From assembly GCF_004168365.1 (NCBI RefSeq), contig NZ_CP035704.1, forward strand, positions 4,402,001 to 4,466,000: DNA of 64,000 bases. The letters are read 5' to 3'. Position 1 is the first letter of the stretch. Each line of letters starts with the position of its first letter. The translations under genes were made by a program, and so were the position numbers. Positions 1 through 64,000 of this stretch are shown in pieces. The stretch is from Pseudolysobacter antarcticus. Its GTDB lineage: Bacteria; Pseudomonadota; Gammaproteobacteria; Xanthomonadales; Rhodanobacteraceae. The notes under the pieces were generated by a model that was given only the letters and a program-made list of their open reading frames with translations, searched no databases and had not been told where the DNA came from.

Positions 1-2
1 CA

Positions 3-1019
3 ATGAATATCGTGATCATCGGCGGCAGCGGTTTCATCGGCACGCACCTGACGGCGCGGCTGATCGAACTCGGGCACCGGGTAGTTATATTCGACAAGGC
101 AACGAGTTCCGCCTATCCCGAACGCGTAATTCTCGGCGACGTTTGTGATGTCGCGGCAGTTTCGCGTGCATTGATAAACGCCGAATGTGTCGTGAATCTC
201 GCGGCCGAACATCGCGATGATATTCATCCTAGATCGCGCTACTACGATGTCAATGTGGGCGGTGCCGAGAACGTCATCAACGTCGCGGCGGCAAACAATG
301 TTCAGCGTATCGTGTTCACCAGTACGGTCGCGGTCTATGGTCTCGATCAGCCGTGCGTGGACGAGTCTGGCGACATCACACCGTTCAATGATTACGGTCG
401 CAGCAAGGCCGAGGCAGAACGGGTGTACGAGCGCTGGGCCGCAGGCGATGTGAAAAGATCGTTGCTGATATTGCGCCCGGTCGTGGTATTTGGCGAAGGT
501 AATCGCGGCAACGTTTTCAATTTGATCGAACAGATTCGGCGCGACCGATTGATGATGATCGGCGATGGTGCGAACCGCAAATCGATGGCGTATGTCGGCA
601 ATCTGGTGGACTGCATTTGCGCTCGGCTCGATGTATCGCCGGGCATTCAGTTATTCAATTACGCGGACCCACCCGATTTCAGCACCAGCGAGCTGATCAC
701 GCTGATTTGCTCACTGCTGCCGCACGCCAGAGTTCCAAAATTCGCATTGCCGTTCTGGTGTGCGCTGACCATCGGCCATGTCTGCGACGGCATCGCCCGG
801 ATTGCCGGCAAACCCTTCGTGATCAGCAGCGTTCGCGTGCGAAAATTTTGCGCGAACACCCAGGTTTCCTCTGCTGCGCTTGATCGCACCGGCTTCAAGC
901 GTCGTTTCAGTATTGCGCAAGGATTGGCGAAAATGATCGGTGCGATCAACGCAGAAAAGGACTCGATAACCACTAGCCGCGGAACCGTGCGTGTCAAGCC
1001 AGACTCGGATGAAATATGA
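3..1019 (+). CDS. NAD-dependent epimerase/dehydratase (extended SDR)
   Basis: This 338-residue protein is an extended short-chain dehydrogenase, probably acting on a nucleotide sugar. The Rossmann motif GGSGFIG is at residues 7-13, an Asp at about 31 would bind the NAD adenosine ribose, and the catalytic Tyr131-x3-Lys135 sits in YGRSK. Motif position and length fit complete UDP-sugar epimerases or dehydratases. The ATG is only two bases into the window, so no ribosome binding site can be judged, but the N-terminus is typical of the family. The GDP-mannose dehydratase at the far end is 62 kb away and not linked here. The exact substrate cannot be read from sequence. Confidence 0.85.
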   Translation: MNIVIIGGSGFIGTHLTARLIELGHRVVIFDKATSSAYPERVILGDVCDVAAVSRALINAECVVNLAAEHRDDIHPRSRYYDVNVGGAENVINVAAANNVQRIVFTSTVAVYGLDQPCVDESGDITPFNDYGRSKAEAERVYERWAAGDVKRSLLILRPVVVFGEGNRGNVFNLIEQIRRDRLMMIGDGANRKSMAYVGNLVDCICARLDVSPGIQLFNYADPPDFSTSELITLICSLLPHARVPKFALPFWCALTIGHVCDGIARIAGKPFVISSVRVRKFCANTQVSSAALDRTGFKRRFSIAQGLAKMIGAINAEKDSITTSRGTVRVKPDSDEI

Positions 1020-1126
1020 CACGCACCGCGAAGATATCAGGTTGATGCCGCCACGCTATCGCGTAACGGACATGATGTGTGCGGCTCGATTCGAATGGTA
1101 ACTGACGTCTAACTTCCAGTTGTCAC

Positions 1127-2746
1127 TCAGTGCGGCGCAACAACCTTCCATGCATCGATGCCGCCGCCATTCGCACATTCATGCTTGAGTGTCAACGCGT
1201 TGGGCTGCCCGGAAAATGATGCAACGATTTCGTCTGCACCTTCGCCGTCAAGATCGCTCAAATGTACGGCTGTTCCTGCGCATCCTGTGCGCCATGATGG
1301 AGGTGGCAACTCTTGATCGCGTGTAAAAAATCCGTGCCCGTCGTGGGCGAAAGTCATCAATGTGCCATCGTCGCGCAATGCAACGAGATCCCAGCCCTTG
1401 TCCGATGCGAGGTGGCCAAGATCCAATGCACCTATTGCCAGCTGTGAAGCTTCATCGTGCAGTGCGTGGCGAACATAACCAGTTTGAGTGGCGCGGAATA
1501 TATCAATCTTGCTGCGCCAGACACCCGCTTCATTGATCTGATAGGAAACGACCAGATCGATCAAACCATGGCCTTCGAGGTCGGCGGCCGCACTCGCTTT
1601 CACGATGGCACCTTGCGGCAGCGCATCAAGTGCATGCTTATTCCAATGGCCGGCATCGCTTTCGTAGACAGCGGTACCTTCGCCGCCCGCTGCGGTAACG
1701 GCGACGAGCTTGGCCGGCGCACCAGCGGATGTCTTGACCCGGGTCAGCGTTCCCGCGGCAATGGCGTGATCGGGTGCAGGGATAGCTGCACTGCTCCACA
1801 CTCCGGCGTTATTCAGAAAAACGTTGGTCAATGTCGGGCTGCGGTCGATCGTGGAAGATTTGGCTGGTTCCAACAGATTCTCGTCGAGCGCGACCAGATC
1901 TATTTTGCCGTCGGCATTCCAATCCATGGCCACCATCGAATGGCTTGAATAGATTGCGGGTTGTGCCGAGCCTGCGGCACCCATCGGCAGATTTTTATCA
2001 TATCGCGTGAACTCACCTTTGCCATCACCGATGAGCACGGTCAATCCACGCAGATGCATGCCGAGCGCAAGATCGGGTATGCCATCGCCGTTGAAATCCG
2101 CCACCGCGGCGGTGCCGTAGTCGTAGGTCATTGCCGGGAATTTCGTGTGCTGCCAACGCTGCCAGCCTCCTTTTCCGTCACCTAGGAAAATGACTGGTTT
2201 GCTGAGGGTCTTGCGCGCAGGGCCGAAGACGATATCCGCATGGCCGTCGCCATTCATATCGGCAATCGCAAAATCATCGCGCCACTGGTCGGTACGCGGC
2301 AGGCCCGTGTTGAAATCCTGCAAATCGAAATGCCTGCTTTTGGGGACTTCAGGCGACTTTAGCGTTGCCTTTTCTTTCTCGATGAGAGCAGCAGTTTGTT
2401 TGCCAGTAATGTATTGCTTGATGTACAGGAACTTGCCGTCTTGCGACGCGACTTTGTATGTGGCCAACGGAAAATAACGTACCGTTTCGGTATCGATCCA
2501 ATAATATTTGCCTTCAATTTTTGGCATGCGCTCGATGCGATAACGTCTGCCGTCGCTTTCGCTGTGTACTGTCGAGCTGTCGGTTTTAGCGGAAGTCTCG
2601 CCTGGCTTGGCCTGCGGCGCCGCGCAACCCGCTCCCGCAACTAATCCACAAAATAAAATGGCCCGGATCGGCAGACTGCAGATCCGGGCCATTTGTCTAT
2701 TTCTTTCTGCGGCTGAGTTCACCCAGCACGCTGCTGCGACACTCAC
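1127..2746 (-). CDS. Exported FG-GAP/VCBS-repeat protein
   Basis: This is an extracytoplasmic protein of up to 539 residues with Asp-rich calcium-type FG-GAP repeats: DMNGDGHADIVFG (about 163-175), DFNGDGIPDLALG (about 217-229), DWNADGKIDLVAL (about 275-287) and a degenerate LDGEGADEIV near the C-terminus. Such repeats build beta-propellers in surface or secreted proteins; no catalytic domain is visible. The frame opens with a GTG at 2746, but an ATG at 2692 gives a better signal peptide, a hydrophobic stretch ending near Cys41 that suggests a lipoprotein, although the lipobox (-3 Gly) is weak. The GTG lies 7 bases after the upstream stop, consistent with an operon. A 14-bp hairpin spans the ATG at 2692. 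Ligand and function are unknown. Confidence 0.8.
   Translation of the reverse strand: MSVAAACWVNSAAERNRQMARICSLPIRAILFCGLVAGAGCAAPQAKPGETSAKTDSSTVHSESDGRRYRIERMPKIEGKYYWIDTETVRYFPLATYKVASQDGKFLYIKQYITGKQTAALIEKEKATLKSPEVPKSRHFDLQDFNTGLPRTDQWRDDFAIADMNGDGHADIVFGPARKTLSKPVIFLGDGKGGWQRWQHTKFPAMTYDYGTAAVADFNGDGIPDLALGMHLRGLTVLIGDGKGEFTRYDKNLPMGAAGSAQPAIYSSHSMVAMDWNADGKIDLVALDENLLEPAKSSTIDRSPTLTNVFLNNAGVWSSAAIPAPDHAIAAGTLTRVKTSAGAPAKLVAVTAAGGEGTAVYESDAGHWNKHALDALPQGAIVKASAAADLEGHGLIDLVVSYQINEAGVWRSKIDIFRATQTGYVRHALHDEASQLAIGALDLGHLASDKGWDLVALRDDGTLMTFAHDGHGFFTRDQELPPPSWRTGCAGTAVHLSDLDGEGADEIVASFSGQPNALTLKHECANGGGIDAWKVVAPH
2656..2694 (-). promoter_or_regulatory. Perfect hairpin over the alternative start codon of the FG-GAP gene
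   Basis: The arms at 2656-2669 and 2681-2694 are perfect reverse complements (14 bp, core ATGGCCCGGATC) with an 11-base loop. The ATG at 2692 lies in one arm, so in RNA that start codon would be paired. No T-tract follows, so it does not look like a terminator. Translational control or RNA stability is an inference. Confidence 0.5.
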
Positions 2747-2753
2747 AGACCTA

Positions 2754-3416
2754 TCAGTTCCAAATTTTACGGCGACGCATTAGCAATGTAGCAAATGCGG
2801 CAAAAGCGAGCGACAGTCCGATCAATAGCTCGGATGTAAATGACGTGGCTGGTATGGCCTGCGCCGCACAACTTACATTGACGCTCCAATCAATCAATGC
2901 GCCGTCATTGTTATTGCCAGTATCAGCGATCGAAAGTGTCCATGCTCCAGATGGAACACCAGAAGTGGTACCTCCCAGCGCAGCGAGGGGTGTCACTGGT
3001 GAGACAGTGCCTCCCACCGCCGGAATCTGTCCACTGCATGTTGCAGCGCCAGCTCCATCGCGAAACGTGGTGTTGACATCCGCCCCTTGGCAGCCGCCTG
3101 CACCAGCGCCTGCAAGATTGCTGAGCAATGTCGCCGAGCCGCTGCCATTGGCCACGCTGGCGGTCAAATCGCCGACCCAACTATGCGTGACATTCAATTG
3201 CACCGTGACGCTCGCTCCGCCGACACCCGAGCATGCGGATACCGATGCCGGAGGTAGTTGTATGGTCGAGGTCAGTGCTGCCTGCGGACCATCCAGGACT
3301 CGTCCTGGACAATTCGTGCCGGCAAGAGCCTGGCAACTATAGGTAGCAGCCTGCGCCGAATTGGCGGCAAGGGTCGCCGAAAGGAATATCCCTGCGCAAA
3401 CGAAACGAATCTTCAT
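2754..3416 (-). CDS. Exported proprotein-convertase P-domain protein with C-terminal anchor
   Basis: This 220-residue protein starts with a signal peptide of about 23 residues (cleavage after SAQA). Residues about 60-182 resemble the P/Homo B domain (THSWVGDL, GAWTLSIADTGNNNDGAL, IDWSVNVSC), a beta-sandwich normally found beside secreted proteases. No protease domain is present, so it is a stand-alone P-domain. The C-terminus has IPATSF, one hydrophobic segment and the basic tail RRRK, resembling IPTL-CTERM or PEP-CTERM sorting signals without matching either exactly. It lies 30 bases after the 3447-4769 gene and just before the FG-GAP gene, all on the minus strand. A structural or adhesive surface role is an inference. 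Confidence 0.8.
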   Translation of the reverse strand: MKIRFVCAGIFLSATLAANSAQAATYSCQALAGTNCPGRVLDGPQAALTSTIQLPPASVSACSGVGGASVTVQLNVTHSWVGDLTASVANGSGSATLLSNLAGAGAGGCQGADVNTTFRDGAGAATCSGQIPAVGGTVSPVTPLAALGGTTSGVPSGAWTLSIADTGNNNDGALIDWSVNVSCAAQAIPATSFTSELLIGLSLAFAAFATLLMRRRKIWN

Positions 3417-3446
3417 GGACGATCACCATTCATTGCGATAGGGATA

Positions 3447-4769
3447 TTAGGGATAAGGGAGAGAAACTTGGCTCGGCGGTACGCCGACGCATTTGGTTGG
3501 AACCGCTGCACATACCGCTTGGGCCTGTGTCCTGATCAGGAACGCGGGTGTACCGTCGCCGAATTTCCCGGCGCTGAGGTGGCGCACCGAAACGAACGAC
3601 TGCAACGGCGTGTTGGATGAATCACTCAATGTCAGCGCGACCCAACCGAACGGATAAGGCGAAAGGGTAGACGAATCCACGATCTGGGTAGCGTATGGAA
3701 ATGCGTTTGTCGAGCTAGCAAGAAACGTGGGATGTTCTTGTTCGTCAAAGGCAACGACTCTGTTCTGGGTTAACGGGAACGGAGCAGGTAAATTTCCACA
3801 GGTGAATGGTGCGACTGTGACTCCAGGATCACGCCACACTACAAATTTTGTCCCGCCCGGGAAGATGCCTCCACTGATGTTGCGCGCCGCCCATGTCGTA
3901 CCCAGAGCTTCGCGATTATCGATCGCGGTGCCGCCCACATTTCGCGAATAAAATGTTGGCTGACCGCTCGTGGAGCTTTGGGGATTGACCGCATCCGCCT
4001 CGATATTTACCAGATTTTCTGTCGCGACCTGATTCAAGCTGCGGTTGATGCTGGTATAGCTGCCGAAGAGTACATTCTGATTTGTTGCGTCACCTGTTCC
4101 GCCGGACTGGAAATAGCCTGCATCAGAGGGGAACCGCAAGGTGCAATTGTTGACGGTATCAATGGTTATGTAACCGCGCGCAATATTGTCGCCATGCACC
4201 GCTGCACCACATTGCCCACTCCATAGTGTCGAGGCTTGTCCGGTGTGCGCTGCACGGATTGCCGCCAAGGTGGTCGGTTCCCACAGCGTACTATCCGGAA
4301 GCGCGCCTGACGTCGCTGGGGGTAGCCCGAGTGGCGGCAAATTGCCAGTACAACTGGCAAAGTTGATGTCCTGTGAATAGGTTCCTTTGGGCGAAATCTG
4401 GTCGCCGGGATCTTGTCCCGCCGACGCGGTTTGCGGCGCAATGCCCTGAAACAACAGGCGCAGATCCAGGTCGACTGAGTCGTACCCGGTCAAATACTCG
4501 TTGAATTCCAGCGTTGGCACACCGAGGTCCGTCCACAACACCACGTGCGCAAGTACTGCGGTTGCACTGGCATTGCTAAGCCGTACCGTGGTCTGCGAAC
4601 CGTTCGGATTGCCCAGATCGGCCTCGAAATACGGCAGCAACAAGCTTGCGGATGGTACGTTGTCATTCGTACCGATGGCCGCTGATGCATGCCCTGCCCA
4701 GCTCATGGCTGCCAGTACCACAAGCGCGCTTGCGCTGGTTCTAACGTGCCTCAGAATGGTATTCAACAT
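3447..4769 (-). CDS. Exported protein of unknown function, paralogue A
   Basis: This 440-residue exported protein has a signal peptide ending near GHASA (about residue 30). It aligns along most of its length with the next upstream gene (4838-6124). Shared landmarks are a PYFExDL segment, LTGYD, QTASAGQDPGD followed by ISPKG, SQDINFASC, a DTVNNCTL block and a FVSV/FVTV segment near the end. No enzyme motif is recognised; the pattern suggests a secreted beta-rich protein with a few conserved cysteines. The start has AAAGG upstream and lies 68 bases after its paralogue, so the pair is probably co-transcribed. The family could not be named from sequence alone. Confidence 0.75.
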   Translation of the reverse strand: MLNTILRHVRTSASALVVLAAMSWAGHASAAIGTNDNVPSASLLLPYFEADLGNPNGSQTTVRLSNASATAVLAHVVLWTDLGVPTLEFNEYLTGYDSVDLDLRLLFQGIAPQTASAGQDPGDQISPKGTYSQDINFASCTGNLPPLGLPPATSGALPDSTLWEPTTLAAIRAAHTGQASTLWSGQCGAAVHGDNIARGYITIDTVNNCTLRFPSDAGYFQSGGTGDATNQNVLFGSYTSINRSLNQVATENLVNIEADAVNPQSSTSGQPTFYSRNVGGTAIDNREALGTTWAARNISGGIFPGGTKFVVWRDPGVTVAPFTCGNLPAPFPLTQNRVVAFDEQEHPTFLASSTNAFPYATQIVDSSTLSPYPFGWVALTLSDSSNTPLQSFVSVRHLSAGKFGDGTPAFLIRTQAQAVCAAVPTKCVGVPPSQVSLPYP

Positions 4770-4837
4770 GGGGCGTACCTTTGAATGTTTGGCCGAATAG
4801 CGTCGAGAACAACTGAATCCGTATCAGGCGTTCCTGA

Positions 4838-6124
4838 TCAATGCCCGGGTACGTAATGCGTAAAGCCGTTCAAATCGAGCGAAACCGCAGAATTCCCGGC
4901 GGCCGTGTTCAACGCTCCAATCCCTTTACGGCTTACGGTCACAAACGATTGCGATGCCGCAGGATCAGCGGGAGGATTGCTGCCCGCCGGTACCACCGTG
5001 GTATTGAGATTCATGAACAGGAAGCCGAGCTTGCGCGCCGGGGCACCGAATGCGGCAGCGGTGAACGGCACGAACTGGCTCGCGACGGGTAGCGCGCTGC
5101 CCGGTACAAAGGGTAACCCTTGCACAGCATCTGAAGGCTTTGAGTCGGTGCCAAAAAAAGTCATGCCTTCCTGTCCGAGCGGCGCGTAAGTCGGATCGAC
5201 ATTGCATGCATGTGGCGTTTCCGACGTCTTGGAATCGCGCCACACCAATAGCGAACTCGTATCGGTCTCACCTTGCACCCCCCAATTTTTCGGCAGGGAT
5301 TCGCGGCGGTCACTAGCGTTCCAGCCATCATAACGGCCATAAAACGTATAGTTTCCACTGGTGTTGACGAGAGGATCATTAAAGCTGGCTTCGATTTGTA
5401 CTGCGCTGTCGGCAAGCATGAAATTTTGCGCCGCATTAACCAAAAAATACGAGCCGAGCATGACATTCTGAAAGGTTATGTCATTCGTCATGTAGCCAGC
5501 ATCGGCCGGCGTATTGAGTGTGCAGTTGTTCACCGTATCGACCGTAACGTAACCACGTGCATGGTTATCGCCGATGGCACGCCCCCAGCACATGCCGCTC
5601 GATATTCCAGTAGTGGCTACTCCGGTCAGCGCCTTGCGCAAATCCGCCGGCGTCATGCCGACGGGTGCGGGAATGCTGCCTGCCGGGTTAGGAAGCTGAC
5701 TTGTGCAGCTAGCGAAATTGATGTCTTGTGACAAAGGCCCTTTGGGCGAGATGACATCTCCCGGATCCTGTCCTGCCGAGGCCGTCTGTGGCAGCGTTCC
5801 GTTCAACACATCGCGCATGCTGAAGCTCTGCAAATCATAGCCAGTCAGATAAATGTTGAAATCAGCGGCCGGAACACCTTGGTCGCTCCACACCGTGACA
5901 TGTCCGAGAATTGCCGTGGCGCTGGCATTCTGCACCGTCAACACGGTATCAAGGCCGCTGGTATTGGCGAGATCGACCTCGAAATACGGGAACAACAGCG
6001 TGGCTGCAGGTACCACATCGGCAGTACCGATCACGGCGTGCGCACTTCGCGAGGGCGTCATGGTGAATACAGCACAGATCGCAACAGCGACGCACATGAC
6101 AAAACGGCGCAACGATAAAGACAT
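4838..6124 (-). CDS. Exported protein of unknown function, paralogue B
   Basis: This 428-residue protein is the paralogue of the 3447-4769 product and the first gene of a four-gene minus-strand run. The frame extends to 6268, but the ATG at 6124 has a strong ribosome binding site (GGGAGGGG) and begins a classic signal peptide (basic SLSLRRF, hydrophobic core, cleavage near AHA, about residue 30). It keeps the same blocks as its partner (PYFEVDL, LTGYDLQSF, QTASAGQDPGD, SQDINFASC, DTVNNCTL). A poor -35-like TTGACA lies at 6230-6235 without a convincing -10. Function is unknown; the tandem arrangement indicates an old local duplication. Confidence 0.77.
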   Translation of the reverse strand: MSLSLRRFVMCVAVAICAVFTMTPSRSAHAVIGTADVVPAATLLFPYFEVDLANTSGLDTVLTVQNASATAILGHVTVWSDQGVPAADFNIYLTGYDLQSFSMRDVLNGTLPQTASAGQDPGDVISPKGPLSQDINFASCTSQLPNPAGSIPAPVGMTPADLRKALTGVATTGISSGMCWGRAIGDNHARGYVTVDTVNNCTLNTPADAGYMTNDITFQNVMLGSYFLVNAAQNFMLADSAVQIEASFNDPLVNTSGNYTFYGRYDGWNASDRRESLPKNWGVQGETDTSSLLVWRDSKTSETPHACNVDPTYAPLGQEGMTFFGTDSKPSDAVQGLPFVPGSALPVASQFVPFTAAAFGAPARKLGFLFMNLNTTVVPAGSNPPADPAASQSFVTVSRKGIGALNTAAGNSAVSLDLNGFTHYVPGH

Positions 6125-6957
6125 GATCCCCTCCCTATATGCACTTTGTTCGCTACTGCGAATGGCGTGGAATATCGCCAAGCGTAGCGCCAAGACCTTA
6201 CAGCTAGCATGCGACTGGGTTAGATAGGTTGTCAACAGATCAAATCTAATTGGTAAATATAGTGACAAGTGCCACAGCGAGCCATGCGAATACGCCTCCT
6301 GCTCAATTCTAGGTGATTTTTAACCGGGATCGAGCCGCACTTTGGCTCGAAGGTCGCGCCGCCGAGCGCCACCTCAGCATGCCACTCGTTGACGTTTGGT
6401 GGCCCAGTGCAAAATCAAAATTCGGAGCTAGCAAGGTACAGCTCTGGAGGAAAAAATCGATATCGTATGGGCATCATGGCTCACGGAAACCGTGCCGACA
6501 GCGATGTCCGTCATCCCGCTGATTCGCATGGTCATGTCGCCAATTCAACGGCCTTGTCTGCTTGAACGACGAGACCTGGAGAAAACTGCCACCGGGTCTT
6601 TGTTCACGTGCCGAGCGGCGATCGTGCGTATCGCACCGGCGAAATTTGTAGTGAAGATCCAGTTTCAAACACATTCACACACACGATAGTGAATGTTGAC
6701 GAAAAGAATATATACCTGCATGATGCGTCGCACATGAAGCCACCGTTGCAAGGTTGTCCGCAAGGCATCCTTGGGTCCGCACCGGCGCCGGATCAGCGGT
6801 TCGATTGATGCTCGCCAGGCGCAGCATTTTTTGAAATCGGGCAAGATCAAGTGGTCAACCGGGGAGGGCTTATGTTCAACCTATCTTCGCTTCAACGCTG
6901 GGCGCTGTTTTGCCTTCACCGCGCTGCACATATCATCAGGGCACGGTTCGCTGCGCC
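6125..6957. other. Intergenic stretch between divergent gene groups
   Basis: These 833 bases separate the minus-strand exported-protein run from the MFS/esterase pair. Open frames inside it are short, lack ribosome binding sites and encode low-complexity arginine-rich peptides, so none is called. The only structure seen is the inverted repeat and possible promoter at 6671-6724, annotated separately. Confidence 0.6.
6671..6724 (+). promoter_or_regulatory. Candidate operator and promoter upstream of the MFS gene
   Basis: ACATTCAC (6671-6678) and GTGAATGT (6689-6696) form a perfect 8-bp inverted repeat around a 10-base spacer. A possible -35 TTGACG (6696-6701) follows, with a CATGAT -10 (6719-6724) at 17-bp spacing. 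The same ATTCAC/GTGAAT half-sites, with a 6-base spacer, occur between the TonB receptor and SDR genes. Binding by the nearby TetR protein is an inference, and the distance to the MFS start (about 230 bases) weakens it. Confidence 0.4.
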
Positions 6958-8268
6958 ATGATGACGACTCGGCGCCTATCAGCGATGCCCGGATCTCACG
7001 CGTGGTTTGTGCTGGGCATGCTGTGTTTCGTCTACGTGTTGAATTTTCTCGACCGCCAGTTGCTGTCGATCCTGGCGAAACCGATCCAGGATAGTCTGCA
7101 TATCAGCGACGGCCAGCTCGGCCTAATCGGAGGGCTGTATTTCGCACTGTTCTACTGCTTCATTTCGATTCCGGTCGGTTGGTTTGCCGACCGCACCAAT
7201 CGCGTCAATGTGGTGTCCTTCGCCTGCGTATTATGGAGTCTAGCGACGATGGCCTGCGGCATGGCGGCCACCTATCCGCAACTCTTGCTGGCGCGCATGA
7301 CGGTGGGCGTCGGCGAGGCCGGCGGCGTGCCGCCTTCGTACGCGATCATCTCTGACTATTTTCCCGCCGGTCGTCGTGGCACCGCGCTGGGCCTGTACAA
7401 CCTCGGGCCACCGATCGGCGCCGCGCTGGGCATTGCGTTCGGCGCATCGATTGCAGCTGCCTTCAGCTGGCGCTATGCGTTTGTCGTGCTTGGCGCGGCC
7501 GGCGTAATCACCGCCATCGTGTTCAAACTGACCGTACACGAACCGATACGTGGCGGCCTCGATCGCGCGTCGGCTTCGCCCTTGATCGGTGAGGTTGCGT
7601 CGGGTTTTGTCGAGACATTGAAGATGTTCTTTTCGCGCCCCGCGCTGGTGCTGGCCGCACTCGGCAGCGGCGTGACCCAGATCATCACTTACGGCCTGGG
7701 CAACTTCACCATTCTGTTTCTGATGCGCGAAAAAGGCATGACGCTGGGTCAGGTCGCGCTGTACAACTCGCTGATTTTTGGCATTGGCATGAGCGCCGGC
7801 ATCTTCGCTTCCGGCTGGTTGATTGATCGTTACACGCGGCGCTACAAGCAAGCGTATGCGCTGCTGCCCGCGGTGTCGCTGGCGTTGGCGATCCCGTTTT
7901 ATATCGGCTTTGTCTGGACACCGACCTGGCCGCTGGCGCTGTTGTTGCTGATCGGGCCAACCTTTCTCAATTATTTTTATCTGTCGTCATCCGTGGCGCT
8001 GGTGCAGGAGGAAGTGCGACCGGATCAGCGCGTGATGTCGGGCGCGTTGCTGCTGCTCGTGATGAATCTGATCGGCCTCGGCTTCGGGCCGACTTATGTC
8101 GGTGCCGCAAGCGATTATTTCCGCGCGGCCTATCCCGATCATTCGCTGCAGATGGCGCTGTACACGCTGGTGCCGTTTTATTTCCTCGCGATATTTCTTT
8201 TTCTCTGGCTCGCGCGAGTGCTTCGTCGCGATGGCCGACCCACCCCGAATGGAGGAATTGCGTCATGA
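6958..8268 (+). CDS. MFS transporter, spinster-like
   Basis: This 436-residue inner-membrane carrier has twelve predicted transmembrane helices and the MFS motif between helices 2 and 3 (GWFADRTNR). The NFLDRQLLSILAKPI segment in helix 1 resembles bacterial spinster-type MFS proteins, which are often annotated as hexuronate or hydrophobic-compound carriers. The frame is open from a TTG at 6910; the ATG at 6958 is preferred, but no clear ribosome binding site is seen and ATG 6985 is also possible. Its stop overlaps the start of the carboxylesterase gene by 4 bases (ATGA), so translation is probably coupled. The substrate is unknown; the context suggests an ester or its hydrolysis product. Confidence 0.85.
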   Translation: MMTTRRLSAMPGSHAWFVLGMLCFVYVLNFLDRQLLSILAKPIQDSLHISDGQLGLIGGLYFALFYCFISIPVGWFADRTNRVNVVSFACVLWSLATMACGMAATYPQLLLARMTVGVGEAGGVPPSYAIISDYFPAGRRGTALGLYNLGPPIGAALGIAFGASIAAAFSWRYAFVVLGAAGVITAIVFKLTVHEPIRGGLDRASASPLIGEVASGFVETLKMFFSRPALVLAALGSGVTQIITYGLGNFTILFLMREKGMTLGQVALYNSLIFGIGMSAGIFASGWLIDRYTRRYKQAYALLPAVSLALAIPFYIGFVWTPTWPLALLLLIGPTFLNYFYLSSSVALVQEEVRPDQRVMSGALLLLVMNLIGLGFGPTYVGAASDYFRAAYPDHSLQMALYTLVPFYFLAIFLFLWLARVLRRDGRPTPNGGIAS

Positions 8269-9932
8269 TCCTGCGACGTTTTGGCGCGTTAGGCGCGCTC
8301 TGGTTTCTGTCTCTGTCTTGCTCGAATCAAGGTTTTTTCATGTCCTCCACAGCGCAGGCCGCAACGGCCCCCATCGTCATCACATCGGTCGGCAAATTGC
8401 AGGGCAAGGTCGAGGATTCCCTGCACGTATTCAAGGGCATTCCGTACGCATTGCCGCCGGTCGGTGCAGCACGCTGGACGCCGCCCGCAGCGCAGCCAGC
8501 GTGGACCGGTATCAAGAAGGCCGACGACTTCGGTCCGGCCTGCATCCAGCCCGCAACCTTGGTGCCGAACCTGTATACCAGCGACATCAAACCGACCAGC
8601 GAGGATTGCCTCACGCTCAATATCTGGGCGCCTGCGCAGGCGACCAAGGCACCGGTGTTTGTCTGGATCCACGGCGGCGCGCTGGTCAAAGGCGCGAGCA
8701 AAGAGCGCTTGTACGACGGCGCCAAACTTGCGGCGCAGGGCGTCATCGTGGTGTCGATCAACTATCGCCTCGGCGTGCTCGGTTATCTGGCGCATCCGGA
8801 ACTCAGCGCCGAATCGAAGCGCGGCATCTCCGGCAATTACGGCCTGCTCGACCAGATCGAAGCGCTGCGTTGGGTCAAGGCGAATATCGCAGCGTTCGGT
8901 GGCGACCCGGCCAACGTCACCATCGCGGGCGAATCCGCCGGCGGCCTGAGTGTGATGTATTTGATGGCTTCGCCCGATGCGCGCGGTTTGTTCGCCAAGG
9001 CCATCGCCGAAAGCGCGTACATGATTTCAACGCCCGAACTGAAGCAGAGTCGGCACGGCGAATTTGCCGCCGAGGCGATCGGCCAGAAAGTGGCCGCGGC
9101 ATTGGGCGCGCCGACCCTGACCGCGCTGCGCGCGCTCGATGCGAACAAACTCACCGAGGCCGCGGCGGCCGCTGGTTATTCGCCATTCGGCACGATCGAT
9201 GGACAGATTTTGCCGAAGCAGTTGGTCGAAGTGTTTGATCGCCACGAGCAAGCACCCGTGCCGCTGCTGGCCGGCTTCAACAGCGGCGAGATCCGCTCAC
9301 TAACCTTCCTCTCGCCGCCGAAGCTCGCGAGTGCGACGGAATACGAGACTGTGATCCGCGATCGTTATCTCGATCTCGCCGATGATTTCCTGCGTCACTA
9401 CCCAGCCGCGCAAATGCAAGAAAGCATCTTCGCCACCACGCGTGACGCCTTGTACGGCTGGACCGCCGAGCATCTGGTGCGGCAGCAAACTGCGCTTGGT
9501 CAGCCGGCCTTTTTGTACTTTTTCGATCACGGTTATGACGCGGCCGACGCGGCCAACCTGCATGCGTTTCATGCCAGCGAAATTCCGTATGTGTTCGGCA
9601 CCGCCGGGCGCGCGCCGCCGCTGTGGCCGAAGGTTCCGGCGACCAGTCGCGAAGCACGCATGTCCGACGCCATGATCGGCTATTGGACCAGCTTCGCGCG
9701 CAGCGGCAAACCGCATGCCACCAACGAAGCCGACTGGCCCGCGTTCGGTACGACACATGCCTACATGAATTTTGCCGATACACCGCAAGCCGCCGAACAC
9801 CTGCTGCCGGGAATGTATGAGCTGCATCAGGAAGCCGTCTGCCGACGCCTGGCCAACGGCACGCAGCCGTGGAACTGGAACGTCGGCATCATCTCGCCGA
9901 AGCTAGTGCAGGTGAAAAGCGACTGCCCGTAA
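8265..9932 (+). CDS. Type B carboxylesterase, exported
   Basis: This 555-residue serine hydrolase belongs to the carboxylesterase type B family (PF00135) and hydrolyses carboxylic esters. The nucleophile Ser224 is in GESAG, the oxyanion HGGA is near 131-134, the acid residue is probably the Glu in GFNSGEIRS, and the catalytic His436 is in FHASEIPYVFG. An N-terminal hydrophobic stretch ending around STAQA indicates export, possibly as a lipoprotein via the early Cys in LSLSCS. Length matches the family. The start overlaps the MFS stop by 4 bases. The esterase probably frees an acid that the acyl-CoA synthetase across the cluster could activate; this link is inferred from context. Confidence 0.9.
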   Translation: MILRRFGALGALWFLSLSCSNQGFFMSSTAQAATAPIVITSVGKLQGKVEDSLHVFKGIPYALPPVGAARWTPPAAQPAWTGIKKADDFGPACIQPATLVPNLYTSDIKPTSEDCLTLNIWAPAQATKAPVFVWIHGGALVKGASKERLYDGAKLAAQGVIVVSINYRLGVLGYLAHPELSAESKRGISGNYGLLDQIEALRWVKANIAAFGGDPANVTIAGESAGGLSVMYLMASPDARGLFAKAIAESAYMISTPELKQSRHGEFAAEAIGQKVAAALGAPTLTALRALDANKLTEAAAAAGYSPFGTIDGQILPKQLVEVFDRHEQAPVPLLAGFNSGEIRSLTFLSPPKLASATEYETVIRDRYLDLADDFLRHYPAAQMQESIFATTRDALYGWTAEHLVRQQTALGQPAFLYFFDHGYDAADAANLHAFHASEIPYVFGTAGRAPPLWPKVPATSREARMSDAMIGYWTSFARSGKPHATNEADWPAFGTTHAYMNFADTPQAAEHLLPGMYELHQEAVCRRLANGTQPWNWNVGIISPKLVQVKSDCP

Positions 9933-9949
9933 TCGATGGCAAAAGATCG

Positions 9950-9973
9950 GCGGTCGAGTGCAGGCTCGACCGC
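9950..9973. terminator. Bidirectional hairpin between esterase and tetR genes
   Basis: The arms GCGGTCGAG (9950-9958) and CTCGACCGC (9965-9973) form a perfect 9-bp stem with a 6-base loop in the 40-base gap between convergent genes. On the minus strand it is followed within a few bases by TTTT, so it may terminate the tetR transcript and perhaps the esterase transcript too. Confidence 0.55.
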
Positions 9974-10662
9974 TAGCGCGCGGCTGACTTCGAGCGTTTT
10001 TTGAGGGCGAGAAATCCCGCCGCCATAAACTTGGTAATGCGTTCTTTGACCGCGGGAAAATCATCGGAGTGACAGATGCCGCCGGAGAGGCGATCGATGC
10101 GTCCGGTACGCGCAAGCGTGTTCATGAGCGCGCCGGTGACGAAGTGGTAGCCCCAGAAAATATCCTCGTCGGAATAATCCGGCAACGCGCGTTTGAGAAT
10201 GCTGACGAGCCTGAGCACGACCGGATCGAAATGCACATCCATCAGCGCCGCACCCTCGGGTGTGTTGCTGACACGCGCGCACAGAGAAGCGTAGTTCATC
10301 CAGTTTTCGCCGCCCTCGAAATACAGATCGAGATCGGTGTCGAGAAACGCGTGCAGCGCGCCGGCGACGGTTGGTTTGTCTTTCACTCGCGCTTCGTATT
10401 GTTCCAGCGCTTCCATGCGGCGACCGCTGGTGACGCTCGCGCGGCGCGCGAACACCGCCTCGAACAGGCGCTGCTTGTCCTGAAAATAATAGTGCACCAG
10501 CGTGGTGTGAATGCCGACGCGCAAGGCGACGTCACGCAAGGTCACGCCGTGCAGTCCGTTTTCGGAAAATAGAAATTCCGCGGCATCAAGGATCTGCTCG
10601 ATACTCTCGGCGCGTTGCTCAGCCTTTTTTCGGGGTTGCCGCGGTTTTTTAGCAGTAGGCAT
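9973..10662 (-). CDS. TetR family transcriptional regulator
   Basis: This 229-residue protein has an N-terminal TetR helix-turn-helix at about residues 18-65 (ILDAAEFLFSENGLHGVTLRDVA, then HTTLVHYYFQDKQRLFEAVF). It follows a basic leader rich in Lys, Arg and Pro that might add DNA contacts. The C-terminal ligand domain is all-helical and the inducer cannot be predicted. It is the last gene of a minus-strand run (TonB receptor, CoA ligase, regulator) and converges with the esterase gene. Such placement usually means local control of the cluster. Candidate operator palindromes lie at 14704-14721 and possibly 6671-6696. Confidence 0.9.
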   Translation of the reverse strand: MPTAKKPRQPRKKAEQRAESIEQILDAAEFLFSENGLHGVTLRDVALRVGIHTTLVHYYFQDKQRLFEAVFARRASVTSGRRMEALEQYEARVKDKPTVAGALHAFLDTDLDLYFEGGENWMNYASLCARVSNTPEGAALMDVHFDPVVLRLVSILKRALPDYSDEDIFWGYHFVTGALMNTLARTGRIDRLSGGICHSDDFPAVKERITKFMAAGFLALKKRSKSAAR

Positions 10663-10746
10663 CAGTGCGGCAATCGGATCGGAAGCAGGAGCTTGAGTCT
10701 ATGCATCGCGTTTCCTGTGCGCAACATGATCTCACTCCGCAGCTTG

Positions 10747-12339
10747 TCACTCTTCCACGTTGCTTGCCTGCGTGTAGCGCGCGCGCAGCTGCTGCTTGTC
10801 GATCTTGCCGGTGGCCGCCAACGGCATCGGACTGACTTGCTCCACCGCATCCGGAATCCACCAATCGGCGACCTTGCCTTTCAAACCGGCCAGCAGCTCG
10901 GTGGCGGCGACCGTCTGCCCCGCGCGTATTTCCACCACCAGCACCGGGCGCTCGCCCCATTTCGGATCCGCGCGGCCGATCACGGCCACCAGCGCTACCG
11001 CCGGATGATGGCCGACGATGTCTTCGATCTCGGCCGGATTGATCCACTCGCCGCCGGATTTGATCAGATCTTTCGAGCGCCCGCAGATCGTGAGATTGCC
11101 TTCGTCATCGATGCTGGCCAAGTCACCGGTGTCGAAATAACCTTCGTTGTCGAGTACGTCGATCTCTGCGCCGTAATAACGATCGACGACACTCGCGCCC
11201 TTCACTTTCAGATGTCCCACTGCATCGCGTTGGGCGGGCAGAGGCGTGCCATTCGCGTCGGTCAGTTTGAGATCGACGCCCAATGGCGGGCGGCCCGATC
11301 CGAGTTTCGCCGATGCGCGTGCGTGCGGCGCGGCGATGCTGCCGAGCGGTGACATTTCGGTCATGCCCCAGCTCGTCTGCACGCGCACACCGAGGCAATC
11401 CTGCATGCGCCGGATCAAGGCATCGGGACATTTCGAACCGCCGATCAGGATGCGTTCCAGATCCGGCAACTCCCCGTTGACCGCATCGAGGTGATCGATC
11501 ACGCCGAGCCACAACGTGTGCACGCCCGCGGCGAACGTGACCGCTTCATCGCGCATCAGTTTGGTCAGGCTGGCGCCGTCGGCATTGCGGCCCGGCAACA
11601 CCAGTCTGGCGCCGACCGCCGGCGCGGCAAACGGCAAGCCCCAGCCGTTGGCATGGAACATCGGCACGGCCAACAGCACGGTGTCGCGGCCGCTCAGCGC
11701 GATCGCGTCGGGCTGCAGTGCATGCAACGTGTGCAGATAATTCGAGCGGTGCGTATACAGCGCGCCCTTCGGCGCACCGGTGGTGCCCGAGGTGTAGCAG
11801 AGTCCGGCAGGCGTGGTCTCGGCGAAATCGCCCCACGCGACGGCCGCGCCGCGTTCGTCGAGCAAGGTGTCATGCAACCACAGCGTGGCGCGCGAATCGC
11901 GTGTGGGAAAATTTTCCGGCGCAGATCCATCCATCAAAATGACATGTTCGATGGTCGGGCACAGCGGCAGTAGTTCGCTCAACAGCGCTATGAGATTCGA
12001 CGCCACCGCGAGCGCACGATCCTGCGCTTCGTTGATGATCGCAGCGAGATGCGCGGCGGTGTAACGCGGGTTGAGCGTGTGGCAGATCAGCCCCGCACCC
12101 ATCGTTGCGTAATACATTTCGAAATGATGCTGGGTATTCCACGCCAGCGTGCCGACACGATCGCCGAGGCTCAGGCCAAGCGTGCGCAATGCCCCCGACA
12201 GCCGGTTGCTGCGCTCGCGCAATACGGCGTAATTGGTGCGCCGTGTGACTTCTGTGTCAGCCGAAATCACCTCACGCGCACCGGACCATTTGGCGGCGTG
12301 ATCGAGAAACTTGTCTATCGTCAGAGCGTACGACTGCAT
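10747..12339 (-). CDS. AMP-dependent acyl-CoA synthetase
   Basis: This 530-residue ANL-superfamily enzyme adenylates a carboxylic acid and transfers it to CoA. The phosphate-binding P-loop [11 protein letters not shown] is at about 182-192, WGMTE near 330, the hinge segment [20 protein letters not shown] near 430 and the catalytic lysine in ATGKIDK near the C-terminus. The sequence resembles medium-chain fatty acyl or methylmercaptopropionyl-CoA ligases (DmdB-like) more than long-chain FadD. It follows the TonB receptor by 102 bases with an intervening hairpin, and precedes tetR by 84 bases. The substrate is probably the acid released by the esterase, which is an inference. No good ribosome binding site is visible at the chosen ATG. 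Confidence 0.88.
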
Positions 12340-12367
12340 GCGTGAATCAGTTATCCGTAAGTGTCGA

Positions 12368-12395
12368 CCGCGCCGCCGCTTGCACGGCGACGCGG
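12368..12395 (-). other. Intercistronic hairpin between TonB receptor and ligase genes
   Basis: The arms at 12368-12378 and 12385-12395 pair over 11 bp with one G-U wobble and a 6-base loop. No T-tract follows on the minus strand, so processing or attenuation is more likely than full termination. The role is speculative. Confidence 0.35.
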
Positions 12396-12441
12396 AGAAC
12401 AGTGTTTTTGATCAGGGCTGTATTGATTGCCCTGCAATCGA

Positions 12442-14616
12442 TCAGAACATCTTGGTGATGCGTACGCCGACCTGGCGCGGCGCACCGACGAAGCGAAGCC
12501 CGGAATTGAGCGCGGCGACGTAGTGCTGGTCGGTCAGGTTGGTGCCGTACAACGTCGTGATCAGATCGCCGTGCAGCCAGGAGATCTGCCCACCGAGGAT
12601 GTTGCGGCTGCCCAGGCGATCGCCCAGTGTTTCGTTTTCAAACAAGGTGGCCCACTGCCCGGCAATATGTGCGTAGTTCAGCCGTGGCGTGATGATGTCG
12701 CTGCCGACGCGAAACTCGCGCTGCACGCCGAAGTTGACCGTGAGGTTTGGCGCATAGGTCTGCTGGCGTCCATCAAGATTGATACAGTTGGCGCTGCTCG
12801 GACCGTTGGCCGGATCGCACGGCGCACTGCCGACGATGCGCGGATCGTTGGCGTAGAACCGCCCGAGCTTGCTGTGCATCCAGCCGAAGCCGCCATCAAT
12901 CGACCACGGGCCGAACACTGCCTGCATCTGGCCTTCCAATCCGGAAATCGTGGTCGCGTTCGGATCGTTGAGTTCGATGCCGAACACCGGGAAGTCCGGA
13001 TAGCCGACCGTCACCTGGAAATTCTTGTAGTTGTTGTGGAACACGCTGAACTGCGTGCGTAAATGATCGCCGAGCCAGTTCGCTTTCCAGCCGGCTTCGA
13101 GGGTCACCACTTTTTCCGCATCGAACGGCGCCGGAATACCGAGGCCCACCGGCACATTCAAGCCACCCGGACGCGAGCCGGTAGCGACGAACGCGTACAG
13201 GAAATCCTGCTCGCTCAGTGTCCAGTTCAACGCCACCTTGCCGGAGAAGTTCGAGAACTTCGCGGTCTGTGTATCGAGCAGCGGCAAGCCGTACTGCACC
13301 ACCGAAACATCGTTTGAGGTGCGGTTCTGCGAATACCGACCTTCGACCTCGAGCTTGAGCCGATCGGTGAGTTCGTAACCGACCTGACCGAATACCGCCG
13401 CGGCGTGCTTCGGATTCTTGCCCTGCAGGGTGTATTCCGATGCCGGAGTTCCGCCGGGTACGCCGATCACGAATTCACCCGCCGGAAAGTCGTACGTATC
13501 CGTCTGCCCGTACAGGCCGAGCACCCAGCTGAACTTGCCCGAACTCGGCGAGATCAGATCGAACTCTTGCGAATAGATGGTCTCGTCGACCAGATCGCGA
13601 AAGATCGAAATCGGCGCGCTGGTGCCATCAAGATCGGCACGATAAGCGGTCGTGCCGTCCTGGTAACCGGACACCGAACGAAACTTCACGCCATTCGAAA
13701 ATTCGTAGTCGATCTTCAACACCGAACGCGAAAATTCATCGAGCGCCTTCAGATCGGCATTGGCAGTGATGCGGAACGGATCGTTGCTTGCCGTGGCTGG
13801 ATCAGCGGGATATGCACCCATGTCGAGATGGTTGTAATCGGTCTTGAATAAAACCGACAACGCAGTAGTCGGTTGCCACAAAAGACTGATGCGCGCGCTT
13901 TGCGATCGCTGCCGCGCATCCGAACCGGTATATGGCCCGCTGATATCCCAGAAGCTATCGCGATTGTCACCGTTAAAGGCAACTCTGGCCGCGAGCGTGT
14001 CGCTGATCGGAATATTCATCGCGCCCTGCAGAGCGACATCGCTGTAGTTGCCGAGCTGGCCGGTGATGTAACCGCGATAACCTTCGCCGATGACCGGATC
14101 ATTCGAGGTGACGAATACCGCACCGCCAGTCGCGTTTTGTCCGCCGAACGTGCTTTGCGGTCCGCGCAAGATCTGCACAGTGGCGATGTCGTAATACGGC
14201 TCTTCGGTGAAGTAACCGGGAAACGTCGCCACGCCATCGCGATAGGTGATGACGCCGGTTGTGGTCTGCGTATTATGTTCGGCCTTACCAATGCCGCGGA
14301 TGTTGAAATCCAGGCCTTGGCCGAAGTTGTTCACGGTCGCCGATGGCGTCGCGAACTGCAGCTGATCAACGACATTCACGCCCATCTTGGCGAGGTCGTC
14401 GCCCGACAATACCGTCGCCGAAACCGGTGTCGTCTGCAACGGTTCGTCGCGACGCTCGGCGGTGACGGTGACGGTGCTCAGGACATTGGCGTCCTGCGTT
14501 TTTGTTTCAGTATCGGATTGCGCCGCGGCGGTCTGGGCATGCCCAACTCCCAACGGCAAAACGAGTACGGCAAAACCCAGCGAGCACGTGAAACTTCTCA
14601 TGGTGATGAGATTCAT
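12442..14616 (-). CDS. TonB-dependent outer-membrane receptor
   Basis: This 724-residue protein has a signal peptide (cleavage near GHA, about residue 27), a TonB-box-like STVTVTAER segment near 47-55, a plug domain (LQTTPVSATVLSGDDL, then VNNFGQGLDFNIRGIGK) and a 22-strand-type barrel ending in the expected aromatic residue (KMF). The start is supported by GGGAGGG 8 bases upstream. The family imports siderophores, B12, carbohydrates or hydrophobic nutrients using the proton-motive force. Linkage to a CoA ligase, esterase and SDR argues for a carbon source, not iron. It is the first gene of the minus-strand run and is divergent from the SDR gene, with a palindrome between them. Confidence 0.93.
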   Translation of the reverse strand: MNLITMRSFTCSLGFAVLVLPLGVGHAQTAAAQSDTETKTQDANVLSTVTVTAERRDEPLQTTPVSATVLSGDDLAKMGVNVVDQLQFATPSATVNNFGQGLDFNIRGIGKAEHNTQTTTGVITYRDGVATFPGYFTEEPYYDIATVQILRGPQSTFGGQNATGGAVFVTSNDPVIGEGYRGYITGQLGNYSDVALQGAMNIPISDTLAARVAFNGDNRDSFWDISGPYTGSDARQRSQSARISLLWQPTTALSVLFKTDYNHLDMGAYPADPATASNDPFRITANADLKALDEFSRSVLKIDYEFSNGVKFRSVSGYQDGTTAYRADLDGTSAPISIFRDLVDETIYSQEFDLISPSSGKFSWVLGLYGQTDTYDFPAGEFVIGVPGGTPASEYTLQGKNPKHAAAVFGQVGYELTDRLKLEVEGRYSQNRTSNDVSVVQYGLPLLDTQTAKFSNFSGKVALNWTLSEQDFLYAFVATGSRPGGLNVPVGLGIPAPFDAEKVVTLEAGWKANWLGDHLRTQFSVFHNNYKNFQVTVGYPDFPVFGIELNDPNATTISGLEGQMQAVFGPWSIDGGFGWMHSKLGRFYANDPRIVGSAPCDPANGPSSANCINLDGRQQTYAPNLTVNFGVQREFRVGSDIITPRLNYAHIAGQWATLFENETLGDRLGSRNILGGQISWLHGDLITTLYGTNLTDQHYVAALNSGLRFVGAPRQVGVRITKMF

Positions 14617-14692
14617 GATCCCTCCCTTCAGGAACCTATTAAGTGCACCGTATATTCGGCGTCGACCGTATTTGGCTACCTTTTCGTAACGA

Positions 14693-14721
14693 TGTCAATA
14701 CTAATTCACACGCGAGTGAAT
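14693..14721. promoter_or_regulatory. Candidate TetR operator in the divergent promoter region
   Basis: ATTCAC (14704-14709) and GTGAAT (14716-14721) form an 18-bp near-palindrome, the centre ACGCGA being almost symmetrical. A minus-strand -35-like TTGACA lies beside it (14693-14698), but its -10 is weak. The position between the TonB receptor and SDR starts suits a repressor controlling both. Recognition by the cluster's TetR protein is inferred. Confidence 0.45.
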
Positions 14722-14831
14722 ATCTTTACCGTCACCTGTTCCGCTGCTACTCTGCCGCCGCGGCAGCGCGCAACGGTTGTTGATCTGGCGCGTGACCGAG
14801 ACAAATCCGAAACGCTTTAGATGAGGAAACC

Positions 14832-15707
14832 ATGGTGATTGATCTGACGAATCGCGTTGCTATCGTGACGGGTGCTGGCGCCGGACTGGGCCGCGCGCAC
14901 GCGCTATTGCTCGCGCAACACGGTGCGCGCGTGGTGGTGAACGATCTCGGTGACGCCGCGGTATCGGTGGTGCACGAGATCAACGCAGCCGGTGGCCAGG
15001 CACGTGTCGCGCTAGGCTCGGTGACCGATGCGAACTTCGTGCAGCAGATGGTGGATTCAACAATGGATGCCTGGGGCCGCATCGATATCCTGGTCAACAA
15101 CGCGGGCATTCTGCGCGACAAGACGTTCGTAAAAATGGCGATTGACGATTTCCGTCTGGTCATCGACGTGCACCTGATGGGCGCGGTCAATTGCACCAAG
15201 GCAGTCTGGGAAATCATGCGCACGCAGAACTACGGTCGTATCGTCATGACGACATCATCCTCGGGGCTGTATGGCAACTTCGGTCAAGCCAACTATGCCG
15301 CAGCGAAGATGGCGCTGGTCGGTCTGATGCAGACGCTCGCGATCGAAGGCATGAAGTACGACATCCGCGTGAACTGCGTCGCACCCACCGCCGCCACGCA
15401 GATGATGGAAGGCATCCTGCCGGCAGAACAACTGGCGATGCTGCGGCCCGATCTCGTCAGCCACGCGATGCTCGCACTGGTGTCGCAGGATGCGCCAACG
15501 CGCGCGATCATTTGCGCTGGCGCCGGCAGTTTCGAGATGGCGAACATCACGTTGACGCAGGGCATCCACTTTTCGCAACAGCCACCTTCCGCCGAAGGCT
15601 TGCTCGAACAGTGGGTCGAACTCGCCGATCGCCGCGGCGAATTCGTGCCGCAAAAGGGATTCGAACAAAGCCGGCATGAATTGAAGAAGGCCGGATTTTT
15701 CGTCTAG
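14832..15707 (+). CDS. SDR family dehydrogenase, hydroxyacyl/hydroxysteroid type
   Basis: This 291-residue protein is a classical-to-extended SDR. TGAGAGLG is at 13-20, the cofactor-selecting Asp38 in VVVNDLG favours NAD, NNAG is at 89-92, and the catalytic Ser142/143, Tyr155 and Lys159 are in SSSG and YAAAK. The sequence resembles the dehydrogenase part of peroxisomal-type multifunctional enzyme 2, which oxidises 3-hydroxyacyl-CoA, and some hydroxysteroid dehydrogenases. GAGGAAACC precedes the ATG. It is divergent from the TonB receptor gene and fits as the oxidation step after CoA activation. A 7-bp hairpin (15706-15724) overlaps the stop codon. Confidence 0.9.
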   Translation: MVIDLTNRVAIVTGAGAGLGRAHALLLAQHGARVVVNDLGDAAVSVVHEINAAGGQARVALGSVTDANFVQQMVDSTMDAWGRIDILVNNAGILRDKTFVKMAIDDFRLVIDVHLMGAVNCTKAVWEIMRTQNYGRIVMTTSSSGLYGNFGQANYAAAKMALVGLMQTLAIEGMKYDIRVNCVAPTAATQMMEGILPAEQLAMLRPDLVSHAMLALVSQDAPTRAIICAGAGSFEMANITLTQGIHFSQQPPSAEGLLEQWVELADRRGEFVPQKGFEQSRHELKKAGFFV

Positions 15708-15930
15708 GTGCTGAATTAGCACCTGAATTACGCAGGAATAAACTGCCCCGCTACAAACAATGGGGTATTAGGCATTGGTTCGATCCACCCACATTCAGTC
15801 CATTGTCGATGCAAGCAGCGCGGAGGTAAATCGCATGGATCGATTAAAATATCGGATCGAAGACGGAAACGAGATGGAAGCCATTTGGCCCCCATCCCGC
15901 TGTTATCTCACAGCAATGCGACCCGATGTC

Positions 15931-17025
15931 TCAATTGGACTCGACGAACTGGATCGACGGCGTCGATCCGGCCGAGGCCGTGCAGCTACCCAGGTTGAGA
16001 TTGTTGGTCTCGCCGGTGGAGCCGGCATTGGCAACGCACGTCGGCTTGTTCGAGGTTCCATCGGTGATCGCGACATGCACGGTGACCGATGAGCCGGTAT
16101 TGAACTGGGCTTTCGATCCACCGGCGTTGCCGACGATGTTGAACTCGGACTGTTTCCACACGCTGGCCAGTTTCACTACGTTGTCACTGGCGCTGATCGT
16201 GTAGGCCGTGGTGCCATGCGTGAACGTAACGGTGTCGTTGCCGCCGGAGGTTGCCGAACCCGAAAGCTTGAGGCTGGCGAGCTGGGTAATCGGTTCATCG
16301 GGCGCGTTCACGCCAGCGCTGTTGCGGTAGCAATCGCCGCCGCCGGCGCTCATCCAGCCGCTGGGGCACTTCGTGCCGCCGTAGCCGATCAGCCAGTACT
16401 GCATGAACACGAACGCCGTGCCCTTGGTGCTGTAGTCAGGCGAATAGATGAACTGCTGCCACACCGTGCAGCCCGAATGGCCAGCGCAGGTCGACGTGGT
16501 TCCGGTGTAGTTCGAGTTGATCTGCAACGTGTATTCGTTTGCGCCGAGAATGCCGCCGCCACCGAACGCGGCAACACCCACGCCTTTCTCCGAGGTAACG
16601 CCGGTCACGGTCGGAAAGGTACCCACCGTCGACTTGATCAGGCCGGCGCTTTGAATCACGTAATCAACGCCATTGCCCGTGGTCTGCCCCGCGCCACTGT
16701 CGGTGCTCAGCGCCGACGTGCTCGAACCGGCATCGACAGCTGACTTTGGTGGTCGCGGTGCGACACGCGGAACCACTCTCTGGCAAGCGACTTCGGTCCA
16801 GGCGATGCTGGGATAACTGCTCTGGAAGCAACCCTCTCCCGGTGCTTCGATGCGCGCCATGTTCCCGCGCCATGCCTCTTGTGCCTGTGCTTCCGCGACT
16901 TGCGCCGCGACTTCCACTTGTTGATCGATGGACTCTTCGCTGGAAACTGCGAGAGCAGGCGCGAGCCAGCCCAAGGTCACCAGACTCAATGCAGCAGAAA
17001 CCGTGCAACGTTTAAACGTAGACAT
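15931..17025 (-). CDS. Exported Cys-containing protein of unknown function
   Basis: This 364-residue protein starts at the ATG at 17025, which has GGAGAAAGGC directly upstream; a TTG 30 bases earlier is less likely. A signal peptide ends near APALA (about residue 26). An Ala/Gln/Glu-rich helical stretch follows, then a beta-rich domain with Gly-rich AAFGGGGILG, several paired cysteines (STCAGHSGCTVWQQF, GTKCPSGW, GDCYRNS), tryptophans and an NNLNLGSCTAS segment near the C-terminus. Adjacent cysteines suggest disulphides in a secreted fold. I do not recognise a family. It is monocistronic, with empty sequence on both sides. Confidence 0.75.
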   Translation of the reverse strand: MSTFKRCTVSAALSLVTLGWLAPALAVSSEESIDQQVEVAAQVAEAQAQEAWRGNMARIEAPGEGCFQSSYPSIAWTEVACQRVVPRVAPRPPKSAVDAGSSTSALSTDSGAGQTTGNGVDYVIQSAGLIKSTVGTFPTVTGVTSEKGVGVAAFGGGGILGANEYTLQINSNYTGTTSTCAGHSGCTVWQQFIYSPDYSTKGTAFVFMQYWLIGYGGTKCPSGWMSAGGGDCYRNSAGVNAPDEPITQLASLKLSGSATSGGNDTVTFTHGTTAYTISASDNVVKLASVWKQSEFNIVGNAGGSKAQFNTGSSVTVHVAITDGTSNKPTCVANAGSTGETNNLNLGSCTASAGSTPSIQFVESN

Positions 17026-17055
17026 GCCTTTCTCCAGGTTATTGTGAATCGACAA

Positions 17056-17401
17056 GATCTAATTGGCGCTCCCCCAAAGCGCGGGTGATCGTAAATCCTT
17101 TCGCAGCAGTGTGGCAAGTAAAATCAATAAAACGAATTCGCGACGATAAAAATACGATGGCTTATGAGATCAAGCAGACAACTCCTGTGTAGCGACAGCA
17201 ATCCATTCGACTTGGAGAAATATCATTAGTTATTAGAATCCCTTCATTTTTGTCCGAATCTAAAATAAATTTAATTTAATATTCGAGCAACCGCGATCTG
17301 TCATTGTGCTGCAGATGTCTTGCGCTGCTGGTGAGGCCGCGATGATCGGCAGGATGGATCGATCGGCAATCCGCTGGCGATGACCGAGGCAGTGCGAATG
17401 G
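17056..17401. other. AT-rich intergenic region
   Basis: About 350 bases lie between the start of the exported-protein gene and the end of the LysR gene. The stretch around 17100-17290 is clearly more AT-rich than its surroundings. Probably it holds the promoter of the 17025 gene. No hairpin or gene with a ribosome binding site was recognised. Confidence 0.5.
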
Positions 17402-18310
17402 CTACGAACGCTGGATATACGCACTGAGTCCCTCAGCAAGTGCCGCAAAAGTTACCGCGCAACGCGGGCTTTCGCGCAGGTCTTCGTGCATTGCGATCCA
17501 CGTGTCCATCTTTAGTGAAAACTTGCTTTTCAATACACGCACGAGACTCTTGTCCTTCGCCGCGAGTGCCGACTGACAGACGCCAATACCGAAGCCCGCG
17601 CGAATGGCCGCGAGTTGTGCGAGGTCGCTATTCGCACGGAACGCGAGTGCCGCCCGCGAAAACATCGGGAACTTCTCCTGAAGTTTTCGGACGAACAAAC
17701 TCTCATTATCGAAACCAATGATGGCGTGGTACGACAAGGCATCCATCGCTGCGGGAGTGCCATGCATCCGCAGATAATCTTTGCGCGCAAACAGGCCCAA
17801 TTCGATACCACCGACCCGCTTGGCTACCAAAGCCTGCTGTGTCGGTCGGAGCATCCGCACGGCGATATCCGCTTCGCGGTGCAACAGATCGTCCACTTTG
17901 TTCGACAACACTAGCTCGATGATAAGCTCGGGATGTTTGCCACGCAGTGCCGCGAGGATCGGCGGCAGCACCTCGACGCCAATGATCTCGCTTGCAGTAA
18001 TGCGCACCGTGCCGCGAACACCTGATCCGTGACTACTCGCAACCCTGCGCAACGCGGCCGCAGTCGAGGCCACACCGGTTGCATACGGCTTCAGTTCAAG
18101 CGCGGCATCGGTTGGCGCAAAACCATCAACCGAGCGCGTGAACAGTTTTAATGCCAACGCCTTCTCCAAGCTGTCGATGTGGCGACCGACCGTTGGTTGA
18201 GTCAGGCCCATCGCACGGCCCGCCGCTGACAGCGAGCCGGTATCCAGCACATTCAGAAAGGTTCGGTACCACTCCCAGCTCGGCTCTTTTTCCAACATTA
18301 TGATATGCAT
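17402..18310 (-). CDS. LysR family transcriptional regulator
   Basis: This 302-residue protein has the LysR winged helix-turn-helix at about residues 13-72 (TFLNVLDTGSLSAAGRAMGLTQPTVGRHIDSLEKALALKLFTRS) followed by a substrate-binding effector domain. It diverges from the NAD-binding epimerase gene at 18424 with a 113-base intergenic region, the classic arrangement in which a LysR protein controls the neighbouring gene and itself. ATG 18310 is used; ATG 18298 (MLEKEP) is an alternative and neither has a strong ribosome binding site. No T-N11-A site could be singled out confidently. Confidence 0.9.
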   Translation of the reverse strand: MHIIMLEKEPSWEWYRTFLNVLDTGSLSAAGRAMGLTQPTVGRHIDSLEKALALKLFTRSVDGFAPTDAALELKPYATGVASTAAALRRVASSHGSGVRGTVRITASEIIGVEVLPPILAALRGKHPELIIELVLSNKVDDLLHREADIAVRMLRPTQQALVAKRVGGIELGLFARKDYLRMHGTPAAMDALSYHAIIGFDNESLFVRKLQEKFPMFSRAALAFRANSDLAQLAAIRAGFGIGVCQSALAAKDKSLVRVLKSKFSLKMDTWIAMHEDLRESPRCAVTFAALAEGLSAYIQRS

Positions 18311-18423
18311 TTATTTATAGATACGATGCGATTCTAGGCAATTTTCATTTATCAGTCGATCTTGCAAACTGGGCTCTCTCGCAGCAACACCGCTCGGTTT
18401 GAGCGCAACCCAGGAGTATCGTC

Positions 18424-19365
18424 ATGTCTAAAGTCGCATTGTTCGGCGCCGCCGGCGTCATCGGTCAAAGCATTGCCGCCTCGCTAGCCAAGCAGGGGCA
18501 GTCGTACCGCGTGGTCGGCCGCAGTGAAGCCAGCCTGCGCAAGGCTTTCGGAGCGGACCCGCTCGCCGAAATAGTCACATGGAACCCCGACTCGCCCGCT
18601 TCCGTGCAAGCCGCCGCAACCGGTGTCGAGACCTTGATCTACATGGTCGGCGTGAACTACTGGCAGTTCGAACTGCATCCGGAACTCATGCGCAAAACGC
18701 TCGAGGGTGCCATCGCCGCCGGCGTGAAAAACATCATTCTGATCGGCACCGTTTATCCGTATGGACGGCCGCAAACCAACCCGGTGCGCGAGGATCATCC
18801 GCGCCAGCCGCATACCTTCAAAGGGCGCATGCGCAAGGCGCAGGAAGATCTGGTGATGCAAGCTCATGCAGACGGCAAAATCCGTGCGACCGTCTTGCGG
18901 CTGCCAGACTTCTACGGCCCTGGCGTGGAGGCCAGTCTTCTGCACGGTGCGGCGCGCGCTGCCGTGCGCGGCGGTACGGCAGACATGCTCGGGCCGCTCG
19001 ACCGCCCGCATGAATTCGTCTTCGTCCCCGACGTCGGCCCGGTGGTCGCGAGACTGTTGGATACGCCGGCGGCGTTCGGCAAAATCTGGAACTTAGCCGG
19101 CGCAGGTATCACGACGCAGCGCGAATTGGTGAAGGAGATGGAACGTCAAACCGGGGCGAAGCTCAAGCTGCGTGTAGCGGGCAAGACGATGCTGCGCCTG
19201 ATTGGCCTGTTCAATCGCTTCATGCGTGAGATGGTCGAGATGAACTACCTCATGACCGATCCGTTAATCATGGACGATACAGCACTGCAGCAATTGATCG
19301 GGCCGATTCGCAAGACGCCGTATGTGGAAGGCATCCGTCAGATGCTGGCGGCCGGCACTGCCTAG
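18424..19365 (+). CDS. NAD(P)-binding epimerase/reductase (extended SDR)
   Basis: This 313-residue protein has the Rossmann motif GAAGVIG at residues 8-14, and VYPYG and YGPG segments typical of atypical extended SDR or NAD-dependent epimerase-like proteins. The canonical Tyr-x3-Lys pair is not obvious; KGRMRKAQED lies where YxxxK would be expected, so catalysis may differ. CAGGAGTATCGTC provides a ribosome binding site before the ATG. It is divergent from a LysR regulator that probably controls it. The substrate is unknown. Confidence 0.8.
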   Translation: MSKVALFGAAGVIGQSIAASLAKQGQSYRVVGRSEASLRKAFGADPLAEIVTWNPDSPASVQAAATGVETLIYMVGVNYWQFELHPELMRKTLEGAIAAGVKNIILIGTVYPYGRPQTNPVREDHPRQPHTFKGRMRKAQEDLVMQAHADGKIRATVLRLPDFYGPGVEASLLHGAARAAVRGGTADMLGPLDRPHEFVFVPDVGPVVARLLDTPAAFGKIWNLAGAGITTQRELVKEMERQTGAKLKLRVAGKTMLRLIGLFNRFMREMVEMNYLMTDPLIMDDTALQQLIGPIRKTPYVEGIRQMLAAGTA

Positions 19366-19477
19366 CGTGGAGTCAAATCGACTCGCGGCATGTATTAGCG
19401 CGCTCGAACGCAAATTGAGCGGCGTTCGAACGGGCAATTCAGCGGCTGTTTTGCGCGGGATGTGCGCGGTCGAATCG

Positions 19478-20287
19478 TCAGCGCGACGAAACGTATTTCT
19501 CGCGACGGATCTGCGGAATCGGCAGGCCGGCGGTCTTCAGCAACTCGAACGCCTGATCGACCATGTTCGGATTGCCGCAGAGATAAGCGATGTCATTGGT
19601 TGCATCGGGTTGCAACTCGGCGAGCGCGACCTGGGCATGGCCGCGGCGATCGTTCGGACGCGGCACCGCGCGTGGCTCGCGACTCAGACACGGATGAAAG
19701 CTGAAACCCGGCGTCGTATTGGCGAACTCTTCAAACTCTTCGCCGTACAACAATTCGCCTTCGTTGCGCGCGCCGTAGATCAGCGCAAATTCGCAGTCGC
19801 GTTGCGCGATGAGCTGTTTGATCTGCGGCAACATCGCGCGATACGGGGTGACGCCGGTGCCGGTGCCGACCAGCAGATAACGTTTGTTCTGGTCCGCATC
19901 CATCAGGCAGAAACGGCCGTACGGCCCGCTTGCGTCGATGGTCTCGCCTTCCTGCAAACCGCCGAGCAGTTTCGTCGCCGCACCGCCATCGACATACGAA
20001 ACCGCGATTTCCAGCCGCTGCACCGGCGTGCTATCACCCGCACCGATCGTGGCGACGGAATAACTGCGTTTGGTCGGTTTGCCATCGTCGTAATGGAAAT
20101 GGACCTGCACGAACTGGCCCGGAATGAACGCAAATGGCAAACCATCGGCGCGCTCGAAGGCCATGTGACGCACGGCGGGCGCAAGCATGTGGCTGGCGGC
20201 GAGTTTGAGGGAGAAGTGGTCGGCCAAGATAAATTCCAATCGATATTGAATACGTCCGCGCCGGTTGCGCGAATACGCCGCGCCCAT
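19478..20287 (-). CDS. Ferredoxin/flavodoxin-NADP reductase-like FAD oxidoreductase
   Basis: This protein of up to 269 residues belongs to the ferredoxin-NADP reductase family. FAD binding is seen in RSYSVA (about 74-79), followed by the NAD(P) motif GTGTGVTPYRAM (about 142-153) and a C-terminal YLCGNPNMVDQA segment. Transfer of electrons between NAD(P)H and a ferredoxin, flavodoxin or oxygenase partner is expected. The start is uncertain: ATG 20287 lies only about 50 bases from the divergent ABC gene and has no ribosome binding site, and a downstream TTG or ATG may be used. There is no oxygenase partner nearby. Confidence 0.83.
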   Translation of the reverse strand: MGAAYSRNRRGRIQYRLEFILADHFSLKLAASHMLAPAVRHMAFERADGLPFAFIPGQFVQVHFHYDDGKPTKRSYSVATIGAGDSTPVQRLEIAVSYVDGGAATKLLGGLQEGETIDASGPYGRFCLMDADQNKRYLLVGTGTGVTPYRAMLPQIKQLIAQRDCEFALIYGARNEGELLYGEEFEEFANTTPGFSFHPCLSREPRAVPRPNDRRGHAQVALAELQPDATNDIAYLCGNPNMVDQAFELLKTAGLPIPQIRREKYVSSR

Positions 20288-20337
20288 GCGATTTTACGGA
20301 GCCGCTATACTAACGGTCTTGCCCCGATAACGCAGCC

Positions 20338-21303
20338 ATGAGCACGATTCCCGCCCTCGAAGTCACCGACCTACGCAAAACCTACGCCACCGGCGTGCAA
20401 GCCCTGAAGGGCATTACCCTGAGCGTGCAACCCGGCGATTTTTTCGCCTTGCTCGGACCGAACGGCGCGGGTAAATCCACCTTGATCGGCATCCTCAGTT
20501 CGCTGGTGAATTCGAGTGGCGGATCGGCGCGCGTGTTCGGCGTGGACATTCACAGCCATCGCAGCGAAGCGATGCGCCTGATCGGTCTGGTGCCGCAGGA
20601 AATCAACTTCAACCAGTTCGAAAAACCGTTCGACATCTGCGTCAACCAAGCTGGTTTTTATGGCGTGTCGCGTAACGAGGCGAGGCAACGCGCCGAACGT
20701 TACCTCAAGGAATTGTCGTTGTGGGACAAGGCGCAGATGCCATCGCGCACCTTGTCCGGCGGCATGAAACGACGCCTCATGATCGCGCGCGCGATGATGA
20801 ACGAGCCGCGTTTGCTGATCCTCGACGAACCCACCGCCGGCGTCGATATCGAGGTGCGCCGCTCGATGTGGAAGTTCATCACCGGCATCAACGAGGCCGG
20901 CACCACGGTGATCCTGACCACGCATTATCTCGAAGAAGCCGAGCAGCTGTGCCGCAACATCGCGATCATCGACAAGGGCACGATCATCGAGAACACGGCG
21001 ATGAAACTGTTACTAGCCAAGCTCGATGTCGAGACTTTCGTGCTCGATCTCGCCAGCGCTAGCGACAATCTGCCCGAGGTGCCGGGCGTCAAGCTCGTAC
21101 GCATCGACGCGCAAACGCTCGAAGCAGAAATGTCGCGCTCGCACGATCTCAATTCGTTGTTCGCCGCGCTGACTACGCAAGGCATGGTCGTGACCTCGAT
21201 GCGCAACAAGACCAACCGGCTCGAAGAACTTTTCCTGCGCCTGGTCGAGGCCGGCAAAGTCGATGCGTCGGTATTGGCCGCAGCCAAGGGAGCGGCAGCA
21301 TGA
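20338..21303 (+). CDS. yadG: ABC-2 type exporter ATP-binding protein (YadG-like)
   Basis: This 321-residue ATPase has Walker A GPNGAGKST (40-48), signature LSGGM (139-143), Walker B LLILDEPTAGVD (159-170) and an H-loop His in TTHYLEEAEQL. The LSGGMKRR and PTAGVD features and the C-terminal extension are typical of YadG-like ABC-2 exporters. It overlaps the permease start by 4 bases. A TATACT at 20306-20311 could be the -10, without a convincing -35. The exported substrate of YadGH-type systems is not well established. Confidence 0.93.
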   Translation: MSTIPALEVTDLRKTYATGVQALKGITLSVQPGDFFALLGPNGAGKSTLIGILSSLVNSSGGSARVFGVDIHSHRSEAMRLIGLVPQEINFNQFEKPFDICVNQAGFYGVSRNEARQRAERYLKELSLWDKAQMPSRTLSGGMKRRLMIARAMMNEPRLLILDEPTAGVDIEVRRSMWKFITGINEAGTTVILTTHYLEEAEQLCRNIAIIDKGTIIENTAMKLLLAKLDVETFVLDLASASDNLPEVPGVKLVRIDAQTLEAEMSRSHDLNSLFAALTTQGMVVTSMRNKTNRLEELFLRLVEAGKVDASVLAAAKGAAA

Positions 21304-22076
21304 ATTCGCACAGCAATCTTGTTGCCCTCGGCACCATCCTGATCCGCGAAATCTCGCGCATTCTGCGCATCTGGACCCAGACGCTATTGCCGTCGGCGAT
21401 CACGATGACGCTGTATTTCGTGATCTTCGGCAGCATGATCGGCGGTCGAATCGGCGAGATTCGCCCGGGCATCAATTACATCGATTACCTGTCGCCGGGC
21501 CTGATCATGATGAGTGTGATCACCAACAGTTACGGCAATGTCAGCTCGTCATTCTTCGGCGCGAAATTCCAGCGTTATGTCGAGGAAATGCTGGTATCGC
21601 CGATGCCGGGCTGGGTGATCCTGACCGGTTACGTCGGCGCCTCGGTGCTGCGCGGCCTGATCGTGGCGGTGATCGTGCTGGCGATTTCGCTGTGCTTCAC
21701 GCATGTGCATCTGTATCACCCGCTGGTCACGCTTTCGACCGTGCTGCTGACGGCGATCGTGTTTGCGCTGGCGGGTTTCATCAATGCGATCTACGCCAAG
21801 AAATTCGACGATGTCGCGTTGATTCCGACCTTCGTCCTCACGCCGCTGACCTATCTCGGCGGCGTGTTTTATTCGGTCGATCAGCTCTCGTCGTTCTGGC
21901 ATGGCATTTCGCTGGCGAACCCGATCCTGTACATGGTCAACGCGTTTCGCTACGGCCTGCTCGGTATCAGCGATATCAGTCTGGGCATTGCGTATGCGGT
22001 GATGATCGGTTTGGCTGTGGTGCTAGCGGCGATCAGTTTGAACCTGCTCAAACGCGGCGTCGGTTTGCGTAGCTGA
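21300..22076 (+). CDS. yadH: ABC-2 type exporter permease (YadH-like)
   Basis: This 258-residue inner-membrane protein has six predicted helices and the ABC-2 hallmark segments IDYLSPGLIMMSV and PLTYLGGVFYSVDQL near the C-terminal half. It overlaps the ATPase gene by 4 bases (ATGA), so the pair forms a two-gene operon. It would dimerise with two copies of the YadG-like ATPase to form an exporter. Length agrees with YadH. Confidence 0.93.
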   Translation: MNSHSNLVALGTILIREISRILRIWTQTLLPSAITMTLYFVIFGSMIGGRIGEIRPGINYIDYLSPGLIMMSVITNSYGNVSSSFFGAKFQRYVEEMLVSPMPGWVILTGYVGASVLRGLIVAVIVLAISLCFTHVHLYHPLVTLSTVLLTAIVFALAGFINAIYAKKFDDVALIPTFVLTPLTYLGGVFYSVDQLSSFWHGISLANPILYMVNAFRYGLLGISDISLGIAYAVMIGLAVVLAAISLNLLKRGVGLRS

Positions 22077-22083
22077 TCCGCGA

Positions 22084-22139
22084 TTCGCGCATTCGATTGC
22101 GCGAAATATTCATCACCGCATCGAGCTGCGATGCGGTGA
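22084..22139. terminator. Two hairpins between convergent genes
   Basis: A TTCGCGCA/TGCGCGAA stem (22084-22091 and 22098-22105) is followed by an 11-bp perfect stem TCACCGCATCG/CGATGCGGTGA (22113-22123 and 22129-22139). They occupy the gap between the convergent yadH-like and LVIVD genes. Neither has a long T-tract, so terminator function is only likely. Confidence 0.45.
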
Positions 22140-22170
22140 GGATGACGCATTCAATCAGGCAGCGGCGCGA

Positions 22171-24225
22171 TCAAATCCCGTTGCGTAGCAACGTAGAATT
22201 CCGGCGCCAGATCGTCAGCGCGAACAGCAGCGACAGGGCAATGCTGGCCCACAGCGACAACGCCGGTATCGGTCGTGCAATCACCCCGGGCGCTACCGCC
22301 ACCGGCTTGAATACATACGTGCCGGCCTCGGCGGCGAACGCGAATACACGACCGTCCGGCGCCAACGCGAGCTTGCGCACCGAGAATCCGGTCAGATGTC
22401 GTGCACTAAACGCGGGTGCCTGCTTGTTGCTGACATCAACTTCGGCCACGCCGTATTCGTCACCAACATACGCCACCTTGCCGACCACGATCACGGCATG
22501 CGCCGAGTTGTAGTCCGGCAATTGCGCATTGCCCGGCAACATCACGCTGCCGAGTAGCTGCGGATTCGATTTGCCCGTGGTATCGACGATGCGCAGGCTG
22601 CCATCGCTGCAGGCTATATACGTGGTATTGCCATCGGCGCTGACGTCAACGCCGCTGGCTTCCGTACAATCGGTGTATTGGCCGAGCAGTGTCGGGGTGG
22701 TTGGATCGGAAACATCGACCACACGCAGGCCGCCATCACCGAACGTGGCGCCGTCAACAAGATAGGCGTAATTGCCGCGCACTGTCAGGTCGTAAGTCTG
22801 GCTGGTGACGAGCTCGCCGAGTTCCTGCGGATCGGCCGGATTGGAAACATCGAGGATCTTGAAGATGCCGCCGTTGGTCGTGCTGGCGACATACACGCGA
22901 TTGCCGTGCGCTTCGATGGCGCTGGCGAACGGAAAATCAAAGCGCCCGAGTTCGGTCGGATGGAGCGGATCGGTCAGGTCAGCGATCAACACGCCGTAGC
23001 CCCAGGCGGCGAGATAAGCACGGCCGCTGTCGACCGAGATATCTTCCATGTCGCGTGCGGCAAAATTGGCCGGCAAGTCGGCGTCGTAACGCGCTTGCGC
23101 GGCTAACGTGTTGCTGTCGAACACGCCGAGGCCATAACCAGTTTGCGCGAAATACGCGTGGGTTGAATCGAACGCGCCGGCGTGCACCATTACGCCGAAC
23201 GGCAGGACGAAACTTGCCGTTAGCACCGGGTTCAGCGGATCGGCGCCGCCGAGCAGCAGGCCGTGATCGATATCGGTCAGGATCAACGCACCGAACGGCG
23301 TGGCGGCTACCTGTGCCGGCGCGAACGCGTCCATCGCCACCGTGCGCAGCAGCACCGGCGCACTCGGCGTGGTGAAATCCCAGACCTGGATACCGCTCGC
23401 ACCGACCAGATACAACACGTTGCCGAGGCGGATCGCGTGATAAGCGACATCGATCGATGTATCGAATACCTGCGTGATATTGGCCGGATCGTTCAAGTCG
23501 TAAATCATCAGATCCAGACCCACGCCGATCGCATAACCGTCGGTTAGTGCCGCGCGCAAAATCGTATCGCCGTCGAGCGAGGTATAGCCGGCCTCGACCG
23601 GTGCCGCCGGGTCGGAAATATCAACCACATGCACGATGCGGCCGCCGGAGAAACTCGTACCCGTGGTCAGCAGCTGGCCGCCATACACGCCCATCGCCTC
23701 GAATTCATAGACACCGCCGACCAGGCCGACATACACCGGCGCGAGCGGGTGGGTGGCATCCAGCACGACCAGGCCATTGTCGGCGTCGCCCAGATACACG
23801 TAGTTGCCGGATGCGGCGAGACCGACCGGGCGTTTGTAGTCCGAAGCGATGTAGTCGTCGATTTCCGCGACGACCCGCGGATGCGCTGGATCGGTCAGCG
23901 AAAAGATCGTGATGCCGCCCGTATCCGACGGAGAATTCCATGCGGCGTAGAGGTAGCCGCCGACCAGCGCCAGCGCGCGCACCGGGCCTGGCGCGGGAGC
24001 GCCGCTGGTGCGACTGGCGATCAGCGGATGGGTCGGATCGCTCATGTTCCACGTCGTCAGCGTAGCGCCGGTGCCGACATACAAATAGTTGCCCTGCGTC
24101 ACCGGTGGTGACAGCGCACCGCCGCCGACATCGGCCAAGGTCAGCGTTGCCGCCGTCGTATTGCCGACGATCGCCAGCAGACTGAATAAAACAAAACTCG
24201 ATACGCGCAGCAATTTCATGTTCAT
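22171..24225 (-). CDS. Exported LVIVD-repeat beta-propeller protein with IPTL-CTERM-like tail
   Basis: This 684-residue protein starts at ATG 24225 after AGGAAAAG; the open frame extends further but without a signal peptide. After the signal peptide (cleavage near TTAA) come many repeats of the form YVYLGDxxxGLVVLDxxxPxxPxxVG, the LVIVD pattern that builds a beta-propeller. The C-terminus reads RPIPALSLWASIALSLLFALTIWRRN, broken here by function: the IPALSLW motif, a hydrophobic helix and a basic tail, which closely match the IPTL-CTERM sorting signal. It is therefore probably surface-sorted. It follows the winged-helix/TPR regulator gene on the same strand by 206 bases. Ligand unknown. Confidence 0.83.
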   Translation of the reverse strand: MNMKLLRVSSFVLFSLLAIVGNTTAATLTLADVGGGALSPPVTQGNYLYVGTGATLTTWNMSDPTHPLIASRTSGAPAPGPVRALALVGGYLYAAWNSPSDTGGITIFSLTDPAHPRVVAEIDDYIASDYKRPVGLAASGNYVYLGDADNGLVVLDATHPLAPVYVGLVGGVYEFEAMGVYGGQLLTTGTSFSGGRIVHVVDISDPAAPVEAGYTSLDGDTILRAALTDGYAIGVGLDLMIYDLNDPANITQVFDTSIDVAYHAIRLGNVLYLVGASGIQVWDFTTPSAPVLLRTVAMDAFAPAQVAATPFGALILTDIDHGLLLGGADPLNPVLTASFVLPFGVMVHAGAFDSTHAYFAQTGYGLGVFDSNTLAAQARYDADLPANFAARDMEDISVDSGRAYLAAWGYGVLIADLTDPLHPTELGRFDFPFASAIEAHGNRVYVASTTNGGIFKILDVSNPADPQELGELVTSQTYDLTVRGNYAYLVDGATFGDGGLRVVDVSDPTTPTLLGQYTDCTEASGVDVSADGNTTYIACSDGSLRIVDTTGKSNPQLLGSVMLPGNAQLPDYNSAHAVIVVGKVAYVGDEYGVAEVDVSNKQAPAFSARHLTGFSVRKLALAPDGRVFAFAAEAGTYVFKPVAVAPGVIARPIPALSLWASIALSLLFALTIWRRNSTLLRNGI

Positions 24226-24431
24226 GGCCGGACTTTTCCTCAGCGATTGACGGTGACAGAGCGCCGCGACAGGGCGAGCATTGCATGCGCACGAAAGAGT
24301 CACGCGATGGTCCGGTCGGGCGTCGCGGATTGTCCGCAGTGGCGCGAAAATGCGCATGCGCAATCGATGTGCAGACGATGTACGAGCTGTGCCGGGATGG
24401 CGTTATCGCTGTGCGAAGCGGCCAAATGGCC

Positions 24432-26852
24432 TTATCGCGGCGGGGTGGCGGACATCGCTGCAGTTTGCGGACCGAGCAATCGCGCTGCAGTTTCTTCGGC
24501 TTTGCGCGCGGCATCGCTCTGCCCGAGCGCACGAAACAGTTGCGCCTGCGCGGTCGCCACGCGCAGGTCGCGATCCGCCCAGACGCTGATGCGCCCGGCG
24601 ACGATACGCGCACTGTCGAGCTGACTGGCCGCGATCAGCGCCTGCAGATACGGCACCGCCACGGCGACCAGATCCTCCGCTACGTTGAAGCGGATCGCGC
24701 TCTGCAACGCCGCAGCAAATTGTTCGAGCGCGGCTTCGGTTCGATGCGCGGCGGCGTCCTGCTCGGCGTCGAGCAGTTGCAGGTAGATCGCGCGCCAGTC
24801 GCCAGCGGCATTGCTGCCGATCCACGTGCGCAAGGTTTGCAGTAACGCCGCCGCATCTGCAGCTTGACCGTTGTGCAGCAATACGTGAGTGCGCAACACC
24901 GCCGTGCGCAGGTAGCGGGTCGGTTCAGCATCGCGGAAATCGCTGCTGAGCGCAGCTTCGGCGAAACGCGCCGCGGCAACGGCGTCGCCATGACGCCACG
25001 CGATGTTCGCAGCCAGTGCGTCGGCGCAGGCGCGCGCCAGTGAATCGGCGTGCGGATCGGCTTCGTTGCGGATACGCGAGAGCAAAAGCAACGCCTCGTC
25101 ATGCTGCCCGGAATCGGTCAACGCTTCGGCGCGCACGCAGGTCAGCGTCCAGCGCAGGCGCAGGTTGTTGGTGTGTTGCTCGGCCGGCCAGAAACGTGTC
25201 GTGGTGGCCTGCGCGGCGGCAAAATCCAGCATCTCGCGCTCGGCACTCGCCTGTTGCCCGAGCGCATAAGCCAGACCTTCGCGCAGGCCGAGTAGCTCGA
25301 ATTCACGCACGGCGTTTTTCAGCAACGGCAGCGCTTCGGCGGGGCGGTGACGCATGCTCTGGATCTCGCCGAGATTCACATCGACCGCGGCCACGCCCTG
25401 GCCGTCACCGGTGGCTTCGAGCTCAGTGCGCGCACGCGACAGTTCGCTGATCGCTTCGTCGAAACGCTGTTTCTGCGCGAGCACGCTGCCACGCCCGAGA
25501 TAAGCGACGCCAAGCACGACCGGATCGGATTGGCCTTGGCGCAAGGTGATCGCTTCTTCGTAAGTATCGCTGGCGAGATCAATCTTGTTCTGCCGCAAAT
25601 AAGCGCCGGCCAGAGTGATCAGCGCGCGGGCGCGCAGCGCTGCATCGCGTTGCGGCGAGAGGCGATCGAGCAAGACATGCAGGCGCGATTCGGTGGCCAC
25701 ATAATTGCCGCTGCGAAATTCGATCTGCGCCATGCGCTGTTCGACGCGCGGCTGATGTTGCAACTCCGGCGTGGCCGCGCGGATCAGGTCGCGGGCCTGA
25801 TCGAGCTGGTCGGCCAGCATCGCGGCGCCGGAACGTTGCATCAATTCTTCGAGTTGCGGTGTGGTCGGTTCGCTAGTGGCGATATTAAGTTTGTGGCCGA
25901 GTTTGTTCAACAGCAAATCGGCGGCGTCGCGCGCGGCTTTGATCGCGTCATCGGCCTGCGCCTCGACACTCTGATCGTTCTGCGCGCCGAACACATCGAG
26001 GCGCACCGTCCAGCGCGCGCCATCGCTGCGCACGCGCGGCAAGATGCGCATTGCTGCGACCTTCGCGAGCTGCGTGTCGTGCAGCAAATCGGTCTTGTTG
26101 GCGACATCGCGCTGTTTCAGCAGGGCGACCACACTCTCGCTCGGCATCGTATACAGCGCGCCATCGCGCAGACGATTCGCCACGAGATCCATCAGGCCGA
26201 AACGCAGCCAGCGCCAGTCGTCCGACGCGCTGACTTCGGCGGGCAATACCAGCGCCAGTGCTGCGGAATTTTCCGTGTTTGCGGCGGCGGTATTGCTGGC
26301 AACGGCGGCGACATCGCGCCGATTCGTGGCCAGCAGAAACCAGAGCAAAACCACCACCAGCGCGATGCTCGCGAACGCGGCTAGTACCAACGTTATCCGC
26401 TGCGGAATTTTCCGCGGCGATATTGCTGACGGCATGCTCGGCATTTCGATGCCTGGCGCCGCCGCCGCTGCGATATCCGCTGGCACTGCATCCATCGGCG
26501 GTGCTGCCGCCACGATCGGCGGTGATGTTTCCACCGATGCGGCCAACGCCACAATTTCACCGACCCAGCGATAACCAAAACGTGGCACCGTGCGAATGGT
26601 GCGCTGCTCGTTGCCGGTGTCGCCGAGGCTGCGCCGAATCTTGACTACGGTATGGCTGAGCAAGGCATCGCTGACTTCGACGCGACCCCAAACCGCCGCA
26701 ATCAATTCATCGCGACCGACCGCACGCTCACGATGTTCGATGAGATACGCCAGGCACTCGAATGCGCGCGCCGGCAGTGCGACCAGAATGTCGTGCCGAT
26801 GCAGTTCGCGTGTGGCTGAATTGAGTTGGAAATCGTCGAAGCGATAAATCAT
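24432..26852 (-). CDS. Membrane winged-helix regulator with periplasmic TPRs (CadC-like)
   Basis: This 806-residue protein has an OmpR/PhoB-type DNA-binding domain at residues 1-100 (FECLAYLIEHRERAVGRDEL, then VVKIRRSLGDTGNEQRTIRTVPRFGYRW), a Pro/Ala-rich linker, one membrane helix at about 152-176 and a long helical TPR-rich part to the C-terminus. This is the CadC/ToxR plan, in which a membrane-bound regulator senses a periplasmic signal. The frame extends upstream, but ATG 26852 gives the canonical start MIYRFDDF. It lies upstream of the LVIVD gene and is divergent from the DUF2167 gene, both possible targets. Glu/Ala-rich TPR degeneration makes repeat counting unreliable. Confidence 0.87.
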   Translation of the reverse strand: MIYRFDDFQLNSATRELHRHDILVALPARAFECLAYLIEHRERAVGRDELIAAVWGRVEVSDALLSHTVVKIRRSLGDTGNEQRTIRTVPRFGYRWVGEIVALAASVETSPPIVAAAPPMDAVPADIAAAAAPGIEMPSMPSAISPRKIPQRITLVLAAFASIALVVVLLWFLLATNRRDVAAVASNTAAANTENSAALALVLPAEVSASDDWRWLRFGLMDLVANRLRDGALYTMPSESVVALLKQRDVANKTDLLHDTQLAKVAAMRILPRVRSDGARWTVRLDVFGAQNDQSVEAQADDAIKAARDAADLLLNKLGHKLNIATSEPTTPQLEELMQRSGAAMLADQLDQARDLIRAATPELQHQPRVEQRMAQIEFRSGNYVATESRLHVLLDRLSPQRDAALRARALITLAGAYLRQNKIDLASDTYEEAITLRQGQSDPVVLGVAYLGRGSVLAQKQRFDEAISELSRARTELEATGDGQGVAAVDVNLGEIQSMRHRPAEALPLLKNAVREFELLGLREGLAYALGQQASAEREMLDFAAAQATTTRFWPAEQHTNNLRLRWTLTCVRAEALTDSGQHDEALLLLSRIRNEADPHADSLARACADALAANIAWRHGDAVAAARFAEAALSSDFRDAEPTRYLRTAVLRTHVLLHNGQAADAAALLQTLRTWIGSNAAGDWRAIYLQLLDAEQDAAAHRTEAALEQFAAALQSAIRFNVAEDLVAVAVPYLQALIAASQLDSARIVAGRISVWADRDLRVATAQAQLFRALGQSDAARKAEETAARLLGPQTAAMSATPPR

Positions 26853-27121
26853 GCCGCTATGGTAGCGTGCGCGTGGTAAAGCTGTTGTCACATCATGCCG
26901 ATCCAGTACCTGAAAAAAATTCGCCACAGGTGAATTCGCCATGGCCGAATGAGGACGCAACGCTCATGCATTTCGTTGCAGCGCCAACCCATGTCGTGTC
27001 GTAGAATGCCGCGATTGGGGAAAACAACGTTGCGGCTTGCCAGCTTGCAAACAGGCGTGGGGAGAATAGCGTCTGGCGTTGTGTCGCCAATCCACCACCG
27101 ACGATTCCAGGGAGCTTGACG

Positions 27122-28021
27122 ATGCGTTTACCGATTCTGTTTCTCGCCGCCGCCTTGACGCTGGCGACCACAATCAGCACGGCCGTAGAACCGACCACTA
27201 CGCCCGAGCAACGCCAGCAACAGGTGCAGAAGTTTGTCGACGCGCTGCATTTTCAGACCGGCAACGTGGCCGTGGCGAAGGCCGGCGCCACGCTCAAACT
27301 CACGCCGGAATTCCGCTATCTCGATGCCAAGGATGCCCAGAGCGTGCTCGAGGATTTGTGGGGCAATCCGCCGGACAGCGACATTCTCGGCATGCTCGTG
27401 CCGACCAGCGCGCCGTTGAGCGATCCGGACAAATCCTGGGCAGTCGTGCTGACTTATTCCGATGATGGTCATATCACCGATGCGGATGCGGCCAAGATCA
27501 ATTACGACGACATGCTCAAGGAAATGCAGCAGAGCACCAGCGAGGGCAATGCGGAACGCGTGAAGCAGGGTTATCACGCGATCCAGCTGGTCGGCTGGGC
27601 ACAGCCGCCGCATTACGATGCGACCAGCAACAAGTTGTATTGGGCGAAAGAGCTCAGCTTCGACGGCGCAGGCGCACATACCTTGAACTACGATATTCGC
27701 GCGCTCGGACGTGGCGGATATCTGAGCATGAATGCGATCGCCGGCATGGATCAATTGCCGGTCGTGCAGCGCGACATGCAGAAAGTATTGGCTTTGACCG
27801 AGTTCGATGCTGGCAAAAAATACACCGACTTCAATGCGAGTACGGACAAGGTCGCGGCGTATGGCCTCGGCGCCCTGGTGGTCGGTGCGGTGGCGGCAAA
27901 AGCCGGCTTGTTCGCGAAGTTGTTCGTGGTATTGCTCGCTGCGAAGAAAGCCATCTTCCTCGGTCTGGCCGCGTTCGGCGCGGCGATCAGCCGCTTCTTC
28001 AAGCGCAAGCCGAAACCGTAA
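27122..28021 (+). CDS. DUF2167 membrane protein
   Basis: This 299-residue protein has a signal peptide (cleavage near STA), a periplasmic domain with family features (LDAKDAQSVLEDLWGNPP, WAVVLTYSDDGHITDADA, IQLVGWAQPPHYD, AHTLNYDIRALGR) and a C-terminal hydrophobic segment at about 247-285 ending in RFFKRKPKP. These features match DUF2167 (PF09935), a membrane-anchored family of unknown function. The ATG follows GGGAG by 7 bases. The hairpin at 28033-28062 ends the transcript. Confidence 0.9.
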   Translation: MRLPILFLAAALTLATTISTAVEPTTTPEQRQQQVQKFVDALHFQTGNVAVAKAGATLKLTPEFRYLDAKDAQSVLEDLWGNPPDSDILGMLVPTSAPLSDPDKSWAVVLTYSDDGHITDADAAKINYDDMLKEMQQSTSEGNAERVKQGYHAIQLVGWAQPPHYDATSNKLYWAKELSFDGAGAHTLNYDIRALGRGGYLSMNAIAGMDQLPVVQRDMQKVLALTEFDAGKKYTDFNASTDKVAAYGLGALVVGAVAAKAGLFAKLFVVLLAAKKAIFLGLAAFGAAISRFFKRKPKP

Positions 28022-28032
28022 GCATCGCAAGA

Positions 28033-28076
28033 CCGTCATCCCAGCCTGCGCTGGGATGACGGCTTCATTTTTTACG
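28033..28076 (+). terminator. REP-like hairpin and terminator
   Basis: The arms CCGTCATCCCAGC (28033-28045) and GCTGGGATGACGG (28050-28062) form a perfect 13-bp stem with loop CTGC. A T-rich run (TTCATTTTTT) follows. The GTCATCCCAGC arm is a common dispersed palindrome in proteobacterial genomes; a half copy occurs at 34578-34593. It probably also terminates the DUF2167 transcript. Confidence 0.7.
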
Positions 28077-28123
28077 CTCGGATGATTTTCCGCGTGGGCG
28101 TTTCAGTCGACGTTTCAATCGGC

Positions 28124-28936
28124 CTACGGCGTTTGCTCGACAGCCACATCCGGCAGACGAAAAAACTCACGCGCAGTCGCACTCGTTTGCGCCGCCGCCA
28201 GCTCCACTTCCTCACCACGATCACGCGCGATCTCGGCGCAGATATGCGCGAGATACATCGGCTCGTTGCGGCGATGGCTCGGCATCGGTTTGAGGTTGCG
28301 CGGCAGCAGATACGGCGCGTCGGTTTCGATCATGAGCCGATTCGCCGGAATGTTTTTCACGAGCTCGCGCAGATGCAAGCCGCGGCGTTCGTCGCAGATC
28401 CAGCCAGTGATGCCGATGTACAGATCGCGATCGAGATAATCGAACAGTTCCTTGCGCTCGCCGGTGAAACAATGCACCACCGCCGCGCCGATCTGATGCC
28501 GCACGGTATCGATGCAGCCGAGAAAATCCGCGTGGGCATCGCGCTGATGCAGGAACAGCGGTTTGCCGCAATTTACCGCGATATCGAGCTGGCGCTCGAA
28601 CGCAAACAGTTGCGCGGCGCGCGGCGACAGGTCGCGGAAATAATCCAGCCCGGTTTCGCCGACCGCTTTTACTTCGTCGTAGGCGACATGTTCGCGCAGC
28701 AGCGCATCGGTTTCGGTGTCGTAATCACTGGCATGGTGCGGGTGTATACCCGCGGTGGCGAACAGCCGGTTCGGATACTGCAAGGCCAACGCGTACGCCG
28801 CGATCGTGCCTTCGCGACTCGCGCCCGTAACCATGATTTGCGCGACATCATGGGCGGCTGCACGCGCGAGCACATCGTCCAGATCATGACGGAAAGATTC
28901 GTGGCTGAGATTGGCGCCGATGTCTAGCAGAGGCAT
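28124..28936 (-). CDS. tatD: TatD family metal-dependent DNase
   Basis: This 270-residue TIM-barrel hydrolase closely follows E. coli TatD in order and spacing of motifs: LLDIGANL at the start, AGIHPHHAS, ETGLDYFRDLS, FLHQRDAH, VVHCFTGE, IGITGWICDERRG and IETDAPYLLPR. His, Glu and Asp metal ligands are present. TatD acts as a 3'-5' exonuclease in DNA repair. The open frame continues to 28984; ATG 28936 (MPLLDIG) matches the family start. It is divergent from an exported-protein gene, and a decayed copy of its 5' end lies at 30440-30547. Confidence 0.95.
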   Translation of the reverse strand: MPLLDIGANLSHESFRHDLDDVLARAAAHDVAQIMVTGASREGTIAAYALALQYPNRLFATAGIHPHHASDYDTETDALLREHVAYDEVKAVGETGLDYFRDLSPRAAQLFAFERQLDIAVNCGKPLFLHQRDAHADFLGCIDTVRHQIGAAVVHCFTGERKELFDYLDRDLYIGITGWICDERRGLHLRELVKNIPANRLMIETDAPYLLPRNLKPMPSHRRNEPMYLAHICAEIARDRGEEVELAAAQTSATAREFFRLPDVAVEQTP

Positions 28937-29094
28937 GATTTCAGGGTCCGTGACGGGGCGTGCATTATGCCTGCTGTCGTGCATTTAGCAGGGTAAAACG
29001 GCAATGTTTTTTGGTTCACAGGCGATTCATTGGTTTGAAAACATGCTGTCGCTAACGTGGTCGTTGCGTTCCCTAGCGTTGCAGGAGAGTTCTC

Positions 29095-30351
29095 ATGTTA
29101 AACAAAACATTTTCCATACTCGGTGTAGTTGAGCTCGGTCTGGTTGCCATGATCAGCGCCAATGCGTTTGCACAAAGTAGTTCCCCGCGACAATGGCCTG
29201 CCGCTACATCGGCAAGCAGTCAGACTACGCTGCAGCGCGATGACTCTGCCGTCGCGGCAGAGCGCAGCAATCTGCGATCGCGCTTGGCGTCGGTCACAAA
29301 AAATGGCGCTTCGATATCGGCCAACCGCGGCGTGCGTACCTTGGCGAGCACGCCCGGCACAAATCAAAATAACAGCACCGATGAAGTGATATCCAACGGC
29401 TATCGTGCCTACCCACCAAGCTGCCTTTCCGATCCGTTGCCGAGCACGATCAGTGGCCCGGTAATATCATTGCCAGTCAATCTTAGCGAATACGATCCAA
29501 ACTCCCTTAGCTATGTTCTCGAGGGAGTGACCATTTCGGTCTGGCGTGTGGCGTGTGTGAGTTTAACCGGGCAATCCGCTTCGGCCACGTTGATGCGCAT
29601 TCAGCGTCAGGCGGCGTATGAAGGCGATTCCACACAATACCCACTGTTCCCCGGCATTCGTATGGCGCAAACCAGTAGTGGGGTTGGGTTCGACGATCTG
29701 ACGGGGCGGGATTTTATTCGCAACGCCGTCGAGCCGAATACCGTGATCTCAACCGTTTATGCAGATGATCCGATCGTCAATAGCACAACCTATGTACTCG
29801 AATACATTCCCGACCCTGCTTACAATGTGCAGAACTACAACAACGCCTTCAGCCTGCGCTTTAATAATTTCTTCAATGGCAATAACTACTTCTACAGCGG
29901 TCTAATGCCGACTTATGCGCCCACCAACGCGACCTATCCTGCAGCATTTCAGCCGATGCCGATCAGCGGTTATCAAAGCGGCAACTGGGTGGACAAGACC
30001 ACCCCGAGCAATGAAAACATGCTGATTCAGGTTTACGAAATACCGAATGACACGACCAAGCGCGCTCTGTTGTTCACCTGGGTTGCATATGCGGCCGATG
30101 GTTTGCCGTTGAACCTCGAGGGCAACGCCATCTACAACATCGGCGACACGACGGTATCGTCCCCGGTAGTTGTCGTCACCACGAACGGTGGCCAGAGTCT
30201 ATGGGGCAATGTGACTTTCACCTTCAGCGATTGCAATACATCGCAGTTCACCTATACCAATAATTCGGGCCAGCCCGGCCCCACTGGCAGTGGTTCACGT
30301 ACCTGGAGCCGCTTGCTCAATCTCAACATCAACGGCATCGTTTGCCAGTAG
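29095..30351 (+). CDS. Exported protein of unknown function, tandem copy 1
   Basis: This 418-residue protein has a signal peptide (cleavage near NAFA, about residue 26), a Ser/Arg-rich variable linker and a conserved domain shared with the 30684-31895 product. Shared blocks are YRAYPPSCL, SVWRVAC, SASATLMRIQR, RMAQTSSGVGFDDLT, STTYVLEY, FQPMPISG, ENMLIQVY, LFTWVAYAADG and a C-terminal WGNVTFTFSDCNT with NGIVCQ. Three or four invariant cysteines suggest disulphides. AGGAG precedes the ATG. No family is recognised. It diverges from tatD and is followed by a strong terminator. Confidence 0.77.
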   Translation: MLNKTFSILGVVELGLVAMISANAFAQSSSPRQWPAATSASSQTTLQRDDSAVAAERSNLRSRLASVTKNGASISANRGVRTLASTPGTNQNNSTDEVISNGYRAYPPSCLSDPLPSTISGPVISLPVNLSEYDPNSLSYVLEGVTISVWRVACVSLTGQSASATLMRIQRQAAYEGDSTQYPLFPGIRMAQTSSGVGFDDLTGRDFIRNAVEPNTVISTVYADDPIVNSTTYVLEYIPDPAYNVQNYNNAFSLRFNNFFNGNNYFYSGLMPTYAPTNATYPAAFQPMPISGYQSGNWVDKTTPSNENMLIQVYEIPNDTTKRALLFTWVAYAADGLPLNLEGNAIYNIGDTTVSSPVVVVTTNGGQSLWGNVTFTFSDCNTSQFTYTNNSGQPGPTGSGSRTWSRLLNLNINGIVCQ

Positions 30352-30370
30352 TTTCAAATGTCACGCCCAC

Positions 30371-30403
30371 AACAATCCCGCCGGAATGGCGGGATTGTTT
30401 TTT
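30371..30403 (+). terminator. Intrinsic terminator after tandem copy 1
   Basis: The arms AACAATCCCGCC (30371-30382) and GGCGGGATTGTT (30388-30399) form a 12-bp stem with loop GGAAT, followed by a run of T. It is placed directly after the 29095-30351 gene. Confidence 0.85.
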
Positions 30404-30439
30404 GTAGCGTTGTCGTCGCGTGATTGCCTTATCTTGATT

Positions 30440-30547
30440 TCTCACGCGGCAGATTGCCTCGCGCTGTGCCGTACGTGCGACAAACTCCACGTCATCCATC
30501 CGAAACGATTCGCGGCTGACTCTGGCGCTGATGTCAACGAGAGTCAC
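30440..30547 (-). pseudogene. tatD 5'-end remnant from tandem duplication
   Basis: Read on the minus strand from a GTG at 30547, this piece encodes MTLVDISARVSRESFR, then VARTAQREA. It aligns with the start of TatD (MPLLDIGANLSHESFR, then LARAAAHDV). Similarity fades after about 35-40 residues. The DNA upstream also matches the tatD 5' side. It is a truncated, decayed copy of tatD carried along when the tatD start, the intergenic region and the exported-protein gene were duplicated. Confidence 0.75.
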
Positions 30548-30683
30548 GTCTGTGCGTTAGGCTGCGCAGCTGTGCATAATGCCAATGCGTGTGCCACAGG
30601 TTCGATCTCATACTCAATTCATTGCCGAAAAACATGCTGTCAAGACGTCATGGTTGCGTCCACAGCGCTGCAGGAGATTTGCC

Positions 30684-31895
30684 ATGTTCATTCCATCCGC
30701 CACCTTGCGCGGTGTTGCCGCATTCGCCTTGCTCGCCCTGAGCGGCGCTGCGGTTGCTTCGTCCGTAACTCCTTCCGCGGCTTTCAGCGCAGCCCAAGTG
30801 AGTGCGCAGGCCGAAGCTGTAGCTACGAACCATGCCCTGGTGCAGCGATTGCTTGCGAACCCAGAGCGCACTCTTGGCGGCGTTTCTACGCAAGGCATTG
30901 CGCCCGGAACGCGCCAGAACAATTCGACCGATGAAGTCAGCGCGAGCAGCTATCGCGCCTATCCGCCGAGCTGTTTGTCGAATCCGTTGCCGACCACAAC
31001 GAGTGGCCCGGTCTATTCGGCACAGGTGCCGTTGGCGGCTTATAACGGTACGCAATACATCATCGAAACCGCAACCATCTCGGTGTGGCGCGTCGCCTGC
31101 CCCAGCCTGACCGGTCAAGCCGCTTCGGCCACGCTCATGCGCATTCAACGCGCCGCCGAGCTGACCACCCAATATCCTCTGTTTCCGGATATCCGCATGG
31201 CCCAGACCAGCAGTGGCGTGGGCTTTGATGATTTGACGTACCGCGACTACATCCGCTTGGCGCGCGAGCCGAATACCATTCTCGAGGGCGAGCCGACCAA
31301 CATCTCCGTGTTCAACAGCACGACGTACGTGCTGGAGTATTACCCGGACGCGTCGTACAACGTGCAGAACTTCAACAACTCGTTTTCATTGCGCTTCGAC
31401 AACCTGTTCGGCCAGAGCACCAGCAAGACTTTCATCAACAATATCCCGGCGTATGCTCCGACCGCGGCAACCTATCCGGCGGCGTTCCAGCCGATGCCGG
31501 TCAGTGGGTTCCAGAGCGGCAACTACGTCACCACGCTGAACAACGAGAACATGCTGATCCAGATCTACCAGTCACCGGTGGTCGCCGACAGCGCGACCAA
31601 GCGCTATCTGCTGTTCACCTGGGTCGCCTACGCGGCCGACGGCACGGCATTGAACCTTGAAGGCAATACGGTGTTCAACATCGGCGCGCAGTCGGTAACC
31701 TCACCTGTAGTCTTGGTCGGCAATAACGGCGTGCAATCCGGTATTTGGGGCAATGTCACATTCAGCTTTTCCGACTGCAATACAGCGCAATTCACCTACA
31801 CCAATACCTCGGGCCTGCCCGGTCCGAGTGGTTCGGGAACGCGCACCTGGAACCGCCTGTTCAGCTTGTACTTGAATGGGCTGGTCTGCCAGTAA
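30684..31895 (+). CDS. Exported protein of unknown function, tandem copy 2
   Basis: This 403-residue protein is the close paralogue of the 29095-30351 product. The frame opens earlier, but ATG 30684 follows CAGGAG and starts a clean signal peptide (cleavage near VAS, about residue 24). The mature part keeps YRAYPPSCL, SVWRVAC, ASATLMRIQR, RMAQTSSGVGFDDLT, VLEYYPD, FQPMPVSG and the C-terminal WGNVTFSFSDCNT and NGLVCQ. The 5' region also matches that of copy 1 (ACATGCTGTC and GCAGGAGA blocks), so promoter and gene were duplicated together. A terminator follows. No function can be assigned. Confidence 0.77.
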   Translation: MFIPSATLRGVAAFALLALSGAAVASSVTPSAAFSAAQVSAQAEAVATNHALVQRLLANPERTLGGVSTQGIAPGTRQNNSTDEVSASSYRAYPPSCLSNPLPTTTSGPVYSAQVPLAAYNGTQYIIETATISVWRVACPSLTGQAASATLMRIQRAAELTTQYPLFPDIRMAQTSSGVGFDDLTYRDYIRLAREPNTILEGEPTNISVFNSTTYVLEYYPDASYNVQNFNNSFSLRFDNLFGQSTSKTFINNIPAYAPTAATYPAAFQPMPVSGFQSGNYVTTLNNENMLIQIYQSPVVADSATKRYLLFTWVAYAADGTALNLEGNTVFNIGAQSVTSPVVLVGNNGVQSGIWGNVTFSFSDCNTAQFTYTNTSGLPGPSGSGTRTWNRLFSLYLNGLVCQ

Positions 31896-31918
31896 TTCCA
31901 ATCCGCATGGTTTGATCC

Positions 31919-31951
31919 GACGATCCCGCCGCCCGGCGGGATCGTCTTTTT
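31919..31951 (+). terminator. Intrinsic terminator after tandem copy 2
   Basis: The arms GACGATCCCGCC (31919-31930) and GGCGGGATCGTC (31935-31946) form a 12-bp stem with a 4-base loop, followed by TTTTT. The stem core GATCCCGCC resembles the terminator of copy 1, so the duplicated unit probably included it. Confidence 0.85.
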
Positions 31952-32021
31952 CACACCCGAAATATCCGTGAGTGCTCGCACCGACGCGAGGCTTGCGGCA
32001 CACTGCGCGCCTCGCCTATCG

Positions 32022-34535
32022 ATGGTTGCCGTGAGCGCTGCAGAATTTCCGATCCAGACCCTCCTACCCGAGCTGCGCAGTACGCTCGCCGCACATACGC
32101 GCCTCGTACTCGAAGCGCCGCCCGGTGCGGGCAAGACCACGCAAGTGCCGCTGGCTTTGCTCGATCAACCCTGGCTCGCTGGCGGAAAAATTCTACTGCT
32201 CGAACCACGCCGCATCGCCGCACGCGCGGCAGCGGAATTCATGGCCGCGCAACTCGGTGAGGCAGTTGGCGAAACGGTCGGTTATCGCATCCGTTTCGAA
32301 GCCAAAATATCGTCGCGTACGCGCATCGAAGTCGTCACCGAAGGCATCCTCACGCGGCTTTTGCAGAGCGATCCGGAACTCCCCGGCATCGGCGCGATCC
32401 TGTTCGACGAATTCCACGAACGTCACCTGCATGGCGATCTCGGCGCCGCGCTCGCGCTTGATGTGCAGGCGAGTCTGCGCCCCGAACTGCGCCTGCTGGT
32501 GATGTCAGCCACGCTGGATGGTGAGCGCATCGCGCGCTGGCTGGACGCGCCGCGCCTGAGCAGCGCGGGCCGCAGTTATCCGGTGCGCATCGAGTATCCG
32601 TCGGCCAAGGCGCAGGAGGATTGGCCATTCCATCTCAAGCGCGTCGCGCAGCAGGCGCTGACAGAAAGCGAAGGCGATGTGCTGGTATTTCTGCCGGGCA
32701 AACGCGAGATCGATCGAGCGCGAGATGTGCTGTCCGCGCTCGCCGTCGACAATACGCTGACGCTCGTGCCGCTGCATGGTGAACTATCGCTGTCCGAGCA
32801 ACATCTCGCCTTGCGCCCCGCCGAAAATCATTCGCGGCGCATCGTGCTCGCGACCAATGTCGCCGAATCCAGCGTGACCTTGCCGGGCATTCGCGCGGTG
32901 ATCGATCTGGGCCAGGCGCGTGAGCCGCGCTTCGATGCGCAAAGCGGATTCACGCGACTGGAAAGCGTCGCGATTTCGCAAGCCTCGGCCGATCAGCGTG
33001 CCGGCCGCGCAGGTCGTGTTGCCGCCGGGGTGTGTTACCGGTTGTGGCCACAAAGCCGGCGTCTTGATCCCGCGCGCACGCCGGAAATTGCACAAGTGGA
33101 ATTATCCACATTGTCGCTCGAACTCGCGGCGTGGGGTTCCGGTACCTTGCAATGGCTGGATGCGCCGCCGAGTGGTGCGCTCGCGCAAGGCCGCGAACTG
33201 CTCGGTCTGCTCGGTGCGCTGGATGATGCGGCGCGTTTGACGCCGCTCGGTCGTGACATGCTCGCACTCGGCACGCATCCGCGTCTCGCCGCTGCGGCAT
33301 TGCGTGCATCGACGCAACAGCGCTCGCTGGCCTGCGATCTGCTCGCGCTGATCGAGGCGCGCAGCCCGCTGCGAGGTGAGAGTGGGCGCAGCGATGATTT
33401 CCGCAACCGTTGGCAAGCGCTCGATGCATGGCGTCGCGAAGGCGCGCGTGCGGCGCGTAACCTCGGTGCGGATAGCGGCGCGCTCGCCGCACTCGATCAG
33501 GCGGCGAGCAGTTGGCGTCGTCGTCTTGGTTTGCGCGAGCGTGGTGACAGTCGTACCGATCTGCTGACGCTCGGCAATTTGTTGTTGCATGCGTTTCCTG
33601 ATCGCGTCGCACGGCAAGACCCGGACAATCCGCGGCGGTACACGCTGAGCAACGGACGCGGCGCGCGCCTGCACGAAAATACGGCGCTGTATGGCGAGCC
33701 GTGGCTGGTTGTGGTCGACCTGCGCTTTGACGAACGCGACAGTCTGATTCTCGCCGCCGCGCCGTTCGATCCGGCGTTGCTGGAACGCGATTTTGCGCAT
33801 CGTTTCGTGCGCGAACGCATCGCACATTTCAATCGCGATACCCGCGCTATCGACGTTTACGAGGAACAACGTTTCGCCGCACTTGTGCTCGAACGCAAGA
33901 CCGGCATGCGCGTGGATGCGGCGGAGTCGACGCGCTTGCTGTTAGCCGGCGTGCGCGAACTTGGCCTTGAAGTTTTGCCGTGGAGCGATCACGCCATCGA
34001 GCTGCGCCTGCGCATCGGCTGCCTGCGCGGCTGGTGCCCGGAGTTGAATCTGCCCGATATCGGCGATGTCGCATTGCTGGCGACATTGGACGAATGGCTC
34101 GGGCCATTCTTGAACGGCAAGACGCGACTGAGTTCACTGCGCGCCGAAGAGCTCGGTGAAGCCTTGTCTGCCATGCTCGATTTCAACACGCGCCGGCAAC
34201 TCGATGAGCACGCACCCACCGCGCTGCGCGTGCCGAGCGGTATGGAACGCAAGTTATCGTACACACCGGATCAACCGCCCGTGCTCGCAGTGAAATTGCA
34301 GGAGCTGTTCGGCCTCGCCGACACGCCGCGCATTGCCAAGGGTCGCATCGCCGTCGTGCTGCACCTGCTGTCGCCAGCGCAGCGTCCGATCCAGGTCACG
34401 CAGGATCTGAAAAGTTTCTGGGAGCGCACCTATCCCGAAGTCCGCAAGGAGCTGAAAGGCCGTTATCCAAAACACCCGTGGCCGGAAGATCCGTGGTCGG
34501 CCACACCAACCGCGCGCGCCAAGCCACGCGAGTGA
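32022..34535 (+). CDS. hrpB: ATP-dependent helicase HrpB
   Basis: This 837-residue DEAH/RHA helicase (E. coli HrpB is 809) shows motif I PGAGKTTQVP, motif II DEFHER, motif III SATLDG, motif V TNVAESSVT and motif VI QRAGRAGR, with the HrpB-specific C-terminal region (RMDL-like LSYTPDQPPVLAVKLQELFG, ending in KHPWPEDPW). It is thought to unwind or remodel RNA, though its physiological substrate is not firmly known. The frame opens with GTG 31968; ATG 32022 is chosen as nearest to the family N-terminus, and GTG 32031 is possible. It follows the terminator at 31919-31951 and appears monocistronic. Confidence 0.93.
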   Translation: MVAVSAAEFPIQTLLPELRSTLAAHTRLVLEAPPGAGKTTQVPLALLDQPWLAGGKILLLEPRRIAARAAAEFMAAQLGEAVGETVGYRIRFEAKISSRTRIEVVTEGILTRLLQSDPELPGIGAILFDEFHERHLHGDLGAALALDVQASLRPELRLLVMSATLDGERIARWLDAPRLSSAGRSYPVRIEYPSAKAQEDWPFHLKRVAQQALTESEGDVLVFLPGKREIDRARDVLSALAVDNTLTLVPLHGELSLSEQHLALRPAENHSRRIVLATNVAESSVTLPGIRAVIDLGQAREPRFDAQSGFTRLESVAISQASADQRAGRAGRVAAGVCYRLWPQSRRLDPARTPEIAQVELSTLSLELAAWGSGTLQWLDAPPSGALAQGRELLGLLGALDDAARLTPLGRDMLALGTHPRLAAAALRASTQQRSLACDLLALIEARSPLRGESGRSDDFRNRWQALDAWRREGARAARNLGADSGALAALDQAASSWRRRLGLRERGDSRTDLLTLGNLLLHAFPDRVARQDPDNPRRYTLSNGRGARLHENTALYGEPWLVVVDLRFDERDSLILAAAPFDPALLERDFAHRFVRERIAHFNRDTRAIDVYEEQRFAALVLERKTGMRVDAAESTRLLLAGVRELGLEVLPWSDHAIELRLRIGCLRGWCPELNLPDIGDVALLATLDEWLGPFLNGKTRLSSLRAEELGEALSAMLDFNTRRQLDEHAPTALRVPSGMERKLSYTPDQPPVLAVKLQELFGLADTPRIAKGRIAVVLHLLSPAQRPIQVTQDLKSFWERTYPEVRKELKGRYPKHPWPEDPWSATPTARAKPRE

Positions 34536-34577
34536 TTGCATCGCATCAACAGCTAGCAAGCAAGTTAAAAAAGCGCT

Positions 34578-34593
34578 GTCATCCCAGCGCAGG
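34578..34593 (+). repeat. Half copy of the GTCATCCCAGC REP-like element
   Basis: GTCATCCCAGCGCAGG matches the left arm and loop of the dispersed palindrome seen complete at 28033-28062, but the right arm is missing. It lies between hrpB and the MotA-like gene. Confidence 0.6.
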
Positions 34594-34689
34594 GTAACGA
34601 GCATCAGGAACCAATCCCAACTGAGCGGGTCGCAGAAGAGTCCGCAAGTCCGCGCATCATTGCCACGCCATCAGCAGGAATAACCCTTC

Positions 34690-35751
34690 ATGACCCGCCC
34701 TAATCGCGCCCTTGTGTGGATGCTCGGATTTCTCGCCGCCATTGCGGTGCTCGCGATTTTATTGGCACCGAAACTCGCACAAAATTTTGCCGCGAATCCG
34801 TTTTTCAATACGGTGATTCTCGGCGTGCTGGCGGTCGGCATTTTCGTCAACCTGCGCCAGGTACTTTTACTGAATCGTGAAGTGGACTGGATGGATGCGT
34901 TCCGTCGTTCCGACCCAGATCGCCCGCCGACGCAGAAACCGCGCCTGCTCGCCTCGATGGCGCGTTTGCTGGCCGGTCGCGAACGCGGTCGCGCGGCGTT
35001 GTCGGCGCCGTCGTTGCGCTCGATTCTGGACAGCGTTTATCTGCGCCTCGAAGAATCTCGCGATCTGTCGCGCTATCTCATTGGCCTGTCGATTTTCCTC
35101 GGCCTGCTCGGCACGTTCTGGGGCTTGCTGGTGACGATTCGTTCGGTCGCCGACATCATCGGTTCGCTCAATGTCGGCGGAGATTCGGCGCAGATGTTCA
35201 CCCAGCTCAAAGAAAATTTGAGGATGCCGCTCTCTGGCATGGCGACCAGTTTTTCGACGTCGTTGTTTGGTTTGGCCGGATCGCTGATCGTCGGTTTTCT
35301 CGACCTGCAGGCCGGGCATGCGCAGAACCGTTTTTACAACGAACTCGAAGAATGGCTGTCGGGCATGACCAAACTTTCTTCGGGTGGTTCGCTCGGCGAA
35401 GGCGATGCCAGCGTACCGGCGTACGTGCAGGCGCTGCTCGAACAAACCGCCGATGGACTCGATCGCATGCAGCGCGCGATCGGCGAGAGCGAACGTGAGC
35501 GGCGCGGCGGCAACGAGCAGCTCGGTGAACTGAATGCGCAGCTCGCGCGCCTGACCGATCTGCTTGGCCGCGATGCGCGCGATCGTCATGCCGCCGCCGA
35601 AACCCAGGAAGAATTGAAAACCGTGTTACGCGGCATGAGTCACAACGATGCGCCAGTCGCGCGCTTGTCGGAAGACCTGCGCGCCGAGCTGCGCCTGCTC
35701 TCGCGCACCATCGCCGCCGCGATGGATAACAAGCGCGGGAGCAACGGATGA
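34690..35751 (+). CDS. MotA/TolQ/ExbB-like proton channel protein
   Basis: This 353-residue inner-membrane protein has two N-terminal helices (about 8-28 and 38-58), a cytoplasmic segment, then a helix pair containing YLIGLSIFLGLLGTFWGLL and MATSFSTSLFGLAGSLIVGF, the region conserved in MotA/TolQ/ExbB channel subunits. A charged coiled-coil tail follows. It overlaps the OmpA/MotB-like partner by 4 bases. The pair forms a stator-like ion channel, but no flagellar, Tol or TonB genes are adjacent. The force-using partner is unknown. Confidence 0.85.
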   Translation: MTRPNRALVWMLGFLAAIAVLAILLAPKLAQNFAANPFFNTVILGVLAVGIFVNLRQVLLLNREVDWMDAFRRSDPDRPPTQKPRLLASMARLLAGRERGRAALSAPSLRSILDSVYLRLEESRDLSRYLIGLSIFLGLLGTFWGLLVTIRSVADIIGSLNVGGDSAQMFTQLKENLRMPLSGMATSFSTSLFGLAGSLIVGFLDLQAGHAQNRFYNELEEWLSGMTKLSSGGSLGEGDASVPAYVQALLEQTADGLDRMQRAIGESERERRGGNEQLGELNAQLARLTDLLGRDARDRHAAAETQEELKTVLRGMSHNDAPVARLSEDLRAELRLLSRTIAAAMDNKRGSNG

Positions 35752-36833
35752 GATCGCTGTCGCACCGCCGTCGTTCGCTCGATATCTGGCCTGGATTCGT
35801 CGACGCGCTTTCTTCATTGATCATGGTGATGGTGTTCGTGTTGCTGATCTTTGCGGTCGGCCAGTTCGTGCTGTCGCAAACGCTGGTTGGAAAAAATAAA
35901 GCCTTGGCCGATCTCAATGACCAGATCGCTGCGCTCGCAAAAACGCTGTCGCTGACACAAAGCGAAAACGCCACGCTGAGCGCGAAGTCGCAGGAGCTCA
36001 ATGTCTCGCTCGGTGCCGCTGCTGGCGCGCGCGATGCGGCACAACTCGCGCTCACGCAACGCGAGGCCGAGGCCGCCAAACTGAGTGCAGATATTGCCGC
36101 GCTGACCGAACTCAAGCAGCAGCTCGAAAGCCACATCGCGAGCATGGGCGCGCAGCTCGACGACTCCAAAAAAGATCTCGTGGCCAAGACCGATCTCGCC
36201 GCGCAATCGGCCGCGCAAGTCGAGTTGCTGAATCGCCAGCTTGCCGCGTTGCGCGATCAGCTCGGCCAGCTGACCGCGTCGCTCGATCTGGCGAACGCCA
36301 GCGTCAAGAACAAGGATGCGAAGATCGACGATCTCGGCAAGCAGCTCAATCTCGCGCTCGCCAACAAGGTCAACGAACTCGCGCGTTATCGTTCGGAATT
36401 TTTCGGCAAGCTGAAAGAGGCGCTTGGTGATCGCGCCGACATTCGTGTGGTCGGCGATCGTTTCATGGTGTCCTCGGATATCCTGTTCGATACCGCGTCC
36501 GCCGATCTCGGCGCGCAGGCCGATGGCCAGCTCGGTCAACTCGCGCAAACCCTGAAGCAAGTCACTGCCGAAATTCCATCGAACATCGACTGGGTATTGC
36601 GCATCGACGGCCACACCGATCGCCGCCCAATCCACAACGAACGTTTCCCGTCGAACTGGGAACTCTCCACCGCGCGCGCCGTCGCGATCGTCAAATATCT
36701 CGTCGTGCAAGGGATCCCGGCGAATCGCCTCGCCGCCAACGGCTTCGGCGAATTCCAGCCGGTGGATACCGCGGCAACCGATGACGCTTATGCGCGCAAT
36801 CGGCGTATCGAGATTCAGCTGACGAATCGTTGA
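35748..36833 (+). CDS. OmpA/MotB-like peptidoglycan-binding stator partner
   Basis: This 361-residue protein has one N-terminal membrane helix preceded by WPGFVDALSS; the Asp there is positioned like the proton-carrying Asp of MotB. A long coiled coil follows (about 45-210), then an OmpA C-terminal domain (DILFDTASADL, DGHTDRRPI, WELSTARAVAIVKYL, GFGEFQPV, NRRIEIQL) that binds peptidoglycan. It overlaps the MotA-like gene (ATGA). The long coiled coil between membrane and OmpA domain differs from flagellar MotB and suggests reach across the periplasm. Confidence 0.88.
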   Translation: MRSLSHRRRSLDIWPGFVDALSSLIMVMVFVLLIFAVGQFVLSQTLVGKNKALADLNDQIAALAKTLSLTQSENATLSAKSQELNVSLGAAAGARDAAQLALTQREAEAAKLSADIAALTELKQQLESHIASMGAQLDDSKKDLVAKTDLAAQSAAQVELLNRQLAALRDQLGQLTASLDLANASVKNKDAKIDDLGKQLNLALANKVNELARYRSEFFGKLKEALGDRADIRVVGDRFMVSSDILFDTASADLGAQADGQLGQLAQTLKQVTAEIPSNIDWVLRIDGHTDRRPIHNERFPSNWELSTARAVAIVKYLVVQGIPANRLAANGFGEFQPVDTAATDDAYARNRRIEIQLTNR

Positions 36834-36843
36834 TCGGCAAAAA

Positions 36844-37270
36844 GTGCAAAAAAATCTGATCGAGTATTTGCGCCTATCAACGGACGGTGATTTCCCGGAT
36901 ATAAGCGCGATGCGGCGCGTATCGCGCGATCGTGGTGATCGAAGAAAAAGTGACGCCGCAGTGGCGAATCATCGCCAGCGAATGGCTGGTCAAATCCGGC
37001 TGTTTGTACATGCTCGCGTGGGGCGACGAATGCAGCCTGTGGGATGATTTGGTCGATATCGCGAATCTTGAGGAATTCGGCTACAGCGAGATACCCGACG
37101 AAGCGTTTGTCATGACAACGTGGCACGAATCCCAGACATTGGAAGAAGTGTTTCGGTTCACGAAGGGCTTTGCCATTCACCCGCATGTCGAGTTGAAGCG
37201 AACGCTGATTCTTCATATCGCGGAATCGGATATGCAGACTGCATTTCTGCAGATGTACAACGATGCTTGA
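36844..37270 (+). pseudogene. Frameshifted small conserved gene (DUF7684-like)
   Basis: The main frame from GTG 36932 encodes 112 residues with GCLYMLAWG, CSLWDDLVDIANL, IPDEAFVMTTWH and LKRTLILHIAE. The N-terminal part lies in another frame from GTG 36844 (NLIEYLRLSTDGDFPDIS). The join at about 36898-36906 needs a +1 shift, because the main frame carries a TAA at 36902. Joined, the product would be about 141 residues and resembles an uncharacterised family I recall as DUF7684. Either the gene is broken, the shift is programmed, or the base call is wrong. It follows the OmpA-like gene by 10 bases. Confidence 0.55.
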
Positions 37271-37296
37271 TGTGATGGTCGGCAAATGTCGACCAA

Positions 37297-38034
37297 TTAC
37301 ACGCGGCCAACTCGCAACACCAGAGCCCAGCGCACGGCGCGCGATGCAACGCCCCACGCCTCGCGCAATTCCGCTTCGACCAATGCCACGGCATCGTGGC
37401 CTTGCGCTTGCAGATAACGCTGGCTGGCTGACCAGCTGCGCAGGTAAGCGATGAATTGTGCGGCGGTCCATTCGATATGCATCTCGAACGGCGGTGCGAT
37501 GATTTCCTCGAACGGAAACGGTAGATCGGCATAACCGTTTTCGACGTAACGGCGCTCGGCGGGCCAATACGGGCCGACGAGATCGATATAGACACGATCC
37601 TTGAGTGCATCGATCGCGGACGTGACGCTGCAGTCGGCGTAGCTCCATGCGGCAATCACGCCGCGCGGTTTCAGTACGCGCCGCACGTCGGCATAAAAGC
37701 GCGCGAAGTCGAACCAGTGCAGTGCTTGCGCGACGGTGATCAGGCTTGCGCTGCCACTCGCGAGCGAGGTCTGTTCAGCCGGTTCAACGTGATAATGCAC
37801 GCGTGGATTTTCCTCCGCGGCGGCGATCTGTGTGGCGCTCGGGTCGCTGGCGAAAACCTCGCGAAAATGTGTCGCGAGGGCGATGCTGGCCTGGCCGTTG
37901 CCGCAGCCACAATCCCATACCAAATCGTGATCCGGCGCTTGGCTCGCAAGCCATACAAACAGCTCGGTCGGATAATGCGGACGCGCGTCGCGATAGATAT
38001 TCGCGTGGCCCGAGAAATGATCCTTGAAGGTCAT
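37297..38034 (-). CDS. Class I SAM-dependent methyltransferase
   Basis: This 245-residue protein has the SAM-binding motif I VWDCGCGNGQAS at about 38-49, an acidic motif II FASDPS, and a motif IV-like ITVAQALHWFDF. The start MTFKDHFSGHANIYRDARPHY is typical of the UbiE/Methyltransf_11 group that includes small-molecule and trans-aconitate-type methyltransferases. ATG 38034 follows GGAG by 7 bases, so the upstream in-frame ATG at 38052 is less likely. It converges with the frameshifted gene. The substrate is unknown. Confidence 0.88.
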   Translation of the reverse strand: MTFKDHFSGHANIYRDARPHYPTELFVWLASQAPDHDLVWDCGCGNGQASIALATHFREVFASDPSATQIAAAEENPRVHYHVEPAEQTSLASGSASLITVAQALHWFDFARFYADVRRVLKPRGVIAAWSYADCSVTSAIDALKDRVYIDLVGPYWPAERRYVENGYADLPFPFEEIIAPPFEMHIEWTAAQFIAYLRSWSASQRYLQAQGHDAVALVEAELREAWGVASRAVRWALVLRVGRV

Positions 38035-38102
38035 GTCACACTCCGGTTTCATCGAACTCGAAACAACTCCAGCTTCGTCAGTCGCCGGTACGCGCGCGAA
38101 AA

Positions 38103-38648
38103 TCAGCCGCTGACAATACGCATCTGACCGGATTTCAATTCACCGAGTTCATGCTCGGCGATGCGCACGCGGATCAGACGCAAGGTCGGCAGACCGACCG
38201 CGGCACTCATGCGTCGCACCTGACGATTGCGGCCTTCGTTGATCGTGAGTTTGAGCCAGTGCGTCGGGATCGCGCGGCGTTCGCGAATCGGCGGCACCCG
38301 CGGCCATAACCAGCCCGGCGCCTTGCCGAGCAATTCGACTTGCGCCGGCAAGGTCATACCATCGTTGAGATACACGCCGTCGCGCAATTTCCGCAGCGCT
38401 TTTTCGGTGGGCAAACCTTCGATCTGCAGCAAATAGGTTTTTTCGGTGTTGTGACGCGGATCGGTGATGCGCTGTGCGAGCGCGCCGTCGTCGGTGAGCA
38501 GCACCAGGCCTTCGCTATCGAAGTCGAGCCGGCCCGCCGGATACACGCCGGGCTCGCGTACGTAATCCGCCAGCGTGGGCCGCGCGGGCGTGGCGGTGTC
38601 GGTGAACTGGCACAGCACGCCATAGGGTTTGTTGAGCAGGATCAGCAA
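38103..38648 (-). CDS. rluE: 23S rRNA pseudouridine synthase RluE
   Basis: This 181-residue RsuA/RluE-family enzyme has the catalytic Asp in AGRLDFDSEGL (about 39-49), an LNKPYGV N-terminus, and the RluE-type segments WLWPRVPPIRERRAIPT and EGRNRQVRRM. E. coli RluE makes pseudouridine 2457 in 23S rRNA. The frame starts at TTG 38648 immediately after an in-frame TAG, so the protein lacks the short N-terminal leader found in E. coli. The TTG start has only a weak ribosome binding site. Confidence 0.92.
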   Translation of the reverse strand: MLILLNKPYGVLCQFTDTATPARPTLADYVREPGVYPAGRLDFDSEGLVLLTDDGALAQRITDPRHNTEKTYLLQIEGLPTEKALRKLRDGVYLNDGMTLPAQVELLGKAPGWLWPRVPPIRERRAIPTHWLKLTINEGRNRQVRRMSAAVGLPTLRLIRVRIAEHELGELKSGQMRIVSG

Positions 38649-38696
38649 CGGCTAGTACTCGCTTGAACGTGTTTTGAAACCGGTAACTGCGACCGA

Positions 38697-38740
38697 CGAC
38701 CTGTGCCGCGCTGCCGTCGTGGCGGGCTCGGCACAGGTCG
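38697..38740. other. Strong hairpin upstream of rluE and after the lipoprotein gene
   Basis: The arms CGACCTGTGCCG (38697-38708) and CGGCACAGGTCG (38729-38740) are a perfect 12-bp match with a 20-base loop. It lies between the end of the 38759 gene and the start of rluE. No T-tract follows; it may still end or stabilise the upstream transcript. Confidence 0.45.
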
Positions 38741-38758
38741 AATTACGAGGGTCAGCAG

Positions 38759-39703
38759 TTATTTCTTTTCGGTCGGATCCGGCGAGTGGAAGATCGTGTC
38801 GCCTTGCGGTTTGACGAACTTCAAGGTCATGCGATCACTCTCGCCAATCGCCAGGTATTTATCCTTGTCGACTTCGCCCAGCGTGAGCACCGGCGGCAAG
38901 GTCCACACGCCCTTGGCGTAGTCCTTGGTGTCTTTCGGATTGGCGTTGATCTCGCTTTTGCCGACGAGTTTGAAACCCGCGTCGGTGGCGAGTTTGATCA
39001 CATAATCCTCGGGCAGGTAACCGAGTTTCATGCTTGCATCCGCTGCCGCGCCCGCAGCGGCGCGATGATCTTCCACGCCGAGAATGCCGCCGGGCTTGAG
39101 CACCTTGAAAAACGCCTGGAACATCTGCGGCGCGGTGCCGCCTTCGCTCCAGTTATGCACGTTGCGGAAGGTCAGCACCATGTCGGCCGAATTGTCCGCA
39201 CCGAACGTCGGCACCTTGGTGGTGAAACGCGTGAGGGTCGCGGGGCCGTAGGCATCCTGGCGCGCCTTGAGTTTCTCTTCGAGTTTTAGATTGCTGCTTT
39301 CGGTGGACTTCGACGCGCCCTCGGCTTTCTCGTCATACACCGCACCGATGTATTTGCCGCCATCGCGCAGGAACGGCGCGAGCACTTCGGTGAACCAGCC
39401 GCCGGCTGGCGTGATTTCGATCACCGTCATGTCCGGTTTGAGGCCGAAAAACTGCAGCATTTCCTTCGGATGGCGATAACCGTCGCGCGCCTTGTTCTTG
39501 GCATCGCGCCAGTCGCCAGCGAGCACGCTGTCGTATTTTTCTGCAGCCAGTTGATCGGCGGTTTTAGGCGCCGGTGGTTGCGCTGGTTGATCGAGCGGCG
39601 CAGGTTTTGCTGCGGGCGCCGGTGCGGCGGCCATTGGCGCGCCTTGCTGCTGGCACGCGCTCAATATCAGGGTGAGTGCCAGCGTAAGCATGAGCTTGTT
39701 CAT
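38759..39703 (-). CDS. Lipoprotein with class I methyltransferase fold
   Basis: This 314-residue protein starts at ATG 39703, which has GGAATG upstream, and carries a lipoprotein signal (LTLILSAC, Cys at about 17). A Pro/Ala linker is followed by a methyltransferase-like domain: motif I TVIEITPAGGWFTEVLAPFL, then a FRNVHNW segment and a VLKPGGILGVEDHRA segment. Related predicted methyltransferases (COG4798-like) also carry signal peptides. Since SAM is cytoplasmic, the exported domain may bind another ligand or be non-catalytic, as the motif has ITPAGG instead of the usual GxGxG. Confidence 0.82.
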   Translation of the reverse strand: MNKLMLTLALTLILSACQQQGAPMAAAPAPAAKPAPLDQPAQPPAPKTADQLAAEKYDSVLAGDWRDAKNKARDGYRHPKEMLQFFGLKPDMTVIEITPAGGWFTEVLAPFLRDGGKYIGAVYDEKAEGASKSTESSNLKLEEKLKARQDAYGPATLTRFTTKVPTFGADNSADMVLTFRNVHNWSEGGTAPQMFQAFFKVLKPGGILGVEDHRAAAGAAADASMKLGYLPEDYVIKLATDAGFKLVGKSEINANPKDTKDYAKGVWTLPPVLTLGEVDKDKYLAIGESDRMTLKFVKPQGDTIFHSPDPTEKK

Positions 39704-39784
39704 GACGCATTCCGATGCAGGATTGTGGGACACGAAGAGTAACACGCGGCCTGCGTTTTTTGCTGTGCGGCCTTGGTCGCGCGG

Positions 39785-41536
39785 CTAGTTGCGCGCGACG
39801 CGGCTGGCATCCACATACGGTGGCAGATCGGCGTAAACACCTTGCTTGATCCGCTCCTGTTGCGCGAGCCACCAGCGCACGTCGAAAATTTCGCCATGGG
39901 TTTCCATCAGTGCTTCGCGCAACGGTTCGCTGAGGCCGAGAAAACGCAGAAATTGCTCGGGAAAAACATCGTTCTGGCCAACATAAACCCAGTCGCCCGC
40001 GGCCACGGTTTCATCACTTTCGTCGCGTGCCTGCGGCATCGCGCGGAAGCGGCATTCGCTGAGCAGGCAAAGCTCATCGTAGTCGTAGAAAATTGCGCGG
40101 CCATGACGCGTTACGCCGAAGTTTTTCAGCAGCAGATCGCCCGGGAAAATATTGCTCGCAGCGAGATCCTTGATCGCCTGACCGTAGTCGAGCACGGCGG
40201 TGCGCACGAGGTGCATCGGCGCCTCGCGCACAAACAGATTGAGCGGGCGCAGGCGGCGCTCGACATACATGTGGATCAGGATGATTTCATCGCCATCTTC
40301 GATCACGCTATCACGGCAACTCGTGAGCAATTCATCGAGCACCGCGGGTGCGAATTGCGCGCGCTGAAAACGCAGGTGGCGAAATTCCTGCGCGTCCACC
40401 AAGCGTCCGACACGATCGTGCTTGAACACCAGTTGATATTTGTCCATCACATCCTGGCGCAGCATTTCTTTTGGATAGGCGAAGCGGTCGCGAATCAGTT
40501 TGAACACGAGCGGATACGACGGCAGCGTGAACACGGCCATGACCATGCCGCGCTCGCCGTCGGCGTGCACGAAGCATTCGTCGGCATGCGTATCGAGGTA
40601 ATGAAAAAAGTGCCGATAGCGTTCGGTCTTGCCTTGTTTTGCACGACCAAGCACGGTGTAGAGTTCATCGATCGGCTTGCGCGGCAGCAAAGTGCGCAGG
40701 AACACCACGGCATCGCCGACTGTGGCAAGGTCGGCCTGGAAATACGCGCGCGTGACGCCGAATAAAACCGCGACGTGATCGCGCTCGGTCAGCACCGCAT
40801 CGACACGGATACCTTGCTCGTCGTGCACGAGTGCCATGACGAATGGAGCGAAACGTTCGTCGCCAAAGATGCGCCCGACCAGATAGGCGCGCCGCTCGCG
40901 ATAAAACACCGTTTCGAGCAGCTCGAGCGCGCGCACGGGTTCGACGCCCCAATGGCCGATGCGTTGGGTGACGGCGAGCGCGACACGTTGCGCACAGGCT
41001 TCGGCATCGGCAAATGCCGCAGCGAACGGATAGTCTTCCAACGCGCGGCGGAACAGCGCGACCAGATCCTGCGTGGCGATGTAATTGTGTCGCGCCACCG
41101 GATGGGTGATGGCATCGGTCGGCTCGATATCGAGCGCGACAAATTCGATCGCCGCATCGACGCCGCGGGTCTTGAAAAAACGTCGCGTGAGCGTGTTGAA
41201 AAACGTCTTGTTCATTTCCTGATCGAGCAGTGCAGCGATCAGCTCGCTGTAATTGCGGAAAATCAGCGCCCACAAATCGCGCTCGGTCACGCGTGTGCCG
41301 AGCGTCGTTTCGAGCCATGCGGTGGTTTCACCGGCGCAGAGATCGTACAGCTCGATACGCTCGACCGAATCCAGTCGCGCCGCGGCCCACTCGCGTTGTT
41401 CGAAACGGCGTTTGGCACGCTGTGTGATCGCGCGAAAACGCGTGTGATAGTCGGCAAATCGGCGGCGTATTTCCAACGCGCAATCGCGCGCGAGGGATTC
41501 GTCGTTGGGCGGATCGATCGAGTCGGCAGCATTCAT
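39785..41536 (-). CDS. aceK: Isocitrate dehydrogenase kinase/phosphatase AceK
   Basis: This 583-residue protein matches AceK in length and sequence (for example RNYSELIAALLDQEMNKTFFNTL, EDYPFAAAFADAEACA and a C-terminal QNDVFPEQFLRFLG). AceK phosphorylates isocitrate dehydrogenase on one serine to divert carbon into the glyoxylate shunt, and also removes the phosphate. Here it is not next to aceA or aceB; instead its ATG lies 9 bases after the stop of a LysR gene on the same strand. Its target icd is at 47632-48930, where the phosphorylated-serine region [10 protein letters not shown] is present. Confidence 0.96.
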   Translation of the reverse strand: MNAADSIDPPNDESLARDCALEIRRRFADYHTRFRAITQRAKRRFEQREWAAARLDSVERIELYDLCAGETTAWLETTLGTRVTERDLWALIFRNYSELIAALLDQEMNKTFFNTLTRRFFKTRGVDAAIEFVALDIEPTDAITHPVARHNYIATQDLVALFRRALEDYPFAAAFADAEACAQRVALAVTQRIGHWGVEPVRALELLETVFYRERRAYLVGRIFGDERFAPFVMALVHDEQGIRVDAVLTERDHVAVLFGVTRAYFQADLATVGDAVVFLRTLLPRKPIDELYTVLGRAKQGKTERYRHFFHYLDTHADECFVHADGERGMVMAVFTLPSYPLVFKLIRDRFAYPKEMLRQDVMDKYQLVFKHDRVGRLVDAQEFRHLRFQRAQFAPAVLDELLTSCRDSVIEDGDEIILIHMYVERRLRPLNLFVREAPMHLVRTAVLDYGQAIKDLAASNIFPGDLLLKNFGVTRHGRAIFYDYDELCLLSECRFRAMPQARDESDETVAAGDWVYVGQNDVFPEQFLRFLGLSEPLREALMETHGEIFDVRWWLAQQERIKQGVYADLPPYVDASRVARN

Positions 41537-41545
41537 GTCCGCAGT

Positions 41546-42448
41546 CTAGCCGTCCGCTGGTGGCTTGCGTACCGCGCGCGCCTCGATCTGCACTTCGGCG
41601 AGCAGCCACTCGCGAAACGCGATCAGCGCGGGCAGCTCGGCCGAGCGCGGCGGATAGACCAGATAATGCGCGTATTTCGACGGCATCTTGCGCGTGGTCA
41701 GCGCCACCAGCCGGCCATTGTCGAGCAGCGGCTGAATCATCGTATGCCGACCCAGGGCAATGCCCATGCCTTCGACCGCGGCTTTCAGCAGCATTTCGGT
41801 ATCGTTGAAACTCGCCACATAACGTTTTGGTGGGGTGCCGCCGAACTGTTTGAACCAGTCGCGCCAGCGATTGCCCGGATCGGCCAGCAACGGGTAGCCG
41901 GCGAAGTTGGCAAGTTTGGGTTTGCCGAGGCGTTGCAGCAACAACGGACTCGCGACCGGCGTGATCCATTCGTCGAACAAATGATCGGCCAGCAAGCCCG
42001 GCCATTTGCCGGGGCCGAAACGCAGCGCGGCGTCGATACTTTCGCGGCTGAAATCGACCAGCTCGGCGCCGGTTTGCAGATTCAACTCCAGCCCGGAATG
42101 CAGCGCCAGAAAACGACCGAGGCGCGGCATCAGCCAGCTTGACGCAAACGACTGCAATGCGCTGAGGGTAAAGCCCGTGCTGGCGCGGCCATGCAGTTGC
42201 GCAAACGCTCGATCGATGCTGTCCATCGGGCCTTCGACGGCGCTCAGCAGGCGCTGGCCATCGTCGGTCAGGCTGACGCCGCGCGGGCTGCGCGTGAACA
42301 GGCGTTTGCCGAGACGTTCTTCGAGGCCGCGCATCTGATGGCTCAGCGCGCTCACGGTCAGATGCAATTGTTCGGCAGCGCGCGTCAGGTTGCGCGTGCG
42401 TGCCGCGGTGACGAAGGCTTGCAGGGCGTACAGGTCAGGCTTGCTCAT
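41546..42448 (-). CDS. LysR family transcriptional regulator (GcvA-like)
   Basis: This 300-residue regulator has its helix-turn-helix at about residues 6-65 (LQAFVTAARTRNLTRAAEQLHLTVSALSHQMRGLEERLGKRLFTRS) and a GcvA-like effector domain (ARFGPGKWPGL, PLLADPGNRWRDWF, GMGIALGRHTMI). Usually such genes are divergent from targets, but this one runs directly into aceK with a 9-base gap. It may be read through into aceK or control glyoxylate metabolism. The substrate is not predicted. Confidence 0.9.
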   Translation of the reverse strand: MSKPDLYALQAFVTAARTRNLTRAAEQLHLTVSALSHQMRGLEERLGKRLFTRSPRGVSLTDDGQRLLSAVEGPMDSIDRAFAQLHGRASTGFTLSALQSFASSWLMPRLGRFLALHSGLELNLQTGAELVDFSRESIDAALRFGPGKWPGLLADHLFDEWITPVASPLLLQRLGKPKLANFAGYPLLADPGNRWRDWFKQFGGTPPKRYVASFNDTEMLLKAAVEGMGIALGRHTMIQPLLDNGRLVALTTRKMPSKYAHYLVYPPRSAELPALIAFREWLLAEVQIEARAVRKPPADG

Positions 42449-42991
42449 CTTGAGTTTTCTTCAAGCAGATGTTGCAAAGCATTCGCTTTTTGCTTCGCCT
42501 TGGCAAGTCTATCTTTGATCCGGCTCAAGTAAGCGCGCGTGTGACTGCAGCATTCATCGCGGCAGGCTCGCGCGGAAAAAGTTCTTAAGGGCAGGCCGCA
42601 GGCGAATTTCACCGCGGCCATCGACTTTTCACCAGACCCAGCGAGAAATGTATGAAATCGTTTTGGCAAACCCTGCACCATCAATCCAGAGGACTATTGT
42701 TCACACACGGCTATTTTTCAGTAGCGGCGGCGCTTGAAGCGACCACGACCATGCCCGCGGCGGAATTGCGTGCCGAGTCGGAAAAAAAGATGCTGAACAA
42801 AAATCCCGGCCCAATGGTTTCCGTCAGATGCACCCATCAATAGGCTATGGCATCGGTTGAATCTGCCGCGGCAACTCTGCGATTTTCGCGGCGCGGTGTA
42901 AACAAAACTATGCTTTGATACGCTGGCGTACAGACAAAAATCCAGCGCATGCGCTAGGATTCTGCGTAAGACCAACAAGAGGGTGCGCGCT
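42449..42991. other. Intergenic region between LysR and GGDEF-EAL genes
   Basis: This stretch of about 540 bases contains no open frame with a plausible ribosome binding site and family match. A minus-strand frame is Gly/Arg-rich at its end but is judged spurious. Promoters for both divergent genes are expected here; I could not define them. Confidence 0.5.
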
Positions 42992-45268
42992 ATGGAGTGG
43001 CGACCGCAGAGCAATAACTTGAGCGAGCGGGATCTGCCGCCCTCGCCGAGTTCGCTTGTTCTGTTTTTCGGATACGTGCTCATTCTGTCGGCGCTAAGTA
43101 TTTTGGTTCTGCTGGCACGCAAGGATTCTCCACAGCTTGCCGATCTGGCGCGTAGCGCGGTGTGCGCCACCGTCGTCGTCGCGCTGATCTATGGCATGTA
43201 TCGCCATCGGCCCGCGCATACGTTGCCGTGGTTGCTACTCGGCGCCAGCGTGCCGCTGTGGTTTCTGCGCGCACTGTTGAATGGCCAAGCTGATTCGATC
43301 TGGCGTTTGGTGCTGATTTTCGCCTCGAACCTGCTGACCATTGTTTTTTTCGCCACGTTGGTGCGCTATCGCAACCTGACCCGCGATCTGTTGGTCTGGC
43401 TGGATATTGCGATCATCACGCTCTGCGGCGCCTTGCTGGCGCTGCGTTACATTACGGCAGAGTGGTGGCATTTGGTCGATGCCGATCCGCTCGCCAGCCT
43501 GCGGATCCTGGTGTTGCCGATGGTGCACGTGGCGATCGCTGGCGGCATCATGGGCGTGGCGTTGACGATGCGCCGGTTCAGTCTGTCGTTGTCGCTGATT
43601 TTGCTGGCGCAAGCGGCCTTGCTGATCACCGAAATCATGCGTCTCGATGTGTCGTTGTTGCATGGCTTGCAGTTGCCGGTTTACAGCCAGGCATGGAATG
43701 CGGTTGCGGCGCTCGGACTCATCCTATTCGGCTTGGCCGCGCTTAGCTCGGATATGCGAAATTTGACCGAACCCGGCCAATCGGTTTATCGGCTGTGGGG
43801 GCCTGCCCAGGTAACACTGATTTTTTGCGTGATCTGCTTTGCGCTCACCGCATTGGCGGGTGCACCGTGGCCATTGCCTGAGCACCCCGAAACCAGGCTC
43901 ATGGTCATCACTGCGATAGTCATGCAGGCCGCACTGTTGGCGCGTTGCAATATCGCGATCCGCAGCATGCACAGCGCGCGCAGCGAATTGTTACATCGCA
44001 TCGAAAACGATACGTTGACCGGGCTGCCAAACGAAAACGCCTTACGCAAGACCTTGGCGGTATGGCATACGTCTGCAACGCCGTTCGCACTGGGCTTGTT
44101 CGATATCAACAAATTCAGCCAGATCAATCACACCTGGGGATACGACGTCGGCGATCAGGTGTTGCTTGCGGTCGCGCGGATGCTGCGTGATAGCAAGCTG
44201 CGACGTGTACAACTGTATCGGATGCAAGGCGATGTTTTTGCGCTGTTGTTGCCCATTTATTCCGCACGGCAGGGCAAGCTGATACAACGCCTCTCCCGTG
44301 ATTTGCTGCAGAAACTGCGACTGCCGTTGCAAGTCAAAGAACACCGGCTTTTCCTGTCTGCCAATATCGGCATCAGCCAGAATGCCGATGCCATCAACAC
44401 ATCACCGGAAACCCTGCTGCGCGATGCCGAAACTGCACTGTTTCGCGCGAAATTGCAGGGCCCGAATACGCTCAGCCTGTTCGTGCCGCAGATGCATTTC
44501 GAGATCACCGAACGCCATCGCATTGTCAATGCGTTGCGCCAAGGCATGGGTGCCGAATTCAGGCTCGTCTATCAGCCGATCGTCACGCTCGACAGCGGCA
44601 CAACCACGTCGCACGAAGTGTTGTTGCGCTGGACGTCGCCAGAATTGGGTGAGGTTTCGCCCGCGCTATTTATTCCGATCGCGGAAAAAGCCGGGTTGAT
44701 TTGCGAGATCACCCACTGGGTGCTTTCGCAGGCATTTTTGCAGTTGAGCGAAATGCCGGACGATCAGCACCTGTCGATAAATATTTCGGCGCACGATTTG
44801 TGCGATCCGGAATTTCTACCGATCCTGGATCGGCTCGCCGGGGTATATGCAATCGATCCCGCGCGCATCACGCTGGAGTTCACCGAAGGCGCGTTGATCG
44901 AGGATTTCGAGCACATCCCACCGCTGCTGCGCGAACGTGGTTACCGGATTGCGATTGATGATTTCGGTACCGGCTATTCCAGCCTGAGCTATCTCATGAC
45001 CTTGTCGGTCAGCAGTGTAAAACTGGATATCTCGTTCATTGCGAATATCGAGCACGACTTGAACCAGCGTGCGCTATGCGGTGCCTTGATCAGCATGTGT
45101 CGCGACAACGGCTGGGCGGTCGTCGCCGAAGGTGTGGAAACCTATGCTCAGCACGAAATATTGCTGGCGATGGATTGTGATCTTGCACAGGGCTGGTGGT
45201 ACGGAAAACCGGTCGCCAAAACGCCTGAACATGGCGAGCTGAATTTGCGCTGGACTGCCGATGAATGA
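42992..45268 (+). CDS. Membrane GGDEF-EAL protein, EAL intact
   Basis: This 758-residue protein starts at ATG 42992 with AGAGGG eight bases upstream. About ten membrane helices fill residues 1-320. The GGDEF domain is degenerate: the signature reads RMQGDVFALLLP, so the GGDEF residues are lost and cyclic-di-GMP synthesis is unlikely. The EAL domain keeps its ligands: HEVLLRW (EVL for EAL), INISAHDL, LEFTEGALI, DDFGTGYSS, VKLD and AEGVET, consistent with an active cyclic-di-GMP phosphodiesterase. It overlaps the next gene by 8 bases. A membrane-embedded sensor-like N-terminus without a known sensory family was noted. Confidence 0.88.
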   Translation: MEWRPQSNNLSERDLPPSPSSLVLFFGYVLILSALSILVLLARKDSPQLADLARSAVCATVVVALIYGMYRHRPAHTLPWLLLGASVPLWFLRALLNGQADSIWRLVLIFASNLLTIVFFATLVRYRNLTRDLLVWLDIAIITLCGALLALRYITAEWWHLVDADPLASLRILVLPMVHVAIAGGIMGVALTMRRFSLSLSLILLAQAALLITEIMRLDVSLLHGLQLPVYSQAWNAVAALGLILFGLAALSSDMRNLTEPGQSVYRLWGPAQVTLIFCVICFALTALAGAPWPLPEHPETRLMVITAIVMQAALLARCNIAIRSMHSARSELLHRIENDTLTGLPNENALRKTLAVWHTSATPFALGLFDINKFSQINHTWGYDVGDQVLLAVARMLRDSKLRRVQLYRMQGDVFALLLPIYSARQGKLIQRLSRDLLQKLRLPLQVKEHRLFLSANIGISQNADAINTSPETLLRDAETALFRAKLQGPNTLSLFVPQMHFEITERHRIVNALRQGMGAEFRLVYQPIVTLDSGTTTSHEVLLRWTSPELGEVSPALFIPIAEKAGLICEITHWVLSQAFLQLSEMPDDQHLSINISAHDLCDPEFLPILDRLAGVYAIDPARITLEFTEGALIEDFEHIPPLLRERGYRIAIDDFGTGYSSLSYLMTLSVSSVKLDISFIANIEHDLNQRALCGALISMCRDNGWAVVAEGVETYAQHEILLAMDCDLAQGWWYGKPVAKTPEHGELNLRWTADE

Positions 45269-47513
45269 AATATCGTCGGAGCGGGATTTTTTTAACGCGG
45301 CGAAATTTGCGTTGCCCGATCGATTGCGCTTTGTACTGCAGCGTTATTGGCTGGCGTTCGTATTTTGTGTGTTGCAAGTCGCGCTGCTGATCGGGCAATC
45401 GCTATTGCCGAACGCCGATCTGCTGCTTCGGATAACGCAGCAAATCCTCACCATGATCGTGGTGTGCTACGGCATTCGTCACTATCGACCGACCCAGGGG
45501 CGGCCGTGGTATCTGCTGTTGGCATGGAGCGTATTGTCGCTGCTGCATGGCATGTTGCCGTTGTTCTTGGATGCAGAGTCGAGCTTGCATATGGTGCTCG
45601 GTTTTGCTGTCACCGTCAGCCTTCTCGGCTTCTGTATTGCCATCACGCGACGGCGCACGCTGGCACGTAATCCGGTGCTGTGGCTTGATATCACGATCAT
45701 CTGTCTGGGTTGCGGCCTGTTTGTATTGCGGTATTTTTTGATCGTCTGGTGGGATCGGATCGATGCTGCGCAAACTAATTTTCTGGTGTTGTTGTGGCCG
45801 CCGATCGTCAGGCTGAGTCTGTTCGCTGGTGTCCTGAGTATCGTGCTTACCGCGCGGCGCAACAGCGTATTGCTGAGCCTGCTTTCGCTCGCGCTGCTGA
45901 CGATGGTGGTCGGTGATTTTCTCTGGCTGAATTTTTACGGGCCGCATTTGCACATGCCCAGCACGGCGCACGACGGCCGCTGGCATGTGCTGGCGTGGCT
46001 GTCGTGTAGCTTGATCGGGGCGTCCGCGTTGCTGCCGCAAATGGTGCACCTGACCGATCCCGGGTTGCCCGCCTATCCGGCGTGGGGACGCTGGCGCGTG
46101 GCGCTGATTTTTGTCGCGATCAGCGCACCGATGATCCTACTCGGCAGTTTGCCGATACCGTTGTCCGAACATCCCGAATCGTTGCTGTTGCTCGGCGTCA
46201 CCGTCGTCATGGAAACGATCCTGATCGTCCGTTGTTATGTCGCGATCGTCGGTGTACGACGGGCACGCATGGAGCTGTTGCATCGCATCCGTTACGATGA
46301 ACTCACCGGCCTGCGCAATGATCATTCCTTGCGAACCCTGACAACACGGCAGGGCGAGGCGCTGACGCCGTATTGTCTGGCGTTGCTGACGATCGACCGT
46401 TTCAGCCAGATCAACAATACTTGGGGTCACGCCATCGGCGATCAGCTATTGCAGGCGGTAACGCACATCCTGCAACGCCATGACGATCCGCCTGTGCAAT
46501 TGTTCCGCACGGCAGAAGCCGAATTTGCGTTGTATCTGCCAACGAGTGACGAGCGCAGCCGGATCACCCTGCTGCGCAAAATCCTCACTGAAATCGGCAA
46601 ACCGCTGCAGCTTGGTGGGCAGCGGTTCTATCTACTTGCCAGTAGCGGTTTGAGTTTCAACGAGCAGCCCGAAGCGCGCTCGATCGATGACGTATTACGC
46701 GAAGCCGACATCGCGCTGTATCGCGCCAAACGGCGTGGCGGCAATGCCATCGTGGTGTTCGACGAAGGCATGCGCGAAGAAATCGCCGAGCGCCAGCGAT
46801 TGCTGGCAGCGATGCGCCAGGGAATCTGGCACGAGTTCAGCGTGGTCTATCAGCCGGTCATGCAACATGATCGCGATGAGGCGAGCTTCTATCAGGTGCT
46901 ACTGCGCTGGACCTCGGCAGAGTTCGGCAGCGTCTCGCCGAAGTGTTTTCTGCCGTTAGCCGAAGAAGCCGGTCTGATCGGTGAAATGACCACCTGGGTG
47001 ATGACGCAAGCGTTCATCGAACTCAGCCATGCGCCGTCGACTTTGTGCCTGCTGGTCACCATCACCGCACACGATCTGCGTGACAAAACCATCGTCGGCC
47101 TGCTCGACTGGCTGCATGCCGAATACGGCGTGCGCCCCGAACAGCTCATGCTGGAGCTGACCGAAAGCATCATGATCGAAGACGTCGAAAACGTGTTGCC
47201 GCTGCTGCGCGAGCGCGGCCACCAGATCGTGATCAATCATTTCGGCAGCGGACATTCCAGCCTGAACGCGCTGACCAGTTTACCGGTGGATGCGGTCAAG
47301 CTGGCGGAGCCGTTCATCGCTCAAATTGAACACAACATACATCAGCGCCGCTTGTGTCAATCGATGATTGCGCTGTGTCACCAGAGCGGATTGCAAGTGA
47401 TCGCGAAAGGCGTCGAGACCCAGCAGCAACGCGATTTGTTACGCGCGATGCACTGCGATTTTGTGCAGGGCGTGTTGTATGGTTTTCCGCAGAATCAGCC
47501 AGGACACGATTAA
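45261..47513 (+). CDS. Membrane GGDEF-EAL protein, both domains degenerate
   Basis: This 750-residue paralogue of the preceding protein starts inside its coding end (8-base overlap). It has a similar multi-helix membrane region. The GGDEF signature is replaced by TAEAEFALYLP. In the EAL domain, EAL is QVL, the NxSA motif is VTITAHDL, DDFGTGYSS is NHFGSGHSS and AEGVET is AKGVET, so most metal and catalytic residues are missing; only LELTES and the Lys of VKLAE remain. It is therefore predicted to be non-catalytic and perhaps a partner or c-di-GMP binder for the first protein. Operon structure supports a shared complex. Confidence 0.88.
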   Translation: MNEISSERDFFNAAKFALPDRLRFVLQRYWLAFVFCVLQVALLIGQSLLPNADLLLRITQQILTMIVVCYGIRHYRPTQGRPWYLLLAWSVLSLLHGMLPLFLDAESSLHMVLGFAVTVSLLGFCIAITRRRTLARNPVLWLDITIICLGCGLFVLRYFLIVWWDRIDAAQTNFLVLLWPPIVRLSLFAGVLSIVLTARRNSVLLSLLSLALLTMVVGDFLWLNFYGPHLHMPSTAHDGRWHVLAWLSCSLIGASALLPQMVHLTDPGLPAYPAWGRWRVALIFVAISAPMILLGSLPIPLSEHPESLLLLGVTVVMETILIVRCYVAIVGVRRARMELLHRIRYDELTGLRNDHSLRTLTTRQGEALTPYCLALLTIDRFSQINNTWGHAIGDQLLQAVTHILQRHDDPPVQLFRTAEAEFALYLPTSDERSRITLLRKILTEIGKPLQLGGQRFYLLASSGLSFNEQPEARSIDDVLREADIALYRAKRRGGNAIVVFDEGMREEIAERQRLLAAMRQGIWHEFSVVYQPVMQHDRDEASFYQVLLRWTSAEFGSVSPKCFLPLAEEAGLIGEMTTWVMTQAFIELSHAPSTLCLLVTITAHDLRDKTIVGLLDWLHAEYGVRPEQLMLELTESIMIEDVENVLPLLRERGHQIVINHFGSGHSSLNALTSLPVDAVKLAEPFIAQIEHNIHQRRLCQSMIALCHQSGLQVIAKGVETQQQRDLLRAMHCDFVQGVLYGFPQNQPGHD

Positions 47514-47573
47514 AAAACGCGAGCGCATCAATGTTGCAACAAACGCGTACATCTCGCTCAATTCGAATCGCCG

Positions 47574-47605
47574 AAAAACAACGAGGCGCCGCAGCGCCTC
47601 GTTGT
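47574..47605 (-). terminator. Intrinsic terminator of icd
   Basis: The arms ACAACGAGGCGC (47578-47589) and GCGCCTCGTTGT (47594-47605) form a 12-bp stem with a 4-base loop. On the minus strand it is followed by a short run of T (47574-47578). It lies just after the icd stop codon. Confidence 0.8.
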
Positions 47606-47631
47606 CGATTGCAAAAATCCGCTGTGTAGGA

Positions 47632-48930
47632 TTACAAACCCTTGATCAACTCATCGGCAAACTCGGAGCATTTGACTTCGGTGGCGCCGTCCATCTGACG
47701 CGCGAAATCGTAGGTCACGTGCTTGCTGGCAATCGCCTTGTCCATCGCGCTGATGATCGCATCGGCGGCTTCGGTCCAGCCCATGTAGCGCAGCATCATT
47801 TCACCGGAGAGCACGACCGAACCCGGATTGACTTTGTCCAGGCCGGCGTACTTCGGCGCGGTGCCGTGGGTAGCTTCAAACACGGCATGACCGGTCAGAT
47901 AATTGATGTTGCCGCCCGGTGCGATGCCGATGCCGCCAACTTGCGCGGCGAGCGCGTCGGACAAATAATCGCCGTTGAGATTCAAGGTGGCGATCACGTC
48001 GAATTCTTCCGGACGCGTCAGCACCTGCTGCAAGGTGATGTCGGCGATCGCATCCTTGATCAGGATCTTGCCCGATACCAAGGCGGTTTTCTGCTCGGCG
48101 TTGGCTTCAGCCTCGCCCTTGGCGGCCTTGGTCTTTTCCCACTGCTCCCAAGTGTAGACCTTATCGCCGAATTCGCGCTCGGCCAAGGCGTAACCCCAGT
48201 TGCGGAACGCGCCTTCGGTGAACTTCATAATGTTGCCCTTGTGCACGAAGGTCACGCTCTTGCGATTGTTGGTGATCGCGTATTCGATCGCGGCGCGGAT
48301 CAGACGCTCCGAGCCGTCCTTCGACACCGCCTTGATGCCGATGCCCGAGGTTTCCGGGAAACGAATCTTGCTGAACTCTTTCGGGAAATTTTCCTTGAAC
48401 AGATCGAGGAACTTCTTGTTCGCATCGGTGCCGGCTTCGAACTCGATACCGGCGTAGATGTCTTCGCAGTTCTCGCGGAAGATCACCATCTCGACTTTTT
48501 CCGGATGCTTGACCGGTGACGGCACACCCTTGAACCAGCGCACCGGGCGCAGGCACACATACAGGTCGAGCATCTGCCGCAAGGCGACGTTGAGCGAGCG
48601 AATACCGCCACCGATCGGCGTGGTCAGCGGACCCTTGATCGACACCAGATATTCGCGACAGGCTTCGACCGTCGCATTCGGTAGCCACGTGCCGAACTGG
48701 TTGTTGGCTTTCTCGCCGGCGTAGATTTCCATCCAGTGAATCTTGCGCTTGCCGCCATAGGCTTTTTCGACGGCGGCATCGAACACACGCACCGAGGCGC
48801 GCCAGATATCCGCGCCGGTGCCATCGCCTTCGATGAACGGCACGATCGGGTTGTTCGGCACGTTCAGCGTGCCGTTGTTGATCGTGATCTTGGCGCCGCC
48901 AGCGGGCGCGGTGAAGGTTGGCTCAGCCAT
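47632..48930 (-). CDS. icd: NADP-dependent isocitrate dehydrogenase
   Basis: This 432-residue enzyme decarboxylates isocitrate to 2-oxoglutarate in the TCA cycle. Family features include [12 protein letters not shown] near the N-terminus, [26 protein letters not shown] (broken here as [10 protein letters not shown] and [10 protein letters not shown]), and [39 protein letters not shown] and [13 protein letters not shown]. The serine in [10 protein letters not shown] corresponds to the AceK target (Ser113 in E. coli). CGGAG lies nine bases upstream of the ATG. A terminator follows. It is convergent with the GGDEF-EAL pair. Confidence 0.97.
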
Positions 48931-49145
48931 AACAGAACTCCGGGATTTGTGTGGCCGTGGCAGGGGGCTGCGGCCGCGAAAGAAAAATAACCGCGCTATT
49001 GTCTCGCGTTAGCGCAGCACGGTGAAGGGGTAACGCAACAAATGGCAAGTGCTTGCTCTCGCAGCGTACTTGCCATTGTGTTTACGTCAGACGCGTTATT
49101 GCGGCGAAAGTGCCGCGATCAAGCGTGCGACGGATGGCCGTCGAA

Positions 49146-50462
49146 TCACTTTGTCGTATGCGCGCCGCCGAGAAAATCCAGCGTGACCTGGGTCAGCGCA
49201 CGCATGCCGAGATCAAGCGCGGATTCGTCGAGATAGAATTTCGGCGAATGGTTGCTCGGCGTTTTCGCGAGGTCGCGATCCTTCGGCGTGGCGCCGACAA
49301 AAAAGAACAGGCCCGGCGCTTCGTGCGCGTAATACGCAAAATCTTCCGCGCCGGTGACTAGGGCAATTTCGCTGACATGATCCGCGCCCGCGACGTGCTG
49401 CAAACTCGGCAACATGCGTGTGGTCAGCGCCGGATTGTTGATCGTGACCGGATTGCCGACATCGGCCGGGATGTGCGTTTCCACACTTGCACCGTTCGCA
49501 GCGGCGGTATGCTCGGCGATGTTGGTCAAGCGATGAAAAATATCCTTGCGCATGTCTTCGTCGAACGTGCGAATCGTGCCGACCAGCTCGACTTTATCGG
49601 GAATGATGTTGTAGCGAATACCACCCTTGATCGCGCCGAACGTGACCACCGCCGGCTGGCGCGTGATGTCGATCTGGCGGCTGACAATGGTCTGTGCCGA
49701 CGTGATCAATTCGGCCGCGGTGACGATCGGATCGATGCCACGCCACGGCGAGGAACCGTGCGTCTGCTCACCTTTCACGAGTATCGTGAAACGATCCGAA
49801 GCCGCCATGAACGGCCCGCTGCGGTAACCGATTTCACCCGCGTGCAAACCCGCCCACACATGCAGGCCGAACACCGCATCCGGCTTGAAATTCTTGAACA
49901 GGCCTTCCTTGATCAACAGCGGTGCGCCGCCCTCCTCGCCTTCCGGCGCGCCTTCTTCGGCGGGCTGGAAGATGAACATCACTTCGCCCGGCAGATCGCG
50001 GCGCATGCCGGCCAGTGCGGTAGCGACGCCGAGCAGGATCGCGGTATGCGAATCGTGACCGCAGGCGTGCATCACGCCAACTTTTTCGCCGCGATATTCA
50101 GCGGTCACTTTCGAGGCGAATGGCACATCCACCTGCTCGGTCACCGGCAACGCATCCATGTCTGCACGCAACGCCACGCGCGGCCCAGGTTTGCCGCCTT
50201 TGAGAATACCGACCACGCCGGTATGGGCGATGCCGGTCTGCACCTCAAGCCCGAGTTTCTTGAGCTGATCGGCGACAATTTTCGAGGTGCGGAATTCGCG
50301 ATTGCCGAGTTCGGGATGCGCGTGGATATCACGCCGCCAGTTCGTGACCTGGCCAAGCACCGGCGCCGTCAAACCATCAACGTTGATCGTCGGATTTTCC
50401 GCATACGCCTGTGTCGCACCGAGCAGCAGCGCAAGCATCATCGCCAGTTTATTCACGCGCAT
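49146..50462 (-). CDS. Exported M20-family amidohydrolase
   Basis: This 438-residue protein starts at ATG 50462 (GGGAGAG upstream) with a signal peptide ending at about TQAYA. The catalytic domain is of the M20D type: RRDIHAHPELGNRE, ALRADMDALPV, HACGHDSHTAILLG and QPAEEGAPEGEEGGA, then a dimerisation domain and AEDFAYY. The His, Asp and Glu metal ligands are in place. Relatives hydrolyse N-acyl amino acids, hippurate or IAA conjugates. It follows the M19-like gene by 77 bases on the same strand, suggesting a periplasmic peptide or amide scavenging pair. Confidence 0.92.
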   Translation of the reverse strand: MRVNKLAMMLALLLGATQAYAENPTINVDGLTAPVLGQVTNWRRDIHAHPELGNREFRTSKIVADQLKKLGLEVQTGIAHTGVVGILKGGKPGPRVALRADMDALPVTEQVDVPFASKVTAEYRGEKVGVMHACGHDSHTAILLGVATALAGMRRDLPGEVMFIFQPAEEGAPEGEEGGAPLLIKEGLFKNFKPDAVFGLHVWAGLHAGEIGYRSGPFMAASDRFTILVKGEQTHGSSPWRGIDPIVTAAELITSAQTIVSRQIDITRQPAVVTFGAIKGGIRYNIIPDKVELVGTIRTFDEDMRKDIFHRLTNIAEHTAAANGASVETHIPADVGNPVTINNPALTTRMLPSLQHVAGADHVSEIALVTGAEDFAYYAHEAPGLFFFVGATPKDRDLAKTPSNHSPKFYLDESALDLGMRALTQVTLDFLGGAHTTK

Positions 50463-50539
50463 CGTTCTCTCCCGAAAGTTGCGCAGGATGCTAGCACGGC
50501 ATGTCGGCGCTTTTTGTTCAGAGACTTTTGACACCCGGA

Positions 50540-51664
50540 TCAAGCGGCTGAACTTATCCAGGTTTCGGCAAAAACGCGCTGAAAATTGAGGCCAAGAATC
50601 TTGTCGATGACACGGCCTTTGTAGCCGTGGCGAACGAGCGTATCGGCGATCACGCGGTAGCGGTCGGGCCGGTTCAAGCCGATCACGAACGGCGGCGGAC
50701 CTTCGCCCGGCGCGCCGACACCACTGGCCTTGCGCGCGGCGATATCCTTGTTCCATTCGACCATGTTTTCCGGCGATGTATCGAATGGCATCAGCAACGC
50801 ATCGCTGCCGATGCCGACATGATCCTCGCCGCAAATTTTAAGCGCATGGGTGAGGTGGCGCAGATAATCGTCCAGCGTTGGCTGCTGGGGCGCGCGCGCG
50901 AGGAACGCCAATTCATAGATGCCGACCACGCCGCCCTTGCTCGTCATCGCGCGTAACACCGCATCGCTCTTGTTGCGCGGATGCGCCATCACCGCGGCGC
51001 ATCCGGCGTGCGTGATCAAGCCGGGTTTGCTGGATGCCGCGAGCGCGGCCAGCGTCGATGTCTCATCGCAATGACTGAGGTCGAGCGAAACTCCGAGCGT
51101 GTTCATGCGCTGGATCGCATCGCGCCCGAGTTGGGTCAATCCGGCAGACGGCTGCGGACTCAACACGCCTGAGGCGAACGGCGATGGGCGGTTGTATGAC
51201 AACTGCATCACGCGTACGCCACGTTTGCGAAAATGGTCGATGCGCTCGACTTTCGCCTCAAGCATTTCCACGCCTTCGAACGAATAAATGATGCCGATCT
51301 TGCCGCTGCGTTTTGCCAGCAGAAAATCGGCGGCCTGCTCGATCTTCATGTACAGCGCCGGATTCGCGCGGATGCCTTGATCGAAGCCATCGATGTCTGC
51401 ATTGGTCTGCGCAAAATCGCCGGCGCTGCCGCCGATCGTCGCCTTGAGCGCGGTCAGCCCGGAGGACTTCACGGCGAGGGTTGTAGTCTGATCCAGCGCG
51501 CCCGCATCATCGAGCGGCGGCACGAGATTGCCGTCGATCACGATGGCCTCGGCGTAAGGCGTGGGCGCCGAATCTTTCGCCGCGGCGCTAACGTGTCGCG
51601 CGAAGACAAGGCCCGCAGCCAATACCGATGAGGTTTTGAGAAAAGCACGGCGGTCAGGCGTCAT
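50540..51664 (-). CDS. Exported M19 dipeptidase-like protein, Tat signal
   Basis: This 374-residue protein begins with a Tat signal (RRAFLKTSSVLAAGLVFA). It belongs to the membrane dipeptidase (M19) fold: IYSFEGVEML supplies the metal-bridging Glu, LDLSHCDETS a His and LITHAGC another His. The usual first-metal HxD motif near the N-terminus is replaced by IDGNLVPPLDD, so zinc binding at that site may be altered. VGIGSDALLMPFD matches the family end region. It lies upstream of the M20 gene. Dipeptide or lactone hydrolysis is a family expectation only. Confidence 0.87.
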   Translation of the reverse strand: MTPDRRAFLKTSSVLAAGLVFARHVSAAAKDSAPTPYAEAIVIDGNLVPPLDDAGALDQTTTLAVKSSGLTALKATIGGSAGDFAQTNADIDGFDQGIRANPALYMKIEQAADFLLAKRSGKIGIIYSFEGVEMLEAKVERIDHFRKRGVRVMQLSYNRPSPFASGVLSPQPSAGLTQLGRDAIQRMNTLGVSLDLSHCDETSTLAALAASSKPGLITHAGCAAVMAHPRNKSDAVLRAMTSKGGVVGIYELAFLARAPQQPTLDDYLRHLTHALKICGEDHVGIGSDALLMPFDTSPENMVEWNKDIAARKASGVGAPGEGPPPFVIGLNRPDRYRVIADTLVRHGYKGRVIDKILGLNFQRVFAETWISSAA

Positions 51665-51992
51665 GTGAATCTGCTCCGGTCGAAAATCGGCAGCGCGAGT
51701 GCAATGCCTTGTTCGCCTTCAGCATGCATCGTGCCAGCAGCAAAACCGCGCCACATCTCGCGCAGCGAACGATTGCGATCATGTCCGCACGGACAACGAA
51801 CGTCCGTGCGGACACAACCATGGGATAAAATTAATCTCTATATCGTGCCAATCTTTGCACGACACTAGAGTGTCGGTATCGGTGTGAATCGCAACTAATC
51901 GGCCGTACGAGGTGATCTCCGGCCATGCTCAACTTAGAAGTGAAACAGGCGGCTCGTATAAACTCCTGCGACCAACCCGGGAACAGGCGAAA
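51665..51992. other. Intergenic region containing nested palindromes
   Basis: The region lies between the divergent M19-like gene and the HELTH protein gene. Its notable feature is the nested palindrome pair annotated at 51783-51813. Base composition turns more AT-rich after 51820. No small gene was recognised. Confidence 0.5.
51783..51813. promoter_or_regulatory. Tandem GTCCGNNCGGAC palindromes
   Basis: Two 12-bp sites, GTCCGCACGGAC (51783-51794) and GTCCGTGCGGAC (51802-51813), are each near-perfect palindromes separated by 7 bases and 19 bp centre to centre. They also pair with each other as a hairpin, 13 bp with the flanking base. The arrangement suggests two operator sites for a dimeric regulator on one DNA face. 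No T-tract follows. The regulator is unknown. Confidence 0.5.
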
Positions 51993-53087
51993 ATGATTCA
52001 ATTGTTCAAGCGCATTTTTAATCGAGCTGATCGAACCGTAAAAGATTGCATGGATCAGGATCCTCAGATTTCTCAGCCGCAGCTGACATGGTGCCACGAT
52101 ACGACGATGCCGATAGTCGATTGGAAAGTAGCTCACGAAGAGGCAAAGCAGTACAAAGATAAAGATGCGGCAGCCCTTGGGAGCTACTGGCGAAGCGCTG
52201 CACTGACATGGCTCAAGGCGCTGCGTATGCATTTGGGGGATCATTACAGCATCGAACAATCTCAGTCGTTCGCAGTGTTTTCGAGCCTGAAAGACAGGCA
52301 ATTGCAATTAGCTGTGGAATTTTGCGAGCGCTCTCGACACCGTATTCTGAGGGCGTTGCGTGGCGTTGCGTCAGCCTGGGGCAACGGTCCGCATGTCGTA
52401 CTTGTCTTCGACAACATGGACGACTACTACAACTATGTTGGCAACTATTATCCAGCGAGCGGCGAGTTCGCCATGTCGAGCGGGATGTTCATCCAGCGCG
52501 GTTATGGTCATTTCGTATTTGTGCTTTCGGAGATCGCTGTCATGGAGCCGATTATCGCGCATGAACTGACGCATTGCTTGATCGCGCCACTGGCAATCCC
52601 TGCCTGGCTCAACGAAGGCACTGCTGTAAACATGGAAAGGCAGATAGTGCCTCTTTACCGGGATCCTCGCCGTGGCATTTTCTCGCATCGTGAGGATGAG
52701 CAGAAACGCGCGGAGTTCTGGAATGTAAATACGATTCAGCAATTCTGGTCGGGGAAATCGTTCATACGCCCAGACGAAGGCTGCTCACTTTCTTACGATC
52801 TTGCGACAGAATTAACACGATTAATCGCGAGAGATTACGACAAATACTGTGCTTACATGAATTCAGCAAACCGCACAGATGCTGGCAGTGCAGCTGCCCT
52901 ACCAGCGCTGGGTTTTACATTGGGTGATCTTGCGAGTGCTGTACTTGGCGAAGGCCAATGGGAGCCAGATCCTGCTTCATGGCAAGAGGGTACGGAGCGC
53001 GGTCAGTTCCAGCAATCGGATACGGAACGTCGCGAGAGCGGCATCGGCGAAGCAACGACAAACTCTCTCAAGCCCATGTGCCATTGA
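51993..53087 (+). CDS. HELTH-motif metallopeptidase-like protein
   Basis: This 364-residue protein starts at ATG 51993 (AGGCG upstream); the frame is open further back. It carries HELTH at residues 190-194 and a downstream Glu208 in AWLNEGTA, which fits a zinc HExxH plus Glu (gluzincin-type) site. No signal peptide or membrane helix is seen, so it is probably cytoplasmic or exported by an unrecognised route. The N-terminal half is rich in charged and aromatic residues (WRSAALTWLKALR, FCERSRHRIL). Codon usage is more AT-rich than neighbours. No specific family is recognised. Confidence 0.7.
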   Translation: MIQLFKRIFNRADRTVKDCMDQDPQISQPQLTWCHDTTMPIVDWKVAHEEAKQYKDKDAAALGSYWRSAALTWLKALRMHLGDHYSIEQSQSFAVFSSLKDRQLQLAVEFCERSRHRILRALRGVASAWGNGPHVVLVFDNMDDYYNYVGNYYPASGEFAMSSGMFIQRGYGHFVFVLSEIAVMEPIIAHELTHCLIAPLAIPAWLNEGTAVNMERQIVPLYRDPRRGIFSHREDEQKRAEFWNVNTIQQFWSGKSFIRPDEGCSLSYDLATELTRLIARDYDKYCAYMNSANRTDAGSAAALPALGFTLGDLASAVLGEGQWEPDPASWQEGTERGQFQQSDTERRESGIGEATTNSLKPMCH

Positions 53088-53283
53088 CGGCAAAGCCTGC
53101 GACTCGAATGAAACAAATTTTTAGCCCGTGCAGCAACCGCTACAAAGGCGTCATATCACTTATCGAGTAAAAATTTCAGTTCCCAAATGTCGCGTTTTGT
53201 TGGGTTTTCTCGTACTTGAAAGTACAGGGAAACAAATGACTCAGATGAAAACGTCTTGAGCATGCAAAACGAGGAAGACGAAA

Positions 53284-53508
53284 ATGACTCGGAATCAACT
53301 GAAAGTTGATCATTCACAACGTGTAATAGGACCGTCTTCGCCGCCTACCGTAGATCCTCAGTGTACAAGGCCGCAGGCAGTGGTTGTGCAAAAAGTGTCT
53401 GATACAGGAGCCTCGTCACAAAACCATGCCGAGCCGAAAACTTCAGCACGAGTGCGATGCGACGACGCGCTCGCGTTGTGCATGCTGGATTCCGCGTTCG
53501 GCGGTTGA
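53284..53508 (+). CDS. Small hypothetical protein
   Basis: This 74-residue open frame has a good ribosome binding site (GAGGAAG) 7 bases before the ATG and lies in the AT-richer patch after the HELTH gene. The sequence (HSQRVIGPSSPP, then ALCMLDSAFGG) matches no family I recognise and lacks a signal peptide or helix. The gap of 196 bases argues against tight coupling to its neighbour. It could be a small protein gene or a chance frame. Confidence 0.35.
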   Translation: MTRNQLKVDHSQRVIGPSSPPTVDPQCTRPQAVVVQKVSDTGASSQNHAEPKTSARVRCDDALALCMLDSAFGG

Positions 53509-53615
53509 GGCAAAATCACGGTCAGCTCGTTCGCGATGAACGAGCGCCGGTTTGCGACAGTATAATTCTCGAATCGCTCATGCGGTGAATTGCCTGGCGC
53601 ATGGGCGAGAGAAGC

Positions 53616-54317
53616 TTACCAGCGTATCGTGTGGCCGCGATAATCCAGATAACGCAGCCCGGGTTTTCCGGCGCAGCTGGTGATGGTGTCGACTACGCCA
53701 CGGATGCTTTCGTGCACGTCGAGCGCGGCGTTCGGCCCGCCCATGTCGGTGCGCACCCAGCCCGGCGCGATGATCACCAGCGGGCGCGAATTGCCGGCTT
53801 GGCGCGCAGCGAAACTGCGCATCATCGTGTTCAGCGCCGCCTTGCTGCCGCGATACACGTCCCAGCCGCCGGATTCGTTATCCGCAACACTGCCGAGCCC
53901 CGATGACATCACGCCGATCGTGCCGGTGCTGCTCACGAGCGATTCGAATTGTTCGATCACACGCATCGGTGACAGCGCATTCGTCACCATCACGCGCACG
54001 AATTCGTCGGTCGAAACCGCGCCGGCAGTTTCTTCGGGATCGTTGGCCACGCCCGCGTTCACAAACAGCAAGTCAAACTTGCGCGATTGCAGACGTTGTC
54101 GCAGCGACGTGATTTCGTCGGCATTGGCGATATCGACCGATTCGATTTCGATCCGGCCCTCGCTGCGCTGCGCGAGTTCATGCAAGGCGGTTTTGCCGGT
54201 GCCGCGCACGGTGGCGATCACGTGCCAGCCGCGCTTGGCGTATTCTTCGGCCATCGTCAAACCCAGTCCGCGCGAGGCGCCGACGATGAGGGCGGTGGGT
54301 GATGGATTCGAGCTCAT
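53616..54317 (-). CDS. SDR family oxidoreductase (CsgA-like)
   Basis: This 233-residue classical SDR starts at ATG 54317 with GAGGAAAACCCC upstream. The cofactor motif is VGASRGLG, the structural NAG is in FVNAGVAND, a serine pair occurs in VMSSGLGSV, and Tyr-x3-Lys is in YRGSKAA. It resembles CsgA-type and other NADP SDRs of unknown substrate. It is transcribed after the aldo/keto reductase gene on the same strand with an 81-base gap. Confidence 0.9.
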   Translation of the reverse strand: MSSNPSPTALIVGASRGLGLTMAEEYAKRGWHVIATVRGTGKTALHELAQRSEGRIEIESVDIANADEITSLRQRLQSRKFDLLFVNAGVANDPEETAGAVSTDEFVRVMVTNALSPMRVIEQFESLVSSTGTIGVMSSGLGSVADNESGGWDVYRGSKAALNTMMRSFAARQAGNSRPLVIIAPGWVRTDMGGPNAALDVHESIRGVVDTITSCAGKPGLRYLDYRGHTIRW

Positions 54318-54398
54318 GGGGTTTTCCTCGGATGGGTTGCGGATGCGTGATTGGCTCATGACATCCGTCGGAATATTCTGCTGCGTGTCAGAGTGCGA

Positions 54399-55268
54399 TT
54401 ACGCCGACTGGCCGTGCTGATTCAGCAGTGTGAAATCCGCATCGCTCAACACCAAACTCGCCGCAGCAATGTTCTCTTCAAGATGCGCAACGCTGCTTGT
54501 GCCGGGAATCGGCAGCATCACTTTTGAACGCTTGAGCAACCAGGCCAGCGCGACCTGACCGGGAGTCGCGTTCAGTCGTGCGGCGATATCGCCGAGCGCG
54601 GAACCGGGGCCGACCAATGCGCCGGCTGCGAGCGGAAACCACGGGATAAAACCGATACCGTGCGCATCGCAATAATCCAACACTTTTTCGCTCTGGCGAT
54701 CAACCAGGTTGTAGCGGTTCTGCACCGTCGCGACCGGGAAATATTTTTGCGCTGCGTCGATATCGTCGATACCTACTTCGCTCAGACCGGCATGTCGAAT
54801 CAGACCTTCCTTGCGCATGTCGGCGATCACGCCAAACTGGTCTTCGCGCGACACGGCGGGATCGATACGATGCAATTGCCACAGATCGATGCGCTCGACA
54901 CCGAGCCGGCGCAGGCTCATCAACACGCACTGGCGCAGATATTCCGGGCGTCCCAGCGGCAGCCAGATATCCGGGCCGTGGCGCGTCAATCCGCCCTTGG
55001 TCGCGATCAGCAGATTCTGGTATGGATGCAACGCGTTGCGGATCAAGTCCTCGCTGACATTCGGGCCATAACTGTCCGCGGTATCGATGAAGTCGACACC
55101 GAGTTCGGGCAATCGGCGCAAGGTCGCGAGCGCGGCGGCGGGATTGGCCGGCGCGCCCCAGATACCTTTGCCGGTGATGCGCATGGCACCGTAGCCGAGG
55201 CGATTTACGGCGAGATCGCCGCCGATCTTGAACTGGCCGGCTTCGGCGGCGTTGATGGGCTTGGACAT
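54399..55268 (-). CDS. Aldo/keto reductase
   Basis: This 289-residue NADPH-dependent reductase has the AKR TIM-barrel features: [15 protein letters not shown] with the catalytic Tyr, a Lys in [17 protein letters not shown] with the catalytic His, and a C-terminal [19 protein letters not shown] 55268 follows GGAAATCCC and the upstream in-frame ATG at 55310 is rejected. Similar proteins reduce aldehydes or dehydropyridoxal-type carbonyls; the substrate is not known here. Confidence 0.93.
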
Positions 55269-55392
55269 GGTGGGATTTCCAGTTGAGATTTGGCTAAATG
55301 ATCGGGTCATCCAGAACCTTGGTGCAAATCCGCGAACCTCAATGGTCGAAGTTAATCCTGTCGTATGCGCCGCGGCAATTCGTGCTTTCTAC

Positions 55393-55839
55393 CTAGTGAT
55401 CCGCTTCCATCGAACGAGACTCCATCGCATCATCACCAGCCACAACGGTTGCAAGCAGCGGCACCGCGACCGGCTTGTGATTGGCATCGAGCGCGATCAT
55501 GACGAAGTGTCCGCGCGTGCACAGCTGGCGCTCGCCCGAGAGCAGATCTTCGGCGTACAGATCGACCGCGACCGTCATCGAGCTGCGTCCGGTGGCGACG
55601 ACACCTCCGATCAATTCGATGAGCTGACCTTGCCGCACCGGGCTGCGAAAATCGATCTGCTCCGAACGCGCCGTGACCACCGTGCGGCGCGAATAACGCG
55701 AGGCGGCGATGAACGCCGCCTTGTCCATCAGCGCGAGTGCGTGACCGCCGAACAACGTGCCGTAATGATTGGTCTGATCGGGGAAAACCATTTCGAGCAG
55801 ACGCACTTCGGTGAGCACAGCCGCCTCAGAAACTGGCAT
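55393..55839 (-). CDS. Acyl-CoA thioesterase, YciA-like
   Basis: This 148-residue hotdog-fold enzyme has VFPDQTNHYGTLFGG with the catalytic Asp/Asn region, DKAAFIAASRYS, and VDLYAEDLLSGERQLCT. It hydrolyses acyl-CoA thioesters and probably works as a hexamer. ATG 55839 lies within the last 14 bases of nrdB; a longer frame starts at 55893. It is on the same strand directly after nrdB, so it may be a downstream member of the nrdAB transcript. Confidence 0.9.
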   Translation of the reverse strand: MPVSEAAVLTEVRLLEMVFPDQTNHYGTLFGGHALALMDKAAFIAASRYSRRTVVTARSEQIDFRSPVRQGQLIELIGGVVATGRSSMTVAVDLYAEDLLSGERQLCTRGHFVMIALDANHKPVAVPLLATVVAGDDAMESRSMEADH

Positions 55840-56863
55840 CGAAAACCACTTCGCCAACCACGCCGACCTGATACGCCGAGACGCGCCGCTCAAAGAAGTT
55901 GGTCAGTTCCTGCACATCCTGCAGCTCCATGAAACCGAGCGGATTGCGTGTACCATAAAACTTCGGCATGCCGAGCATGTGCAGGCGCTGGTCGGCCACG
56001 AATTCGAGATAGGCGCGCATGTCCTGCCGCGATAATCCGGCCACGCCGCCGCCGAGCACATCGTCGGCGAACTGGGTTTCGCAGTCGACCGCATCCTGCA
56101 TCATCGCCAGCACCTCTGCCTGCATCTCGGCATCGAACAAATCGGGTTCCTCGCTGCGCACGATATGGATCACCTCGAACGCAAACGCCATGTGCGCGGA
56201 CTCGTCGCGGAACACCCAGTTGGTGCCGGATGCGAGCCCGTGCAGCAATCCGCGCGAGCGCAAAAAATACACGTAGGCGAACGCGGCGAAAAAAAACAGA
56301 CCTTCGATGCAACACGCGAAACAGATCAGGTTGAGCAGAAACTGCTGGCGTTGCGCACGCGTATCAAGCCGATCCAGCGTCTGAATCGAATCGATCCAGC
56401 GCATGCAGAATTCGGCCTTGCGCCGAATCGACGGGATATGTTCGATCGCATCGAAAGCGCGCGCGCGCTGGGTCGGATCGGGCACATAAGTATCGAGCAA
56501 GGTCAGATAAAACTGTACATGCAGCGCTTCCTCGAACAACTGGCGCGACAAATACATGCGCGCCTCGGGCGAGTTGATGTGTTTGTACAAATTGAGCACG
56601 AGGTTGTTCGAGACGATCGAATCGCCGGTTGCGAAAAACGCGACGAGACGTTCGATCAGATGCCGTTCGGCCGCTGTCATCTTGTTGCGCAGGTCGTTGA
56701 CGTCGGGCGCGAAATCGACCTCCTCCACGGTCCAGGTATTCTTGATCGCGGCGCGATACATTTCGTAGAACGCCGGATACGCCATCGGTCGCAGCGTGAG
56801 ATTGAGACCGGGATCGAGCAAGCGCCCGGGCGGTTTTGAGGACATTGGCAGTTGGGCGGACAT
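55826..56863 (-). CDS. nrdB: Class Ia ribonucleotide reductase small subunit
   Basis: This 345-residue R2 protein carries the diiron ligands and radical site: FFATGDSIVS (Asp), RQLFEEALHVQFY with Glu-x2-His and the tyrosyl radical Tyr four residues after the His, IEGLFFFAAF (Glu), and FRDESAHM (Glu-x2-His). It generates and stores the radical used by NrdA. ATG 56863 lies 2 bases after the nrdA TAA; no independent ribosome binding site is evident, so translational coupling is likely. The C-terminus (VVGEVVFDASF) is the NrdA docking tail. Confidence 0.95.
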   Translation of the reverse strand: MSAQLPMSSKPPGRLLDPGLNLTLRPMAYPAFYEMYRAAIKNTWTVEEVDFAPDVNDLRNKMTAAERHLIERLVAFFATGDSIVSNNLVLNLYKHINSPEARMYLSRQLFEEALHVQFYLTLLDTYVPDPTQRARAFDAIEHIPSIRRKAEFCMRWIDSIQTLDRLDTRAQRQQFLLNLICFACCIEGLFFFAAFAYVYFLRSRGLLHGLASGTNWVFRDESAHMAFAFEVIHIVRSEEPDLFDAEMQAEVLAMMQDAVDCETQFADDVLGGGVAGLSRQDMRAYLEFVADQRLHMLGMPKFYGTRNPLGFMELQDVQELTNFFERRVSAYQVGVVGEVVFDASF

Positions 56864-56865
56864 GA

Positions 56866-59418
56866 TTATTGGCAGGCCTCGCACGACTCGGGATTTTCCA
56901 GCGAGCACACCACCGCGGCCATCGCCGCCTGCGCACTCGGCGCTTCGCTGACTGTGGTCTTGGCGATGCGCGTGGCCGGTCGCGAGCGCAGGTAATACGT
57001 GGTTTTCAGGCCGCGTTTCCACGCATACATGTACATCGAGGACAGCACGCCGATGTTCGGATTTTCCATGAACAAATTCAGCGACTGGCTCTGGTCGAGA
57101 TACGCGCCGCGATCCGCCGCCATGTCGATCAGCGCCCGCATCGGCAACTCCCAGCTCGTGCGATAAATCAGCCGCAGCGGCTCGGGGATTTGCAGCAGCG
57201 ACTGGATCGAACCTTCGGCGAGTTTGATACCGTTGCGCACGGTTTCGGTCCACAAACCGAGACGCTTCAATTCATCGACCAGATAGCGATTCACCTGCAG
57301 GAAATCGCCCGACAACGTCTCGCGCTTGAACAGGTTGGACACCTGCGGCTCGATGCATTCGTAGCAACCAGCGATCGAGGCAATCGTCGCGGTCGGTGCG
57401 ATCGCCAATAACAGCGAATTACGCAAGCCCGATGTCTGGATGCGTTCGCGCAGCGCCTGCCAACGCCCCGTATTTGCGGGTACGATATGCCACGCATCGA
57501 ACTGCAATTCGCCGCGCGCCGCACGCGTATCGGCGAACGACGGATGTGCACTGAGCGATTCGGCGAGTTCGCACGACGTGGTCAATGCGTGGAAATAAAT
57601 TTCTTCCTGAATCTGTGCCGAAAGCTGGCGCGCCGCCTCGCTATCGAACGGTAGGCGCAGCAGGAAAAACACGTCCTGCAAACCCATCAGGCCGAGTCCG
57701 ACCGGACGCCAGCGCAGGTTCGATACGCGCGCGCTATCGATCGGATAAAAGTTCAGATCGATCACCCGATCGAGCTGACGCACTGCCACGCGCACGGTCT
57801 GCGCGAGCTTGGCGAAATCGAATGCGCCGTCGTTGATGTGCTGCGCAATATTGATCGAGCCGAGATTGCACACCGCGGTTTCGCCGGTCGAACTGACTTC
57901 GAGAATTTCCGTGCACAGGTTCGACAGATGCACCACGTTGCCGGGCAGTGCAGTCTGATTGCAGGCGCGGTTCGATTTGTCCTTGAACGTCATCCAGCCG
58001 TTGCCGGTCTGGGCGAGACTGCGCATCATGCGCGAGTAAAGTTCGCGCGCCTTGATGCGCTTGCGCGCGAGGCCGGCGTTTTCGGCGGCGATGTACGCGC
58101 GCTCGAAATCGTCGCCCCACAAATCGACCAATTGCGGCACGTCGTGCGGATCGAACAGCGACCATTCTTCATCTCGCTCGACTCTCGCCATGAACAAATC
58201 CGGCACCCAGTTGGCGAGGTTCAAATTATGCGTGCGCTGCGCGTCGTCGCCAGTGTTGTCGCGCAGCTCAAGAAACTCCTCGACATCGGCGTGCCAGGTT
58301 TCCAGATAGACGCAGCACGCGCCCTTGCGCTTGCCGCCCTGATTGACTGCCGCGACTGATGCATCGAGCGTCTTCAGCCACGGCACGATGCCGTTGGAGT
58401 GGCCGTTGGTCGAGCGGATCAACGCGCCGCGGCTGCGAATGCGTGAGTACGCGAGACCGATGCCGCCGGAAAATTTCGACAACATCGCGACATCGCCATA
58501 ACGCTTGTAAATCGCTTCCAGCGAATCTTCCGGCGAGTCGAGCAGGAAACACGATGACAACTGTTCGTGTGTGGTGCCGGCGTTGAATAAGGTCGGCGAG
58601 CTCGGCAGATAATCGAGCGCGGCGAACAGCCGATAAAGCTCCAGCGCATCAGTCACGGTTTCGGACAGCGCACACGCGATGCGCATGAAAAAATACTGCG
58701 GCGTTTCGATCACCGTGCGCTGTGCCGGATGCTTCAGCAGGTAACGGTCGTACACCGTGCGCAGGCCGAAATATTCGAAGCGGCGTGTTTCGCGCACGTC
58801 GATCGCATCGTTGAGTTTGCGTGCGTGGGTCTGCACGAAACCGAGCAGGCGTTCGCCGATCAAACCCAGGCGATGGCCGCTGCTGACCGATTGCGAGAAC
58901 GAGTGAATTTCCTGCCCGGCAACTTCCTTGTCGATGTAACCACCGAGCAGGCGTGCGGCGAGCTTGGCGTATTCGGGTTCTTCCATCGTCAATTCGGCGG
59001 CGGTGCGGATCGATAGTTGATCGAGCTCGCGCGTGCTGGCGTGATCGTACAAACCCGAGATCGTCTTCAGCGCCACGCGCATCGGATCGACATCGTTCAG
59101 GCCTTCGCAGCACCGCGTCACCGCGCGCACGATCTTGTTCAGATCGACCGGTTCCTCGCGACCGTTGCGTTTGGTCACGCGCATCGTGGTGGGCGAGTGC
59201 GGCGGCGTCAGCGCGAAGCCATCATTATTCGATGCGGCGCTGCCGTGATTCGCAGTCACGGAAATATTGCCAGGCGCCGACACATGCGGCGTGGCGTTTT
59301 CGCTGAGTAAGGTTTGTACCTGCGCGTTGCTCGCGCTAGCCGCCGCTGCGGGCATGGCGGATTCGGTGGTAGTGGCCGTGGGTGTGATCGCTGCGGAAAA
59401 AATTTCGGTCGTCGACAT
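56866..59418 (-). CDS. nrdA: Class Ia ribonucleotide reductase large subunit
   Basis: This 850-residue R1 (E. coli NrdA is 761) starts at ATG 59418 after GAGGATGAGCAC. About 80 Ala/Thr/Ser-rich residues precede the ATP-cone (MRVTKRNGREEPVDLNKIV). Catalytic features are SSCFLLDS, NLCTEI, TAVCNLGSIN, KTTYYLRSR with the radical-transfer Tyr pair, and a C-terminal CEAC redox pair. It reduces ribonucleoside diphosphates with NrdB. The open frame runs back through the riboswitch to 59691 but should not be used. Expression is predicted to be controlled by NrdR and cobalamin. Confidence 0.95.
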   Translation of the reverse strand: MSTTEIFSAAITPTATTTESAMPAAAASASNAQVQTLLSENATPHVSAPGNISVTANHGSAASNNDGFALTPPHSPTTMRVTKRNGREEPVDLNKIVRAVTRCCEGLNDVDPMRVALKTISGLYDHASTRELDQLSIRTAAELTMEEPEYAKLAARLLGGYIDKEVAGQEIHSFSQSVSSGHRLGLIGERLLGFVQTHARKLNDAIDVRETRRFEYFGLRTVYDRYLLKHPAQRTVIETPQYFFMRIACALSETVTDALELYRLFAALDYLPSSPTLFNAGTTHEQLSSCFLLDSPEDSLEAIYKRYGDVAMLSKFSGGIGLAYSRIRSRGALIRSTNGHSNGIVPWLKTLDASVAAVNQGGKRKGACCVYLETWHADVEEFLELRDNTGDDAQRTHNLNLANWVPDLFMARVERDEEWSLFDPHDVPQLVDLWGDDFERAYIAAENAGLARKRIKARELYSRMMRSLAQTGNGWMTFKDKSNRACNQTALPGNVVHLSNLCTEILEVSSTGETAVCNLGSINIAQHINDGAFDFAKLAQTVRVAVRQLDRVIDLNFYPIDSARVSNLRWRPVGLGLMGLQDVFFLLRLPFDSEAARQLSAQIQEEIYFHALTTSCELAESLSAHPSFADTRAARGELQFDAWHIVPANTGRWQALRERIQTSGLRNSLLLAIAPTATIASIAGCYECIEPQVSNLFKRETLSGDFLQVNRYLVDELKRLGLWTETVRNGIKLAEGSIQSLLQIPEPLRLIYRTSWELPMRALIDMAADRGAYLDQSQSLNLFMENPNIGVLSSMYMYAWKRGLKTTYYLRSRPATRIAKTTVSEAPSAQAAMAAVVCSLENPESCEACQ

Positions 59419-59640
59419 GTGCTCATCCTCTGGTTTGGATGCACGTGGCGCCGCTCCCGCGCGCGGACGCCATGAAGGGCAACGCAGCGTACACGCCACG
59501 TCGTAGCCCACGCCCCCTCGGGCGTTGTTCACTGCTGCGGAGAAAACGGCTAAGCGCCACTCTTCAGGGAGCGTGGCAGTCAGCGGCCACTTCCCCGCGG
59601 AAGTTTCGGGCCGAAACCGCGCCGGGTGCGTGGGCGCGGG

Positions 59641-59822
59641 CGTCGGCAGGTCTTCGGGCTTGCGGACTCGAACCGGCGTGCGCCGATCCACCTACTGCTC
59701 ATCGCTTCCCAGCCGCGGAGGACCAGTGCCAATGACGAGTTTCGTTTCCGTTTACCGCTGCGGGGCAGCTCCGGTATCGCACCGGATTCCCATTTCAGTT
59801 CGAGCAAGCCCGAACACCGACG
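59641..59822 (-). promoter_or_regulatory. Cobalamin riboswitch upstream of nrdAB
   Basis: On the minus strand this RNA carries the conserved class I cobalamin core: AAATGGGAATCCGGTG (59780-59795), GCTGCCCCGCAGCGGTAA near 59752-59769, and the B12 box AAGCCCGAAGACCTGCC (59645-59661). CCGACG at 59641-59646 (minus reading) pairs with CGTCGG at 59817-59822 to close helix P1. The nrdA start is about 220 bases downstream, leaving room for an expression platform with several GC-rich hairpins. High B12 would be expected to lower nrdAB expression; terminator or translation control was not resolved. Confidence 0.9.
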
Positions 59823-59823
59823 A

Positions 59824-59839
59824 ACGCAAGATAGACCCA
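59824..59839 (-). promoter_or_regulatory. NrdR-box-like site 2, overlapping the -10
   Basis: TGGGTCTATCTTGCGT shares TATCTTGCGTT exactly with site 1 and lies 32 bp away, three helical turns, which is the usual spacing of paired NrdR boxes. The left half is poor relative to ACACWATATATWGTGT. It overlaps the -10. Confidence 0.55.
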
Positions 59840-59856
59840 TCGCAAGCTTCGGTCAA
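59828..59856 (-). promoter_or_regulatory. nrdAB promoter
   Basis: TTGACC (-35, 59851-59856) and TATCTT (-10, 59828-59833) are separated by 17 bases on the minus strand. The predicted start, near 59821, coincides with the first bases of the riboswitch P1 helix. Confidence 0.7.
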
Positions 59857-59871
59857 CGCAAGATATTGTGT
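59856..59871 (-). promoter_or_regulatory. NrdR-box-like site 1, overlapping the -35
   Basis: ACACAATATCTTGCGT matches the NrdR consensus ACACWATATATWGTGT at 14 of 16 positions. It touches the -35 hexamer. NrdR is an ATP/dATP-responsive repressor of ribonucleotide reductase genes; its gene is not in this window. Confidence 0.75.
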
Positions 59872-60060
59872 TCGGTATGGAAGTCTTTGTCCGGGCGCGA
59901 ATTTATTTTTTCGTTCATGAGGATGGTGTTCGGTCAGTTCTGAAAGTCCGCATCGAGCAAGGTCGAGGCGCCATTCTTGCGGCTGGAGTGGATTATTGCG
60001 GAGTCCGCTGGCGAGGCACCCGCGACAAGATTGTGATCACAACAATCACGACTTTGACAT

Positions 60061-61197
60061 TTATGCGCGGTGTTCGCGTGCGAGGTAGTCCTGCGACTGC
60101 ATTTCGATCAGGCGGCTTTCGGTTCTCGCAAATTCGGCGCGCAGGCGCTGGCCTTCGTAGAGGTCGATCACGGCCACGCTGGCGGACAAAATCAGCTTGA
60201 CGTTGCGGTCGTAAAATTCGTCGACGAGATCGACAAAACGACGCGCCTGGTTTTCAGTCATCGGTGTGAATTGCGGCACGCCGGAAATCAGCACGCTGTG
60301 GTAACTGCGCGCGATCTCGATATAGTCGGCGACGGAACGCGGGCCGTCACACAGCGCATCGAATTCGAACCAGATCACGCCGTCGGCAAGTTGCCGGATC
60401 GGAATGCTGCGATCGTGAATCGTGATCTCGTGATCGGCCTTGCGCGCGCCGCTGGCGAGCCGCGCGAAACACAACGCCATCGCGCGTTCGACATCCGCAC
60501 TCAGCGGCGTGTAATACACGCGCGCCTGATTCAGCACGCGCAGCCGATAATCGTTCGGCGAGAGGGTCTGCACGACTTCGCAATTCTGCTCGATCAACTT
60601 TATCGCTGGTAGAAAACGCTCGCGCTGCAATCCTTCCTTGTACAGCTGTGCCGGCAAAATATTCGAAGTCGTGACCACGGTCACGCCCTCAGCAAACAGA
60701 TATCGCAGCAGGCCGCCGAGGATCATCGCATCGGCAATATCGCTGACGAAAAATTCGTCGAGACACAACAGCCGCGCCTGCTCTGCAAAATGCGCGGCGA
60801 CATCCTTGAGCGGATCCTGACGGCCTTCGAGCTGGCGCAATTCATCGTGCACGCGCGCCATGAAACGATGGAAATGCAGGCGCAGTTTTTGCTCGCCCGG
60901 CACGCTGTCGTAGAACAGATCCATGAGGAAAGTTTTGCCGCGCCCGACGCTGCCCCACAGATACAATCCGCGCACCGATGCGCTGCGGCCAAAACGTGCG
61001 CCGAGTTTCTGCAGCCAACCGGTTTGGCTGCGTGCGATTAGCTCCTGTTGAAGGCGATCGAAATGCGCGAGGATTTCGCGCTGCGCCGGATCGTCATCCC
61101 AGCGTTTTTCTTCCACGCCGCGTTGATAGACCGCGCTCGGTGCATCGCTTGAATCGGCGGATGCTGGCGAAGTTTTTACTGCCGGATGCAAACTCAT
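60061..61197 (-). CDS. zapE: Cell division protein ZapE (AFG1-like ATPase)
   Basis: This 378-residue P-loop ATPase has Walker A GSVGRGKT (82-89), Walker B LLCLDEFFVSDI, and the AFG1-type segments LYDSVP, LRLHFHRFMARVHDEL and YYTPLS. In E. coli ZapE interacts with FtsZ during division, especially under stress. ATG 61197 is preferred because the longer frame (to 61230) overlaps the upstream hydrolase gene; neither start has a strong ribosome binding site. The two genes are only 10 bases apart on the same strand and are probably co-transcribed. Confidence 0.93.
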   Translation of the reverse strand: MSLHPAVKTSPASADSSDAPSAVYQRGVEEKRWDDDPAQREILAHFDRLQQELIARSQTGWLQKLGARFGRSASVRGLYLWGSVGRGKTFLMDLFYDSVPGEQKLRLHFHRFMARVHDELRQLEGRQDPLKDVAAHFAEQARLLCLDEFFVSDIADAMILGGLLRYLFAEGVTVVTTSNILPAQLYKEGLQRERFLPAIKLIEQNCEVVQTLSPNDYRLRVLNQARVYYTPLSADVERAMALCFARLASGARKADHEITIHDRSIPIRQLADGVIWFEFDALCDGPRSVADYIEIARSYHSVLISGVPQFTPMTENQARRFVDLVDEFYDRNVKLILSASVAVIDLYEGQRLRAEFARTESRLIEMQSQDYLAREHRA

Positions 61198-61207
61198 GTC
61201 TGGATGG

Positions 61208-61906
61208 CTAAACGGCTGTGCCGGCAGCACGCAGCGGCGGCAGTGGTGCGTGCGCGCCTTGCTGGATCGCGGCGCGCAGATCGAGCAGGCGGTGATGGAA
61301 AAAATGTCCGGTCTCGGCCATGCGCACCAAAGTCGGCGGCGATGGCAGCGATGCCAGCCACGTGAACACCGCGTTCGGATCGACCACTTCGTCCTGCTCG
61401 CCCTGGATCACCAGCCACGGACAATCCGGCAGCGTGATCGCCGCGAAATCCCAGCGCCCGGCCGGTGGCGCCACGGTGATCAACTGGGCGACATCAAGTG
61501 CCGCCGCCGTGCGCAGCGCAACAAAACTGCCGAACGAAAACCCCGCAAGCCACAGCGTATCGCCCGCATGCACCTGACGAATCCACGCAGCGATCGCACG
61601 CACGTCATCGCTTTCGCCGATGCCATCGTCGAACTCACCGGTGGATGCACCGACGCCGCGAAAATTGAATCGCACCGTTGCCAGCCCGAGTTCGCGCAGA
61701 GCTTTTTCCAGCGTCGTCACCACCTTGTTCTGCATCGTGCCGCCTTGCAGCGGATGCGGATGGCAGATCAGCGCCGTGCCCGCGCGCGCGACATCCGGCG
61801 GCGGCATGGCGGTAGCGATTTCGATCAGACCGGCAGGGCCGGGCAGCAGCAAGGTGCTGGCGGTGGCGGGAAAATCCATAGTGGACGGGTTCGATTCGAT
61901 ATTCAT
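61208..61906 (-). CDS. Alpha/beta hydrolase
   Basis: This protein of about 232 residues has the alpha/beta hydrolase nucleophile elbow GFSFGS, the catalytic Asp in GEQDEVV and the His in ETGHFFHH, and an oxyanion-region HPHPLQGGTMQNKVV. It resembles the YheT-unlike, KANL3/Tex30-type small hydrolases annotated as alpha/beta superfamily. The start could be 61906, 61918 or 61879; no strong ribosome binding site decides it. It diverges from acpH and precedes zapE. The substrate is unknown. Confidence 0.85.
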   Translation of the reverse strand: MNIESNPSTMDFPATASTLLLPGPAGLIEIATAMPPPDVARAGTALICHPHPLQGGTMQNKVVTTLEKALRELGLATVRFNFRGVGASTGEFDDGIGESDDVRAIAAWIRQVHAGDTLWLAGFSFGSFVALRTAAALDVAQLITVAPPAGRWDFAAITLPDCPWLVIQGEQDEVVDPNAVFTWLASLPSPPTLVRMAETGHFFHHRLLDLRAAIQQGAHAPLPPLRAAGTAV

Positions 61907-61963
61907 CAGACCGCGCATAATAACCGGGCCGACACTTTCCGCGCACCGCTCCCGACTGCGAAC

Positions 61964-62578
61964 ATGAATTATCTCGCACACACGTTACTGGCCGGCTCCG
62001 ATCCGCAGCTACAACTTGGTGGCGTGCTCGGCGATTTCTGGCGCGGCGCGCCGGATCCGGCGTGGCCGCCTGGCCTGCGTGCAGGTGTGATTCTGCATCG
62101 GCATATCGATACGTTTACCGATGCGCATGCGCTGCTGGTTGAAGCACGCGCGTTGTTCGTGCCGCCGCAGCGACGTTATGCCGGCATCCTGCTGGATGTG
62201 TATTTCGATCATCTGCTGGCGCGCGATTTTTCGCGTTACAGCGATCAGCCGCTGGCGCCATTTTCGACACGCATGATGTCGCTGTTACGCGAGTCACAGC
62301 AGCAAATGCCATTGCCGATGCAGCGCTTCATACGTTACATCGGCGCGCATGACGGCCTTGCCGCGTATGCCGATCCGCAGGTGATCGTCGATGTGCTGTG
62401 CGGCATCGGGCATCGCTTGAAACATGCCAATCCGCTGGCTGAAAGTGCCGCGCCGCTGTTTGCTCTCGCGGCGCCACTGAGCGAATTGTTCGCCGCGTTT
62501 TTTCCGATCCTGATGCAGTTCGCCGCGGGCGAACGAGTGCGTCTGCTGCAACTCGAAGCAGCGATTCCGAAGTCCTGA
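61964..62578 (+). CDS. acpH: Acyl carrier protein phosphodiesterase AcpH
   Basis: This 204-residue HD-type enzyme removes the 4'-phosphopantetheine arm from holo-ACP. The family start MNYLAHTLLAG, GDFWRG, HRHIDTFTDAH with metal-binding His and Asp, and YFDHLLARDFSRYS are present. ATG 61964 is clear from family alignment, although the frame is open for another 770 bases upstream. It is divergent from the hydrolase gene and ends at a bidirectional hairpin. Confidence 0.94.
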   Translation: MNYLAHTLLAGSDPQLQLGGVLGDFWRGAPDPAWPPGLRAGVILHRHIDTFTDAHALLVEARALFVPPQRRYAGILLDVYFDHLLARDFSRYSDQPLAPFSTRMMSLLRESQQQMPLPMQRFIRYIGAHDGLAAYADPQVIVDVLCGIGHRLKHANPLAESAAPLFALAAPLSELFAAFFPILMQFAAGERVRLLQLEAAIPKS

Positions 62579-62582
62579 AACG

Positions 62583-62608
62583 ACTGCGCCGCCCGAAGGC
62601 GGCGCAGT
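62583..62608. terminator. Bidirectional terminator-like hairpin
   Basis: The arms ACTGCGCCGCC (62583-62593) and GGCGGCGCAGT (62598-62608) form an 11-bp stem with loop CGAA in the gap between convergent acpH and the cytochrome gene. There is no long T-tract on either side, but position and stability suit termination of both. Confidence 0.65.
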
Positions 62609-62641
62609 TGCGGATCGTGCTTCAGATCGCGGCTGAGCGTG

Positions 62642-63172
62642 TTATTTGACCTGGGTCAACATCCACTCAACCGTGGCTTTCACCTGCGCATCGTTCAACG
62701 ACGGATTGCCGCCGCGCGCCGGCATCGCGCCGGCCTTGCCGTTGTAGCCGTTGATCGCATGCGATACCAAGGTATCCAGACCCTGCGCCACACGTGGCGC
62801 CCAGTTGGCCTTGTCGGTCAGCATCGGTGCGCCGGCGACGCCGGTTTCGTGACAGCTGTGGCACAGGTTGCCGAAGATGGTCTTGCCATCGGTGGTGCCG
62901 CCGTAGGCCACTTGTGCGGCAGCGGCTTTCTGCGCGGCTTGCTCGGCGGCGAGTTTCGCGGCACGGCCGGTATCGCCAGCATATGCATCGCCGATCGGCG
63001 TGATACGCGATTCCACCTGTTGCGCGTGCAGCGGATTCTGCGGCGGCGGATGCAAGGTGTAGAGGTACGCCGCCACTGCCATCAATGCGGCAGTGACCAG
63101 CACAAGAAAGCCGATGATCATCGAGAAATGCTTGAGGAATTGCAGGTCGGTCTTGTTAACGGGGTTGCTCAC
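62642..63172 (-). CDS. Membrane-anchored cytochrome c (cytochrome c5-like)
   Basis: This 176-residue protein has one N-terminal helix (about 16-39), an Ala/Gln-rich linker and a cytochrome c domain with CHSCH (Cys104, Cys107, His108) and a likely axial Met in GAMPARGG near 154. It probably shuttles electrons in the periplasm to an oxidase. GTG 63172 follows AAGGTG by 5 bases; the open frame extends to 63220. It resembles cytochrome c5-family proteins. Confidence 0.9.
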   Translation of the reverse strand: MSNPVNKTDLQFLKHFSMIIGFLVLVTAALMAVAAYLYTLHPPPQNPLHAQQVESRITPIGDAYAGDTGRAAKLAAEQAAQKAAAAQVAYGGTTDGKTIFGNLCHSCHETGVAGAPMLTDKANWAPRVAQGLDTLVSHAINGYNGKAGAMPARGGNPSLNDAQVKATVEWMLTQVK

Positions 63173-63442
63173 GGAGGCACCTTGACTGTCGCATCGGGGC
63201 CAGGATCGGCCATTCCACACAAAGACTGCTGATTATAGCGAGCCTGCACGCAGCTAGGAAGCGCAGCACCATGGTTTTGCTGGAACCCGGCACGATCGGA
63301 CGTTATCGGCGCGTAGTGGAATCCGTCGCCAACTTGAGGAAAACTGCGTCCAGTGGCGACGGTTCTGAGCAGACATCACTCGACCTCGCCTCATCTTTGA
63401 TATGCGCATCCATGCTACGAGGAATCGGTTTTTACTTACGAA

Positions 63443-64000
63443 CTATTCGTTACGATTGAGCGAGCGGAATCCGGCATTGCTTATCAGTTCGTTGCGCTGG
63501 GCGATATTCAAATCGGCCTGCATCATTTCGCGCACCAGCGCATCGAAATCCGTGCGTGGAAACCATCCGAGTTTTCGGCGTGCCTTGCTTGAATCACCGA
63601 GCAGGGTTTCGACTTCGGCCGGACGCATGTAGCGTGAGTCGATGCTGACGATGCGTTGTCCCGGGCGCACCGCAGACTCAGCCGGTGCCGCGGCAACCAC
63701 ACCGTGTTCCTCTGCACCGCTGCCGACCCAATCGATGCTGATGCCGATTTCATTCGCCGCGCAACTGACGAAATCGCGCACCGAATGCTGCACGCCAGTG
63801 GCGATGACGTAATCTTCGGGCTCATTCTGTTGCAGCATCAGCCATTGCGCCTCGACAAAATCGCGCGCATGCCCCCAGTCACGGCGAGCATCGAGGTTGC
63901 CCAGATACAGACAATCCTGCTGCCCCAGATGAATACGCGCCAGACCACGAGTGATTTTGCGCGTGACAAATGTTTCGCCGCGTAACGGTGATTCGTGATT
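63443..64000 (-). CDS. gmd: GDP-mannose 4,6-dehydratase, C-terminal part
   Basis: The frame runs off the window edge; 185 residues are visible. The visible start [17 protein letters not shown], then [19 protein letters not shown] and [14 protein letters not shown], matches the C-terminal part of GDP-mannose dehydratase. The stop is at 63443. The enzyme forms GDP-4-keto-6-deoxymannose, the precursor of fucose, rhamnose and perosamine sugars in surface polysaccharides. The N-terminal half is outside the window. Confidence 0.95.

Follow-up and report, generated by a model that had tools for sequence, protein, structure and literature searches.

For proteins with a degenerate EAL domain, the partner is often the open question. 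FimX, the c-di-GMP receptor of the type IV pilus, has degenerate GGDEF and EAL domains, as does CsrD, a transmembrane RNA-turnover factor; in Pseudomonas, the membrane protein LapD combines a dead GGDEF domain (RGGEF) with a dead EAL domain. Excerpts from the literature, including a review (PMC10333796), treat degenerate GGDEF-EAL proteins as a recognised class of likely receptors or interaction proteins. Excerpts on these proteins, on LapD and on GGDEF/EAL contacts (PMC3032553, PMC5635695, PMC5052742) indicate that in E. coli different GGDEF/EAL proteins contact one another as heteromers and that LapD, whose EAL motif is KVL with the Glu metal ligand replaced, nevertheless binds c-di-GMP. According to the review, it is the ExLxR motif that determines whether an inactive EAL domain binds (PMC10333796).

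Here we describe two overlapping genes of this superfamily in Pseudolysobacter antarcticus, found in a window of 64,000 nucleotides (contig NZ_CP035704.1, positions 4,402,001 to 4,466,000) and both on the plus strand. Gene A (42992..45268) encodes a predicted c-di-GMP phosphodiesterase of 758 amino acids, with an N-terminal membrane domain of about ten helices (42992..43999, from hydropathy and a low-confidence model), a degenerate GGDEF domain (44009..44467) and an EAL domain (44531..45211). Gene B (45261..47513) encodes a paralogue of A of 750 amino acids, in which a membrane domain homologous to that of A (45261..46286, 34% identical) precedes a degenerate GGDEF domain (46293..46745) and a pseudo-EAL domain (46809..47483). 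The GGDEF and EAL domains were placed by Pfam and alignment, and in both proteins they exceed the Pfam cut-offs (for the EAL of A, PF00563 at 223.7 bits against a cut-off of 31.3). The stop of A and the start of B share 8 bases (ATGAATGA, 45261..45268). Because the two proteins align over their full length, N-terminus included, at 39% identity across 753 columns (E 1e-165), their likeness is not due to chance. The original prediction had proposed overlapping paralogues with a common multi-helix N-terminus, and its coordinates, the overlap and the N-terminal homology were all borne out. The pair is flanked by aceK-lysR (39785-42448), aceK encoding isocitrate dehydrogenase kinase/phosphatase, and by an isocitrate dehydrogenase-type gene, icd (47632-48930).

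The two EAL domains differ sharply at the eight columns that we take to be the catalytic set. These read E (in EVL), N, E, D, D, K, D, E in A, all intact, and Q (in QVL), T, E, N, H, K, A, K in B, which amounts to six substitutions (E to Q, N to T, DD to NH, D to A and E to K). The Gln of YQP, the Arg of xLxR, ExTE, the Lys and QG are retained in B. The metal ligands of RocR are given in PMC7911125 as E175, N233, E265, D295, D296 and E352, and its substrate-binding residues as Q161 and R179. All six ligands are present in A (ENEDDE) and five of the six are lost from B (QTENHK), which also lacks the KxD Asp. Both proteins retain the Gln and Arg that bind substrate (QR in A). An activity rule excerpted from PMC6629876 tolerates at most one substitution among nine residues; A falls within it, and B, with five of the nine changed, falls outside.

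The GGDEF domains of both proteins look dead in alignment. The motif is QGDVF in A, where the first metal Asp is kept, and AEAEF in B, where that Asp is replaced by Thr (LTIDRF), such that neither protein combines GG[DE]EF with the first metal Asp as an active diguanylate cyclase would. No RxxD inhibitory site was seen in A or B in this alignment, in which two rows are of doubtful value: L031, matched at E 6.1, does not represent a GGDEF domain, and L036 was matched only at E 1.2. The description of the first gene as having a dead GGDEF (RMQGDVF) and an intact EAL thus agrees with every residue examined, and the reported loss from the second of EAL (QVL), DDFGTGYSS and AEGVET is confirmed and extended by two further losses, N597T and D679A (numbering of A).

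From these residues we infer that A is an active phosphodiesterase, and B is almost certainly catalytically dead. That B is instead enzymatically active, through a changed mechanism or with a different nucleotide as substrate, might be argued from its retained Lys and ExTE Glu; with five of the six metal ligands gone and no acidic replacement at those sites, we regard this as highly improbable.

The losses in B were compared with a reference set of 32 EAL domains (from 28 of the 29 highest-scoring loci, three other loci of the same genome and a homologue from genome G032). A fragment (L056, 28% filled) and the two rows of A were left out of the counts, and a further EAL of the same genome (L004) was never included. 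Among the columns that are at least 95% conserved in the references, six of the eight catalytic residues are changed in B, whereas all 21 of the other residues are kept (p 5.9e-5). Having been picked by score, the references represent intact types; some are also closely related, and they do not amount to 32 independent rows. With the fragment and the rows of A kept, the losses were 6/8 against 0/15. When the published metal ligands alone were used (PMC7911125), five of six were lost against 1 of 23 other residues (p 2.9e-4). At looser cuts non-catalytic losses appear (7/35 at 90%, 11/44 at 80% and 20/63 at 70% conservation) and the contrast weakens (p 0.006, 0.011 and 0.045, respectively). In this comparison the loss is selective for the catalytic metal site, and the most conserved part of the non-catalytic core is untouched.

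The conservation data come from one orthologous pair, in two genomes of one genus. The sole relative pair found among the genomes searched lies in G016, which we take to be a Pseudolysobacter metagenome-assembled genome (JANXUW010000585.1). There the A-B pair occurs in the same order, with the identical 8-base overlap, between aceK-lysR and icd (locus L011). The B orthologue is 84% identical (91% in the EAL domain, 79% in the membrane part), its open frame is full-length as in P. antarcticus, and all six EAL substitutions are identical. The Leu and Arg of xLxR are likewise kept in both genomes, where the first residue of the motif is Q and not E. The dN/dS of the EAL of B was 0.15 (NG86) or 0.18 (YN00), against 0.05 or 0.06 for that of A; over the domains of B the values computed ran from 0.15 to 0.28, with no YN00 value for the GGDEF domain. 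By these ratios the EAL of B is under purifying selection. Both domains of B thus lack catalytic residues yet are conserved in this one relative. Since the same removal has been kept in a sister species, B probably serves as a sensor or regulator and has not simply decayed; that it is a selected, functional protein seems to us very likely.

On an EAL tree of 37 rows, which includes the L056 fragment as a long branch, A and B form one clade (100/97) and the homologue of G032, a single gene from another genus of the family, is its sister (96/89). The stem of B (0.75) is about three times longer than that of A (0.25), as might be expected of a functionless gene decaying after duplication. Against such decay stand the full-length open frames in both genomes, the low dN/dS, the absence of losses among the 21 most conserved non-catalytic residues and the identity of the substitutions in the orthologue; we consider it very improbable, and simple pseudogene decay of B was rejected on dN/dS and the selective loss. 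On this tree A and B arose by duplication of one gene. All EAL catalytic residues are intact in the G032 homologue, and no EAL partner was seen beside it by eye among the frames listed in the first 9 kb of its contig. Because this single-gene outgroup has an intact EAL, the losses in B are derived.

To trace the history of the site, the lysR region was inspected in six genomes, out of 59 in which lysR was matched. In G032 and G001, lysR adjoins icd in the orientation of the window, with 0.9 and 0.5 kb between them and no room for the pair; in G035, G049, G048 and G036, icd was not found within 16 kb around lysR. Because the gap in the former two is too small, the A-B pair probably came to lie between these two genes within the lineage of Pseudolysobacter. 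Proteins like B at E 1e-100 occur in at least 2 of 197 family genomes. A single-sequence search recovered the membrane domain of A from 2 of 299 order genomes. With a profile it was found in at least 3 of 233 family genomes and at least 1 of 369 class genomes and, at 1e-3, in at least 4 of 398 order genomes (two being weak partial matches of 19-20 bits) and at least 1 of 398 phylum genomes. These samples of family, order, class and phylum overlap, and the own genome is counted in each. By these counts the membrane domain of A and B is rare.

This domain matched no Pfam family above cut-off in the N-terminal region of A, where a sub-cut-off match of 25 residues was the most that was found. Hydropathy gave 15 windows in A and 20 in B, and overlapping windows were merged by eye, alongside the helices of AlphaFold models, into about ten helices each. 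Those models, built on an alignment of four rows, were of low confidence (mean pLDDT 54.1 for A and 47.4 for B) and were not relied on further.

The ATG start of A agrees with its orthologue and with an upstream ribosome-binding-site-like stretch (duplex of -6.3 kcal/mol). Upstream of B no such stretch was found above background (-3.0 kcal/mol against -2.3, sd 2.0), which together with the overlap suggests translational coupling of A and B. A sigma-70 promoter scan returned 0 hits against 2.6 expected, and a terminator scan 9 against 6.1 (sd 3.1) expected. B and icd converge, and a perfect inverted repeat (47578-47605; 12-base arms, 4-base loop) lies in the gap between their ends. Noticed by eye and absent from the list of the terminator scan, it may be a two-way terminator.

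How do A and B compare with the described systems? The EAL domain of A aligns with those of MucR (7.6e-41), MorA (2.6e-39) and DosP (4.3e-36), all of them active phosphodiesterases. B, with Pfam matches at E up to 1 to GGDEF and EAL only, resembles LapD in being a membrane protein in which both domains are dead. In LapD the Arg just past the EAL motif lies at the centre of the binding site, and B keeps the Arg of xLxR. LapD, however, carries a HAMP and a periplasmic output domain; in B no HAMP was matched, and the membrane part is a domain of many helices. Membership in the LapD family (NF045673) was rejected for both proteins (106.2 bits for B and 110.9 for A, cut-off 1020), as was the CsrD family (NF008281; 81.9 and 93.9 bits, cut-off 663), although B shares with CsrD the transmembrane build and the degenerate state of both domains; the DibA family was also rejected on family score. 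FimX has degenerate GGDEF and EAL domains as B does, but it is not known as a membrane protein of B's kind, and it was rejected as an assignment for B, the EAL of which matches MorA best (1.9e-36) and FimX at 1.4e-13 at best.

The genome has a FimX-like gene of its own at a separate locus (L004 607-2763; G000:C2, about 2918092-2920248), a frame of 719 amino acids of GGDEF-EAL type with a degenerate EAL, for which the best solved match is FimX (7lkq, E 2.6e-78). A further observation concerns the locus L066 (G199:C1:4537000-4544000), where neighbouring frames of GGDEF-EAL type, on one strand and alike by eye, both have intact EAL motifs; this is one control, picked by eye among the matches listed, and carries little weight on how often such pairs degenerate. 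In the enterobacteria, YhjH and YdiV are soluble and encoded apart. PMC10333796 describes them as EAL-only proteins, one active and one inactive, of a single genome; the A-B pair resembles them in its predicted contrast of activity and differs in carrying more than the EAL domain.

No enzyme/pseudoenzyme pair of the A-B build was recognised among the titles and abstracts listed from open-licence literature on partners of degenerate EAL proteins and on tandem pairs. An intact phosphodiesterase-type protein and a twin without its metal site, encoded by overlapping genes and sharing a rare membrane domain, seem to be new. The original prediction had called the design little described, which appears right for the build of this pair; for the underlying idea, LapD, FimX and the contacts in E. 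coli are published precedents.

Taken together, these observations lead us to favour, with moderate confidence, a reading in which duplication was followed by a division of labour and B became a pseudo-phosphodiesterase partner of the enzyme A. A membrane-bound GGDEF-EAL phosphodiesterase would have been duplicated, and its copies would divide the work. The EAL of A would hydrolyse c-di-GMP, with its dead GGDEF, to judge from the residues, serving as a regulatory module. B would be maintained as a pseudo-phosphodiesterase that performs no hydrolysis and may bind c-di-GMP metal-free as LapD does. The two would be produced together through the overlapping start and stop, associate through their homologous membrane and GGDEF-EAL modules, and B would report the c-di-GMP level, a membrane signal or both, and so modulate A. 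Duplication, selective loss of the metal site, conservation in one relative and the overlap are established at the level of sequence; the regulation of A by B is a step that we infer. Because A and B share homologous membrane and GGDEF-EAL modules, a hetero-oligomer is likely, and we hold the existence of an A-B complex to be somewhat the better bet.

The chief alternative is that B works independently of A, as a c-di-GMP receptor or a scaffold like LapD, FimX or CsrD with a target elsewhere, and is adjacent to A only through duplication and shared transcription. The precedent of degenerate GGDEF-EAL proteins as receptors or interaction proteins fits this, as do the intact state of the most conserved non-catalytic columns and the EAL dimer helix, which has no excess of A-B likeness (5 of 21 variable columns identical in four sequences, against 56 of 150; p 0.33). 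However, the pair and its 8-base overlap are preserved in both genomes, and the membrane domain of B is still of A's kind, neither of which would be needed if B worked elsewhere. We therefore find a stand-alone B doubtful.

If A and B do form a complex, the role of the ligand is the next issue. B should not hydrolyse c-di-GMP but may bind it, because the metal site is mostly gone and the scaffold of the pocket remains together with the Gln and Arg. This step is uncertain because the motif of B is QxLxR and not ExLxR; moreover, the Glu-to-Lys (AKGVET) and Asp-to-His changes might stand in for the metal, but could equally well impair binding of the ligand. Across all readings together, we put the chance that B binds c-di-GMP at slightly short of even, and a complex in which it does so is a tentative proposal. 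B could also act on A as a structural or dominant-negative subunit, its EAL pairing with that of A and tuning it, with no c-di-GMP binding, a variant that lies inside our estimate for the complex and that we judge unlikely. According to excerpts of the literature, EAL phosphodiesterases dimerise and the dimer helps to place a metal-binding Asp, and B has lost both loop-6 Asp residues (DD to NH) while keeping the most conserved core, all of which suits such a partner. The retention of both published substrate-binding residues would be unexplained if there were no ligand, and the dimer helix again provides no interface signal.

In summary, we favour an A-B pair in which B regulates A. The original prediction was of a phosphodiesterase and a pseudoenzyme partner in one membrane complex: an active-type phosphodiesterase beside a conserved pseudoenzyme is upheld, the losses being kept and identical in the one relative, with purifying selection and an intact core, and the single complex stays a matter of interpretation. 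In its fullest and, to our mind, improbable form, the pair would be a two-subunit c-di-GMP thermostat within one membrane complex, in which the metal-free pocket of B senses the molecule and gates the phosphodiesterase A. If this were true, the sensing and the hydrolysis of one molecule would have been split between duplicates, mainly by removal of the metal site. For the pseudoenzyme B, a probable partner is suggested by the overlapping paralogous gene with an intact EAL. The Pseudolysobacter pair thus offers a small, clean system in which to ask if an enzyme can be regulated by its own pseudo-phosphodiesterase twin, and if the loss of little more than the metals is enough to turn an EAL pocket into a receptor.
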